From assembly GCA_024330215.1 (NCBI GenBank), contig JANDLU010000025.1:1-41042 (forward strand): DNA of 41,042 nucleotides. The letters run 5' to 3'. Positions 1 through 41,042 of this stretch are shown here, piece by piece (within the stretch, counting starts at the first letter, position 1; each line of letters starts with the position of its first letter). A program made the position numbers and the translations under genes. Source of the DNA: Candidatus Gaiellasilicea maunaloa. GTDB taxonomy: Bacteria > Actinomycetota > Thermoleophilia > Gaiellales > Gaiellaceae. The notes under the pieces were generated by a model, which did no database searches, was not told the origin of the DNA, and saw nothing but the letters and a program-made list of their open reading frames with translations.

Positions 1-47
1 ACTTCGACAGCAACCAGCGAGTCCCTACGAACTAACGACTCAGGACA

Positions 48-1781
48 CTAGCCGCAGCCCGGGAGCCGGAAGCTCGCGATTCTCGTCTGCCAGCCGTTGG
101 TCGCGCTCGCCTGACCGGCGGCCGTGTAGTACTCGTTCACGTACCAGAAGGTGCAGTCGTCGACCGGGTCGACATTCAGCGACGTGTAGTCGCCCCAGCG
201 GGAGTTCAGCGTCGTCTGCACGCCGCTCCCGTCGACGATCGTCCCCTCAGCGACCGTGAGCTGACCGGCCGGGTCGCCTGCGAGCCGGCCCGTGTAGCGG
301 ATCCCCGGGTAGACGTTGGTTCCGTTGACGACGCTGTAGCCGAGCGCGATGTTCCCGTATCGATCCATCGCGGCCGAGCCCATCCAGCGGTGGACCCCGT
401 CGCCGGGCGCATAGGTGCCCTGCTGGTAGATCGAGTAGACGCCGTCGACGCGACGTACCTCGTACCAGCGTACGCCGGCGACGCCGGGCAGAGCCTCGAC
501 GGACTGGTTCGTCACGAGCGTCTCGTACGAGCCGAAGTTCCGATAGGCGAGCCGGTGGGTCGGCCGCTGTCGGTAGGACAGGATGTCGAGGTACTGCGCC
601 GGATCCACGATCCCCGGCTGGGGCAGGCAGTCGCGGGCGGTCGGCGCACACGGGAAGATCGAGTCGAACGGCGCCGTCGGGAGCTCGTGCGGCTCGGAGA
701 GCGACGCCGTCGGATGGGCCGACCACTTGACCGTCAGGTCGTAGATGTTCAGCGCGTCGACCGTCGCGCCGTAGCCGGCCCCGTCGTCCTGCGTGCCGAC
801 GATCGGCGCCGGGGCGCGGCCGTGCGGTCGCCGGTCGCCGTCGATGTCCGCCGGCAGGAGTCCGTCGCCGAGGTCCTCGAGCGCCACGTCCGGGTCTTCC
901 GAGTCGAGGAAGAACTGGATCGCGCGCGCGTTCGCGTCGCCGTTCACGAGCCTGTGCTTCTCGAGCGCGTAGACGCTGATCCCGTACCCGTCGACCGTGC
1001 CGAAGTCCCGCGTCGTCAGCAGGTACGAGTTCGTCCAGACGCCGTACTTCGGATAGTCGGGGAAGTAGTAGCCCCCATCGGGATCCTGCTGGGTGATGAA
1101 CGCATACCGGTAGTACGAGCCCGTGGGGTCGCCGCTCGTAGAGATCGCGACGCAGTTGTAGAAGGGCGCCGTGGGCGTGGCCGGGTCGAGCCCGCGAGTC
1201 GTGAACTGGGTCAGGATCCAGCGGTCGGTTGTCTGGTCGTAGAGGACGATCGGATCGCCCGATGGATCGGTGCAGTCCTCGATCGCGAAGCCCGCCCACA
1301 GCGTCCCGGTGTCGACCGGCGCGAGTAGCGGGTTGCCGGCCTTGTCGTAGACGCCGAAGACGAGGTTCACCATCTCGACGTAGTGGTGCGGGCCGATGTC
1401 GCCCACGGGATCCGGGGGATTGACCCGGAAGCCGAAGATATTGAAGTTGTCTTGATTGCTCAGGCCCTCGAAGTTCGCGAGCGGACCCGAGGCCTGCGTG
1501 AGGCCGAAGCCCGAGCTCTGGAGCGCGATATCGCCCGTGTACCCGCTGTCGCCGTCGGCGACCGGGGCGTTGCCGCTCCGCGTGTTCCCGAGCGGTGCCT
1601 CGACTGCTCCGGTGCGCGGCTGGAGCAGCGTTACCGGCGGCGAGACGTCGAACGCGACCGCCGTCGTGATTATCGGCTTCTTCGCCGCCGCCACCCCGCT
1701 CGGCGCAGCAGCCAGCGCCGCCGCGAGGATGACGCCGAGGACGACGAGCAGGCGTGCTCGCCGTCTCTGTGTATGGATCAT
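48..1781 (-). CDS. Large secreted protein of unknown function
   Basis: This 577-residue protein is probably exported. It begins with a classic Sec signal peptide: a basic n-region (QRRRAR), a hydrophobic core (LLVVLGVILAAALAAA) and Ala-rich residues before a likely cleavage near residue 32. The mature part is rich in Tyr, Gly and Asp and has no further membrane segment. A stretch reading DPVGDIGPHHYVEMVN near residue 125 resembles a motif I recall from large secreted bacterial proteins with propeller-like repeats, but I cannot name a family or activity. A few Cys residues (for example FPCAPTARDC) could form disulfides outside the cell. GGGAGG lies just before the ATG and supports this start. 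It is transcribed away from the plus-strand gene at 1906 and has no partner in the window. Confident as a gene, unknown in function. Confidence 0.85.
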   Translation of the reverse strand: MIHTQRRRARLLVVLGVILAAALAAAPSGVAAAKKPIITTAVAFDVSPPVTLLQPRTGAVEAPLGNTRSGNAPVADGDSGYTGDIALQSSGFGLTQASGPLANFEGLSNQDNFNIFGFRVNPPDPVGDIGPHHYVEMVNLVFGVYDKAGNPLLAPVDTGTLWAGFAIEDCTDPSGDPIVLYDQTTDRWILTQFTTRGLDPATPTAPFYNCVAISTSGDPTGSYYRYAFITQQDPDGGYYFPDYPKYGVWTNSYLLTTRDFGTVDGYGISVYALEKHRLVNGDANARAIQFFLDSEDPDVALEDLGDGLLPADIDGDRRPHGRAPAPIVGTQDDGAGYGATVDALNIYDLTVKWSAHPTASLSEPHELPTAPFDSIFPCAPTARDCLPQPGIVDPAQYLDILSYRQRPTHRLAYRNFGSYETLVTNQSVEALPGVAGVRWYEVRRVDGVYSIYQQGTYAPGDGVHRWMGSAAMDRYGNIALGYSVVNGTNVYPGIRYTGRLAGDPAGQLTVAEGTIVDGSGVQTTLNSRWGDYTSLNVDPVDDCTFWYVNEYYTAAGQASATNGWQTRIASFRLPGCG

Positions 1782-1905
1782 CTTCCCTCCCGATGTCGGC
1801 CGAGAGTGACGGCTTTGTCCAATCCCTCGGCGCCTGCGTACCCGACGAACCTAACCGGATGAGCAGCGCGGATCAAGGCGACGCTCGCAAGCGCGCTATC
1901 GTGGG

Positions 1906-2271
1906 GTGGTGCGGATCCTCGCGTTCGTTCTCGGGATGCTCTCGCTCGTCGCGCCGGCGGCTCATGCAACGGGGGAGTCGGGATTGCGCGGCGTCGTCAT
2001 GCGCGGGCCGACGAGCCCGGTCTGCCGGGACGACGAGCCATGCGAGGCGCCGGCCGCAAACGTGGCGCTCGTCTTCAAGCGGGAGGGGCGCATCGTCGCG
2101 CGGACGACGTCGGGGCAGAAGGGCGGCTACCGGATCGCGCTGAAGCCTGGGAGATACCTCGTCACGACGGCGAGGCGCACGATCGGAGCCGGGCTGACAC
2201 CGCGGACGGTGGTCGTGCCACGAGAGCGGTTCGCCCGGGTCGACCTCCACCTCGACACCGGTATCCAGTAG
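1906..2271 (+). CDS. Small secreted protein with carboxypeptidase-regulatory-like fold
   Basis: The product is 121 residues with an N-terminal signal peptide (MVRILAFVLGMLSLVAPAAHA, cleavage probably after AHA). The mature part reads as one small beta-sandwich: GLRGVVMRGPTSPVC, then two close Cys residues (C..DDEPC), VALVFKREGRIVARTTSGQKGGYRIALKPGRYLV and a final strand VDLHLDTG. The pattern of turning a default value into a graded strand, then GxYRIALKPGRYLV, is typical of carboxypeptidase regulatory-like or prealbumin-like domains. These usually act as extracellular adhesion or spacer modules. It starts with GTG, followed directly by a second GTG that could also serve. The amidase gene follows after 9 bases on the same strand, so both may act at the cell wall. 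The fold call is family knowledge; a specific role is not shown. Confidence 0.75.
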   Translation: MVRILAFVLGMLSLVAPAAHATGESGLRGVVMRGPTSPVCRDDEPCEAPAANVALVFKREGRIVARTTSGQKGGYRIALKPGRYLVTTARRTIGAGLTPRTVVVPRERFARVDLHLDTGIQ

Positions 2272-2280
2272 TCCTGCACC

Positions 2281-2925
2281 GTGCTGGCCGAGACGCTCGC
2301 GGCCGCGCTGATCTGCCTCGATCCCGGCCACGGCACCGCGTCCGACGTCGGCCGGCAGCTCGAGCCGATCGGGCCGCGCTCGCGTGAGCTGAAGGTGAAG
2401 GACGGCGGCGGCACGGTCGGCGAGGCGCCGGTCGCGCTCGCGATCGCCCAGCACACACGCGCCGCGCTCCTCGCGCGCGGCCTTCGCGTCGCGACCACGC
2501 GCGAGCGGGACGGCTACCGCGGCGGCAACCGCGAGCGGGCGCGCTTCTGCAACGCGCACGGCGCTTCGTTGATGCTCCGGATCCACGCCGACGGCTCCAC
2601 CGATCCGTCGCGGCACGGGATCGCGACCCTCGTCCCGGCACGCCGCCGCGGCTGGACGGATGACGTCTACGGGCCGAGCGCGAGGGCCGGGCGCCTCGTC
2701 CAACGCGAGCTCGTGCGGGCGACGGGAGCCCGCGACCTCGGCGTCGTCGAGCGTTCCGACCTGACCGGGTTCAACTGGGCCGACGTGCCCGTCGTGCTCG
2801 CAGAGACGGGCTTCCTGAGCAATCCGGCCGAGGGAGCACGGCTCCGCTCGGTCGCCTATCAGCGCCGAATCGCGACCGCTCTCGCGAACGCCGCCGCGAA
2901 CTTCGTCGCTCGAGGACGTTCGTAG
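2281..2925 (+). CDS. N-acetylmuramoyl-L-alanine amidase (Amidase_3 type)
   Basis: This 214-residue enzyme should cleave the amide bond between N-acetylmuramic acid and L-alanine in peptidoglycan. The zinc amidase family hallmarks are in order: LDPGHG near residues 13-18 (first zinc His), a Glu in VGEAPVALAIA near residue 45, RIHADG near residue 100 (second His) and the final catalytic Glu in LAETGFLSNPAE near residue 180. The length suits a lone catalytic domain with no attached cell-wall-binding repeats. The N-terminus (MLAETLAAALICLDPG) is too short for a clear signal peptide, so either export is non-classical or the true start differs. The GTG start lacks a good ribosome site and may be translated by reinitiation from the gene 9 bases upstream. 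It converges with the minus-strand gene ending at 2945. Confidence 0.85.
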   Translation: MLAETLAAALICLDPGHGTASDVGRQLEPIGPRSRELKVKDGGGTVGEAPVALAIAQHTRAALLARGLRVATTRERDGYRGGNRERARFCNAHGASLMLRIHADGSTDPSRHGIATLVPARRRGWTDDVYGPSARAGRLVQRELVRATGARDLGVVERSDLTGFNWADVPVVLAETGFLSNPAEGARLRSVAYQRRIATALANAAANFVARGRS

Positions 2926-2944
2926 GTGCGCAGGGCTGGCCTCC

Positions 2945-3967
2945 TCAGCGCGGTCTGATCCGGTAGACGACGCCGCGGCCCCAGTCGCCGACGAGCAGCG
3001 CGCCGCCGCCCGGCTCGACCGCCAGGCCGAGCGGATGCTCGAAGCCGTCGGCAAACGTCGTTGCCCGCCCCGAGCGGACGTCCACCCGCACGAGCTTGCG
3101 GCCCCACCGCTCGCTCAGGTACTGGCCCCACTCGGCGACGAAGAGCCGGCCGCGCCAGAAGGCGAGGCTATCGGCGGATGAGTGCGGCTCGAGCAGGGCG
3201 ACGGGCTTCGTCACCCCGCGGCAGCTTCCGCGCAGCTCCCGGAAACGCCAGCTCGACCAGCACTCGGGCCAGCCGTAATCGGCGCCCTGTCGGATCAGGA
3301 CGATGGTCTCGGCAGGCTCGCTCTCGCCGAGGTCGTCGCGCGCATTGTCGGAGACGTAGAGCCGGTTGCTGCCCGGCTCGAACGCCAACCCGAACGGGTT
3401 GCGCAGGCCGCGGGCGACGATCCGGAGGTCGCTGCCGTCCTGCCGCGCGGAGAGGATCGCCGCGCTGCGCCGATCGTCCTCCACGCAGGCGTTGCAGGTG
3501 GAGCCGCTGCCGAGATAGAGGCGGCCGTCGGGGCCGAGCGCGACGGTGTCCTGCTGGTGGCGGCCGAACGGGAGCCCGGCGAGGATCGTCCGCCGCGAGA
3601 CGACACGGTGTCCCCGAACCACGAGCCGGTGCAAGGATCCCTGCGCAGAGACGAAGAGCGTCGAGCCGTTCCACGCGAGCCCGAGCGGCGTCCGGAAGCC
3701 GCGCGTCAGCACCCGCGGGCGGGTCGTGCCCCGACCGACGGCGACGATCGCACCTTTTTCCTGGGTTGCGTAGAGCAGTCCGTCCGGGCCGAAGGCGAGC
3801 GCCGTCGGGCGCTCGAGCCCGGTTGCGTAGAGCTCGGCCGTGTAGCCGCGCGCGAGCTCGAGGGCGGGAGCGGAGCCGTGGGTGCGTTGCGGCGCGGCGG
3901 CGGACGAAGCGCTCGCGAGTGCGACCGCGGCCGCGACGACGGCCACAGCGGCGCGGGGACGGGTCAG
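2945..3967 (-). CDS. Glucose/sorbosone dehydrogenase-type PQQ beta-propeller (probable CTG start)
   Basis: The protein (about 340 residues) belongs to the soluble aldose sugar dehydrogenase / glucose-sorbosone dehydrogenase group, six-bladed propellers that oxidise sugars with PQQ outside the membrane. Recognisable segments are LERPTALAFGPDGLLYAT, LGLAWNGSTLFVS, NPFGLAFEPGSNRLYVSDNARDD and ADYGWPECW, each marking a blade or the cofactor face. A signal peptide is present only if translation begins at the CTG at 3967, giving MTRPRAAVAVVAAAVALAS with a basic n-region. That CTG overlaps the upstream gene's TGA stop as CTGA. The nearest standard start, GTG at 3945, would remove the charged n-region. 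The frame is open much further upstream, but there it overlaps the preceding gene and looks like shadow. Last gene of a minus-strand run. The family is sure, the exact substrate is not. Confidence 0.8.
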   Translation of the reverse strand: MTRPRAAVAVVAAAVALASASSAAAPQRTHGSAPALELARGYTAELYATGLERPTALAFGPDGLLYATQEKGAIVAVGRGTTRPRVLTRGFRTPLGLAWNGSTLFVSAQGSLHRLVVRGHRVVSRRTILAGLPFGRHQQDTVALGPDGRLYLGSGSTCNACVEDDRRSAAILSARQDGSDLRIVARGLRNPFGLAFEPGSNRLYVSDNARDDLGESEPAETIVLIRQGADYGWPECWSSWRFRELRGSCRGVTKPVALLEPHSSADSLAFWRGRLFVAEWGQYLSERWGRKLVRVDVRSGRATTFADGFEHPLGLAVEPGGGALLVGDWGRGVVYRIRPR

Positions 3968-4944
3968 ATTTCCCAGGGGTCCGGAGTCTCGGCGGCCGGA
4001 TCGTCCGCGCGCCGCTTGCGGCGCAGGAATCCGAATCGACGCTTCGGCTCCGGGTCGGCATCGGGATCGGGTTTCGCCGGCGGGATCGACGGTGCGCTTT
4101 CGGCGTCCTCGGTCTCCGCTTCGGCCGGCCCTGCGGTTTCGGGCTCGGCAGGGTCGGGCCTGCCGGAGTCGTGCTCGGCAGGCGCGGGATCGGCGGTCGC
4201 AGGCTCCGCGACGGCCTCGGGCTGCGTGTCCGGATCCGGCTCCGGCTCCGGCTCGGGAGCGGGCTCGAGCTCGACTTCGGGCGCCTCCAGCCCCGGATCG
4301 GGCTCGAGCTCGGGTGGGAGCTTCGTCACGACGGTGTGCGACTCCGAGTCGTCGGGCGCCTCGACCGCCGTCGCCTCGACGACCGGCATGCTCCACGGCC
4401 CGGTGCTCTCGCTCGCCTCTTCGCCGGTGGCTCCGACGGATCCGGCGACGGCGTCGAGCCGCCAGCGCGCGCGCCTCGCGGCGTTCGCCACCTCGGAGAG
4501 CACGACGAGCGCCAACGCGGTCGCCATCACGATCACGATCGCGGTTGTCGAGAGGTCGGCCAGTCCGGCGAGGAGGGCGACGAGAAGGAGGAACGTCGCT
4601 TCGAGCGCGAAGCGTGGTACGGCGACCCGATGGGTCGTCGGGGCCGGCACGGAGGCGATCCAGTCCGGTCCGATCCGATCCGATCGGGGATCGAGGCCGA
4701 CCCGCTCGGGATCGCGATCGACCGGCCAGGCCTCATCTTCGTAGCGCTCGCTGCTCCACTGTCGATCGGGCTGCTGCCGGCCGAGCCGTTCCTGCTCGAG
4801 CCGCTCCGACCGAAGCGCGCGCAGCTCCTCGCGCAGCTCCCCGGCGACCGACTCGAGCTCCTGGACGCGCTCCGCGAAGGAGGCGAACGCCTCCTCGACT
4901 CGCGCCGCGTCGTATCTCTCTTCCGTCCGCGGCAGCTCGCTCAT
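3964..4944 (-). CDS. Membrane protein with N-terminal coiled coil, two helices and long Pro/Glu-rich tail
   Basis: A 326-residue protein of no family I recognise. Visible parts, in order: a charged heptad-like stretch of roughly residues 15-50 (ASFAERVQELESVAGELREEL) that should form a coiled coil; a polar region; two adjacent hydrophobic helices around residues 100-140 (ATFLLLVALLAGLADL and TAIVIVMATALALVVLSE); and then about 170 residues dominated by Pro, Glu, Asp and Ala. The end is basic (RRFGFLRRKRRA) before DPWEI. The layout suggests a hairpin membrane anchor with both ends in the cytoplasm and a disordered acidic tail, perhaps a scaffold. The start is the ATG giving MSELPRTEERYD; longer in-frame starts run into the epimerase gene. 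It sits between an epimerase (31 bases upstream) and the PQQ-type dehydrogenase (stop/start overlap). Confidence 0.75.
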   Translation of the reverse strand: MSELPRTEERYDAARVEEAFASFAERVQELESVAGELREELRALRSERLEQERLGRQQPDRQWSSERYEDEAWPVDRDPERVGLDPRSDRIGPDWIASVPAPTTHRVAVPRFALEATFLLLVALLAGLADLSTTAIVIVMATALALVVLSEVANAARRARWRLDAVAGSVGATGEEASESTGPWSMPVVEATAVEAPDDSESHTVVTKLPPELEPDPGLEAPEVELEPAPEPEPEPDPDTQPEAVAEPATADPAPAEHDSGRPDPAEPETAGPAEAETEDAESAPSIPPAKPDPDADPEPKRRFGFLRRKRRADDPAAETPDPWEI

Positions 4945-4975
4945 CGCTCGGAAGTATGCCCCGAGCGACCGGAGG

Positions 4976-6016
4976 TCAGAGCTGCTCGCCGCCGACTCGC
5001 GCACGCAGCTCGGCCGCGTGTCGACCAGGCTGAAGCGGCGGCGTCGCCCGTCCCGCGCCTTCGCGAATTCCGGCCACAACCTCGCGGAGGGTCTCGTCCG
5101 CGGTGCGGGTCGGCGCCCAGCCGAGCTCGGAACGAGCGCGTGCGGTGTCGAGTACGGGAATGCCGAGTGCGAGGTCGAGCCAGTCCGGCGAGGTCGGCTG
5201 CAGGCGCGCGAGCCAGGTTGCGTGGGCGGCTCGGCGCAGGATGCCCTCCGACAGCCGCAGGGTGCGCGTCCCGAGCGCACGGGCAATCGCGCTCGGGTCG
5301 AGCACGGGCTCGGCCGCGATGTTGAATGCGCCGCGAACGTCCGCGAGGGCGGCGCGGCGATAGGCGTCGCCGACGTCGTCCGCGTGCGCGAGTTGCAGGG
5401 TCAGGCCCGGAACGTCCGGCACGAAGGGGATCCACCCGGGACTGAGGAGGGCGCCCGGAAGCAGCGGGCCTGCAAAGAGGCGCCGCTGGCCGCTCGCCGC
5501 GTCGCGCTTCGTCGTGATCGCCGGGCGCAGACGGACGACGCGGAGCTCGGGCCTCTCCGCCTCGAGCCGGTCGAGCCGTCGTTCGACCTCGGCCTTCTGC
5601 CTCGAGTACCAGCTCGCGGGAATCCCCTCCGTCGGCCAGCTCTCGTCCACGGGCTGCTGGTCGGTTCTCGGCGAATAGGCGCCGACCGAGGAGGCAACGA
5701 CGAGGGTGGGGACGCCAGCGGCGACCACGGCCTCGAAGAGCCGCTGTGAGCCGTCGACGTTCGTCCGGCGCAGGGTCGGCTCGTCGTGGGAGGGCTGGAT
5801 CAGCCAGGCGAGATGGATGACGCAGTCGGCACCTCGCAGGTGCGAGGCGAGCTCGTCGCGCGTGACGTCGGCGGCGGCGAACTCCGTCTTGGCGAAGGTC
5901 GCCGCCGGCGGCCGCCGCGCGATCCCGAGGATCGAGGCGACGGCGTCGTCGCGGCCGAGCGCGTCGAGGACGCTCGTGCCGACGTTGCCGGTCGCGCCGG
6001 TGACGACGATTCGCAT
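4976..6016 (-). CDS. NAD(P)-dependent epimerase/dehydratase family protein
   Basis: A 346-residue extended short-chain dehydrogenase. The Rossmann dinucleotide loop VTGATGNVGTSVL lies at residues 5-17 and is followed by AADVTRDELASHLRGADCVIHLAW, the usual fourth strand with the D-V pair and the substrate-side HLAW. The catalytic Tyr and Lys are in SWYSRQKAEVER (YxxxK), with Ser of VASSVGAYSP upstream. Members act on nucleotide sugars or related hydroxy compounds; the substrate cannot be told from sequence. The C-terminal third (LSEGILRRAAHATWLARLQPTSPDWLDLALGIPVLD and ARSELGW) matches the substrate-binding domain of actinobacterial NAD-dependent epimerases. It starts with ATG 52 bases after the small gene upstream and is read with the two minus-strand genes that follow. 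Confidence 0.88.
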   Translation of the reverse strand: MRIVVTGATGNVGTSVLDALGRDDAVASILGIARRPPAATFAKTEFAAADVTRDELASHLRGADCVIHLAWLIQPSHDEPTLRRTNVDGSQRLFEAVVAAGVPTLVVASSVGAYSPRTDQQPVDESWPTEGIPASWYSRQKAEVERRLDRLEAERPELRVVRLRPAITTKRDAASGQRRLFAGPLLPGALLSPGWIPFVPDVPGLTLQLAHADDVGDAYRRAALADVRGAFNIAAEPVLDPSAIARALGTRTLRLSEGILRRAAHATWLARLQPTSPDWLDLALGIPVLDTARARSELGWAPTRTADETLREVVAGIREGAGRATPPLQPGRHAAELRARVGGEQL

Positions 6017-6068
6017 CGCTACCAGATGATCGAGGCCATGAGATCGCGCGAGATTGTGGCATCGATCA

Positions 6069-6374
6069 TCAGGGCTCGTTCGGGCTGTCCATCTCGCCGA
6101 GAGCTTCCTGTGCCCTGGCGTGGATCGCGGCGCGCCGCTCCTCGAGCGAGGACCTCGGCGCCTCGACCTCGTCGATCGGGGTGCCCTCCGCGGCGGCGAA
6201 CTCGTCGCGGTCGTCGCCGGCCGCGCGAGCCTCCTGAAGCTTTCGCCGGAGCTCGACAGCGGGGTCGGCGCCGAACTCGAGGGCGGGGGGTTCGTCCGGC
6301 CGATGCCGCCTGCGGAACCGCAGCAGTGCCGCGATCCCCAGCGCGCCCGCGATCCAGGCCGATGCTCGTCTCAT
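6069..6374 (-). CDS. Small membrane-anchored protein, unknown function
   Basis: A 101-residue protein with one N-terminal hydrophobic segment (AWIAGALGIAALLRF, about residues 6-20) followed by a strongly basic stretch RRRHRPD. By the positive-inside rule this puts the C-terminal 75 residues in the cytoplasm. The rest is charged and mostly helical (VELRRKLQEARAAGDDRDEF and SLEERRAAIHARAQEAL), with no catalytic motif. It resembles small cytoplasm-facing anchor or scaffold proteins; I recognise no family. It is the first gene of the minus-strand run toward 2945 and shares its upstream region with the divergent rpsF operon. Confidence 0.65.
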   Translation of the reverse strand: MRRASAWIAGALGIAALLRFRRRHRPDEPPALEFGADPAVELRRKLQEARAAGDDRDEFAAAEGTPIDEVEAPRSSLEERRAAIHARAQEALGEMDSPNEP

Positions 6375-6448
6375 CGGGCGGATGCTACTCTGCTCGCGCT
6401 TCCTGCCTCGTCTCGCACGCGCTTGTTCCCGCTCGTGCCTGCCGGCGA

Positions 6449-6472
6449 GGCCGCCTAAGACCGTAGGAAGCC
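6449..6472 (+). promoter_or_regulatory. Leader hairpin before rpsF (possible S6:S18 site)
   Basis: The sequence folds as GGC-cg-CCTA-AGACCG-TAGG-aa-GCC: two short stacked stems with an internal CG/AA loop and a CCG in the apical loop, 27 bases before the rpsF start. Many bacteria regulate rpsF by binding the S6:S18 pair to a leader with a conserved unpaired CCG. This could be such a site, but the stems are short and I have not compared it with a covariance model. Confidence 0.25.
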
Positions 6473-6480
6473 GAAGCCCG

Positions 6481-6489
6481 AGGAAGGAG
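6481..6489 (+). promoter_or_regulatory. Ribosome binding site of rpsF
   Basis: AGGAAGGAG lies 9 bases before the GTG at 6499. This decides the start of S6: the upstream in-frame ATG at 6382 would add a 39-residue basic extension not found in S6 proteins. Confidence 0.7.
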
Positions 6490-6498
6490 CCAGGGGAC

Positions 6499-6870
6499 GT
6501 GATCGACTACGAGATTCTGCTCATGCTGGACCCCGAGCTGCCCGGAGAGCGGCAGGAGGAGATCGTCAAGCGCACCCGCGTCCTCGTCGAGAAGGGCGGA
6601 GGGACGTGGGCCGGCCAGGATGCCTGGGGCCGGCGCAAGCTCGCCTACGAGATCGACAAGAAGGGCGAGGGCGTCTACCACCTGCTGACCTTCAGCGCCG
6701 AGGCGGAGACGCTCGACGAGATCTCGCGCGTGCTCAAGATCGACGACGCAGTGATGCGCCATCTGGCGACCCGTCGCTACAGGCCAGGTTCGACCCAGCC
6801 GGTAGCCGTCGGCGGCCCGGCCCGCGAAGATGTCGCGGTACCCATCGACAGCTCGCTGGAGGAGGAGTAA
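6499..6870 (+). CDS. rpsF: 30S ribosomal protein S6
   Basis: Small-subunit protein S6, which pairs with S18 on the central domain of 16S rRNA. The 123-residue product begins MIDYEILLMLDPELPGE, matching the start of bacterial S6 (YEIxxmldP). It continues through TRVLVEKGGGTWAGQDAWGRRKLAYEIDKKGEGVYHLLTF, the WGxRxLAYxIxKxxxGxY core of the family, and AVMRHLATR near the end. A short acidic C-terminal tail (SSLEEE) follows; such tails occur in other S6 proteins. The GTG start is chosen because of the strong upstream ribosome site and family length. First gene of rpsF-ssb-rpsR-rplI; its TAA stop overlaps the ssb ATG by one base. Confidence 0.96.
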   Translation: MIDYEILLMLDPELPGERQEEIVKRTRVLVEKGGGTWAGQDAWGRRKLAYEIDKKGEGVYHLLTFSAEAETLDEISRVLKIDDAVMRHLATRRYRPGSTQPVAVGGPAREDVAVPIDSSLEEE

Positions 6871-7310
6871 TGGCCATGATCAACAGCGTCGTCCTGATCG
6901 GGAACCTGACGCGCGACCCGGAGCTCCGCCACACCCCGTCCGGCACCGCCGTGACGACATTGCGGATCGCGGTCAACGACCGTGTCAAGCGCGGCGAGGA
7001 GTGGCAGGACGCCGCGTACTACTTCGACGTCACCGTCTGGGGCCGCGACGCAGAGAACTGCGCCCAGTACCTCGCCAAGGGCCGCCCGGTCGGAGTCCAG
7101 GGCAAGCTCACCTGGCGCGAGTGGGACGCGCAGGACGGCTCGAAGCGCCAGTCCGTCGAGGTGACCGCCAACAATGTCCAGTTCCTCGGCGGCCGCGACG
7201 GTGGCGGCGGCGACGGCGGCGGCCAGTTCGTCCCGCAGGGCGCAGGCCAATCCTCACAGCCCTCCGCCGACTTCCCGTCCGCCGCCGCCGACGACGACAT
7301 TCCGTTCTAG
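6870..7310 (+). CDS. ssb: Single-stranded DNA-binding protein
   Basis: A 146-residue SSB that coats single-stranded DNA in replication, repair and recombination. The OB fold is clear: [65 protein letters not shown] and a final strand [12 protein letters not shown] Gly-rich flexible linker (about residues 110-135) leads to the acidic tip DDDIPF, which recruits partner proteins. Two ATGs are possible. The first at 6870 overlaps the rpsF stop; the second at 6876 ([11 protein letters not shown]) fits family N-termini and lies 8 bases after GGAGGAG. The gene between S6 and S18 is the usual housekeeping ssb. Confidence 0.96.
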
Positions 7311-7320
7311 GAGACGAGAC

Positions 7321-7593
7321 ATGGCACAGCCGAAAACCCAGGATCGGACACGCAGCAAGCGCCCGGGCTCCGCCACGGCGCCCGGCCGGCGGAAGAGCTG
7401 CCTCTTCTGCAAGGACAAGGTGGAAGAGGTCGACTACAAGAACGTGAACCAGCTCCGGCGCTACATCTCGGAGAAGGGCAAGATCCGCAACCGCCGGATC
7501 AGCGGCGCCTGCCGGCGGCACCAGCGACAGGTCGCGGTCGCCGTCAAGCGCGCTCGCGAGATGGCGCTCCTGCCCTACGTGGAGGCCAAGTAG
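7321..7593 (+). CDS. rpsR: 30S ribosomal protein S18, zinc-binding (C+) form
   Basis: The 90-residue S18 partner of S6. The conserved core is [53 protein letters not shown]2C pair (C27, C30) and a CX2H pair (C64, H67) make it the zinc-binding C+ version of S18; organisms with this version may also carry a zinc-free copy elsewhere, used under zinc limitation. The N-terminal 25 residues are basic and probably disordered. TAGGAGAC just before the ATG provides the ribosome site. It starts 10 bases after ssb and ends 2 bases before rplI. Confidence 0.96.
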
Positions 7594-7595
7594 CG

Positions 7596-8285
7596 ATGGA
7601 GGTGATCCTCCTCACAGACGTCGAGAAGGTCGGGCTCCGCGGCGAGGTCGTGAACGTCGCCCGCGGCTATGCCCGCAACTTCCTGCTGCCACGCAAGCTG
7701 GCCGAGCTGGCGAGCGCCGGTCGCGTTGCCGAGCTGAAGCGGATCGACGATCAGCGGGCGCGGCACGAGGCCAGAAGCGTCGATCAAGCCCAGGAGATCG
7801 CGGCGGTGCTGGGCAAGACCGTGCTCCGCTTCGACGTCAGATCCGGCCCGACCGGGGCGCTCTTCGGCTCGGTGACAACGACCGATATCGCCGACGAGCT
7901 CTGGCGCATCCGCAAGATCCGCGTCGACCGGAAGAGGATCGACACGGATGCTCTGAAGCGGATCGGCCGCTACGCGATCCCGATCCAGGTCTTCGAGGGC
8001 GTGACCGTCGAGGTCAAGACCCTCGTCGTCCCCGAGGGCGGCGAGCTGCCTCCGGACGAGGAGCTGGCGGCGATGGAGGCCGCGGAGGCGGCCCGGCTCG
8101 CCGAGGAGCAGGCGGCCGCCCAGGCTGCAACCGGTCAGGCGGAGACCGCGGAGGTCGAGTACCTCGACGAGGAGACGCCGGCGCAAACGCCCGCCGAGCA
8201 GGCCGAGGCGGCCGCGTTCGAGCTCGACGCCGACGCGCCGGTTGCGACGGAGCCCGCGGCCGACCCCGAGCCCGACCGGAGCTGA
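7596..8285 (+). CDS. rplI: 50S ribosomal protein L9 with long acidic C-terminal extension
   Basis: L9 binds 23S rRNA near the base of the L1 stalk and helps keep the reading frame. The N-terminal domain is classic: MEVILLTDVEKVGLRGEVVNVARGYARNFLLP, with the G-rich RNA-binding loop, then the long connecting helix. The C-terminal domain contains GALFGSVTTTDIADEL and ends near residue 148 (VEVKTLVVPEG). Typical L9 stops there. This one carries about 80 more residues, almost all Ala, Glu, Pro and Gln, ending DPEPDRS. The tail has no motif and looks like a charged helix followed by disorder. GGAGG lies 10 bases before the ATG. Last gene of the operon; the 368-base gap to dnaB contains strong inverted repeats that may end transcription. 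Confidence 0.95.
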   Translation: MEVILLTDVEKVGLRGEVVNVARGYARNFLLPRKLAELASAGRVAELKRIDDQRARHEARSVDQAQEIAAVLGKTVLRFDVRSGPTGALFGSVTTTDIADELWRIRKIRVDRKRIDTDALKRIGRYAIPIQVFEGVTVEVKTLVVPEGGELPPDEELAAMEAAEAARLAEEQAAAQAATGQAETAEVEYLDEETPAQTPAEQAEAAAFELDADAPVATEPAADPEPDRS

Positions 8286-8364
8286 TGCTCTTCGAACTCG
8301 GATCAGAATGACGCGTCGTCGTAGCCGGGACGCGCTGGGCGAGTGCGCTGCTGGGACGCAGGGA

Positions 8365-8390
8365 GCCTCGATCTGCAGGCAGATCGAGGC
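8365..8390 (+). terminator. 12-bp perfect hairpin downstream of rplI
   Basis: Arm GCCTCGATCTGC, loop AG, then the exact complement GCAGATCGAGGC. It lies 80 bases after the L9 stop. No U-run follows, so it may act as a non-canonical terminator, a processing site or a protein-binding site rather than a standard intrinsic terminator. Confidence 0.5.
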
Positions 8391-8430
8391 GACTGAGGAC
8401 GACGCAGCGTGCCGCCTGGCGCGCCACGAC

Positions 8431-8460
8431 GGCGTGCTCCACAGGCCTGTGGAGCACGCC
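8431..8460. repeat. Perfect 30-bp palindrome upstream of dnaB
   Basis: The arm GGCGTGCTCCACAGG is followed with no spacer by its exact complement, giving 15 paired positions. As RNA it would form a long stem; as DNA it is a two-fold symmetric site with TCCACA/TGTGGA at its centre. It could end the rplI transcript or bind a dimeric protein. Confidence 0.75.
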
Positions 8461-8549
8461 GGGTAGTTACCGCGGCTTCCGACCTAAACGGACGTGCCCC
8501 CTGTGGACGGCCCCGGTGAGGAACGTCCGGGCCGAGGGGAACAATGTGG

Positions 8550-8561
8550 GAACATGCGTTC
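8550..8561. promoter_or_regulatory. Candidate LexA (SOS) box upstream of dnaB
   Basis: GAACATGCGTTC matches the Gram-positive SOS box core GAAC-RNRY-GTTC at every position, and the flanks (GG and CC) are also symmetric. It lies 92 bases before the dnaB start, where a bound LexA could repress transcription. Confidence 0.5.
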
Positions 8562-8618
8562 CTTTCCCCTGCAAACCCGCGACGCGTTCTCCACCGGCCG
8601 CCTGTGGATCCCCACCCG

Positions 8619-8647
8619 TTGACGGCGCGCGAGCGGCCAGCTTGATT
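8619..8647 (+). promoter_or_regulatory. Weak promoter candidate directly before dnaB
   Basis: TTGACG (-35), a 17-base spacer and TTGATT (-10) end 6 bases before the dnaB ATG at 8654. Transcription would start at or next to the ATG, giving a leaderless message. Only the -35 box is a good match. Confidence 0.3.
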
Positions 8648-8653
8648 GGGGAC

Positions 8654-10030
8654 ATGGCTCCCCTCGCCGCCCCGGCTTCCACCGCCGCCTCGGCGTCCGC
8701 GGCCACGACTCCGCACGTCCCGCCCCAGAACCTGGAGGCGGAGGAGTCCGTCCTCGGCGCGATGCTGATCTCACCGGGAGCGATCGGCACCGTCACCGAG
8801 ATCCTCTCGGCCGGCGACTTCTATCGTGAGAGCCACGGCACGGTCTTCCGGACCTGCCTCTCCCTCTACCAGCAGGGCGAGCCGGTCGACGCGATCACGC
8901 TCGTCGACGCGCTCGAGGAGGCCGGTGAGCTCGAGACCGTCGGCGGTAAGGCGCGGATCCACGAGCTCGCGGCCCTCGTCCCGGCGACGGCGAACGCCGG
9001 CCACTACGCCCGGATCGTCCGCGAGATGGCGACCCTGCGCGGGCTCGTGCGGGCCGGCGCCGAGATCGCCCGCCTCGGCCAGGATCGACCGGGCGACACG
9101 ACCGATCTGGTCGACCGCGCCGAGCAGATCGTCTTCGACCTCGGCCAGCAGCGCGTCACCAGCGACTTCAGCCACATCGAGGGGCTGCTGAAGGAGAGCT
9201 TCGAGCGGATCATGCACCTCTACGAGGCCGGCGCCGACGTGACCGGGATCCCGACCGGCTTCAAGGAGCTCGACAAGCTCACCTCGGGGTTCCAGCGCGG
9301 CAACCTGATCATCATCGCGGCGCGGCCCTCGATGGGGAAGTCCGCTCTCGCGCTCAACATGGCCCAGAACCTCGCGGTCCGGCACGAGCTTCCCGTGGCG
9401 CTCTTCACGCTCGAGATGTCGAAGAGCGAGGTGACCCAGCGGATGATGTGCGCCGAGGCGCGCGTCGAGTCGCAGAGTCTGCGCACCGGCAAGCTGAAGC
9501 CCGACGACTGGCCGCGGCTGACGGCGGCCTGCGACAAGCTGATGAAGGCGCCGATCTGGGTCGACGACACCGCCTCGATCACGATGATGGAGATCCGCTC
9601 GAAATCCCGCCGGCTGAAGATGCGCGAGCCGAGCCTCGGCCTGATCATCGTCGACTACCTCCAGCTCATGACCTCGGGCGGGCAGGCCGAGAACCGCGTC
9701 CAGGAGGTCTCGCAGATCTCGCGCTCGCTGAAGATCCTCGCGCGCGACCTCGACGTGCCGATCCTCGCGCTCTCGCAGCTCTCGCGCGCGGTCGAGCAGC
9801 GCCACGACAAGCGCCCGATCCTCTCCGACCTGCGGGAAAGCGGCTCGATCGAGCAGGACGCCGACGTCGTCGGCTTCGTCTATCGCGACGAGTACTACGC
9901 GGGCGACGAGTCCGACTCGCAGGGGATCGCGGAGCTGATCATCGCGAAGCACCGGAACGGGCCGACCGACATGGTCAAGCTCTCGTTCCTGAAGCGCTAC
10001 GCCAAGTTCGCCGACCTGGCAACAGCCTAG
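8654..10030 (+). CDS. dnaB: Replicative DNA helicase DnaB
   Basis: The 458-residue hexameric helicase that unwinds the chromosomal fork. The N-terminal DnaB domain starts PPQNLEAEESVLGAMLISP and runs to about residue 120. A linker follows, and the RecA-like C-terminal domain begins near GIPTGFKELDKLTSGFQRGNLIIIAARPSMGKSALAL, with Walker A Lys at residue 229. Other RecA-type motifs are ALFTLEMSKSEV (catalytic Glu), LIIVDYLQLM (Walker B), SLKILARDLDVPILALSQLSRAVE and DLRESGSIEQDADVV. No intein interrupts the usual insertion sites. The ATG (MAPLAAP) is preferred because it gives the normal short N-tail; an upstream in-frame start at 8516 would translate the SOS-box region. It stands apart from the rplI operon, with its own regulatory region. 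Confidence 0.96.
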   Translation: MAPLAAPASTAASASAATTPHVPPQNLEAEESVLGAMLISPGAIGTVTEILSAGDFYRESHGTVFRTCLSLYQQGEPVDAITLVDALEEAGELETVGGKARIHELAALVPATANAGHYARIVREMATLRGLVRAGAEIARLGQDRPGDTTDLVDRAEQIVFDLGQQRVTSDFSHIEGLLKESFERIMHLYEAGADVTGIPTGFKELDKLTSGFQRGNLIIIAARPSMGKSALALNMAQNLAVRHELPVALFTLEMSKSEVTQRMMCAEARVESQSLRTGKLKPDDWPRLTAACDKLMKAPIWVDDTASITMMEIRSKSRRLKMREPSLGLIIVDYLQLMTSGGQAENRVQEVSQISRSLKILARDLDVPILALSQLSRAVEQRHDKRPILSDLRESGSIEQDADVVGFVYRDEYYAGDESDSQGIAELIIAKHRNGPTDMVKLSFLKRYAKFADLATA

Positions 10031-10065
10031 GGAGGACACCGAGCGGGGACTGGAGGAGGGGCACA

Positions 10066-10275
10066 ATGGTCGAGCAGACGATCTGGCTGGCACCGAAGGC
10101 GATCTCGTTCACCGCCGTCTGCGCGGAGTGCGCCGACGAGCACGGCTTCTTCGCCGCGCGCGTCGAGGGGCGGCTCGAGCTCGAGCGGGCGCATAGCTCG
10201 ACGACGTGCGGTCGCGGCCACCCGATTCGGATCGAGCGGGCGAACCGCGAGCCGATCGGCGTGCTGGCGTGTTGA
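10066..10275 (+). CDS. Small zinc-ribbon-like protein
   Basis: A 69-residue protein with metal-binding spacing: CAEC (C19, C22) and CGRGH (C48, H52), plus a last-residue Cys69. The middle (EHGFFAARVEGRLELERAHSSTTC) would form the beta hairpins of a small zinc ribbon. The start is well supported: ATG preceded by GGAGGAGG with 6 bases between. It lies 35 bases after dnaB and before the decayed aldolase remnant. It may bind nucleic acid or another protein; I recognise no named family. Confidence 0.7.
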   Translation: MVEQTIWLAPKAISFTAVCAECADEHGFFAARVEGRLELERAHSSTTCGRGHPIRIERANREPIGVLAC

Positions 10276-10317
10276 CCGCGTAGGCACGCCGCTCCTCTCG
10301 ATGCGGCAGCTCCTCGT

Positions 10318-10610
10318 GGGCTCGCGGTCGCGATCGGGACGAGCCACGGCGCGTACACGTACATGAGTTCGCCGACGGGCGCGGTGCTCGCGATGAAATC
10401 CAGAAGATCCACGAGCAGCTCCCGACAACGCATCTCGTCATGCACGGATCCTCGTCGGTCGGGGCGTGCCCGTGGAGGAGATCCAGCTCGGGATCCGCCA
10501 CGGTGCGCGCAAGATCAACGTCGACACCGATGCGCGGCTCGGCGATGACGGCGGCGATCCGCAAGGTGCTCGCGGAGCGAAAGGACGAGTACGACCCGCA
10601 CTTAAAAAGG
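10318..10610 (+). pseudogene. Decayed fragment of class II fructose-bisphosphate aldolase
   Basis: Pieces of the C-terminal half of class II aldolase (fructose-1,6-bisphosphate to dihydroxyacetone phosphate plus glyceraldehyde 3-phosphate) appear in changing frames. The first reads LAVAIGTSHGAYTYMSSPTG. A frameshift near 10390 leads to DEIQKIHEQLPTTHLVMHGSSSV. A deletion of about 20 codons follows (the family's PQE...YG segment is gone), then GVPVEEIQLGIRHGARKIN and VDTDARL. Another frameshift near 10545 leads to AMTAAIRKVLAERKDEYDP. The zinc-ligand and phosphate-binding residues in THGAY, MHGSSS and NVDTD remain recognisable, so decay is fairly recent. No N-terminal half is visible. A functional aldolase must be elsewhere or not needed. 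Confidence 0.8.
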
Positions 10611-10711
10611 GACAGTGGGCGGGAGGCCCGTCCGATTCGCGCCTCGATCGCCCAGGAGCTCCCGAGGCTCGGCCGCGTCTCGGTCCTGGCCGGCGTGTAA
10701 CACTCCCGCGC

Positions 10712-11983
<1,272 letters not shown>

Positions 11984-12006
11984 GCCCTGGCCTGCGTTGC
12001 CCGGAG

Positions 12007-12031
12007 AGCTTGTGTTGGAACAACACAAGCT
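12007..12031. repeat. Hairpin repeat, copy 1
   Basis: Core arm CTTGTGTTG, loop GAA, complementary arm CAACACAAG, extended by AG/CT to an 11-bp stem. It lies 24 bases after purA and could also end its transcript, but no U-run follows. Confidence 0.85.
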
Positions 12032-12066
12032 TCTCGGGGTTCGCACGGTTGCGAGAGTCAGAGACG

Positions 12067-12087
12067 CTTGTGTTGGAACAACACAAG
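12067..12087. repeat. Hairpin repeat, copy 2
   Basis: Identical 9-bp arms and GAA loop as copy 1. Flanking bases differ and do not extend the stem. Confidence 0.85.
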
Positions 12088-12356
12088 GCTTCCTGAGCCC
12101 TGGCGATCGAGGCTGCGCCTTCGACCGTCAGCACCTGCGAGCCACATTCGAGGAATCCCCGCGACATCCGACCTACCCCGCCCGACCTGCGCGGTGGGAT
12201 CTTCGACGATCTCTCGACGCTCGCCGGGCGGGGGAGGCAGCGCGGATCGTCGAGGCGGATGCGGGATCGACCAGGCGACGCTGCCGCTCGCAGACCAAGG
12301 ATCCAACGCGGCGGCAGCGCTGACGGACGCCCAGCAGGAATGGCTTGCGGGAGTGG

Positions 12357-12385
12357 GCAGCTTGTGGTGGAACAACACAAGCTGC
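12357..12385. repeat. Hairpin repeat, copy 3 (one mismatch, longer stem)
   Basis: Same core with one change (CTTGTGGTG) that leaves a single mismatch, but flanking GCAG/CTGC pairs lengthen the stem to 13 positions. Pairing gained outside the core while one inner pair is lost suggests selection on the fold or independent copies. Confidence 0.8.
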
Positions 12386-12414
12386 TTGTGAAGCCCCGCG
12401 CGGGTCGCGATGAG

Positions 12415-12435
12415 CTTGTGTTGGAACAACACAAG
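12415..12435. repeat. Hairpin repeat, copy 4
   Basis: Identical 21-base core to copies 1 and 2, 38 bases before the stop codon side of the convergent small gene. Confidence 0.85.
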
Positions 12436-12472
12436 GCGCCGCGCGGCACGACCCGGCGTGGCCGGCGGCGGT

Positions 12473-12790
12473 TCAGCCGGGGTGGGTGGTGCGCAGCGAC
12501 TCGTAGACGGCGCGGAGGTTCTCGATCGCGGCGCCGATGTCGCCTGGGTCTACGTCCTCGTCGCGCTCGATCCGAGTCGCGGTCTCACGGGCGGCCGCGT
12601 AGGCGCTCAGAAGCTCGTCGGGCTCGCCGGGCGTGGCGTCCGGATCGAGGTCGCTCTCGCGCAGCGTCTGCGCGACGAAATCGCACGCTTCCGGCAGGGT
12701 CCCCGCGGGATCGTCCTCGAACATTGGCTCGAGCTCCTGCCAGCGGGTCTCCCACTCGTGCAGGTCGAGGCCTGGCTCGTTCTGGCTCAT
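12473..12790 (-). CDS. Conserved hypothetical acidic protein
   Basis: A 105-residue, strongly acidic, probably all-helical cytoplasmic protein (MSQNEPGLDLHEWETRWQEL, then ACDFVAQTLRESDLDPD, DELLSAYAAARETATRIE and IGAAIENLRAVYESL). No catalytic or metal motif is visible and I recognise no family. Composition and codon use match the neighbouring core genes, so it is likely real. The ATG start lies 74 bases from the divergent purD, so they share an intergenic region. It converges with purA across the hairpin-repeat gap. Confidence 0.65.
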   Translation of the reverse strand: MSQNEPGLDLHEWETRWQELEPMFEDDPAGTLPEACDFVAQTLRESDLDPDATPGEPDELLSAYAAARETATRIERDEDVDPGDIGAAIENLRAVYESLRTTHPG

Positions 12791-12850
12791 GCGTCACCTC
12801 ATGCGCCGGGGTCGCGGATGCGAAACCCAGTCCGAGCTCCGACACCGGAG

Positions 12851-12856
12851 TAGACT
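12851..12856 (+). promoter_or_regulatory. -10 box candidate for purD (leaderless)
   Basis: TAGACT ends 8 bases before the purD GTG, so transcription would start at or within a base or two of the start codon. No ribosome site lies in between, consistent with a leaderless message. No clear -35 box. Confidence 0.35.
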
Positions 12857-12864
12857 CGGCCGCC

Positions 12865-14121
12865 GTGAGAGTCCTGGTGGTCGGGTCGGGAGGACGCGAG
12901 CATGCGCTCGCCTGGAAGCTCGCCCAGGCGACGGAGGTAGAGGCGATCCACGCGGCACCGGGGAATCCGGGAATCGCCGCCCTCGGTCTTTGTCATCCGG
13001 TTCGAGCCGAGGACGGTGAAAGCCTGCTCGCCCTCGCTCGCGAGCTCGACATCGATCTCGTCGTGATCGGCCCTGAAGGGCCGCTCGTCTTCGGCGTCGC
13101 GGACGAGCTGCGCCACGCCGGGATCGCCGTCTTCGGCCCCGGGCGGGCGGCTGCGCGGATCGAGGGCTCGAAGACGTTCGCCAAGGAGGTGCTGGCGGCG
13201 GCCTCCGTGCCGGCGGCGGTGTCGCTCGCGGTCGCGAGGGCTCCCTGCGTGATCAAGGTCGACGGACTCGCCGCGGGGAAGGGCGTCTTCGTCTGCCGGA
13301 CGGCGGCCGAGGTCGATGCCGCGCTCGGTGCCGCCGCGGCTTTCGAGGGGCCGCTCGTGATCGAGGAGCTCCTCGAAGGCGAGGAGGTCTCCGTCTTCGG
13401 TCTCTCGGACGGGCGCACCGTGATTCCGCTCGCGCCCGCGCAGGACTTCAAGCGGCTCGGCGACGGTGACACTGGCCCGAACACCGGCGGCATGGGCTCG
13501 TACTCGCCGGTGCCCGCGATCGGTGCCGCCGAGGTCGAGGATCTGGTCGAGCTCGTCCACCGGCCGGTGATCGAGGAGCTCGCGCGGCGCGGCGCGCCGT
13601 TCGTGGGCGTGCTCTTCGCCGGGCTGATGCTGACCGAGGCAGGCCCGAAGGTGCTCGAGTTCAACTGCCGATTCGGCGATCCCGAGACGCAGTCGATCCT
13701 GCCACGGCTCGACGGCGACTTCGTGGGTGCGCTCGCGGCCGCCGCCGCCGGCGAGCTCTCGGGCGTCGCGCTCCAAGCCGGATCCGAGGCGGCGGTGACG
13801 GTCGTGCTGGCGGCGAGGGACTACCCCGCGAGCCCCGACCATGGCTCCGAGATAACGGGCGTCGAGGAGGCAGAGGAGCTCGGTGCGCTCGTCTTCCACG
13901 CGGGTACGGCCCGGCACGGCGATCGCCTCGTCACGAACGGCGGCCGGATCCTGAACGTGACCGCGACCGGGCCGACGATCTCGGCAGCGCGCGAACGCTC
14001 GTATCTGGCCTGCGAGCAGATCTCGTTCGCAGGAGCCCGGCGACGGTCCGACATCGCGCTCGTGGCTGCGAGCGCGGAGAGGTCGGGGCCTCCGGAGGGC
14101 GCCGTACACTCCGAGTCGTGA
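12865..14121 (+). CDS. purD: Phosphoribosylamine-glycine ligase
   Basis: Second step of purine synthesis: ATP-dependent joining of glycine to 5-phosphoribosylamine. The 418-residue ATP-grasp protein starts with VRVLVVGSGGREHALAWKL (the family's GSGGREHA signature). It continues with VIGPEGPLVFGVAD, KTFAKEVLAAASVPAAVSL, IKVDGLAAGKGVFV (ATP clamp), NTGGMGSYSPVP and LEFNCRFGDPETQ (Mg ligands), then the small C-terminal domain. A segment between VSLAVARAPC and the clamp is about 10 residues shorter than in most PurD proteins. The GTG is chosen because it puts GSGGREHA at its normal position. Its TGA overlaps the purB GTG. Confidence 0.95.
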   Translation: MRVLVVGSGGREHALAWKLAQATEVEAIHAAPGNPGIAALGLCHPVRAEDGESLLALARELDIDLVVIGPEGPLVFGVADELRHAGIAVFGPGRAAARIEGSKTFAKEVLAAASVPAAVSLAVARAPCVIKVDGLAAGKGVFVCRTAAEVDAALGAAAAFEGPLVIEELLEGEEVSVFGLSDGRTVIPLAPAQDFKRLGDGDTGPNTGGMGSYSPVPAIGAAEVEDLVELVHRPVIEELARRGAPFVGVLFAGLMLTEAGPKVLEFNCRFGDPETQSILPRLDGDFVGALAAAAAGELSGVALQAGSEAAVTVVLAARDYPASPDHGSEITGVEEAEELGALVFHAGTARHGDRLVTNGGRILNVTATGPTISAARERSYLACEQISFAGARRRSDIALVAASAERSGPPEGAVHSES

Positions 14122-15434
14122 TCGCCCGTTACTCGCGCCCGGCCATGACCCGGATCTGGTCGGACGAGACGAAGCTCACGCGCTGGCTCGAGGTCGAGCT
14201 GGCGGCGCTCCACGGCTGGGTCGAGCAGGGTGCTGTGCCGCCGTCGGCGGCCGAGGCGATCCGTGCTGCCGCGTCGCCTCCTTCGGCAGCCCGTGTCGCG
14301 GAGATCGAGGTCGAGACACACCACGACGTGGCGGCGTTCGTCGACGCCGTCGGCGAGCAACTCGGCGAGGAAGGCCGCTACTTTCACTACGGGCTCACCT
14401 CGTCCGACGTCGTCGATACGGCGCTCGCTCTCCAAGTCGGGGAGGCGGGAGCTTTGATCGTCGCAGGCGTCGAGCGCTCCCTCGCGGCGGTCGTTGGGCG
14501 CGCGGAGGAGCATCGGAAGACGCTCGCGATCGGTCGCACGCATGGCGTCCACGCGGAGCCGACGACCTTCGGGCTCAAGCTCGCAGGCTGGGCTTTCGCG
14601 CTCGAGCGAGATCGCGTGCGCGTCGTCCGGGCGCTCGAGGGCATGCGAGTGGGCAAGCTCTCCGGCGCGGTCGGGACCTATTCGGCCACCGATCCCGAGG
14701 TCGAGCGGATCGCCTGCGAGCGGCTCGGCCTCGAGCCGGCGCCGAGCTCGACCCAGATCCTCCAGCGCGACCGGCATGCGGAGGTCCTGAGCGCACTTGC
14801 GCTGCTCGCGACCTCGCTCGAGCGCTTCGCTCTCGAGATCCGGCATCTGGCGCGAACCGAGGTGCGCGAAGTCGAGGAGCCGTTTGGACGCGGCCAGAAG
14901 GGCTCCTCGGCGATGCCGCACAAGCGCAACCCGATCGTCGCAGAGCGGATCTGTGGACTCGCGCGCGTGGTTCGGGGCTACGCCGGGGTCGGCCTCGAGA
15001 ACGTCGCCCTCTGGCACGAGCGCGACATTTCGCATTCCTCTGCGGAGCGGATCGTGCTTCCCGACGCCTTCCTCGCCGTCGACTACATGCTCGACCGTTT
15101 CGCGTGGCTCATCGATGGGCTCGTCGTTCGTTCCGAGCGGATGCGCGAGAACCTCGACGCGAGCCACGGCCTCTATTTCAGCCAGCGGCTCCTGCTCGCG
15201 CTCGTCGAGTCGGGCCTCGGCCGCGACGAGGCTTACCGGCTCGTGCAGCGACACGCAATGCGAGTGTGGGACGAGGGCCTCGACTTTTCGGCGCTCGTCC
15301 GAGCGGATGCGGCGCTCGCCGCTCGCGTCGAGTTGGACGCGGTCTTCGATCTGGACGCCTACGTCCGGCACGTGGACGTCGTCTTCGAACGGTTGCGGGC
15401 GCTGCTCGGCCAGAGGGAGCATGCGCATGCCTGA
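14118..15434 (+). CDS. purB: Adenylosuccinate lyase
   Basis: Removes fumarate from SAICAR and from adenylosuccinate, so it acts twice in AMP synthesis. The 438-residue, mainly helical enzyme has the fumarase/aspartase superfamily parts: THHDVAAFVDAV, HYGLTSSDVVDTALAL, RTHGVHAEPTTFGLKLAGW (His near residue 140) and the signature loop GQKGSSAMPHKRNPI (about residues 258-271, catalytic Ser). ERDISHSSAERI follows. The GTG start overlaps the purD stop as GTGA, which indicates translational coupling. Its last codons overlap the start of purC by 8 bases. Confidence 0.96.
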   Translation: MIARYSRPAMTRIWSDETKLTRWLEVELAALHGWVEQGAVPPSAAEAIRAAASPPSAARVAEIEVETHHDVAAFVDAVGEQLGEEGRYFHYGLTSSDVVDTALALQVGEAGALIVAGVERSLAAVVGRAEEHRKTLAIGRTHGVHAEPTTFGLKLAGWAFALERDRVRVVRALEGMRVGKLSGAVGTYSATDPEVERIACERLGLEPAPSSTQILQRDRHAEVLSALALLATSLERFALEIRHLARTEVREVEEPFGRGQKGSSAMPHKRNPIVAERICGLARVVRGYAGVGLENVALWHERDISHSSAERIVLPDAFLAVDYMLDRFAWLIDGLVVRSERMRENLDASHGLYFSQRLLLALVESGLGRDEAYRLVQRHAMRVWDEGLDFSALVRADAALAARVELDAVFDLDAYVRHVDVVFERLRALLGQREHAHA

Positions 15435-16290
15435 AGCGACCGGTCGGATCGGCAGCGGCAAGGTGCGCGACCTGTACGCGCTCGACGAGAGGCGCCTGCG
15501 CCTGACCGCCTCGGATCGGATCTCCACCTTCGACGTGATCCTGCCGACCGAGATTCCCGACAAGGGCTGCGTCCTGACCGGTCTTTCCGCCTTCTGGTTC
15601 GCGCGCACGAGCGAGCTCGTGCCGAACCACCTGCTTGCACTGCGCGAGGACGGCCGCTCGCTCGAGTGTCGACGCCTCGAGATGCTCCCGATCGAGGTCG
15701 TCGTGCGCGGCTACCTCGCGGGCTCGGGCTGGACGGACTACCGCGCCACCGGTACGGTCTGCGGCCACGCGCTACCGGCCGGGTTGAGGGAGTCCGACCG
15801 GCTCCCGGAGCCGCTCGTCACGCCGGCGACGAAGGCGCACAGCGGTCACGACGAGAACATCGACGCCGTCACGGCAGCCCGACTCGTCGGCGCTGACCTC
15901 TACGCCGAGATGGAGCGGGTCGCACTCACGCTCTATCGGTTTGCCGCAGCCCATGCGGAGTCGTGCGGGATCATCCTCGCGGACACGAAGTTCGAGCTCG
16001 GGCGCGATCCCGAGGGAGCCATGGTGCTCGGGGACGAGATCCTCACACCGGATTCCTCGCGCTTCTGGCCCGTGGCCGACTACTCACCCGGTGGCCCGCA
16101 GCCGTCCTACGACAAGCAGTACGTCCGCGACTACTGCGAGAGCCTCGGCTGGGACAAGACCGATCCTGGCCCTGAGCTTCCCGACGACGTCGTCGCAGGC
16201 ACGCGGGCACGCTACGTCGAGGCGTTCGAGCTCTTGACGGGGATCGCGTTCGCGGACTACCTCGCCGACCCGCAAGTCGTCCTGCGATGA
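15427..16290 (+). CDS. purC: SAICAR synthetase
   Basis: Joins aspartate to carboxyaminoimidazole ribonucleotide using ATP. The 287-residue product begins MPEATGRIGSGKVRDLYAL (glycine-rich nucleotide loop GKVRDLY) and has SDRISTFDVILPTEIPDKG, the two SAICAR synthetase signatures around IEVVVRGYLAGSGWTDY, ILADTKFELG (substrate Asp) and DEILTPDSSRFWP. Two ATGs are close: 15421 and 15427. The second is preferred because AGGGAG lies 7 bases before it and only 1 base before the first. It overlaps the end of purB and, at the other end, purS by 4 bases. Confidence 0.95.
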   Translation: MPEATGRIGSGKVRDLYALDERRLRLTASDRISTFDVILPTEIPDKGCVLTGLSAFWFARTSELVPNHLLALREDGRSLECRRLEMLPIEVVVRGYLAGSGWTDYRATGTVCGHALPAGLRESDRLPEPLVTPATKAHSGHDENIDAVTAARLVGADLYAEMERVALTLYRFAAAHAESCGIILADTKFELGRDPEGAMVLGDEILTPDSSRFWPVADYSPGGPQPSYDKQYVRDYCESLGWDKTDPGPELPDDVVAGTRARYVEAFELLTGIAFADYLADPQVVLR

Positions 16291-16535
16291 GGGTCACCGT
16301 CTTCATCCGGCCGAAGGCAGGCATCCTCGATCCGGAGGGCGAAGCGGTACGGGGATCGCTGCGAACGCTCGGGTTCTCCGTTGGAGGCGCCCGGATCGGC
16401 CGGCTGGTCGACCTCGAGGTCGACGCCTCGACACCGCACGAGGCCCGGACCGAGGTCGAGCGGATGTGCTCACAGCTCCTCGCGAACCCCCTGATCGAGA
16501 GCTTCGAGGTCGAGATCGAGGGTGCGGCGGAGTGA
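16287..16535 (+). CDS. purS: Phosphoribosylformylglycinamidine synthase, PurS subunit
   Basis: The 82-residue bridge subunit of the three-part FGAM synthase (PurS, PurQ, PurL). It begins MRVTVFIRPKAGILDPEGEAV and continues SLRTLGFSVGGARIGRLVDLEVD, the alpha/beta fold and GFxVxxxRxGR pattern of PurS, ending NPLIESFEVEIE. The ATG overlaps the purC stop as ATGA, and its own TGA overlaps the purQ GTG. A separate purS implies the short bacterial PurL type; purL itself is not found in the window. Confidence 0.93.
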   Translation: MRVTVFIRPKAGILDPEGEAVRGSLRTLGFSVGGARIGRLVDLEVDASTPHEARTEVERMCSQLLANPLIESFEVEIEGAAE

Positions 16536-17233
16536 GCGTCCGCCCGAAGATCGCAGTCATCGTCTTCCCCGGCTCGAACGACGATCGCGATGCGGCCTGG
16601 GCGCTCGGGGCGCTTGGTGCGGATGCGAAGCCCGTCTGGCACGCGGAGCCGACGCTGCCGCGCGACACGGGCGCCGTTGTCCTGCCAGGCGGCTTCTCCT
16701 ACGGCGATTACCTTCGCTGTGGCGCGATTGCCCGCTCGGCCTCGATCATGAGCGCGGTGCGTAGGTTCGCGGCGCACGGTGGCCCGGTGCTCGGGATCTG
16801 CAACGGCTTCCAGATCCTCTGCGAGGCGGGACTTCTTCCGGGTGTTCTGCGCCGGAACCGCGATCTCGAGTTCGTGTGCCGCGACGTCGCGGTCCGGGTC
16901 GAGCGGGCCGACACGCCCCTGACGCGCCGGTGCGAGACCGACCAGATCCTGACGATCCCGGTGAAGAACGGCGAAGGCTCGTGGTATGCCGACGAGGAGC
17001 TGTACACCGAGCTGGAGCAGTCCGGCCAGCTCGTGCTTCGCTACGCGGAGGACTGCAACGGCTCGGTCGGCGATGTCGCGGGCGTGTGCGACGAGGTCGG
17101 CAACGTGCTCGGCCTGATGCCGCACCCCGAGCATGCCATGGATCCGCTGCTCGGATCGGGCGACGGCGCGTTGCTGCTCGCGTCGCTCGTCGACGCCGCG
17201 CACGGGCGCGTGCTTTCCGGCACGACTCGGTAG
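16532..17233 (+). CDS. purQ: Phosphoribosylformylglycinamidine synthase, glutaminase subunit
   Basis: Supplies ammonia from glutamine to FGAM synthase. The 233-residue class I glutamine amidotransferase shows IAVIVFPGSNDDRDAA at the start, VVLPGGFSYGDYLRCGAIA, the nucleophile elbow GICNGFQIL (Cys) and the His-Glu pair in LMPHPEHA near the end. ILTIPVKNGEGSWYADEE is also typical of PurQ. The GTG overlaps the purS stop. Last gene of the pur block; 5 bases later a convergent minus-strand gene ends, so the operon stops here without purL. Confidence 0.96.
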   Translation: MSVRPKIAVIVFPGSNDDRDAAWALGALGADAKPVWHAEPTLPRDTGAVVLPGGFSYGDYLRCGAIARSASIMSAVRRFAAHGGPVLGICNGFQILCEAGLLPGVLRRNRDLEFVCRDVAVRVERADTPLTRRCETDQILTIPVKNGEGSWYADEELYTELEQSGQLVLRYAEDCNGSVGDVAGVCDEVGNVLGLMPHPEHAMDPLLGSGDGALLLASLVDAAHGRVLSGTTR

Positions 17234-17238
17234 CGACC

Positions 17239-17520
17239 TCACAGCCGTAGGGTCTCTTGCAGACCGGGATGCTTCTCGAGCAGGACGCGCAGCCGCTCGA
17301 GGTCGCGAGCCCTCAGTGTCACCGGACCGCGGCGCGCCGTTCCGTCGGTCGCGTACGCGAACCGGACGAGGCGCTCGCCCTTCTTGGTCTCGAGCAGCTG
17401 GACGAACGAGGCGAAGCGCTTCTCGCCCGCCTGCTGCGGCAGCCGCAACTCCTCGACGAGGCTCGCCTGGCCCCATGGCGTACTGGCGGTGGCGCCCGCC
17501 GGCTTGGCGTTCGAGCTCAT
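17239..17520 (-). CDS. Small conserved hypothetical protein divergent from ku
   Basis: A 93-residue basic protein. After a disordered start (MSSNAKPAGATAS) it has WGQASLVEELRLPQQAGEKRFASFVQLLET, KGERLVRFAYAT, GPVTLRARDLERLRVLLEKHPGLQETL: strand-helix units with no catalytic motif I can assign. The shape, basic surface and position suggest a small nucleic-acid or protein binder, but that is inference. The ATG at 17520 is chosen over the longer in-frame start at 17652, which would run into ku. It converges with purQ and shares the 85-base upstream region with ku. Confidence 0.6.
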   Translation of the reverse strand: MSSNAKPAGATASTPWGQASLVEELRLPQQAGEKRFASFVQLLETKKGERLVRFAYATDGTARRGPVTLRARDLERLRVLLEKHPGLQETLRL

Positions 17521-17544
17521 GAAGCAAACCGTAGAGCCGCAACT

Positions 17545-17560
17545 GTCACAGGTATGTGAC
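17545..17560. promoter_or_regulatory. Operator-like inverted repeat between ku and divergent gene
   Basis: GTCACA, spacer ggta, TGTGAC: a perfect 6-bp inverted repeat 45 bases before the ku start and 24 bases before the divergent gene. A dimeric regulator could control both directions. It resembles CRP-type half-sites, but this is one site only. Confidence 0.35.
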
Positions 17561-17605
17561 GGGGCTGTGCCGAAACCGTCACGACCTTTCCACCGTTCTC
17601 TTCCT

Positions 17606-18448
17606 ATGCCGCGAGCGATCTGGTCTGGCTCGATCTCGTTCGGTCTCGTCAACGTCCCGGTGCGGATGTTCAGCGCGATCGACGAGAACGACCTCCGCTT
17701 CCACCTGATCCACGAGCCCGACGGCAGCCGGATCGGCTACCAGAAGATCTGCAAGACGGAGGACGAGCCCGTGCCGGACGAGGAGATCGTCAAGGCGTTC
17801 GAGTTCGAGAAGGACGAGTTCGTCGTGCTCGCCGACGAGGATTTCGCAGCCGCCCGCAGCGAGGGCGTGAAGACGATCGAGATCTCCGACTTCGTTCCCT
17901 ACGACGAGAGCGATGCCATCTACTTCGAGCGCACCTACTACCTCGGGCCTCAGCAGGGCGGAGAGAGGGTGTACGTGCTCCTGCGAAACGCGATGGAGAA
18001 GACGGGTCTCGCCGCGATCGCGAAGTACGTCATGCGCGACCGCCAGAGCCTCGGCTGCCTGCGCGTCCGGGAGGGCACGCTCACGCTGGAGAAGATGTTC
18101 TTCCACGACGAGCTCCGGCCGGTCGACGAGATCGCCCCCACGGGCATCAGGATCCCGAAGGGGGAACTCGGGTTGGCGACCTCGCTGATCGAGCAGTTCA
18201 CCGGCTCGTTCGAGCCCGAGCGCTACGAGGACACCTATCGCGAGGCGCTCTGCCGCGTGATCAAGGCGAAGCGGAAGGGCGAGACGATCACGGCGCCGGA
18301 ACCGGACTCGGACGAGGAGCCGACCGACCTCCTCGCCGCGCTGAAGGCCTCCGTCGAGGCGGCGAAGCAGACCAAGAGCTCGAGACCCGCCACGCGCTCG
18401 GCCTCCCGGAAGCCGGCGGCCCGCAAGCGCAAAGCCGCGAAGCGCTAG
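17606..18448 (+). CDS. ku: Non-homologous end joining protein Ku
   Basis: Bacterial Ku forms a homodimeric ring that threads onto DNA ends and recruits LigD. The 280-residue protein starts MPRAIWSGSISFGLVNVPVRMFSAI, the standard Ku opening, followed by the beta-barrel (IHEPDGSRIGYQKICKTEDEPV, EISDFVPYDESDAIYFERTYYLGP) and ELGLATSLIEQFTGSFEPERYEDTYREAL. The last 35 residues form a Lys/Arg/Ser/Ala-rich tail (KPAARKRKAAKR). Basic extensions of this type modulate DNA binding in actinobacterial Ku. No ligD or polymerase domain gene is in the window. No strong ribosome site precedes the ATG. Confidence 0.95.
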   Translation: MPRAIWSGSISFGLVNVPVRMFSAIDENDLRFHLIHEPDGSRIGYQKICKTEDEPVPDEEIVKAFEFEKDEFVVLADEDFAAARSEGVKTIEISDFVPYDESDAIYFERTYYLGPQQGGERVYVLLRNAMEKTGLAAIAKYVMRDRQSLGCLRVREGTLTLEKMFFHDELRPVDEIAPTGIRIPKGELGLATSLIEQFTGSFEPERYEDTYREALCRVIKAKRKGETITAPEPDSDEEPTDLLAALKASVEAAKQTKSSRPATRSASRKPAARKRKAAKR

Positions 18449-18674
18449 CCCTCAGGCGTCGTGCCTCTCCGGCCGGCGAGCGAGTGGCCGGCTGGCGGCG
18501 CGGTCGAGGCGGCTGGCCTTCCGACAGGCAGACGATCTACCGATGGGACGGGAGCTGCGACGCCGATCGTCGCTGTCTGCGATGAGTCGTCCCCGTCGCC
18601 TACTGGTGCTGAAGATGATCGAGGTCGACGAGCTCGAGCGCGCCGCCGCAGGAAGCTAGGGGCCGACGCGACCG

Positions 18675-18713
18675 GGCCGGCGGCGCCTCCCGGCTGGGAG
18701 AACGCCGCCGGCC
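18675..18713. terminator. GC-rich hairpin between ku and the convergent remnant
   Basis: Arm GGCCGGCGGCG and its exact complement enclose a 17-base loop that itself holds CTCCC/GGGAG. It lies where transcription from ku and from the minus-strand remnant would meet. No U-run is present, so terminator function is uncertain. Confidence 0.4.
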
Positions 18714-18722
18714 TTCGCTGGC

Positions 18723-18971
18723 TCAGCCGGTCGGGGCCGGGGCCGAATCGTCGTTCTGCCAGAGTCCGAAGTCGTTCCCGTGTGGGTCCTTGCAGATCGC
18801 GAACCACCCCATTCCCGGCACCGGCCCCGGCTCGCCCGCCTCGCCGCCGAGCTCCTTGACGCGTGCTGCGCCGGCGTTGATCTCGTCCACGTCGAAGTAG
18901 GTGCGCGTTCCTCGCTTGCCGGGCTCCATGTTCGTGATCGCCCCGCCCGCCTGCTCGCCGATCTGGGTCAT
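18723..18971 (-). pseudogene. Truncated VOC (glyoxalase-fold) protein
   Basis: The 82 residues TQIGEQAGGAITNMEP, TYFDVDEINAGAARVKELGGEAGEPGPVPGMGWFAICKDPHGNDFGLWQ are the C-terminal half of a VOC superfamily protein: two beta-alpha-beta units with the final PxGN(D/x)FGLWQ strand. Full members need paired units (110-260 residues). The matching N-terminal part, with its FYG and FGW motifs, is missing; the same frame meets a stop only 9 codons before the ATG, although DPSGGQVYMTQ there still fits the family. The 150 bases upstream carry a coding-like stretch in another frame (VHELEHAARRLVGVDPSSDS) that is not VOC. It is probably a broken gene. Confidence 0.65.
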
Positions 18972-19136
18972 GTAGACCTGTCCGCCGGAAGGATCTCATC
19001 GGTGCCCGGCTCATCGCCCTCGCCCGAGTCCGAACTGGGATCCACACCGACCAGACGACGCGCGGCGTGCTCCAGCTCGTGCACCGAGCCCTCAGCGGCC
19101 CGAGCTGCCGGCTGACCGGCACCGCAAGCGAGTTTG

Positions 19137-19142
19137 TATCGT
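19137..19142 (+). promoter_or_regulatory. -10 box candidate for the holin-like gene (leaderless)
   Basis: TATCGT ends 7 bases before the GTG at 19150, so the transcript would start at the start codon. A CTGACC at 19112 could be a poor -35 with a long 19-base spacer. Confidence 0.3.
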
Positions 19143-19149
19143 TGGGCCG

Positions 19150-19515
19150 GTGGTTGGGGCGCTCCTGATCCGCTGGGCCGTGCTCGCCGGCGCCTTCGCG
19201 GTGACCGCCTGGTTCCTCGCGGGAATGGACGTCTCAGGCGGAGCGTGGGGCTACATCTGGGTCTCCGCGCTCTTCGGGATCGTCAACGCGATCATCGGCA
19301 CGATCCTGCGGGTCCTGACGTTCCCCTTGACGCTGCTGACGCTCGGTCTCTTCTCCGTCGTCGTCAACGCGCTCCTCGAGATCACGGACGGGCTCACGAA
19401 CCGGCTCGAGATCGACGAGTTCTGGTGGACGGCGATCTGGGGCGCGGTGACCCTCTCCATCGCCTCCGTCGTCATCGACCTCGTCGTCCGCAAGGCGCTT
19501 GACTTGGGCCGCTGA
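19150..19515 (+). CDS. Phage-holin-family-4-like integral membrane protein
   Basis: A 121-residue protein that is almost entirely membrane: hydrophobic helices at about residues 4-24 (ALLIRWAVLAGAFAVTAWFL), 34-50 (WGYIWVSALFGIVNAII), 52-72 (TILRVLTFPLTLLTLGLFSVVV) and 90-112 (WWTAIWGAVTLSIASVVIDLVV). FGIVNAIIGTILRVLTFPLTLLTLGLFSVVVNALLE matches the conserved centre of the small membrane family named after phage holins (holin_4_2), which is common in bacterial chromosomes and not necessarily a lysis protein. No phage genes lie nearby, so a housekeeping membrane role is more likely. GTG start; it may be leaderless. Confidence 0.8.
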   Translation: MVGALLIRWAVLAGAFAVTAWFLAGMDVSGGAWGYIWVSALFGIVNAIIGTILRVLTFPLTLLTLGLFSVVVNALLEITDGLTNRLEIDEFWWTAIWGAVTLSIASVVIDLVVRKALDLGR

Positions 19516-19826
19516 GGCTCGCGAGGACGAGCTCCTGCCGGAGCTGCCGTGAATCCAAGGATCAGCTGCGCGAGCAGCTCGGCTGGGCTGTGCTCGAAGT
19601 TGGGGGTGATGAGTCGCCTAGCGAGGCGGCGACCCGTGCTGAGGAGGCATAAGGTCTCGCCGGCGGCCACGATCCTGTCATGAACCGCCACATGGCGGGC
19701 CAGTCGTTCGGGGTCGCGTCCCTGATCCTCATCCAGCCCGGCTTCGAGCAGACGACGCTGCCTGCTCCATGACGTTCGCATCTCGCCGGAGTGCGCCATG
19801 CCGACGTCCTGGACACGCTCGAGGCA
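19516..19826. other. 311-base gap with possible remnant coding sequence
   Basis: No clear gene. On the minus strand a frame opens at 19799 with coding-like content for about 80 residues (MAHSGEMRTSWSRQRRLLEAG, then RLARHVAVHDRIVAAGETLCLL and FEHSPAELLAQLIL), but it continues antisense through the holin-like gene. It also uses a rare TTA codon and matches no family I know. It may be the remains of a degraded gene. The plus strand shows nothing. Confidence 0.3.
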
Positions 19827-21305
19827 TCAGAGCTTCATCACGAACGGGTCGGCGACCTCGTCGGAGAGCTCGGTCCAGACGCTCTTCGTCTGCAGGTAGG
19901 CGTCGATCGCCTCGGCGCCGTTGACGCGGCCGAAGCCGCTCTCCTTGACCCCGCCGAACGGTGAGTTGAACGTGATCGCGCGGTAGGTGTTGAGCCAGAC
20001 CGTGCCGGCCCGGAGCGCGCGGGCGACGCGATGCGCGCGTTTGAGATCGCGTGTCCAGACCCCGGAGGCGAGACCGAAGCGCGTGTCGTTCGCGATCGCG
20101 ATCGCCTCCTCATCCGTCTCGAACGGGAGTACCGTCAGCACCGGCCCGAAGACCTCGTCCTGGGCGATCTGCGCCTCGTTGCCGACCCCGTCGAGGATCG
20201 TTGGGCCATACCAGAGGCCCTGTGGGAACGCCTCGACGGCGGGGCGGGTACCGCCTGTGACGATCCGGGCGCCATTGGCGCGCGCGGCCTCGACCATCTC
20301 CTCGACCCGGGCGAGCTGAGGGTTGTTCGCGATCGGGCCCATCTGGGTTGCGTCGTCCATCGGGTTTCCCAGCACGACGGCACCGGCGCGCAGCCGGATG
20401 CGTTCGAGCAACTCGTCGTAGATCTCGCGGTGCAGGAGCGCGCGCGAGCCGGCGACGCACGACTGGCCGCCGGCGGCGAAGATCCCGGCGAGCACCCCCG
20501 CCTCGGCGGCTTCGAGCGCCGCGTCGGGAAAGACGATGTTCGGGCTCTTGCCGCCGAGCTCGAGCGTCACCTGGGCGAGCCTCGCGCCTGCGCGCGAGGC
20601 GATCCGGGCGCCGGTCTTCTCGCTGCCGGTGAAGGAGATCTTGACGACGCCCGGATGCTCGACGAGCGCCTCGCCGACCGCGCTCTCCCCCGTGACGACG
20701 TTGAGCACGCCCGGCGGGAACCCGGCTTCCTCGGCGAGACCGAGCGTCGCGAGCACGCTCGCGCTCGCGTGCTCCGACGGCTTCACGACGACCGTGTTGC
20801 CCGCGGCGAGCGCGGGTGCGAGCGAGTACATCGTCAGCAGCACGGGCGAGTTCCAGGGGATGATGATCCCGATCGTCCCGAGCGGCTCGCGGAGCGTGTA
20901 GTTGAGGACGCTCGTGCGGTCGAGGGGAATCACGCGACCCTCGACCTTGTCCGCGAGCCCGCCGAAGTAGTAGAGCCAGTCCGGGATCACGCGCAGCTGC
21001 GCGAGCATCTCCTTGTAGAGCTTGCCGTTGTCCGCGACCTCGACCTGGGCGATCTGCTCGGCGCGCTCGGCGATCAGGTCGGCGAGCCTCAGCAGCAGCC
21101 GGCCGCGGCGGGTCGGCGAGAGACCGCGCCAGGCCTCGCTCTCGAACGCCGTCGTCGCGGCGCGGACCGCTCGGTCGACGTCCTCGGCGGCGGCGAGCGC
21201 ATGTGTCGCCCATGTCTCGCCCGTCGTCGGGTTGACGGCGTCGAAGGTCTCGCCGGAGGCAGCGTCGACCTGCTGGCCTCCGATCAGGAGTCGGTACTGC
21301 TTCAT
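19827..21305 (-). CDS. Aldehyde dehydrogenase (NAD(P)+)
   Basis: A 492-residue ALDH superfamily enzyme that oxidises an aldehyde to a carboxylate. The NAD-binding domain shows PLGTIGIIIPWNSP and VVKPSEHASASVLATLGLAEEAGFPPGVLNVVTG, with the FTGSEKTG loop. The catalytic pair is intact: general-base Glu249 in LELGGKSP and nucleophile Cys283 in GGQSCVAGSR, 34 residues apart as in the family. EVFGPVLTVLPF and the C-terminal PFGGVKESGFGR complete the fold. Last gene of the long minus-strand carbohydrate unit; the xylulokinase stop overlaps its ATG. In that setting it could oxidise a sugar-derived aldehyde such as glycolaldehyde, but the substrate is unproven. Confidence 0.93.
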   Translation of the reverse strand: MKQYRLLIGGQQVDAASGETFDAVNPTTGETWATHALAAAEDVDRAVRAATTAFESEAWRGLSPTRRGRLLLRLADLIAERAEQIAQVEVADNGKLYKEMLAQLRVIPDWLYYFGGLADKVEGRVIPLDRTSVLNYTLREPLGTIGIIIPWNSPVLLTMYSLAPALAAGNTVVVKPSEHASASVLATLGLAEEAGFPPGVLNVVTGESAVGEALVEHPGVVKISFTGSEKTGARIASRAGARLAQVTLELGGKSPNIVFPDAALEAAEAGVLAGIFAAGGQSCVAGSRALLHREIYDELLERIRLRAGAVVLGNPMDDATQMGPIANNPQLARVEEMVEAARANGARIVTGGTRPAVEAFPQGLWYGPTILDGVGNEAQIAQDEVFGPVLTVLPFETDEEAIAIANDTRFGLASGVWTRDLKRAHRVARALRAGTVWLNTYRAITFNSPFGGVKESGFGRVNGAEAIDAYLQTKSVWTELSDEVADPFVMKL

Positions 21306-22687
21306 GTGAGGCTCCTCAGGGTCGGGTAGAGCTGCCGGTAGCGGAGGTAGCCGTCGTCGTAGGCGGCCTGCCAGCCCGCCACGGGCTCGACGCGGTCGCG
21401 GACGCGAACGGTGGCCTCGACCGCCTCGCGTGCGTCCGCGAAGACACCCTCCTTGACGCCGCCGAGGAGCGCAGCGCCGAACGCCGCTCCCTCCTCCGCG
21501 ATCGTGCGCTCGAGCGGCAAGCCCAGCACCGAGGCGACGATCTTCAGCCAGAGCTCGCTGCGGGCGCCGCCGCCCGAGATCCGCCCGACCTGTGCCTCGA
21601 CGCCGACCGCGCGTAAGAGCTCGAGCGAGTCGCGCAGGCCGTACGCGACGCCCTCGAGCACCGCACGCACGAGCGCGCCGCGGTCGTGGCGCAGCGTCAG
21701 CCCGGTGAATGCTCCGCGCGCGTCGGCGTCGGCATGCGGTGTCCGCTCACCCTGGAGGTAGGGCTGGAAGAGGAGCCCTTCGGCGCGGGGCTGCCACGCC
21801 TCGGCTTCCCGGAGCAGCTCGTCGTAAGGCGTGTCGCCGAGCGCGCGGCGGAGCCATTGGAGCGCGCCCGCCGCGGAGAGCATCACGCCCATCGCGTGCC
21901 AGGTGCCGGGAACCGCGTGGCAGAACGTATGCAGCCGCGCCCCGGGATCCGGCCGGTACTCGTCGAGCGCGGCGAAGACGACCCCCGAGGTGCCGAGCAC
22001 GATCGAGAGGGGGCCGGAACGGTCGATCCCCACGCCGAGCGCGCCCGCCGCCTGGTCGCCGGCGCCGCCGATCTCCGTCGACTCGTAGACGGGTGGGAGC
22101 CACTCTCGCGGGAGCTCGAGCGTCTCGATCACCTCGTCGCTCCAGCGACGCCTGGCGACGTCGAAGAGGAGCGTTCCGGACGCGTCCGCGACGTCGATCG
22201 CGTGCTCGCCCGTGAGCCTGAAGCGGACATAGTCCTTCGGGAGCAGGACGTGCCGGATCCTCGCGTAGACGTCCGGCTCGTGCATGCGCAGCCAGAGCAG
22301 CTTCGGCGCCGTGAAGCCGGTGAGCGCTCGGTTCCCGGTCAGCTCGAGCAGCCGCTCGACGCCGATCCGCTCCTCGATCTCGACACACTCGGCGGTGGTG
22401 CGCTGGTCGTTCCAGAGGATCGCCGGTCGCAGCACGCTCCCGTCCTCGTCGAGCACGACCAGGCCGTGCATCTGGCCGGAGAAGCCGAGCGAGTGGTAGT
22501 GGCCGAGCTCGGCGAGCGCCGCCTGCGCCGCGCCCCACCAGTCCTCGGGATCCTGCTCGGCCCAACCGGGGTGCGGCGTCGACAGGGGATAGGTTCGCTC
22601 CGTGCGCGCGAGCACCTCGCCGCCGGGAGAGAGCGCGACCGCCTTGACGCCGCTCGTGCCGACGTCGAGCCCGGCGAGCACGCTCAT
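21302..22687 (-). CDS. xylB: Xylulokinase
   Basis: Phosphorylates D-xylulose to xylulose 5-phosphate. The 461-residue FGGY kinase starts MSVLAGLDVGTSGVKAVAL (phosphate-binding loop). It has LGFSGQMHGLVVLDEDG and PAILWNDQRT, as in XylB proteins, the catalytic-base Asp in GAGDQAAGALGVG, and the ATPase second half (LGTSGVVFAAL, GLTLRHDRGALVRAVLEGVAYGLRDSLE, RISGGGARSELWLKIVASVLGLPL). The ATG at 22687 is chosen because the longer frame adds 43 basic residues before the domain. It follows the TIM-barrel isomerase after 129 bases, giving the classic isomerase-kinase pair for xylose. No good ribosome site precedes it. Confidence 0.9.
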   Translation of the reverse strand: MSVLAGLDVGTSGVKAVALSPGGEVLARTERTYPLSTPHPGWAEQDPEDWWGAAQAALAELGHYHSLGFSGQMHGLVVLDEDGSVLRPAILWNDQRTTAECVEIEERIGVERLLELTGNRALTGFTAPKLLWLRMHEPDVYARIRHVLLPKDYVRFRLTGEHAIDVADASGTLLFDVARRRWSDEVIETLELPREWLPPVYESTEIGGAGDQAAGALGVGIDRSGPLSIVLGTSGVVFAALDEYRPDPGARLHTFCHAVPGTWHAMGVMLSAAGALQWLRRALGDTPYDELLREAEAWQPRAEGLLFQPYLQGERTPHADADARGAFTGLTLRHDRGALVRAVLEGVAYGLRDSLELLRAVGVEAQVGRISGGGARSELWLKIVASVLGLPLERTIAEEGAAFGAALLGGVKEGVFADAREAVEATVRVRDRVEPVAGWQAAYDDGYLRYRQLYPTLRSLT

Positions 22688-22816
22688 CGACGACTCGGGG
22701 CTAGGTCCTCCTGCTGGTCCAGCGCGCGCAACGAAGCCTCGTAAGCCAGTCTCGCCAGTTCCTCCCCGAGACCATCCTCGCCGGCGACTCGCCACGAAAC
22801 TGTGCCGGATCAGCAA

Positions 22817-23818
22817 CTACTTTTCCCCCATGGCCGCGTAGACGAGCTCGTAGGCGCGCACCGCGTCCTTCTCCTGCTGCGCCTCCCGCAGGGCCGCGTC
22901 GTCGATCCTCGCCGCGATCCCGTCGATGAAGCGCCACTGGAGCACGCTCCGCTCGACCGCCGCGACCGCGTCCTCGGTGTAGGGATAGAGGTCGAAGCCG
23001 AGCCGCTCGCCGTTCTCGCCGTAGCCTGCGCGGCGCAGCTCGACGGCGAGCTCGAGCGTCTCCATGAACGCGGTCGCGCCGACCATGTTGTCGTCGTCGA
23101 AGGTGCCCCAGCCCGAGTTCGCGTGCTGGTGGCCGAGCAGGCTTTCGGCGGCGAGCAGGGCCGCGTACTCGGCCAGGTTCTCGCCGTTCATCAGCAGGTG
23201 CTGCCAGTCCATGTTCACCTTGACGTTGTCGATCCCATCGGCGCGCAGCGTGTGGATCACGTGCAGCGTCATCCCGATGTTGCGCATCAGGATCTTCATC
23301 GCCGGCTCCGAGTTCTTGTGCTCGAGGAAGACGGTGACGCCGTGCTCTGCGGCGCGGGAGGCGACCTGCCGGATCCCGTCGACGAACCGCGCCCACGACT
23401 CCGCGTACGGGGTCTGGAAGGGATAGTTGTAGCCCTCGATCCCGGGCCAGACGATCAGCTCCGCGCCGAGCTCGGCGGCCAGGTCGGCCGCCTCGAAGCT
23501 GAGCCGGAGCGCCTCGGCGCGGATCGCGTCGTCGGGTGAGGAGAAGCCGCCCTTGGCGAAGCGCGGATCGAGGTGGAGCCCGCTCGCGAGAGCGTAGATC
23601 CCGTGCCCGTCGAGCGCAGCGCGCACCTCGTCGAGATTGGCCGGCGAAAGCTCCTGCGGGTAGTGGAACTCGTAGTCGTCGATCAGATCCCGGAGTCCGA
23701 CAACGGCAGTGTGGACCTTGTCCGCGGTCGACGCGGCGCTGAGCTCGGGCTTGTAGCCCGCCGGGTTGAAGCGGGTCGCCATGTTGCCGAACGCCCAGAT
23801 TCCGAGCGATGTTCGCAT
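22817..23818 (-). CDS. Xylose-isomerase-like TIM-barrel protein
   Basis: A 333-residue sugar isomerase/epimerase-type TIM barrel. It begins MRTSLGIWAFGNMATRF, continues GIYALASGLHLDPRFAKGGFSS and AADLAAELGAELIVWPGIEGYNYPFQT, and carries metal-site segments EHKNSEPAMKIL, VNMDWQHLLMNGENLAEY and LLGHQHANSGWGTFDDDN. The EHKNSEP and MDWQHLLM pieces align by eye with the EPKPNEP and EVGHEQMAG segments of actinobacterial XylA, keeping the catalytic Lys. The C-terminal arm of XylA is shorter here. Next to xylulokinase, xylose isomerase is the likely activity, but another ketose/aldose pair is possible. AAAGGAG before the ATG supports the start. The upstream GH13 frame runs 136 bases into this gene. 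Confidence 0.8.
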   Translation of the reverse strand: MRTSLGIWAFGNMATRFNPAGYKPELSAASTADKVHTAVVGLRDLIDDYEFHYPQELSPANLDEVRAALDGHGIYALASGLHLDPRFAKGGFSSPDDAIRAEALRLSFEAADLAAELGAELIVWPGIEGYNYPFQTPYAESWARFVDGIRQVASRAAEHGVTVFLEHKNSEPAMKILMRNIGMTLHVIHTLRADGIDNVKVNMDWQHLLMNGENLAEYAALLAAESLLGHQHANSGWGTFDDDNMVGATAFMETLELAVELRRAGYGENGERLGFDLYPYTEDAVAAVERSVLQWRFIDGIAARIDDAALREAQQEKDAVRAYELVYAAMGEK

Positions 23819-25344
23819 CGTTCTCCTTTCTTCGTCAGCCAGACGGCGGTGTCGGGGGGCAGGCTTTCACGGATGTCCCGGTCGCTCGCGAGGAGGAGCT
23901 CGCCGGCGGGGAGTGGGAGCTCTGGTCCGTCGACGTTGACGAGGCAGACGAGCTCGCCGCGTGTGAAGGCGAGCGTCCCGGGTGGGCTGTCGCGCCAGGC
24001 AAACGGTGCCTCACGGGGGCGCAGTGCCAGGGCCGAGCGGTAGAGCTCGAGCATCGAGCCGGGATCGCCGGCCTGCGCGGCGACGCTCGCGCTCTCCCAC
24101 TCGTCGGGGATCGGGAGCCAGGGGGCGCCCGTCGTGAACCCGAATCCCGGCGGGCCGTTCTCCCAGGGGATCGGGACGCGACAGCCATCGCGCCCGACCC
24201 GCTCGCCCTTCGTGCGGAAGAAGATCGGGTCCTGGCGCAGCGCGTCGGGCAGGTCGACCTCCTCGAGACCGAGCTCCTGACCCACGTAGACGAAGGCCGT
24301 CCCGGGAAGCGCGAGGAGAAGCAACGCCGCGGCCCCCGCGCGGCGCACGCCCTGTGCACCGCCGCCGTAACGAGTCGGGAGCCGCGTCACGTCGTGGTTC
24401 TCGAGCACCCACGTCGGGGTGGCGCCGACGGCGCCGAACGCGTCGAGCGTCCGCTCGATCGTGCCGCGCAGGCCGGCCGCGCTCCAGTCCTCGAAGAGGA
24501 AGGTGAAGTTGAAGGCGAGCTGCAGCTCGTCCGGGCGCACGTACTTCGCGAGCTCGACCTGGTTCTCGAGCACGATCTCGCCCACGAACATGCGCCCGCC
24601 GGGATAGGAGTCCGCGAGCCCGCGCCAGCTCCGGTACAGGTCGTGTACCTCGGCCTGGTTGATTCCCGTGTGCCAGTCGGCGTAGCGCGGGCGCGGCTCG
24701 GGTTGCTGGACGTCGTGGAGGTCGGGCGCCTTGTAGAGCGCCTGCCCGACGTCGATCCGGAAGCCGTCGACCCCGCGATCGAGCCAGAAGCGGAGGATCT
24801 CCTCGAAGTCGCTCCGCACCGTCTCGTTGTGCCAGTCGAGGTCGGGCTGCTGGGGCGTGAAGAGGTGGAGGTACCACTCGCCGCTCGCCGCGTCGAGCGT
24901 CCAGGCGGAGCCGCCGAACGCCGACCTCCAGCCGTTTGGAGGGCCGCCGTCCCGGCCGGGGCGGAAGATGTAGCGAGCGCGAGCGGGATGGTCGGGCGCC
25001 GAGATCGCCGCCTGAAACCACGGGTGCTCGTTCGAGGTGTGGTTCGGGACGATGTCGACGACGACGCGCAGCCCGAGCTCATGCGCGTGGGCGACGAGCG
25101 CGTCGAAGTCGGCGAGCGTGCCGAAGAGTGGGTCGACGTCGACGTAGTCCGAGACGTCATAGCCGTGATCCGCGCCCGGAGAGGGAAAGAACGGCGTCAG
25201 CCAGATCCCGTCGACGCCGAGCTCGCACAGGTACGGCAGGCGCGAGCGGATTCCCTCCAGATCGCCGACGCCGTCGCCGTCCGAGTCGGCGAAGCTGCGG
25301 ACGTAGATCTGGTAGAGGACGGCGCTCCGCCACCACTCAGACAC
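23683..25344 (-). CDS. GH13 alpha-glucosidase / oligo-1,6-glucosidase family enzyme
   Basis: An alpha-amylase superfamily hydrolase (about 553 residues) of the intracellular oligosaccharide type. It starts WWRSAVLYQIYVRSFADSDGDGVGDLEGI, then HGYDVSDYVDVDPLFGT and GLRVVVDIVPNHTS (region I). The catalytic residues are Asp in DGFRIDVGQAL (nucleophile), Glu in MFVGEIVL (acid/base) and Asp in VLENHDVTRL. The GTG at 25344 gives the family start MSEWW; a GTG 6 bases earlier is possible. After the C-terminal beta domain (ELPLPAGELLLASDR and DTAVWLTKKGER) the frame lacks a stop and runs 45 Arg/Ser-rich codons into the next gene, so the real C-terminus is uncertain. It probably cleaves imported alpha-linked oligosaccharides to monomers. 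Confidence 0.87.
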   Translation of the reverse strand: MSEWWRSAVLYQIYVRSFADSDGDGVGDLEGIRSRLPYLCELGVDGIWLTPFFPSPGADHGYDVSDYVDVDPLFGTLADFDALVAHAHELGLRVVVDIVPNHTSNEHPWFQAAISAPDHPARARYIFRPGRDGGPPNGWRSAFGGSAWTLDAASGEWYLHLFTPQQPDLDWHNETVRSDFEEILRFWLDRGVDGFRIDVGQALYKAPDLHDVQQPEPRPRYADWHTGINQAEVHDLYRSWRGLADSYPGGRMFVGEIVLENQVELAKYVRPDELQLAFNFTFLFEDWSAAGLRGTIERTLDAFGAVGATPTWVLENHDVTRLPTRYGGGAQGVRRAGAAALLLLALPGTAFVYVGQELGLEEVDLPDALRQDPIFFRTKGERVGRDGCRVPIPWENGPPGFGFTTGAPWLPIPDEWESASVAAQAGDPGSMLELYRSALALRPREAPFAWRDSPPGTLAFTRGELVCLVNVDGPELPLPAGELLLASDRDIRESLPPDTAVWLTKKGERCEHRSESGRSATWRPASTRRATSPSSAPRRPRTRSTLPLSDSGI

Positions 25345-26368
25345 GTGCACTCACCGCGTCTCCCACGTCGGAGGTCGATGCAGTTCCGCCCAGGTCGCGC
25401 GTTCTCGTCCCCCCGCGGCAGACGTCCTCGAGCGTGCGCATGAGCCGGGTGGCCGCGCGCCCTTCGCCGAGGTGGTCGAGCATGAGCGCGGCGCTCCAGA
25501 TCGCGCCGACCGGGTTCGCGATTCCCCGGCCCGCGATGTCGGGAGCGGAGCCGTGCACCGGCTCGAAGATCCCGGGCGTGTCCGAGCCGGGGGCGAGGCT
25601 CGCGCTCGCGGCGACGCCCATCCCGCCCTGCAGCTCGGCCGCGATGTCCGTGAGCACGTCGCCGAAGAGATTCGAGGCGACGACGACGTCGAGGCTGAGC
25701 GGGCTCCGCACCATCCGCGCGGCCAGCGCGTCGACGAGCACGCGCTCGTAGCGGACGTCCGGATGCTCGGCCGCGACCTCCTCCGCGATCTCGTCCCAGA
25801 GCACGTAGCCGTAGCGCGACGCGTTCGACTTCGTCGCGCTCGTGAGAACGCCGCGCCGCGTCTCGGCGAGCTCGAACGCGTGCTTGACGACCCGTCGCAC
25901 TCCCTCGCGCGTGAAGACCGCGGTCTCGATTCCGACCTCGTGCGGCAGCCCCTGATGGGCGCGGCCGCCGACGCCCGCGTACTCGCCCTCGGTGTTCTCG
26001 CGAACGAAGAGCATGTCGACCGCGGGCGAGCCTGCGAGCGGGGAGGGCACGCCGTCCAGCAGGCGCGCGGGCCGGAGGTTCGCCCAGAGATCGAGGCCCT
26101 GGCGCAGCGGGAGGAGGAGCCCCCAGAGCGTCACGTGGTCGGGCACCGAGGGGTCGCCGACGGCGCCGAGCAGGACGGCGTCGTGCTTGCGGACGACCTC
26201 GAGCGCATCCGGTGGCATCATCGCGCCGTGGGCGTGATAGTGGTCGGTTCCCCAGGGAAGCTCGATCCACTCGAGCTCGAGCCCAAGCGCGTCGACGGCC
26301 TTCCGGGCTTCGGCCACGACCTCGGGTCCGGCGCCGTCCCCCGCGATCACGGCGACGCGATGTGTCAT
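25337..26368 (-). CDS. Tartrate/isopropylmalate dehydrogenase family protein
   Basis: A 343-residue beta-decarboxylating hydroxyacid dehydrogenase. Family signposts: RVAVIAGDGAGPEVVAEA at the start, ILLGAVGDPSVPDHVTLWGLLLPLRQGLDLWANLRPARLL, RENTEGEYAG, TSATKSNASRYGYVLWDEI, DVVVASNLFGDVLTDIAAELQGGMGVAAS (metal-binding Asp residues) and FEPVHGSAPDIAGRGIANP. GDPSVPDHVTLWGLLLPLRQG points to the tartrate/D-malate branch rather than leucine LeuB or isocitrate dehydrogenase, but substrate cannot be settled by eye. The ATG overlaps the broken kinase stop as ATGA, and the gene's own stop overlaps the GH13 start. Confidence 0.87.
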   Translation of the reverse strand: MTHRVAVIAGDGAGPEVVAEARKAVDALGLELEWIELPWGTDHYHAHGAMMPPDALEVVRKHDAVLLGAVGDPSVPDHVTLWGLLLPLRQGLDLWANLRPARLLDGVPSPLAGSPAVDMLFVRENTEGEYAGVGGRAHQGLPHEVGIETAVFTREGVRRVVKHAFELAETRRGVLTSATKSNASRYGYVLWDEIAEEVAAEHPDVRYERVLVDALAARMVRSPLSLDVVVASNLFGDVLTDIAAELQGGMGVAASASLAPGSDTPGIFEPVHGSAPDIAGRGIANPVGAIWSAALMLDHLGEGRAATRLMRTLEDVCRGGTRTRDLGGTASTSDVGDAVSARV

Positions 26369-27202
26369 ACCCGAACCTCCTCGCATGTCGGAATCCCCGA
26401 GCGCCCGTCGAGCGCTCGGCACGAGAGGGCGGCGCACTCGTTCGCGAACGCGAGCGCAGCGGGGAGCTGCGAGCCAAGCACGAATGCTGCAAGGAGGGCG
26501 CCGTGGAAGACGTCGCCGGCACCGAGCGTGCTCACCGGTTCGGCCACGGGGTTCACGGACGCCTCGATCGGCCCCGGTGCCGCTGTAGGCGCCGCACCCG
26601 TGCTCGCCCCGCGTCACGACGACCAGCTTCGCGCCTGCCGCAAGGGCAGCCTCGGCCGAGCCGAAGTCCCGCTCGAGTGTGGACTGCGTGGGGGAGTAGA
26701 GCTGGATGCCCGCGAGGTCGAGTCCGGGGATCGGGTTGCCGCCGTCGATCGAGAGGCGCGCGTCGCGTGGAGCCGCCGCGTAGCCCACGTGGTCGACGTG
26801 TACCCAGTCCGCGTCGCGCATCATGTCGAGCGCGCGCTCGGAGGGGGTGAGCGCCGGCACGGTTCCCGGGAAGTGGACGATCGCGCGGCTCGCGCTCTCC
26901 GCCTCGACCAGAATCGAGCTCTGCGGCGACCGCGCGCCCGGGACGAGGGCGAGCTCGGAGACGTCGACGCCTTCGCGCTCGAGCCCAGCGCGGATCGCCG
27001 CACCAACCTCATCGTCCCCAACCGAGCCGACGAAGAAGACGGGAACGCCGAGGCGGGCAAGGGCGACCGCCGCGGTCGCGCCCGGCCCGCCGCCCGCGAC
27101 GGCGAGCTCGCCGGCAACGACGCGGCCGTCCGGCTCCGGATGGGACGGGACGACGAAGATCGTGTCCTGTGTCGCGAGTCCGAGGCAGACGACATAGCTC
27201 AT
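26365..27202 (-). pseudogene. PfkB-family sugar kinase broken by a frameshift
   Basis: The reading frame from 27202 encodes the first two thirds of a ribokinase/PfkB-type kinase: YVVCLGLATQDTIFVVPSHP, GGGPGATAAVALARLGVPVFFVGSVGDDEVG (signature 1), SRAIVHFPG and GAKLVVVTRGEHGCGAYSG. Around 26590 it slips into unrelated basic residues. The rest of the kinase continues in another frame: APGPIEASVNPVAEPVSTLGAGDVFHGALLAAF (signature 2 with catalytic Asp of GAGD) to IPTCEEV. One base added or lost, or a small deletion, near 26570-26600 explains this. No standard slippery sequence is visible. It may be a true mutation or a sequencing error. Its ATG overlaps the mannosidase stop. Confidence 0.75.
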
Positions 27203-30141
27203 CGGACGAGCACGGTCGCCACCTGATGGGGGCGATAGGGCAGCACGATCTCGTCGCCCTCGGCCTCGAGCGCCTCCCGCTCCTCCTCGAGCGCGTTCGC
27301 GAGCAGCGCCGCCGAGAACGGGAAGCCGAGCCGCACGCGCGCCGTCCCCCGCCCGCCGTGCGCCTCGTAGAGCCGCAGCACGACGGCCTCGGAGTCCTCG
27401 GCCGGCTTGATCGTGTCGAGGACGACGTTAGGATCGTCGACCGAGGCAAGTGAGCGTCCTTGTGTTTCTGAAAGACAAGCGCTCCAGCGCAGCGCCGCGT
27501 TGAACCTCGCGGCCTCGCCCACGATCCCCGCCTCGCGCCAGCCGCCCGAGTGAGGGACGACCGCGTAGGCGAAGGCGTGCGCGCCCTGGTCAGCCTCGGG
27601 ATCGGGGCTTGTCGGGGAGCGGAGCAGACTGATCCGGAGCTCGTTCCCGAAGCAGCTGTAGCCGTACTTCGACTCGGTGAGGAGGGCGACGCCGAAGCCG
27701 TGCTCCGAGAGGTCCGCCCAGCGATGACCCGGCACCTCGTAGCGAGCCCGGTCGAAGCTCGTCGAGTAGTGCGTGGGCCGCTCCGCATAGCCGAAGGCCG
27801 TCTCGTAGGTCGCGTTCGGCGCGCGGACCGCGAGCGGGAAGCAGACCTTGAGCAGCGTGTGCCGCTCGCGCCAGTCCACGGTCGTGTGGAGCTCGAGCCG
27901 GCGCGATTCCGCGTCGAGCCGGACGACCTGGGTCATGGTGCTTCCGGATCCGAGCGAGCGCGTGAACTCCAGCTCCGCTCGCAGTGGCGTCTCGTTGCCG
28001 ACGCGATGGGAGGTCGCCGGCTCCGCGTCCCGCCGCGTCCCGAGGTGCGCCGGGTCGATGTCCCACGCGTCGAAGGCAACCGGCTGGTCGTCGTAGAGCT
28101 CGAGCCGGTTTCCCGGCGCGGCCAGCGCCTCGCGACCGCTCTCCTTCTCGAGGAGCGAGACGAGTGTGCCGTCCGCGGCGAGCGTCGCCCGCAGGTGTCC
28201 ATTCTCGAGTACGAGCCCGTCCAGCGTCACCTCGTCGCGCTGCTCGACCGCACCCCCGAAGCCGTACGGCGGCACCTCGACGAGCGCGAGCCCGGAGCCG
28301 GGAACGTCCGCTACTTCCCGGCGTGCGAACCCGATCGTGTTGACCGCGACCGGACCGGGCTCGCCGAGCACGGCTGCACAGATCTCATCCGCGCCGGCCT
28401 CGACCTCGGCGAGGTCCCGCTCGGCCTCCTCGTGGACGAGCCGGATCGACGAGCCGGGGAGGATGTCGTGGAACTGGTTCAGGAGGAGGAGCTTCCAGAG
28501 CCGGTTGAGCTCCGTGCGCGGGATCTCCCTCCCGACCAGCGCTGCGAGGAACTCGGCGTCGTGCAGCGCCGCCTCGCCGCGCCGGTTGCCGCGCTTGCAC
28601 CGCGCCTGCGAGGTGTAGACGCCGCGGTGATACTCGAAGTAGAGCTCGCCGACGACGACGGGCCGCTCGCCAACCTCGGCTTCGAGCGCCTCGAAGAACT
28701 CGTCGCTCGCGCGCTGGCTCGTGCGCGGCACACCCTGGAGATCGCCCGCCCGCCGCAGTGTCTCCAGCATCGCGCGCGTCGGGCCGCCGCCGCCGTCGCC
28801 GTGGCCGAAGAGGAGAAGCGAGGTCGCCGACGAGTCGTGATCCTTGTACTTCCGCGCCGAGCTCCGCAGCTCGGGCACCGTCGCCTCGCTCGAGTAGGTG
28901 TCGCCGGGCGGGAAGTGGCCGAGCACCTCGCTCCCGTCGAGCCCCTGCCAGACGAACGTGTGGTGCTCCGGCTTCACGAACTTGTTCCAGGAGAGCTTCT
29001 GCGTCAGGAAGCGCGTCAGCCCCGACTCGAGCATGAGCTGCGGGAGCTGTCCCGGATAGCCGAAGGCATCGGGGCTCCAGAACTCGCGGCAGCGGACGCC
29101 GAGCTCGTGCTCGAACCAGCGCTGTCCGTGCAGGAACTGACGCAGGAGCGACTCGCCCGAGACGAGGTTGCAATCCGGCTCGACCCAGCTCCCGCCGACG
29201 GGAACGAACTGGCCCCGCGCCACCGCAGCGCCCACTCGCTGCCAGAGCTCCGGGTTGCGCTCCTTGATCCACGCGTACTGCTGGGCCTGCGAGCAGGCGA
29301 ACCGGTACTCCGGATACTCGTCCAGGTAGCGCACCTGGCTCGAGAACGTGCGCACGGTCTTCCGGTAGGTCTCGGCGAGCGGCCAGAGCCAGGCGGTGTC
29401 GATGTGGGCGTGGCCCATCGCGACGAGCTCGTGCGTGCGCGAGCCGTTCCGGCGGCCGAGCAGGTGCCGGAGGATCGCCTGCGCGGGCTCCCACGTCTCG
29501 CGCTCCTGGGGCCGCCACTCGTTCGCGAACCGCTCGAGCTCGCTTCTGAGCTCGCCGGCGAAGCTCGGGTCGAGATCTGCGGCACCGTCGGCCTCGAGCG
29601 CGCGCAGCGTCTCGAAGTCGTGGAGGAGTACCCACGCGGCCGCGTCGTAGAGCGCGAGCTCGCAGCGGTCGAGCGTCGGCTTCGGGAGCGAGAGGTACGG
29701 GCCTTGCTGGCGGCCGAACATCCCGTTGCAGGCGAGCTCGATCTGGAGCGAGAGCCGCTCGCCGCCGGCCGCCTCGTCGAGGAGACGCGCGTCGGGCCGC
29801 TCGCCCGCGCCGCCGGTGTTCAGTCCCTGGAGCGCGCACCCCTCGACCCATAGCTGCGCCTCGCTGTGGGAGACGAAGAGCAGATCGACGCGGCGACCGC
29901 GCCAGTCCTCCGGCACCGTCGCGCCGATCCGGAGCCACCAGGTCGACCACAGCGGGCCGAAATGCTCGCCGAGCCGCGCCTCGCGGTAGTCGAGCGCCTG
30001 CGCCTCCTCCCAGGAGATCCGGTCGACGGGGCCACTGACCAGGATCTCGTCCGCCGCCTGCGTCTCGGGATAGACGAGCGCGGCGAGCCGGTCCGCGGTC
30101 TGGCGCAGTCGTGCGCGCGTGTACTCGGTGTGCCGGATCAA
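27199..30141 (-). CDS. GH38 alpha-mannosidase
   Basis: A large zinc glycosidase (about 980 residues) that removes alpha-mannose units. The N-terminal domain ([48 protein letters not shown]) leads into the catalytic barrel: [28 protein letters not shown] (zinc His/Asp) and [19 protein letters not shown] (nucleophile Asp). [11 protein letters not shown] follows, then the beta-sandwich C-terminus ending [29 protein letters not shown]. The frame is open to 30297 with a basic, domain-free lead. The TTG at 30141 gives [26 protein letters not shown], which fits family N-termini, and is preferred. It lies 193 bases after the importer ATPase, so it probably acts inside the cell on imported oligosaccharides. 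Confidence 0.88.
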
Positions 30142-30334
30142 GCGGGATGCGCCGTCGCGGCGGCGGGCGTAGTGCTCCGTGCCGAAACTCCCTTGAACTC
30201 TGCGGGCGTCCAGCCGCGCCTGGCGGCACCCGGCACCCGCACACGTGCTACCAGCACGCGCGCGGGCGCCGTGCACCACCAGTTCACACCTGGCCACTCC
30301 TCAGAGTGGCAACGGACTTCCGGCACGGAGCACC
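30142..30334. other. 193-base gap between importer ATPase and mannosidase
   Basis: No gene. It contains a 7-bp hairpin (GCCACTC, loop of 4, GAGTGGC at 30293-30310) and no convincing promoter. The hairpin lacks a U-run; it may weaken or end transcription between the two genes. Confidence 0.5.
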
Positions 30335-31351
30335 TCAGTTGACGCGTTCCTGCGTCTCGGCGTCGAAGAGGTAGAGGTTCTGGCGGGGTACGGCGAAGGT
30401 CGCGTCCTCACCCACTCCGATCGTCCGGTCCGGAGGAAGCTTCGCGATGATCCGCGTCTCCTTCACGGTCGCGTGGACGAGCTGCTCGTCGCCGAGATAC
30501 TCCACGTTGTCGACCTTCGCCGAGAAGCGCACGGAATCGCCGGCGCCGTTCGCGACGTGGACGTGCTCGGGCCGGAAGCCCGCAGTCAGGCTCGTCCCCC
30601 CGGCACCTACGATCGGAGCCGGAACGAGGTTCATCGGCGGGGACCCGACGAAGCCGGCCACGAAGACGTTCCGTGGATCCTCGTAAAGCTGCTGCGGCGA
30701 CCCGAGTTGCTGGATCACGCCCCTGTTCATCACCGCGATCCGGTCGCCCATCGTCATCGCCTCGACCTGGTCGTGGGTGACGTAGACGGTGGTCGTACCG
30801 AGCCGCCGCTGAAGCTTCAGGATCTCGCCGCGGGTCGCCACGCGCAGCAGCGCGTCGAGGTTCGAGAGCGGCTCGTCCATCAGGAACGCGGCCGGCTCGC
30901 GCACGAGCGCGCGGCCCATCGCCACCCGCTGTTGCTGGCCGCCCGAGAGCTGCCCGGGCCGCCGGTCGAGGAGCTCCTCGAGCTCGAGCAGCTTCGCCGC
31001 CTCGGCCACGCGCCGCACGATCTCCTTCTTCGGCGTCTTGCGGACACGCAGGCCGTAGCCCAGGTTCTTGCGGACGGTCATGTGCGGGTAGAGCGCGTAG
31101 TTCTGGAAGACCATCGCGAGGTCGCGGGCGGACGGCTGGAGCTTCGTCACATCGCGCTCGCCGATCAGGATCCGGCCCGCGGTGACGGTCTCGAGGCCGC
31201 CGATGCAGCGGAGCAGCGTCGTCTTCCCGCAGCCCGAAGGGCCGACGAGGACGACGAACTCGCCCTCCCCGACCGTGAGGCTGACGTCGTCGACGGCGCG
31301 AACACCGGGGGTGTACTCCTTGGTCAGGTTCTGGACGTCGATCTGCCCCAT
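30335..31351 (-). CDS. ABC sugar importer ATP-binding protein (MsmX/UgpC type)
   Basis: The 338-residue energy unit of a carbohydrate importer. The nucleotide-binding domain has Walker A GPSGCGKTTLLR, the Q-loop MVFQNYALYPHMTV, ABC signature LSGGQQQRVAMGRALV, Walker B FLMDEPLSNLDALLR and switch His in VYVTHDQVEAM. The last 110 residues form the OB-fold regulatory domain of the CUT1/MsmX group (FVAGFVGSPPMNLVPAPI, LTAGFRPEHVHVA, VEYLGDEQLVH). Such ATPases often serve several importers. No permease or binding protein is adjacent, though a solute-binding gene starts at 40375. First gene of the minus-strand sugar unit, divergent from the MBL gene. Confidence 0.93.
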   Translation of the reverse strand: MGQIDVQNLTKEYTPGVRAVDDVSLTVGEGEFVVLVGPSGCGKTTLLRCIGGLETVTAGRILIGERDVTKLQPSARDLAMVFQNYALYPHMTVRKNLGYGLRVRKTPKKEIVRRVAEAAKLLELEELLDRRPGQLSGGQQQRVAMGRALVREPAAFLMDEPLSNLDALLRVATRGEILKLQRRLGTTTVYVTHDQVEAMTMGDRIAVMNRGVIQQLGSPQQLYEDPRNVFVAGFVGSPPMNLVPAPIVGAGGTSLTAGFRPEHVHVANGAGDSVRFSAKVDNVEYLGDEQLVHATVKETRIIAKLPPDRTIGVGEDATFAVPRQNLYLFDAETQERVN

Positions 31352-31385
31352 GCGGTCGTGAATCTACGACTTCCAGCGAAAAGAT

Positions 31386-31396
31386 GCAATCGTTGC
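31386..31396. promoter_or_regulatory. Operator-like palindrome between divergent sugar units
   Basis: GCAA, centre TCG, TTGC: a short inverted repeat 34 bases before the importer ATPase and 36 bases before the MBL gene. LacI-family regulators bind small palindromes with CG near the centre, and a lacI gene closes the plus-strand unit. One site and short arms make this tentative. Confidence 0.3.
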
Positions 31397-31432
31397 CACA
31401 CCGCGGGGGCGCGACATAGGATCGAGCACCGG

Positions 31433-33244
31433 ATGAGCGCCCCGCCGACAGCACTCGAGCCCGTCGCAGGGGTCGGTCTCCACCGCGACACGTGCAACGT
31501 CTACGTGCTCCGTTCCGGGCCGGAGGCGATCCTCGTCGACTTCGGCAGCGGCGCGGTGCTCGATCGTCTGGCCGACTTCGGGGTCGAGCGGGTTACCGAC
31601 ATCCTCGTCACCCACCATCATCGCGACCAGGTCCAGGGACTCGCGCGCGCCGTCGCAGCTGGGATCCGGATCTGGGTGCCACCGCTCGAGCGCGACCTGA
31701 TCGCGAACGGGAGTCGCCACTGGCAGGCGCGGCAGCTCGAGAACGACTACGACCTGCGCCAGGACCGCTTCTCGCTCCTCGAGTCCGTGCCGGTCGCGGG
31801 CACGGTCGCCGAGTACCGCACGGTCGAGATCGGCGGCCATGCGATCTTCACGCTGCCGACGCCGGGTCACACCGCGGGCTCGGTCACCTATCTGATGGAG
31901 GTGGACGGGCGACTGCTCGCCTTCAGCGGCGATCTCGTCTACGGGGACGGGAAGCTCTGGTCGCTGGCCGCGACGCAGTGGTCGTACAGCGGCGTGGATG
32001 GTCTCGTCGCGACGCACGTCTCCTGCGCCGTGCTGGCCGCTCGCGAGCCGGACGTCCTGCTGCCCTCGCACGGGCCGGTCGTCGACGATCCGCAGGAGGT
32101 GCTCGCGACGGTGCGAGCCCGCGTGCAGGAGCTCGTCGACCTGCGCCTCGAGCATCGCTGGGACCTGGCAGACATGCACGCGAGGCCGTGGGCGCCGGTA
32201 ACGCCCCATCTCCTCCGCAACCGGGCCTCGTTCGCAAATAGCTACGCGCTCGTCTCCGAGTCGGGCGCGGCGCTCCTGATCGACTTCGGCTACGACGTCA
32301 CGACCGGCCTCGTGCCGAGCACGAAGCGCGAGGCGCGGCGCGCGCTCCTCTGGCCGCTCGACGCGCTCCGGCGAGACCACGGCGTGTCGCGGATCGAGGC
32401 GGTCGTCGTCACCCATTTCCACGACGATCACGTGGCCGGGCTCGATCTGCTCCGCGAGGTGGAGGGAGCGGAGGTCTGGGTCCCGGAGAACGTGGCGCCG
32501 ATTCTCGCCGACCCTTCGCGGTACGACCTGCCGTGTCTCTGGTTCGAGCCGATCGCGGTCGACCGCGTACTCGGCTTCGACGAGCCGGTCCGCTGGAACG
32601 AGTACGAGCTTCGGCTCCACCCGCTGCCCGGGCACACGCTCTACGCCGCTGCAATCGAGCTCGAGGTCGACGGCAGTCGCGTCCTCGCGACCGGCGACCA
32701 GCAGACCGGCGGCGAGCGGCCGGTGCTGAACTACCAGTACCGCAATCGCTTCCGGATCGACGACTACGTCGCGAGCGCCGAGCTGTACCGGTCGATCCGC
32801 CCCGACCTGATCGTGAGCGGCCACTGGCCGCCGCAGGAGGTGACCGACGAGCTCCTGGACGGCCTGCTCGCGGACGGCCGCCGGCTCGCCGAGCTGCACC
32901 GCGAGCTGCTGCCGCTCGAGGACGCGGACTTGGGTGCCGTGGGCTTCGCGGCGCGGATCGAGCCGTATCGCTCGTCGGTGCGCGCCGGCGATCGGCTCGG
33001 GCTCGACGTGAGCGTCCGCAACCCGTTCGGGCGGGAGGCGGTGGCCTGCGTGCGGCTCGAGGTTCCGGAGGGGTGGTCGGCGCCGGAGGAGCAGGAGATC
33101 GCGCTCGCGGCGCACGCAGAGGGGATCGTCCGCTTCGAGCTCCAGACGGGCGCCGCTGCCCGCCGTGCCCGGATCGGGGCGGACCTTACGGTCGACAGGA
33201 TTCCGTTCGGGCAGCAGGCGGAGGCCCTCGTGGACGTCGAATGA
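31433..33244 (+). CDS. Tandem metallo-beta-lactamase-fold protein
   Basis: A 603-residue fusion of two MBL-fold modules. In the first, the metal motif reads THHHRDQ (H61, H63, D65, Q66): the last His of HxHxDH is replaced by Gln. It continues LPTPGHTAGSVTYLMEVDG and AFSGDLVYGDGKLW. In the second the motif is complete, THFHDDH (H328, H330, D332, H333), with LHPLPGHTLYAAAIELEVDG and ATGDQQTGGE. The last 100 residues (about 500-603) form an Ig-like beta-sandwich (VRAGDRLGLDVSVRNPFG, VPEGWSAPEEQEIALAA). MBL enzymes hydrolyse lactones, thioesters, phosphodiesters or related bonds; a sugar lactone or sugar ester is a guess from context. The ATG at 31433 follows the divergent promoter region. It overlaps the next gene by 4 bases. 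Confidence 0.85.
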   Translation: MSAPPTALEPVAGVGLHRDTCNVYVLRSGPEAILVDFGSGAVLDRLADFGVERVTDILVTHHHRDQVQGLARAVAAGIRIWVPPLERDLIANGSRHWQARQLENDYDLRQDRFSLLESVPVAGTVAEYRTVEIGGHAIFTLPTPGHTAGSVTYLMEVDGRLLAFSGDLVYGDGKLWSLAATQWSYSGVDGLVATHVSCAVLAAREPDVLLPSHGPVVDDPQEVLATVRARVQELVDLRLEHRWDLADMHARPWAPVTPHLLRNRASFANSYALVSESGAALLIDFGYDVTTGLVPSTKREARRALLWPLDALRRDHGVSRIEAVVVTHFHDDHVAGLDLLREVEGAEVWVPENVAPILADPSRYDLPCLWFEPIAVDRVLGFDEPVRWNEYELRLHPLPGHTLYAAAIELEVDGSRVLATGDQQTGGERPVLNYQYRNRFRIDDYVASAELYRSIRPDLIVSGHWPPQEVTDELLDGLLADGRRLAELHRELLPLEDADLGAVGFAARIEPYRSSVRAGDRLGLDVSVRNPFGREAVACVRLEVPEGWSAPEEQEIALAAHAEGIVRFELQTGAAARRARIGADLTVDRIPFGQQAEALVDVE

Positions 33245-34923
33245 GCGAGCTCGTCTTCGAGTCGTCGAGCTACCGGCTCGAGCTTGCGACCGACGGGCTG
33301 ACGGTGACGCTCTCCTCGCCCGGTGGGCTCCGCTGCGCGTCGCTCCGGCCGCTCGCGGCGCTAGACACCGTGGCGGGGCCGGACGAGACGCTCGAGGTGC
33401 TGCCGCCGCGCCGCGACGGAGCGAAGCTCACGGTCGAGCGCCGCTCCACGATCTGGGAGCGCGCGAGCGTCACGCTCGACTGCGCCGACGACGCGCTCGA
33501 GCTTCGGGCGTCCGTCAGCGGACGCGGCGAGCTCAGCGACGTGCACCTCCTTGGCTTCCGCTCGCTGCTCCCGCGCAAGCCGAGCGGGTTCATGCCGAGC
33601 GGCTCGGCCTTTCGCACGCTCTTCTCGCCCAATCCGTCCGACCCTCGCGTGCTGCGTCCAGCGGCCGAGGCCTGTGTGATCGGCGTCTCGGGCGACGGTG
33701 AGCCCGGCCGCGGCCACTGGCTCTTCACGCCGGCGCCGCTCTACCTCGCGCTGAGCGTGGACGACGACGAGTGGGTCGACCTCGGCCTCGCGGGGCCGGT
33801 CGCTGAGCTCGGCTTCGTGCAGCTCGTCTACGAGACGCGCCACGGCGGCTTCGCCCTGAGGCTCGAGTACGAGGGACACACGCGAGTCGACGGCGACTTC
33901 GAGGCGCCGACGCTGATCCTCACCCCAGGCGTCCGCGATCCCTACGCGGGGCTCCGCCGCCATCGCGACGACCTCGTCGCCCGCAATGCCGCTCCGGCTC
34001 CGACCTCGCGCGAGACTCCGGCCTGGTGGCGCGAGCCGATCTTCTGCGGCTGGGGCGCACAGTGCCACCTCGCGGAGACGACGCACGCCGGCAGCGCCGC
34101 CGATCGCGCGACCCAGGCGAGCTACGACGCTTTCCTCAGCCATCTGGAGCGCGAGGGCGTCGCGCCGGGAACGATCGTCCTCGACGACAAGTGGCAGGCC
34201 GCCTACGGGACCAACGAGCCCGACCGCGAGAAGTGGTCTGACCTCAGCGGCTGGATCGCCGCCCGTCACGCGCGCGGCCAGAAGGTGCTGCTCTGGTGGA
34301 AGGCCTGGGATCCGGAGGGCCTGTCGCCGGAGCTCTGCGTCCGCAACCCGGACGGCGTTCCGGTCGCCCTCGACCCGACGAATCCGCGAGCACGCGAGGC
34401 GCTTCGCGAGAGCATCCGGGCGATGCTCTCCACTGACGGTCTCGACGCCGACGGCCTCAAGATCGACTTCACCGCGCGCACTCCGAGTGGCCGCTCGCTC
34501 AGCGCCCACGGCGCTGGCTGGGGAATCGCTCTCCTTCACGATCTGCTCACGGTCGTCTACGCGGCGGCGAAGGAGGCAAAGGCCGACGCGCTCGTGATGA
34601 CGCACACGCCGCACCCGGCGTTCGTCGACGTCACCGACATGATCCGGCTGAACGACATGGTCTCGGGCGCGCCGTCGGTGGTGCCGCAGATGCGCCACCG
34701 CGCGCGCGTCGCGCAGGCCGCGTGCCCCGAGCTCCTGATCGACACCGACGACTGGCGGATCCCGAGCCTGCGCGAATGGCGCGAGTACGTCGAGGAGAAG
34801 CCGCTTTTGGGGATTCCGTCGCTGTATTACGCTCACGCCTTGGACGCCACGAGCGAGTCGTTCGAGCCGCGGGACTACGAGGCGCTGCGGCGCACGTGGG
34901 CGGCGTGGCGGGCTGCAACGTGA
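33241..34923 (+). CDS. TIM-barrel glycosidase, GH36/GH31-like
   Basis: A 560-residue probable alpha-glycosidase. An N-terminal beta-sandwich (about residues 1-250) precedes a barrel that starts at REPIFCGWGAQ. The motif IVLDDKWQ (D315, D316) sits on a strand end, VLLWWKAWDPEGL follows, and DGLKIDF (K407-I-D409) matches the KxD nucleophile pattern of GH36 and related clan members. D503/D504 in LLIDTDDW are acid/base candidates. Typical GH36 enzymes are longer, so this may be a diverged subgroup acting on alpha-galactosides, alpha-xylosides or similar. The ATG overlaps the MBL stop (ATGA), and its own stop overlaps the lacI GTG, so all three are translated together. Secretion is not indicated. 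Confidence 0.75.
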   Translation: MSELVFESSSYRLELATDGLTVTLSSPGGLRCASLRPLAALDTVAGPDETLEVLPPRRDGAKLTVERRSTIWERASVTLDCADDALELRASVSGRGELSDVHLLGFRSLLPRKPSGFMPSGSAFRTLFSPNPSDPRVLRPAAEACVIGVSGDGEPGRGHWLFTPAPLYLALSVDDDEWVDLGLAGPVAELGFVQLVYETRHGGFALRLEYEGHTRVDGDFEAPTLILTPGVRDPYAGLRRHRDDLVARNAAPAPTSRETPAWWREPIFCGWGAQCHLAETTHAGSAADRATQASYDAFLSHLEREGVAPGTIVLDDKWQAAYGTNEPDREKWSDLSGWIAARHARGQKVLLWWKAWDPEGLSPELCVRNPDGVPVALDPTNPRAREALRESIRAMLSTDGLDADGLKIDFTARTPSGRSLSAHGAGWGIALLHDLLTVVYAAAKEAKADALVMTHTPHPAFVDVTDMIRLNDMVSGAPSVVPQMRHRARVAQAACPELLIDTDDWRIPSLREWREYVEEKPLLGIPSLYYAHALDATSESFEPRDYEALRRTWAAWRAAT

Positions 34924-35972
34924 GCGTGCACGAAGGAAGCGGTCTCGTAGGCGAGCAGCCGCTGCGCCCCGTCACGCTCGCCGACATCGCCCGCGAGGCG
35001 GGAACGTCTGCCTCGACGGCGTCGCGGGCGCTCAGCGGCCGTGGCTACGTCTCGCCGCTCGCGCGCGTTCGCCTGCTCGAGGCGGCGGAGCGGCTCGGCT
35101 ACGTGCCGGACGCGTCGGCGCGAACGCTGAAGCAGCGCACGAGCCGCGTCGTCGGCGTCGCCGTTTCGGACCTCGGCAACCAGTTCTATGCATTGCTCGC
35201 CGCGGGCATCGAGCAGACGCTCCGCGAGGCGGACTACCAGATGGTGCTCGTCTCCGACAACAGCGACCGCGCCCAGGAGCTCTCGTTCGCACGAACCTTC
35301 CTCGCCATGCGCGCGGCCGGGGTGATCATGACGCCCGCCGACAGCGCAGCCGCCTCGCTGCTCGCGAGGAACGGCGTCGATGTCGTCGAGGTCGACCGGC
35401 AACTGGCGGAGGTGCCCTGCGACGCGGTCGTGATCGATAACGAGGAGGGCGGCCGCCTGGCGACCGCGCATCTGCTCGAGCTCGGTCATCGCCGGATCGG
35501 CCTCCTCGTCGCCGACACCGACTGGACGACCGACGCGGGGCGGCTCGCCGGCTATCGCTCAGCGCACGCCGGGGCCGGCGTTGTCGTGGACGAGCGGCTG
35601 ATTCTCCCAATCGCCTTCCACGCCCCGGATGCGGAGCAGCGGATCGCGGCGCTTCTCGACAAGCAGGCGCCGACCGCGATCTTCGCCGCCAACAACCAGC
35701 TCGCCGAGCACGCCTGGAAGGTTCTGCGCGTCCGCGGGCTCCGGCTCGCCCAGGACGTCTCGCTCGTCGGCTTCGACGACGTGGCTTGGACGTCGATGGT
35801 CGATCCGGGAATCACCGTGGTCGCGCAGCCGACGATCGAGCTCGGCCGCCGTGCCGCTCAGCTGCTGCTGCGCCGGATCGACGACCCAGGTTGCGAGCCG
35901 GGCTTCGAGTGCCTCGAGCCGACGCTCGTCGTCCGCGCCTCGACCGCGCCGCCAACGTTGGCGACCACCTGA
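34920..35972 (+). CDS. LacI-family transcriptional regulator
   Basis: A 350-residue sugar-responsive repressor. The DNA-binding domain is VTLADIAREAGTSASTASRALSGRGYVSPLARVRLLEAAERLGYVPDASARTLK (helix-turn-helix plus hinge helix; about residues 18-70). The effector domain has the periplasmic-binding fold: VVGVAVSDLGNQFYALLAAGIEQTLREADY, GVIMTPADSAAASLL, VIDNEEGGRLATAHLLELGHRRIGLL and VSLVGFDDVAWTSMVDPGITVVAQP. It begins with GTG overlapping the glycosidase stop (GTGA) and has a 17-residue lead. As the last gene of this unit it likely controls it and perhaps the divergent importer unit; a palindrome at 31386 is a candidate target. Confidence 0.92.
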   Translation: MSVHEGSGLVGEQPLRPVTLADIAREAGTSASTASRALSGRGYVSPLARVRLLEAAERLGYVPDASARTLKQRTSRVVGVAVSDLGNQFYALLAAGIEQTLREADYQMVLVSDNSDRAQELSFARTFLAMRAAGVIMTPADSAAASLLARNGVDVVEVDRQLAEVPCDAVVIDNEEGGRLATAHLLELGHRRIGLLVADTDWTTDAGRLAGYRSAHAGAGVVVDERLILPIAFHAPDAEQRIAALLDKQAPTAIFAANNQLAEHAWKVLRVRGLRLAQDVSLVGFDDVAWTSMVDPGITVVAQPTIELGRRAAQLLLRRIDDPGCEPGFECLEPTLVVRASTAPPTLATT

Positions 35973-35980
35973 CCACCGTT

Positions 35981-35999
35981 ATGTGATAGTTTCATATGG
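35981..35999. promoter_or_regulatory. AT-rich upstream site of the toxin-antitoxin pair
   Basis: An AT-rich stretch (ATGTGATAGTTTCATATGG) stands out against the GC-rich surroundings just before the antitoxin start. It has an imperfect two-fold pattern (TATG...CATA) and could be both promoter and antitoxin-bound operator. Tentative. Confidence 0.35.
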
Positions 36000-36000
36000 C

Positions 36001-36237
36001 ATGAGCAGGATTCTCTCCGTCTCCGTTCCCGATGCGCTGATCGACGAAGTCGAGGCGGTCGCTATGGCTCAGGGACGAACGAAGAGCGAGCTCGTGCGCG
36101 AGGCACTTCGCCTGCATCTGGAGCTCGAGCGCTTTCGTGGGCTGCAGACGTACGCGCGACGCGAAGCCGAACGCCGGGGGATCGGACCCGAGGACGCCGA
36201 GGCGCTGGTCGACGAGTTGCGGGCGGCGGGCGCCTGA
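36001..36237 (+). CDS. Ribbon-helix-helix antitoxin (VapB-like)
   Basis: A 78-residue CopG-type protein that should bind its own promoter and neutralise the toxin encoded next. The N-terminal ribbon ILSVSVPDALIDEVEAVA and helix-turn-helix part QGRTKSELVREALRLHLE follow the RHH pattern (alternating strand, then two helices). The C-terminal half (RFRGLQTYARREAERRGIGPEDAEALVDELR) is charged and would wrap the toxin. The ATG matches family starts. Its TGA overlaps the CTG start proposed for the PIN gene. Confidence 0.85.
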   Translation: MSRILSVSVPDALIDEVEAVAMAQGRTKSELVREALRLHLELERFRGLQTYARREAERRGIGPEDAEALVDELRAAGA

Positions 36238-36656
36238 CACTCCGCGTCGTCTGCGATACGAACGTCCTCGTGTCCGCGTTCATTGCAGATGGCCCGCCCA
36301 GCCGGCTCGTCGAGCTCGCAGTCACCCGCCGGATCTCGCTGATCCTTCCGGAGCCGGTACTGGTCGAGCTCGAGCGGGTGCTGGTGCGCAAGCTCGGTTT
36401 CAGCGGCGAGCGATGGCTGGAGACTCGGGCACTGCTGGAATCGATCGCCGCCGAACGGCCCGCGGCGCCGGTCTCGATCGATCGAACCACGGGCGATCCT
36501 GCCGATGACGTGATCCTGGGTTGCGCAGTGGCGGCCGCGGCCGACGTGCTTGCCAGCGGTGACCGCCAACACCTCCTGCCGGTCGGTGCGTACGGCGGCG
36601 TCCGCATCCTGACTCCGCAGGCGCTGCTGGCTGAGCTCTCGCGCGCTCAGCCGTAG
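36234..36656 (+). CDS. PIN-domain toxin (VapC-like), probable CTG start
   Basis: A 140-residue PIN nuclease that as free toxin would cut specific RNA. The N-terminus TLRVVCDTNVLVSAFI carries the first catalytic Asp (CDTN). Other acidic residues include the Glu in PVLVELERVL and the Asp residues in DRTTGDPADDVILGCA and SGDRQHLL. The only in-frame start upstream of CDTN that fits is a CTG at 36234, overlapping the antitoxin stop as CTGA; the next standard start (GTG at 36270) would lose the Asp and the first strand. This is good evidence for CTG initiation. The 3' end overlaps the convergent ABC gene by 10 bases. Confidence 0.8.
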   Translation: MTLRVVCDTNVLVSAFIADGPPSRLVELAVTRRISLILPEPVLVELERVLVRKLGFSGERWLETRALLESIAAERPAAPVSIDRTTGDPADDVILGCAVAAAADVLASGDRQHLLPVGAYGGVRILTPQALLAELSRAQP

Positions 36657-38434
36657 GCCGCTGCCTGGAGCGAATAGAGGTCGGCGTACATGCCGCCGCG
36701 GGCGATCAGCTCGGCGTGGCTGCCCTGCTCGACTATGGCGCCGCCGTCGACGACAACGATCAGGTCGGCTATTCGCACCGTCGAGAAGCGATGCGAGACG
36801 AAGACGGCGATCCCGCCTGTCGCTCTCGCGACAGCGCGGGCCGACGTGGCGTAGCGCTCGAAGAGGACGTGCTCGGCGTGCGCGTCGAGGCCGGAGGTCG
36901 GCTCGTCCAGGATGAGCAGGAGCGGTGCCGTCCGCATCATCGCGCGGGCGAGCGCGAGCTTCTGCCACTGCCCGCCGGAAAGCTCGGCGCCGTCGGCATG
37001 CGACTTCCCGAGCTGCGTCTCGAGCCCGTCCTGGAGCTGCCTCACGACGTCCTCGGCGCCGGCGCGCTCGATTGCGGCGGCGACCGCGTCGCCGTCCTCC
37101 GCAACCCGAAGGTCGCCGACACCGATGCTCTCCCGAGCCACCAGCTCGAAGCGGACGAAGTCCTGGAAGCCGGCGGCGATCCGCTGGCGCCATTCCGCGG
37201 CAGGGAAGCGCGCCAGGTCCTCACCGTCCACGACGATACGTCCGCTCGTCGGGTCGTAGAAGCGGCAGAGGAGCTTGACGAGCGTCGACTTTCCGGCGCC
37301 GTTCTCGCCGACGAAGGCGATCGTCGATCCGGGGGCGATGTCGAGATCGATGTCGCGCAGCACCTCGACCTCGGTGCTGGGATAGCGGAACGACATCCCT
37401 TCGAAGCGGATCCCCTCGCGTAGGTGCTCCGGGACGGTGGCACCGAGCGGCTCCGGCCGGTAGAGCCGCCCGACGAGCCCGCGCAACCACGCGAGCCGAC
37501 CCATCGCCTCTGCGCCGCGCTGGAGGAACTGCGTCGTGCCGACGATCTCGTAGACGAGCTCGCTCGTCTGCGCTGCGAGCGAGACGGCGAGGACGACGTC
37601 GCCCGCCGTGTGCTCGCCGTCGATCGCGCCGCGCACGACGACGAGCAGCCCGAAGACGTACCCGAGCGCGAAGACGAGCTGCCCCGCCGACATCGCGGCC
37701 ACCCCCTCGAACTCGGCGCGGAAGCGCCGTCGCCGCAGCTCCTCACGGCTCTCGCGCAACCTCAGCCGCAGCTCGTCTTCGAGCCCGAAGATGCGGATCT
37801 CCTTCGCAGCGTCCGCCCGCACGGCCAGGTCGAGCAGGTGCGTGGCTCGGCGCGAGCGCTCGATGTCGCCCCAGATGGCGAAACTGAAGCGGCGAAACGC
37901 CCAGCGCGCGGAGACGAGCGGTGGCAGCGCGAACGCGAGGAGGAGCAGCAACGCCGGCTGCAGCAGCGCGAGCATGACCACCGTGACGACGAGCTGGAGG
38001 ACGCGGCCGACGCTCTCGACCGCTGTGCGGACCGACATGTAGAGCGGGTTTCCGCCGATCCGGAGCAGCTCGATCCGGTCCGCCAAATCCGGACGCTCGT
38101 GGTGCTCGAGCCCGCGGGAGCCCTGACTCAGCTCGCCGAGCTCGCTGTTCACCTGCACGAGGTTGAGGTCGGACACCTCCACCCACAACACGTGCGCGAC
38201 GTGGCCGGCGACCTGGTTCAGGAGGGCGAGGAGCGGCACGAAGGACGCCGCGAGAGTCGCCGTGAAGACGTCCCGTTCCACGACGGCGTCGGTCACGTAC
38301 TTGAGCGCCAGCGGCGCGAGCGGCCAGCTCAGATACTCAAGCAGCATCAGCCCTGTCAGCGCGAGCAGCCGCCGCGGGCTCGCACGCCAGCCGCTGCGAA
38401 GGATCGCCGCGAAGCCGCGCAGAAACTCGCTCAT
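36647..38434 (-). CDS. ABC exporter-type half-transporter (second of pair)
   Basis: A 595-residue fused transporter. The membrane domain (about residues 1-330) has several helices (LLALTGLMLLEYLSWPLAPLALKY, VLQLVVTVVMLALLQPALLLLLAFALP, LVFALGYVFGLLVVVRG) and the KEIRIFGLED coupling loop. The nucleotide-binding domain shows Walker A FVGENGAGKSTLVKLL, Q-loop AGFQDFVRFEL, signature ELSGGQWQKLALARAM, Walker B LLLILDEPTSGLD and switch His in VFVSHRFSTVR. It should form a heterodimer with the upstream partner, whose stop overlaps its ATG (38431-38434). The exported substrate is unknown; no biosynthetic partner is nearby. Confidence 0.9.
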   Translation of the reverse strand: MSEFLRGFAAILRSGWRASPRRLLALTGLMLLEYLSWPLAPLALKYVTDAVVERDVFTATLAASFVPLLALLNQVAGHVAHVLWVEVSDLNLVQVNSELGELSQGSRGLEHHERPDLADRIELLRIGGNPLYMSVRTAVESVGRVLQLVVTVVMLALLQPALLLLLAFALPPLVSARWAFRRFSFAIWGDIERSRRATHLLDLAVRADAAKEIRIFGLEDELRLRLRESREELRRRRFRAEFEGVAAMSAGQLVFALGYVFGLLVVVRGAIDGEHTAGDVVLAVSLAAQTSELVYEIVGTTQFLQRGAEAMGRLAWLRGLVGRLYRPEPLGATVPEHLREGIRFEGMSFRYPSTEVEVLRDIDLDIAPGSTIAFVGENGAGKSTLVKLLCRFYDPTSGRIVVDGEDLARFPAAEWRQRIAAGFQDFVRFELVARESIGVGDLRVAEDGDAVAAAIERAGAEDVVRQLQDGLETQLGKSHADGAELSGGQWQKLALARAMMRTAPLLLILDEPTSGLDAHAEHVLFERYATSARAVARATGGIAVFVSHRFSTVRIADLIVVVDGGAIVEQGSHAELIARGGMYADLYSLQAAAYG

Positions 38435-40287
38435 CCGGCGCCGTCCGGGGCGAAGCGCTCCGCCTGGAGGCGGAACAGCTCGGCGTAGCGGCCGCCGTCC
38501 GCCAGCAGCTCCTCGTGCGTCCCGTCCTCGATGACGGCGCCTTCCTCGAGCACGACGATGCGGCCGGCGCGGCGAACCGACGAGAAGCGATGCGAGATCA
38601 GGATCGTCGTCAATCCCTGCGTCAGGTCGAGGAAGTGCTCGAAGAACGCCGCCTCGGCGCGGACATCGAGGTTCGCGGTCGGTTCGTCGAGGACGAGCAC
38701 GCCGGCGCCGGCATCCACCGCGGCGATCGCCCGCGCGATCGCCACCCGCTGCCACTGGCCGCCTGAGAGCTCGGCGCCGTCCTGGTACTCACGCGAGAGG
38801 ACAGTGTCCAGCCCATGCGGAAGCCGCTCGACGAGATCGAGCGCGCCCGCCTGCGTGAGCGCAGAGCGGATGCGAGCGTCGTCGCCGAGCAACGCGGGCG
38901 CGCCGAAGCCGACGTTCTCTCGGACCGGCAGCTCGTAGTGGACGAAGTCCTGGAAGATCGCGCCGAGGCGCCGCCGCCACGCCGCCGCGGGGAACTCGCG
39001 CACGTCGATCCCGTCGACCGTGATCCGCCCCGACCGCGGCTCGTAGAGGCGTGCCAGCAGCTTCACGAGCGTCGTCTTGCCGGCCCCGTTGAGCCCGACG
39101 ATCGCGAGCGAGCGACCGGCGCTGATCGTCAAGTCGAGATTGCGCAGCACCGGCCGGGCGCCGTCGTCGTAGCCGAACGTGACATCCTCGAAGCGAATCT
39201 CCGCGCGTGGACGCCCCGTGGGGTCGGCGCTCGGCGCGACCGCCGTGAGTTGCGTGGCCGCCGTGGTTTCGAAGCGCTCGAGCGCATCGTAGGCACGTAA
39301 GCCGTTCTCAGTGGCCCAGTCAGAGTTCCAGAAGAACGTGCCGAACGCGCTGATCAGGACGATCGCCTGCAGCGCGAACACGAGCTCGCCGAGCGTGAGC
39401 TCGCCGCCGGCCGCGGCTCGAGCCGCGCCGATCGTCGCGACACCCGAGAGCACGAGCCACGCGGGGATCGAGACGAGGAACGGTACGTAGACGATCCGCC
39501 GCCGGGCCCGCCACACCGGCCGCACGGCGCCGAGCGCAGTGGACCGGTAGCGCTCGCCAAGCCAGGTCGCGAGCCCGAAGATCCGCGCTTCCTTCGCCGC
39601 CGTGGGCGTCGCGAGCAGGTCGCGGTAGTAGTCGCGTCGCCTGCGCTCCCCGCCGAAGCGCCCCTCGAATTCGCCGAGCCTGCCGACGCCGGAGCGAATG
39701 CCTACCCGGACGGCCAGGGCGCCGAGCCCGGCGGCGACCCCCGCCCACCACGTGTAGGCGACTCCGAGCAGGATCGAGGCGACGCCCCACTGCACGTAGC
39801 GCGACAGGAGTGCCAGCATCCCGGCGCACGCGCCTCCCGGCGAGAAGCCGATGCCGCGGTCCGGGTCGACGATCTGTGCGAGCTGGTCGAGCGTGCGCGC
39901 GTCCTCGAGCGCTCCGATCCCGACGGGCTCGAGCGACGCCGCCGCGACGCGTTCGCGAACGGAGTCGTCGACGCGCCACGTCACAAGCTCTCCGGCCGCC
40001 CACTGAAACGGCCACGACAGCTGCTGGACGACGAAAAGCGCCCCGGCGAGGAGGAGCGCGTTCCGCAGCGACTGCCATTGCGGCGAGTCCAGGCCGCTCT
40101 CGATGGCGGCGGGCACGCGGCCGACGACGGCGCTCGTGGCGAGGATGAAGGCGACAGGTGCGAGCCCGGTGAAGATCTGGAAGGCGACTGCGCCGCCGAC
40201 GAGTCGAGGCCCGGCCACCCGCAGGAGGCGCACGATCCGGAGGCGCAAGGCGATGCGCTCGCGCACGTATTTCCTCAGCCGGCGCAC
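38431..40287 (-). CDS. ABC exporter-type half-transporter (first of pair)
   Basis: A 618-residue partner of the next gene. The membrane domain includes VGGAVAFQIFTGLAPVAFILATSAVV, LLLAGALFVVQQLSWPF, VASILLGVAYTWWAGVAAGLGALAV and VPFLVSIPAWLVLSGVATIG, with the coupling loop KEARIFGLATWL. The ATPase domain has Walker A IVGLNGAGKTTLVKLL, Q-loop AIFQDFVHYEL, signature ELSGGQWQRVAIARAI, Walker B VLVLDEPTANLD and switch His in ILISHRFSSVR; both ATPase sites look intact. The GTG start gives a basic lead (MRRLRKYVRERIALR). It is read divergently from the solute-binding protein gene, sharing 87 bases. Confidence 0.9.
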   Translation of the reverse strand: MRRLRKYVRERIALRLRIVRLLRVAGPRLVGGAVAFQIFTGLAPVAFILATSAVVGRVPAAIESGLDSPQWQSLRNALLLAGALFVVQQLSWPFQWAAGELVTWRVDDSVRERVAAASLEPVGIGALEDARTLDQLAQIVDPDRGIGFSPGGACAGMLALLSRYVQWGVASILLGVAYTWWAGVAAGLGALAVRVGIRSGVGRLGEFEGRFGGERRRRDYYRDLLATPTAAKEARIFGLATWLGERYRSTALGAVRPVWRARRRIVYVPFLVSIPAWLVLSGVATIGAARAAAGGELTLGELVFALQAIVLISAFGTFFWNSDWATENGLRAYDALERFETTAATQLTAVAPSADPTGRPRAEIRFEDVTFGYDDGARPVLRNLDLTISAGRSLAIVGLNGAGKTTLVKLLARLYEPRSGRITVDGIDVREFPAAAWRRRLGAIFQDFVHYELPVRENVGFGAPALLGDDARIRSALTQAGALDLVERLPHGLDTVLSREYQDGAELSGGQWQRVAIARAIAAVDAGAGVLVLDEPTANLDVRAEAAFFEHFLDLTQGLTTILISHRFSSVRRAGRIVVLEEGAVIEDGTHEELLADGGRYAELFRLQAERFAPDGAG

Positions 40288-40294
40288 GCTTCTC

Positions 40295-40323
40295 TTGAAT
40301 CCGGCGTGAACATGTGGTTACGT
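40295..40323 (+). promoter_or_regulatory. Promoter candidate for solute-binding protein
   Basis: TTGAAT (-35), a 17-base spacer and TTACGT (-10), 52 bases before the start codon. The -35 is good, the -10 is weak. It overlaps an operator-like palindrome. Confidence 0.35.
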
Positions 40324-40331
40324 TGTCACAT
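40312..40331. promoter_or_regulatory. Operator-like imperfect palindrome
   Basis: ATGTGGTTAC and GTTGTCACAT pair at 7 of 10 positions, with perfect 5-base outer arms (ATGTG/CACAT), centred on AC-GT. It overlaps the -10 candidate, so a bound regulator would block transcription of the binding-protein gene. Confidence 0.35.
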
Positions 40332-40374
40332 CTAGATCCTCGGGGTCTACCACCTCTTAGCCAGGAGGCAACAC

Positions 40375-41042
40375 ATGTCGGGTCGCTGGATTCGCTTGGC
40401 GGGGCTTGCCGGAACGATCGCGCTCTCGGTCGCGATCATGGCCGGTCTCGCGAGCGCCCAATCGGACGCAACCACCGGTAAGGCGCCGGCCGCTACCGGC
40501 GTCGCATCGAGGACGCTCAACATCTACGGCATGGGCGGCCGGGACGACGTCGCCCAGGGCCGGCTCGACTTCGCCACTGACGCGCTCGGCTCCTCGGTCG
40601 AGGTCTCGAACCCGGTCAACGGGTTCAACGACCAGGCGTTCCTGGCGCGGCTCGCCGCCGGCGACGTTCCGGATCTCGTCTATCTCAGCCGCAACAGCGT
40701 CGGCACGTATGCGGCGAGAAATGCGTTCCTGCCGCTCGCGAACTGCATCAGGTCGCAGTCGATCGACACGAAGCAATACCGTGCCGCCGCGCTCAGCGAA
40801 GTCCGGTACAAGGGCCAGATCTACGCGCTGCCCGAGTTCACGAACCAGATCACGCTGCTCGTGAATCAGGACGTCGCCAAGGCCGCCGGCGTCGCCATGG
40901 CCGATATCCAGACGACGAACTGGCAGCGGCTACGAGCGGCGAACAAGAAGCTGCTCAACATCGATGGCGGCAGGCTGACGCGGATCGGCTTCGATCCGAA
41001 GATCCCTGAGTTCTTCCCGCTCTGGGTCAAGTGGTTCGGCAA
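40375..41042 (+). CDS. Extracellular solute-binding protein (partial, runs off the window)
   Basis: The first 222 codons of a sugar ABC importer binding protein are visible. A signal peptide MSGRWIRLAGLAGTIALSVA ends near ASAQSD with no lipobox Cys, so it may be secreted or held otherwise. The mature part follows the family: LNIYGMGGRDDVAQGRLDFAT, FNDQAFLARLAAGDVPDLVYLSRN, AFLPLANCI, KGQIYALPEFTNQITLLVNQDVAKAAGV and NWQRLRAANKKLL, the bacterial solute-binding protein family 1 pattern. AGGAGG with 6 bases spacing precedes the ATG. Permease genes would be expected downstream, outside the window, and it may use the importer ATPase at 30335. The ligand is unknown. Confidence 0.9.
   Translation, partial: MSGRWIRLAGLAGTIALSVAIMAGLASAQSDATTGKAPAATGVASRTLNIYGMGGRDDVAQGRLDFATDALGSSVEVSNPVNGFNDQAFLARLAAGDVPDLVYLSRNSVGTYAARNAFLPLANCIRSQSIDTKQYRAAALSEVRYKGQIYALPEFTNQITLLVNQDVAKAAGVAMADIQTTNWQRLRAANKKLLNIDGGRLTRIGFDPKIPEFFPLWVKWFG

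Follow-up and report, generated by a model that had tools for sequence, protein, structure and literature searches.

The window, by which we mean the whole 41,042-nucleotide stretch of Candidatus Gaiellasilicea maunaloa DNA that we analysed, contains a 489-bp gap (11984-12472) between purA and a convergently oriented neighbour gene. Within the gap lie four palindromes of the form CTTGTGTTG-NNN-CAACACAAG, arranged as two pairs (Table 1), with start-to-start distances of 58, 294 and 54 bp. The initial annotation had described this arrangement, including the altered third copy with its longer flanking stem, correctly; in 100 dinucleotide shuffles of the window, searched at up to three mismatches, not one palindrome match was obtained. 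Unit A by itself folds as a single long hairpin on the + strand (z = -6) and is kept in the sister genome (locus L100), where the two sites are 59 bp apart and the second reads CTTGTGTTGTAGAAACACAAG. Unit B, whose 54-bp spacing is an outlier among palindrome pairs, is missing from the aligned stretch of the sister genome. That stretch also has no counterpart to the intervening DNA of about 270 bp. The sister-genome orthologue of the degenerate solo copy has the canonical core. In other genera purA and the convergent neighbour are much closer to each other wherever both are readable, with stop codons 14-15 bp apart in two of these genera; thus, the gap in the window has been expanded in this genus.

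Table 1. Positions of the palindromes, the units that they form and the neighbouring genes in the window.
Feature	Position	Strand	Details
purA (adenylosuccinate synthetase)	10712..11983	+	upstream neighbour; stop 25 bp ahead of copy 1
paired unit A	12000..12095		copy 1, 37-bp spacer, copy 2
palindrome copy 1	12009..12029		CTTGTGTTG GAA CAACACAAG; outer flank GAG/CTT
palindrome copy 2	12067..12087		start 58 bp past start of copy 1
non-coding DNA between units A and B	12088..12360		from gene calls and alignment
paired unit B	12350..12445		copies 3 and 4
palindrome copy 3	12361..12381		CTTGTGGTG, one base altered; longer flank stem GCAG/CTGC
palindrome copy 4	12415..12435		54 bp past copy 3
convergent neighbour gene, 105 aa	12473..12790	-	no Pfam match
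degenerate solo copy	27459..27479		within large minus-strand gene 27199-30141

The palindrome family is specific to the genus. The source genome (3.85 Mb in 200 contigs) contains the core GTGTT-N5-AACAC 114 times, against one occurrence of the reversed control; the other genome of the genus that we searched, the sister genome, which is 69% complete, contains it 61 times against zero. The 39 other genomes of the family and order together contain eight such cores, and ten of the reversed control. With up to three mismatches allowed, the palindrome has 105 copies in the source genome and the reversed pattern none, while the full 21-bp pattern at up to two mismatches is present in two of 41 genomes. 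Of the named genomes, JACCRW01 (MGR_bin32, an unclassified actinomycetota MAG) is the only one with exact matches. We set aside stray sites in three other genera, whose neighbours are unrelated, and a single exact match among viral contigs, which has an unrelated context and is probably due to chance. We found nothing relevant in the literature on the motif or on a Thermoleophilia repeat.

To describe the anatomy of the family we used the window, 42 further stretches of the source genome and 32 of the sister genome, with genes called by a simple codon-usage finder trained on these stretches, so that gene starts are uncertain. Comparison of the two species reveals a family that is inherited in position and under strong sequence constraint. 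At the 12 core positions orthologous sites share 99.0% of their bases (511/516), whereas identity is 76% at the three loop bases, 60.6% at flanking bases 4-10, 63.6% in the spacers and 70.5% at fourfold-degenerate sites of neighbouring genes. All 12 positions are unchanged in 41 of 45 orthologous sites, against a neutral expectation of 0.7; these 45 sites were chosen by the pattern in both genomes, and a flank search serves as a small check on the resulting bias. In this search the flanks of unmatched sister-genome loci were compared with the source genome, in that direction, and a site was found at seven of eight positions, two of them degenerate, the sole loss being at L093; L103 had no counterpart and L092 reached only a contig end. 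An empty and a filled site could be compared at one locus (L093/L136). Nearly all placeable sister-genome loci have a source-genome site at the same place, and in 14 of 19 cases a spacer finds its best match in its true orthologue, which argues that the sites are inherited loci and not repeated insertions. Pair spacing is conserved within 0-3 bp in 18 orthologous pairs, while one further pair measures 60 bp in one species and 70 bp in the other. Single sites read in both species, a small number counted by eye in the alignments, mostly keep the 12 core positions as well. Across these two species, with the sister genome at its 69% completeness, selection has preserved both 7-bp arms at almost all loci, and the loop, spacer and flanks have drifted.

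Most sites are paired, with start-to-start distances falling into classes of 54, 57-60, 67-71, 78-84 and 100-103 bp and, rarely, at 162 or 228 bp. Spacers are related to one another from locus to locus: in 123 of 325 comparisons the score is higher than the best one from shuffled sequence. It is therefore the paired unit, a double palindrome of about 100 bp, that spread by duplication in the manner of a REPIN. Like a REPIN it is a doublet that forms one hairpin around a less conserved spacer: whole units fold to a single long hairpin with z between -4 and -8, strongly on both strands. The unit entered short intergenic gaps and, apparently, a few protein loops. Both this spread and the origin of the single sites are largely older than the split of the two sequenced species. 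We also observed a recurrent central variant, GTGTTTCWGAAACAC, at L155, L137, L140, L063 and other loci, often in single sites; orthologues alternate between it and GTGTTGNWNCAACAC.

The gaps that contain sites comprise 25 tandem, nine convergent and five divergent ones, compared with 47, 15 and 34 among background gaps of the same stretches. Divergent gaps contain sites less often than the background would give (5/39 against 34/96, p=0.011); the preference for convergent gaps about which the initial annotation had asked is not significant (9/39 against 15/96, p=0.33). In tandem gaps the site lies at a median of about 10 nt past the upstream stop codon. Sites within genes encode LVLEQHK-like peptides. 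In biotin carboxylase and SelB, alignment to homologues leaves a gap of one residue at most in the segment that encodes the site; this segment hence was not inserted as a block, so that, judging from these alignments, at least two single in-gene sites arose without insertion. In a phosphomannomutase-like gene the loop containing the site exceeds that of most homologues by 2-5 residues. A PMT_2-like glycosyltransferase gene (L063 3581-4978; L091) contains three in-frame palindromes 60 bp apart, and its counterpart in the sister genome contains two, one 60-bp unit fewer. In a 2-oxoacid dehydrogenase E2 gene (L033 4026-4208), two linker sites 162 bp apart bracket the E3-binding domain.

Hairpins so close behind stop codons could act in RNA, as terminators, mRNA stabilisers or RNase III sites, and RNA processing signals were among the options raised at the outset. 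Their position fits such a role, as does the strong folding of both strands, and many flanks are complementary, as selection for a hairpin, or quasipalindrome correction, would give. The pattern of substitutions argues otherwise. Among sites with no more than three mismatches, a cut-off that hides a few double changes, the pair at positions 1/21 is CG in 98, TG in 22, CA in 21 and TA in one, and that at 3/19 is TA in 123, TT in 10 and AA in nine; uncompensated changes therefore dominate both. On the sense strand TG and CA are about equally frequent (13 and 10), with no bias towards the strand that would pair U with G over the one left with C-A. A stem compensated on the transcribed strand is thus not what we see, pair 9/13 alone being partly compensated (TA in eight, where about one is expected by chance). 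Some sites moreover lie in genes and some in divergent gaps, and Rfam has no match within the window. Because stem changes are mostly uncompensated and strand preference is absent, we read the palindrome as a protein-bound DNA site rather than an RNA hairpin, and consider an RNA element improbable. What the substitutions do resemble is the site of a dimer: the half-sites are conserved, vary independently and keep a fixed arm spacing, and 145 of 147 sites have A or T at their centre. Two independently read 7-bp half-sites flanking a 5-bp AT-centred spacer thus suggest a homodimer.

A protein-bound site must also be weighed against REPIN- or RPE-like selfish palindromes. Such elements would be non-autonomous, a Y1 (RAYT-type) transposase from another locus mobilising them in the form of single-stranded hairpins, and their cores would look conserved since only intact copies replicate. 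The REP/MITE-like character proposed in the initial annotation holds as far as architecture goes: copy number, doublets with a conserved core and a variable spacer, homologous spacers, a hairpin of the whole unit, positions at gene 3' ends and copies within reading frames are all in accord with it, and the source genome has four Y1_Tnp genes. It fails at the transposase and at the end tags. No Y1 gene has a palindrome within about 2 kb, let alone on its flanks, and none occurs in the stretches around the four Y1_Tnp genes of the source genome or the three of the sister genome; conversely, four of four relatives searched outside the genus have Y1 genes, yet the core pattern at up to two mismatches is absent from all the relatives outside the genus in which it was sought. 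GTAG is found within 12 nt of 0 of 147 sites, and CGTC is directly adjacent to 10 of 294 ends, too few for a fixed tag. Copies remaining in place should also decay, but core identity is 99%, against 70% at neutral sites, and single copies are kept too, unlike the REP singlets of PMC3116915, so that we do not observe singles decaying while doublets persist. A distant RAYT may act in trans on the palindromes. With loci inherited in place and cores so strongly constrained, however, a decaying mobile palindrome does not describe them, and we judge the selfish explanation unlikely. Least credible of all are ordinary dead repeats, or the functionless local duplication that the initial annotation had named as its alternative. 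The missing sister-genome counterpart of unit B would suit them, but the copies extend across the genome and the genus, their core constraint is far beyond neutral, and the conservation of orthologues contradicts them unless systematic gene conversion among copies is invoked.

Of the three options first offered, sites for a regulator protein are hence the best supported, given constrained cores and loci inherited in place. Because the cores were kept almost letter-perfect while the surrounding DNA changed freely, the palindromes are probably docking sites for a putative protein rather than dead repeats. From these observations, we hypothesize with moderate confidence, on the strength of sequence comparison, that the genus possesses its own set of about 114 sites, spread partly as REPIN-like pairs, which would be bound by a putative homodimer and have a chromosomal role. 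The site has the consensus [C]TTGTGTT-N5-AACACAA[G], its middle base nearly always A or T, and each palindrome would be occupied by a homodimeric DNA-binding protein with one subunit per arm. The pair distances of about 59, 70, 81 and 103 bp correspond to steps of about one helical turn; such spacing could allow the two dimers of a unit, or those of separate units, to contact each other or to bridge DNA. By analogy with LacR, whose looping is phase-dependent over the same range of distances, these one-turn steps are suggestive of paired dimers on one face of the DNA; the argument is weak, since the steps may be no more than the mark of three or four founder subfamilies. The role would be one of architecture or insulation at gene 3' ends and not the usual control of promoters, given how seldom sites occupy divergent gaps and how many functions the flanking genes have. 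We put forward more tentatively, as a possibility, the fuller proposal that a REPIN-like repeat was domesticated genus-wide, giving about 114 putative protein-bound sites (about 50 double-site loci) that would organise or insulate gene ends, with pairs spaced by whole helical turns.

As to the binder, neither of the sources that we considered, the ParB paralogues and a small gene at L028, yielded a candidate that we retained. Almost every relative searched has a single gene of the ParB_N family. The source genome has two extra ParB-like genes (L211, L212), which we rejected as a Noc-like binder: they stand beside relaxase- and DUF932-like genes and have no sites, and the chromosomal parAB is ordinary. 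The two extra genes probably belong to integrated conjugative elements. The L028 gene, considered as an autoregulated binder since it lies between two sites 390 bp apart, has no Pfam match.

Several known systems share features with this family. Rickettsia palindromic elements (RPEs) occur inside genes, and some copies here also lie in frame within genes. The CGTC-tagged repeats, to which RPEs belong, are likewise short palindromes, often dimers, near gene 3' ends, and the GTAG/CGTC repeats of Di Nocera and colleagues occupy similar positions (PMC3733652), but here CGTC is no fixed end tag. The REPINs, or REP doublets, of Pseudomonas (Bertels and Rainey 2011; PMC3116915) resemble our units in having paired palindromes about 60-110 bp apart, a variable spacer, extragenic positions, more than 100 copies and a unit hairpin. 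Our palindromes differ from them in having neither a RAYT neighbour nor a GTAG tag, in a core that is symmetric and perfectly palindromic, and in loci inherited in place with cores, those of single copies included, conserved far above the neutral rate. LacR also uses two closely spaced dimer sites, and its looping is sensitive to helical phase at distances of 58-156 bp (PMC1762422). It works at a promoter, however, whereas the palindromes here have another sequence and no promoter association.

On each chromosome the parS/ParB, Noc and matS/MatP systems use palindromes of fixed sequence, numbering from tens to about a hundred, which, as here, are dispersed in and between genes at conserved positions. 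Our sites differ in sequence and form closely spaced pairs, their protein is putative, and the extra ParB-like genes here belong to mobile-element-like sets without sites. Palindromes scattered through bacterial genomes are usually put down either to selfish DNA or to repeats of some loose utility; to our knowledge, selection acting on them at individual loci has rarely been demonstrated. In the present case one word has stayed in place in two species whose fourfold sites have diverged by about 30%, and therefore the question of function becomes directly testable. The conserved sites point to a putative new DNA-binding protein in a little-studied, uncultured actinobacterial lineage.
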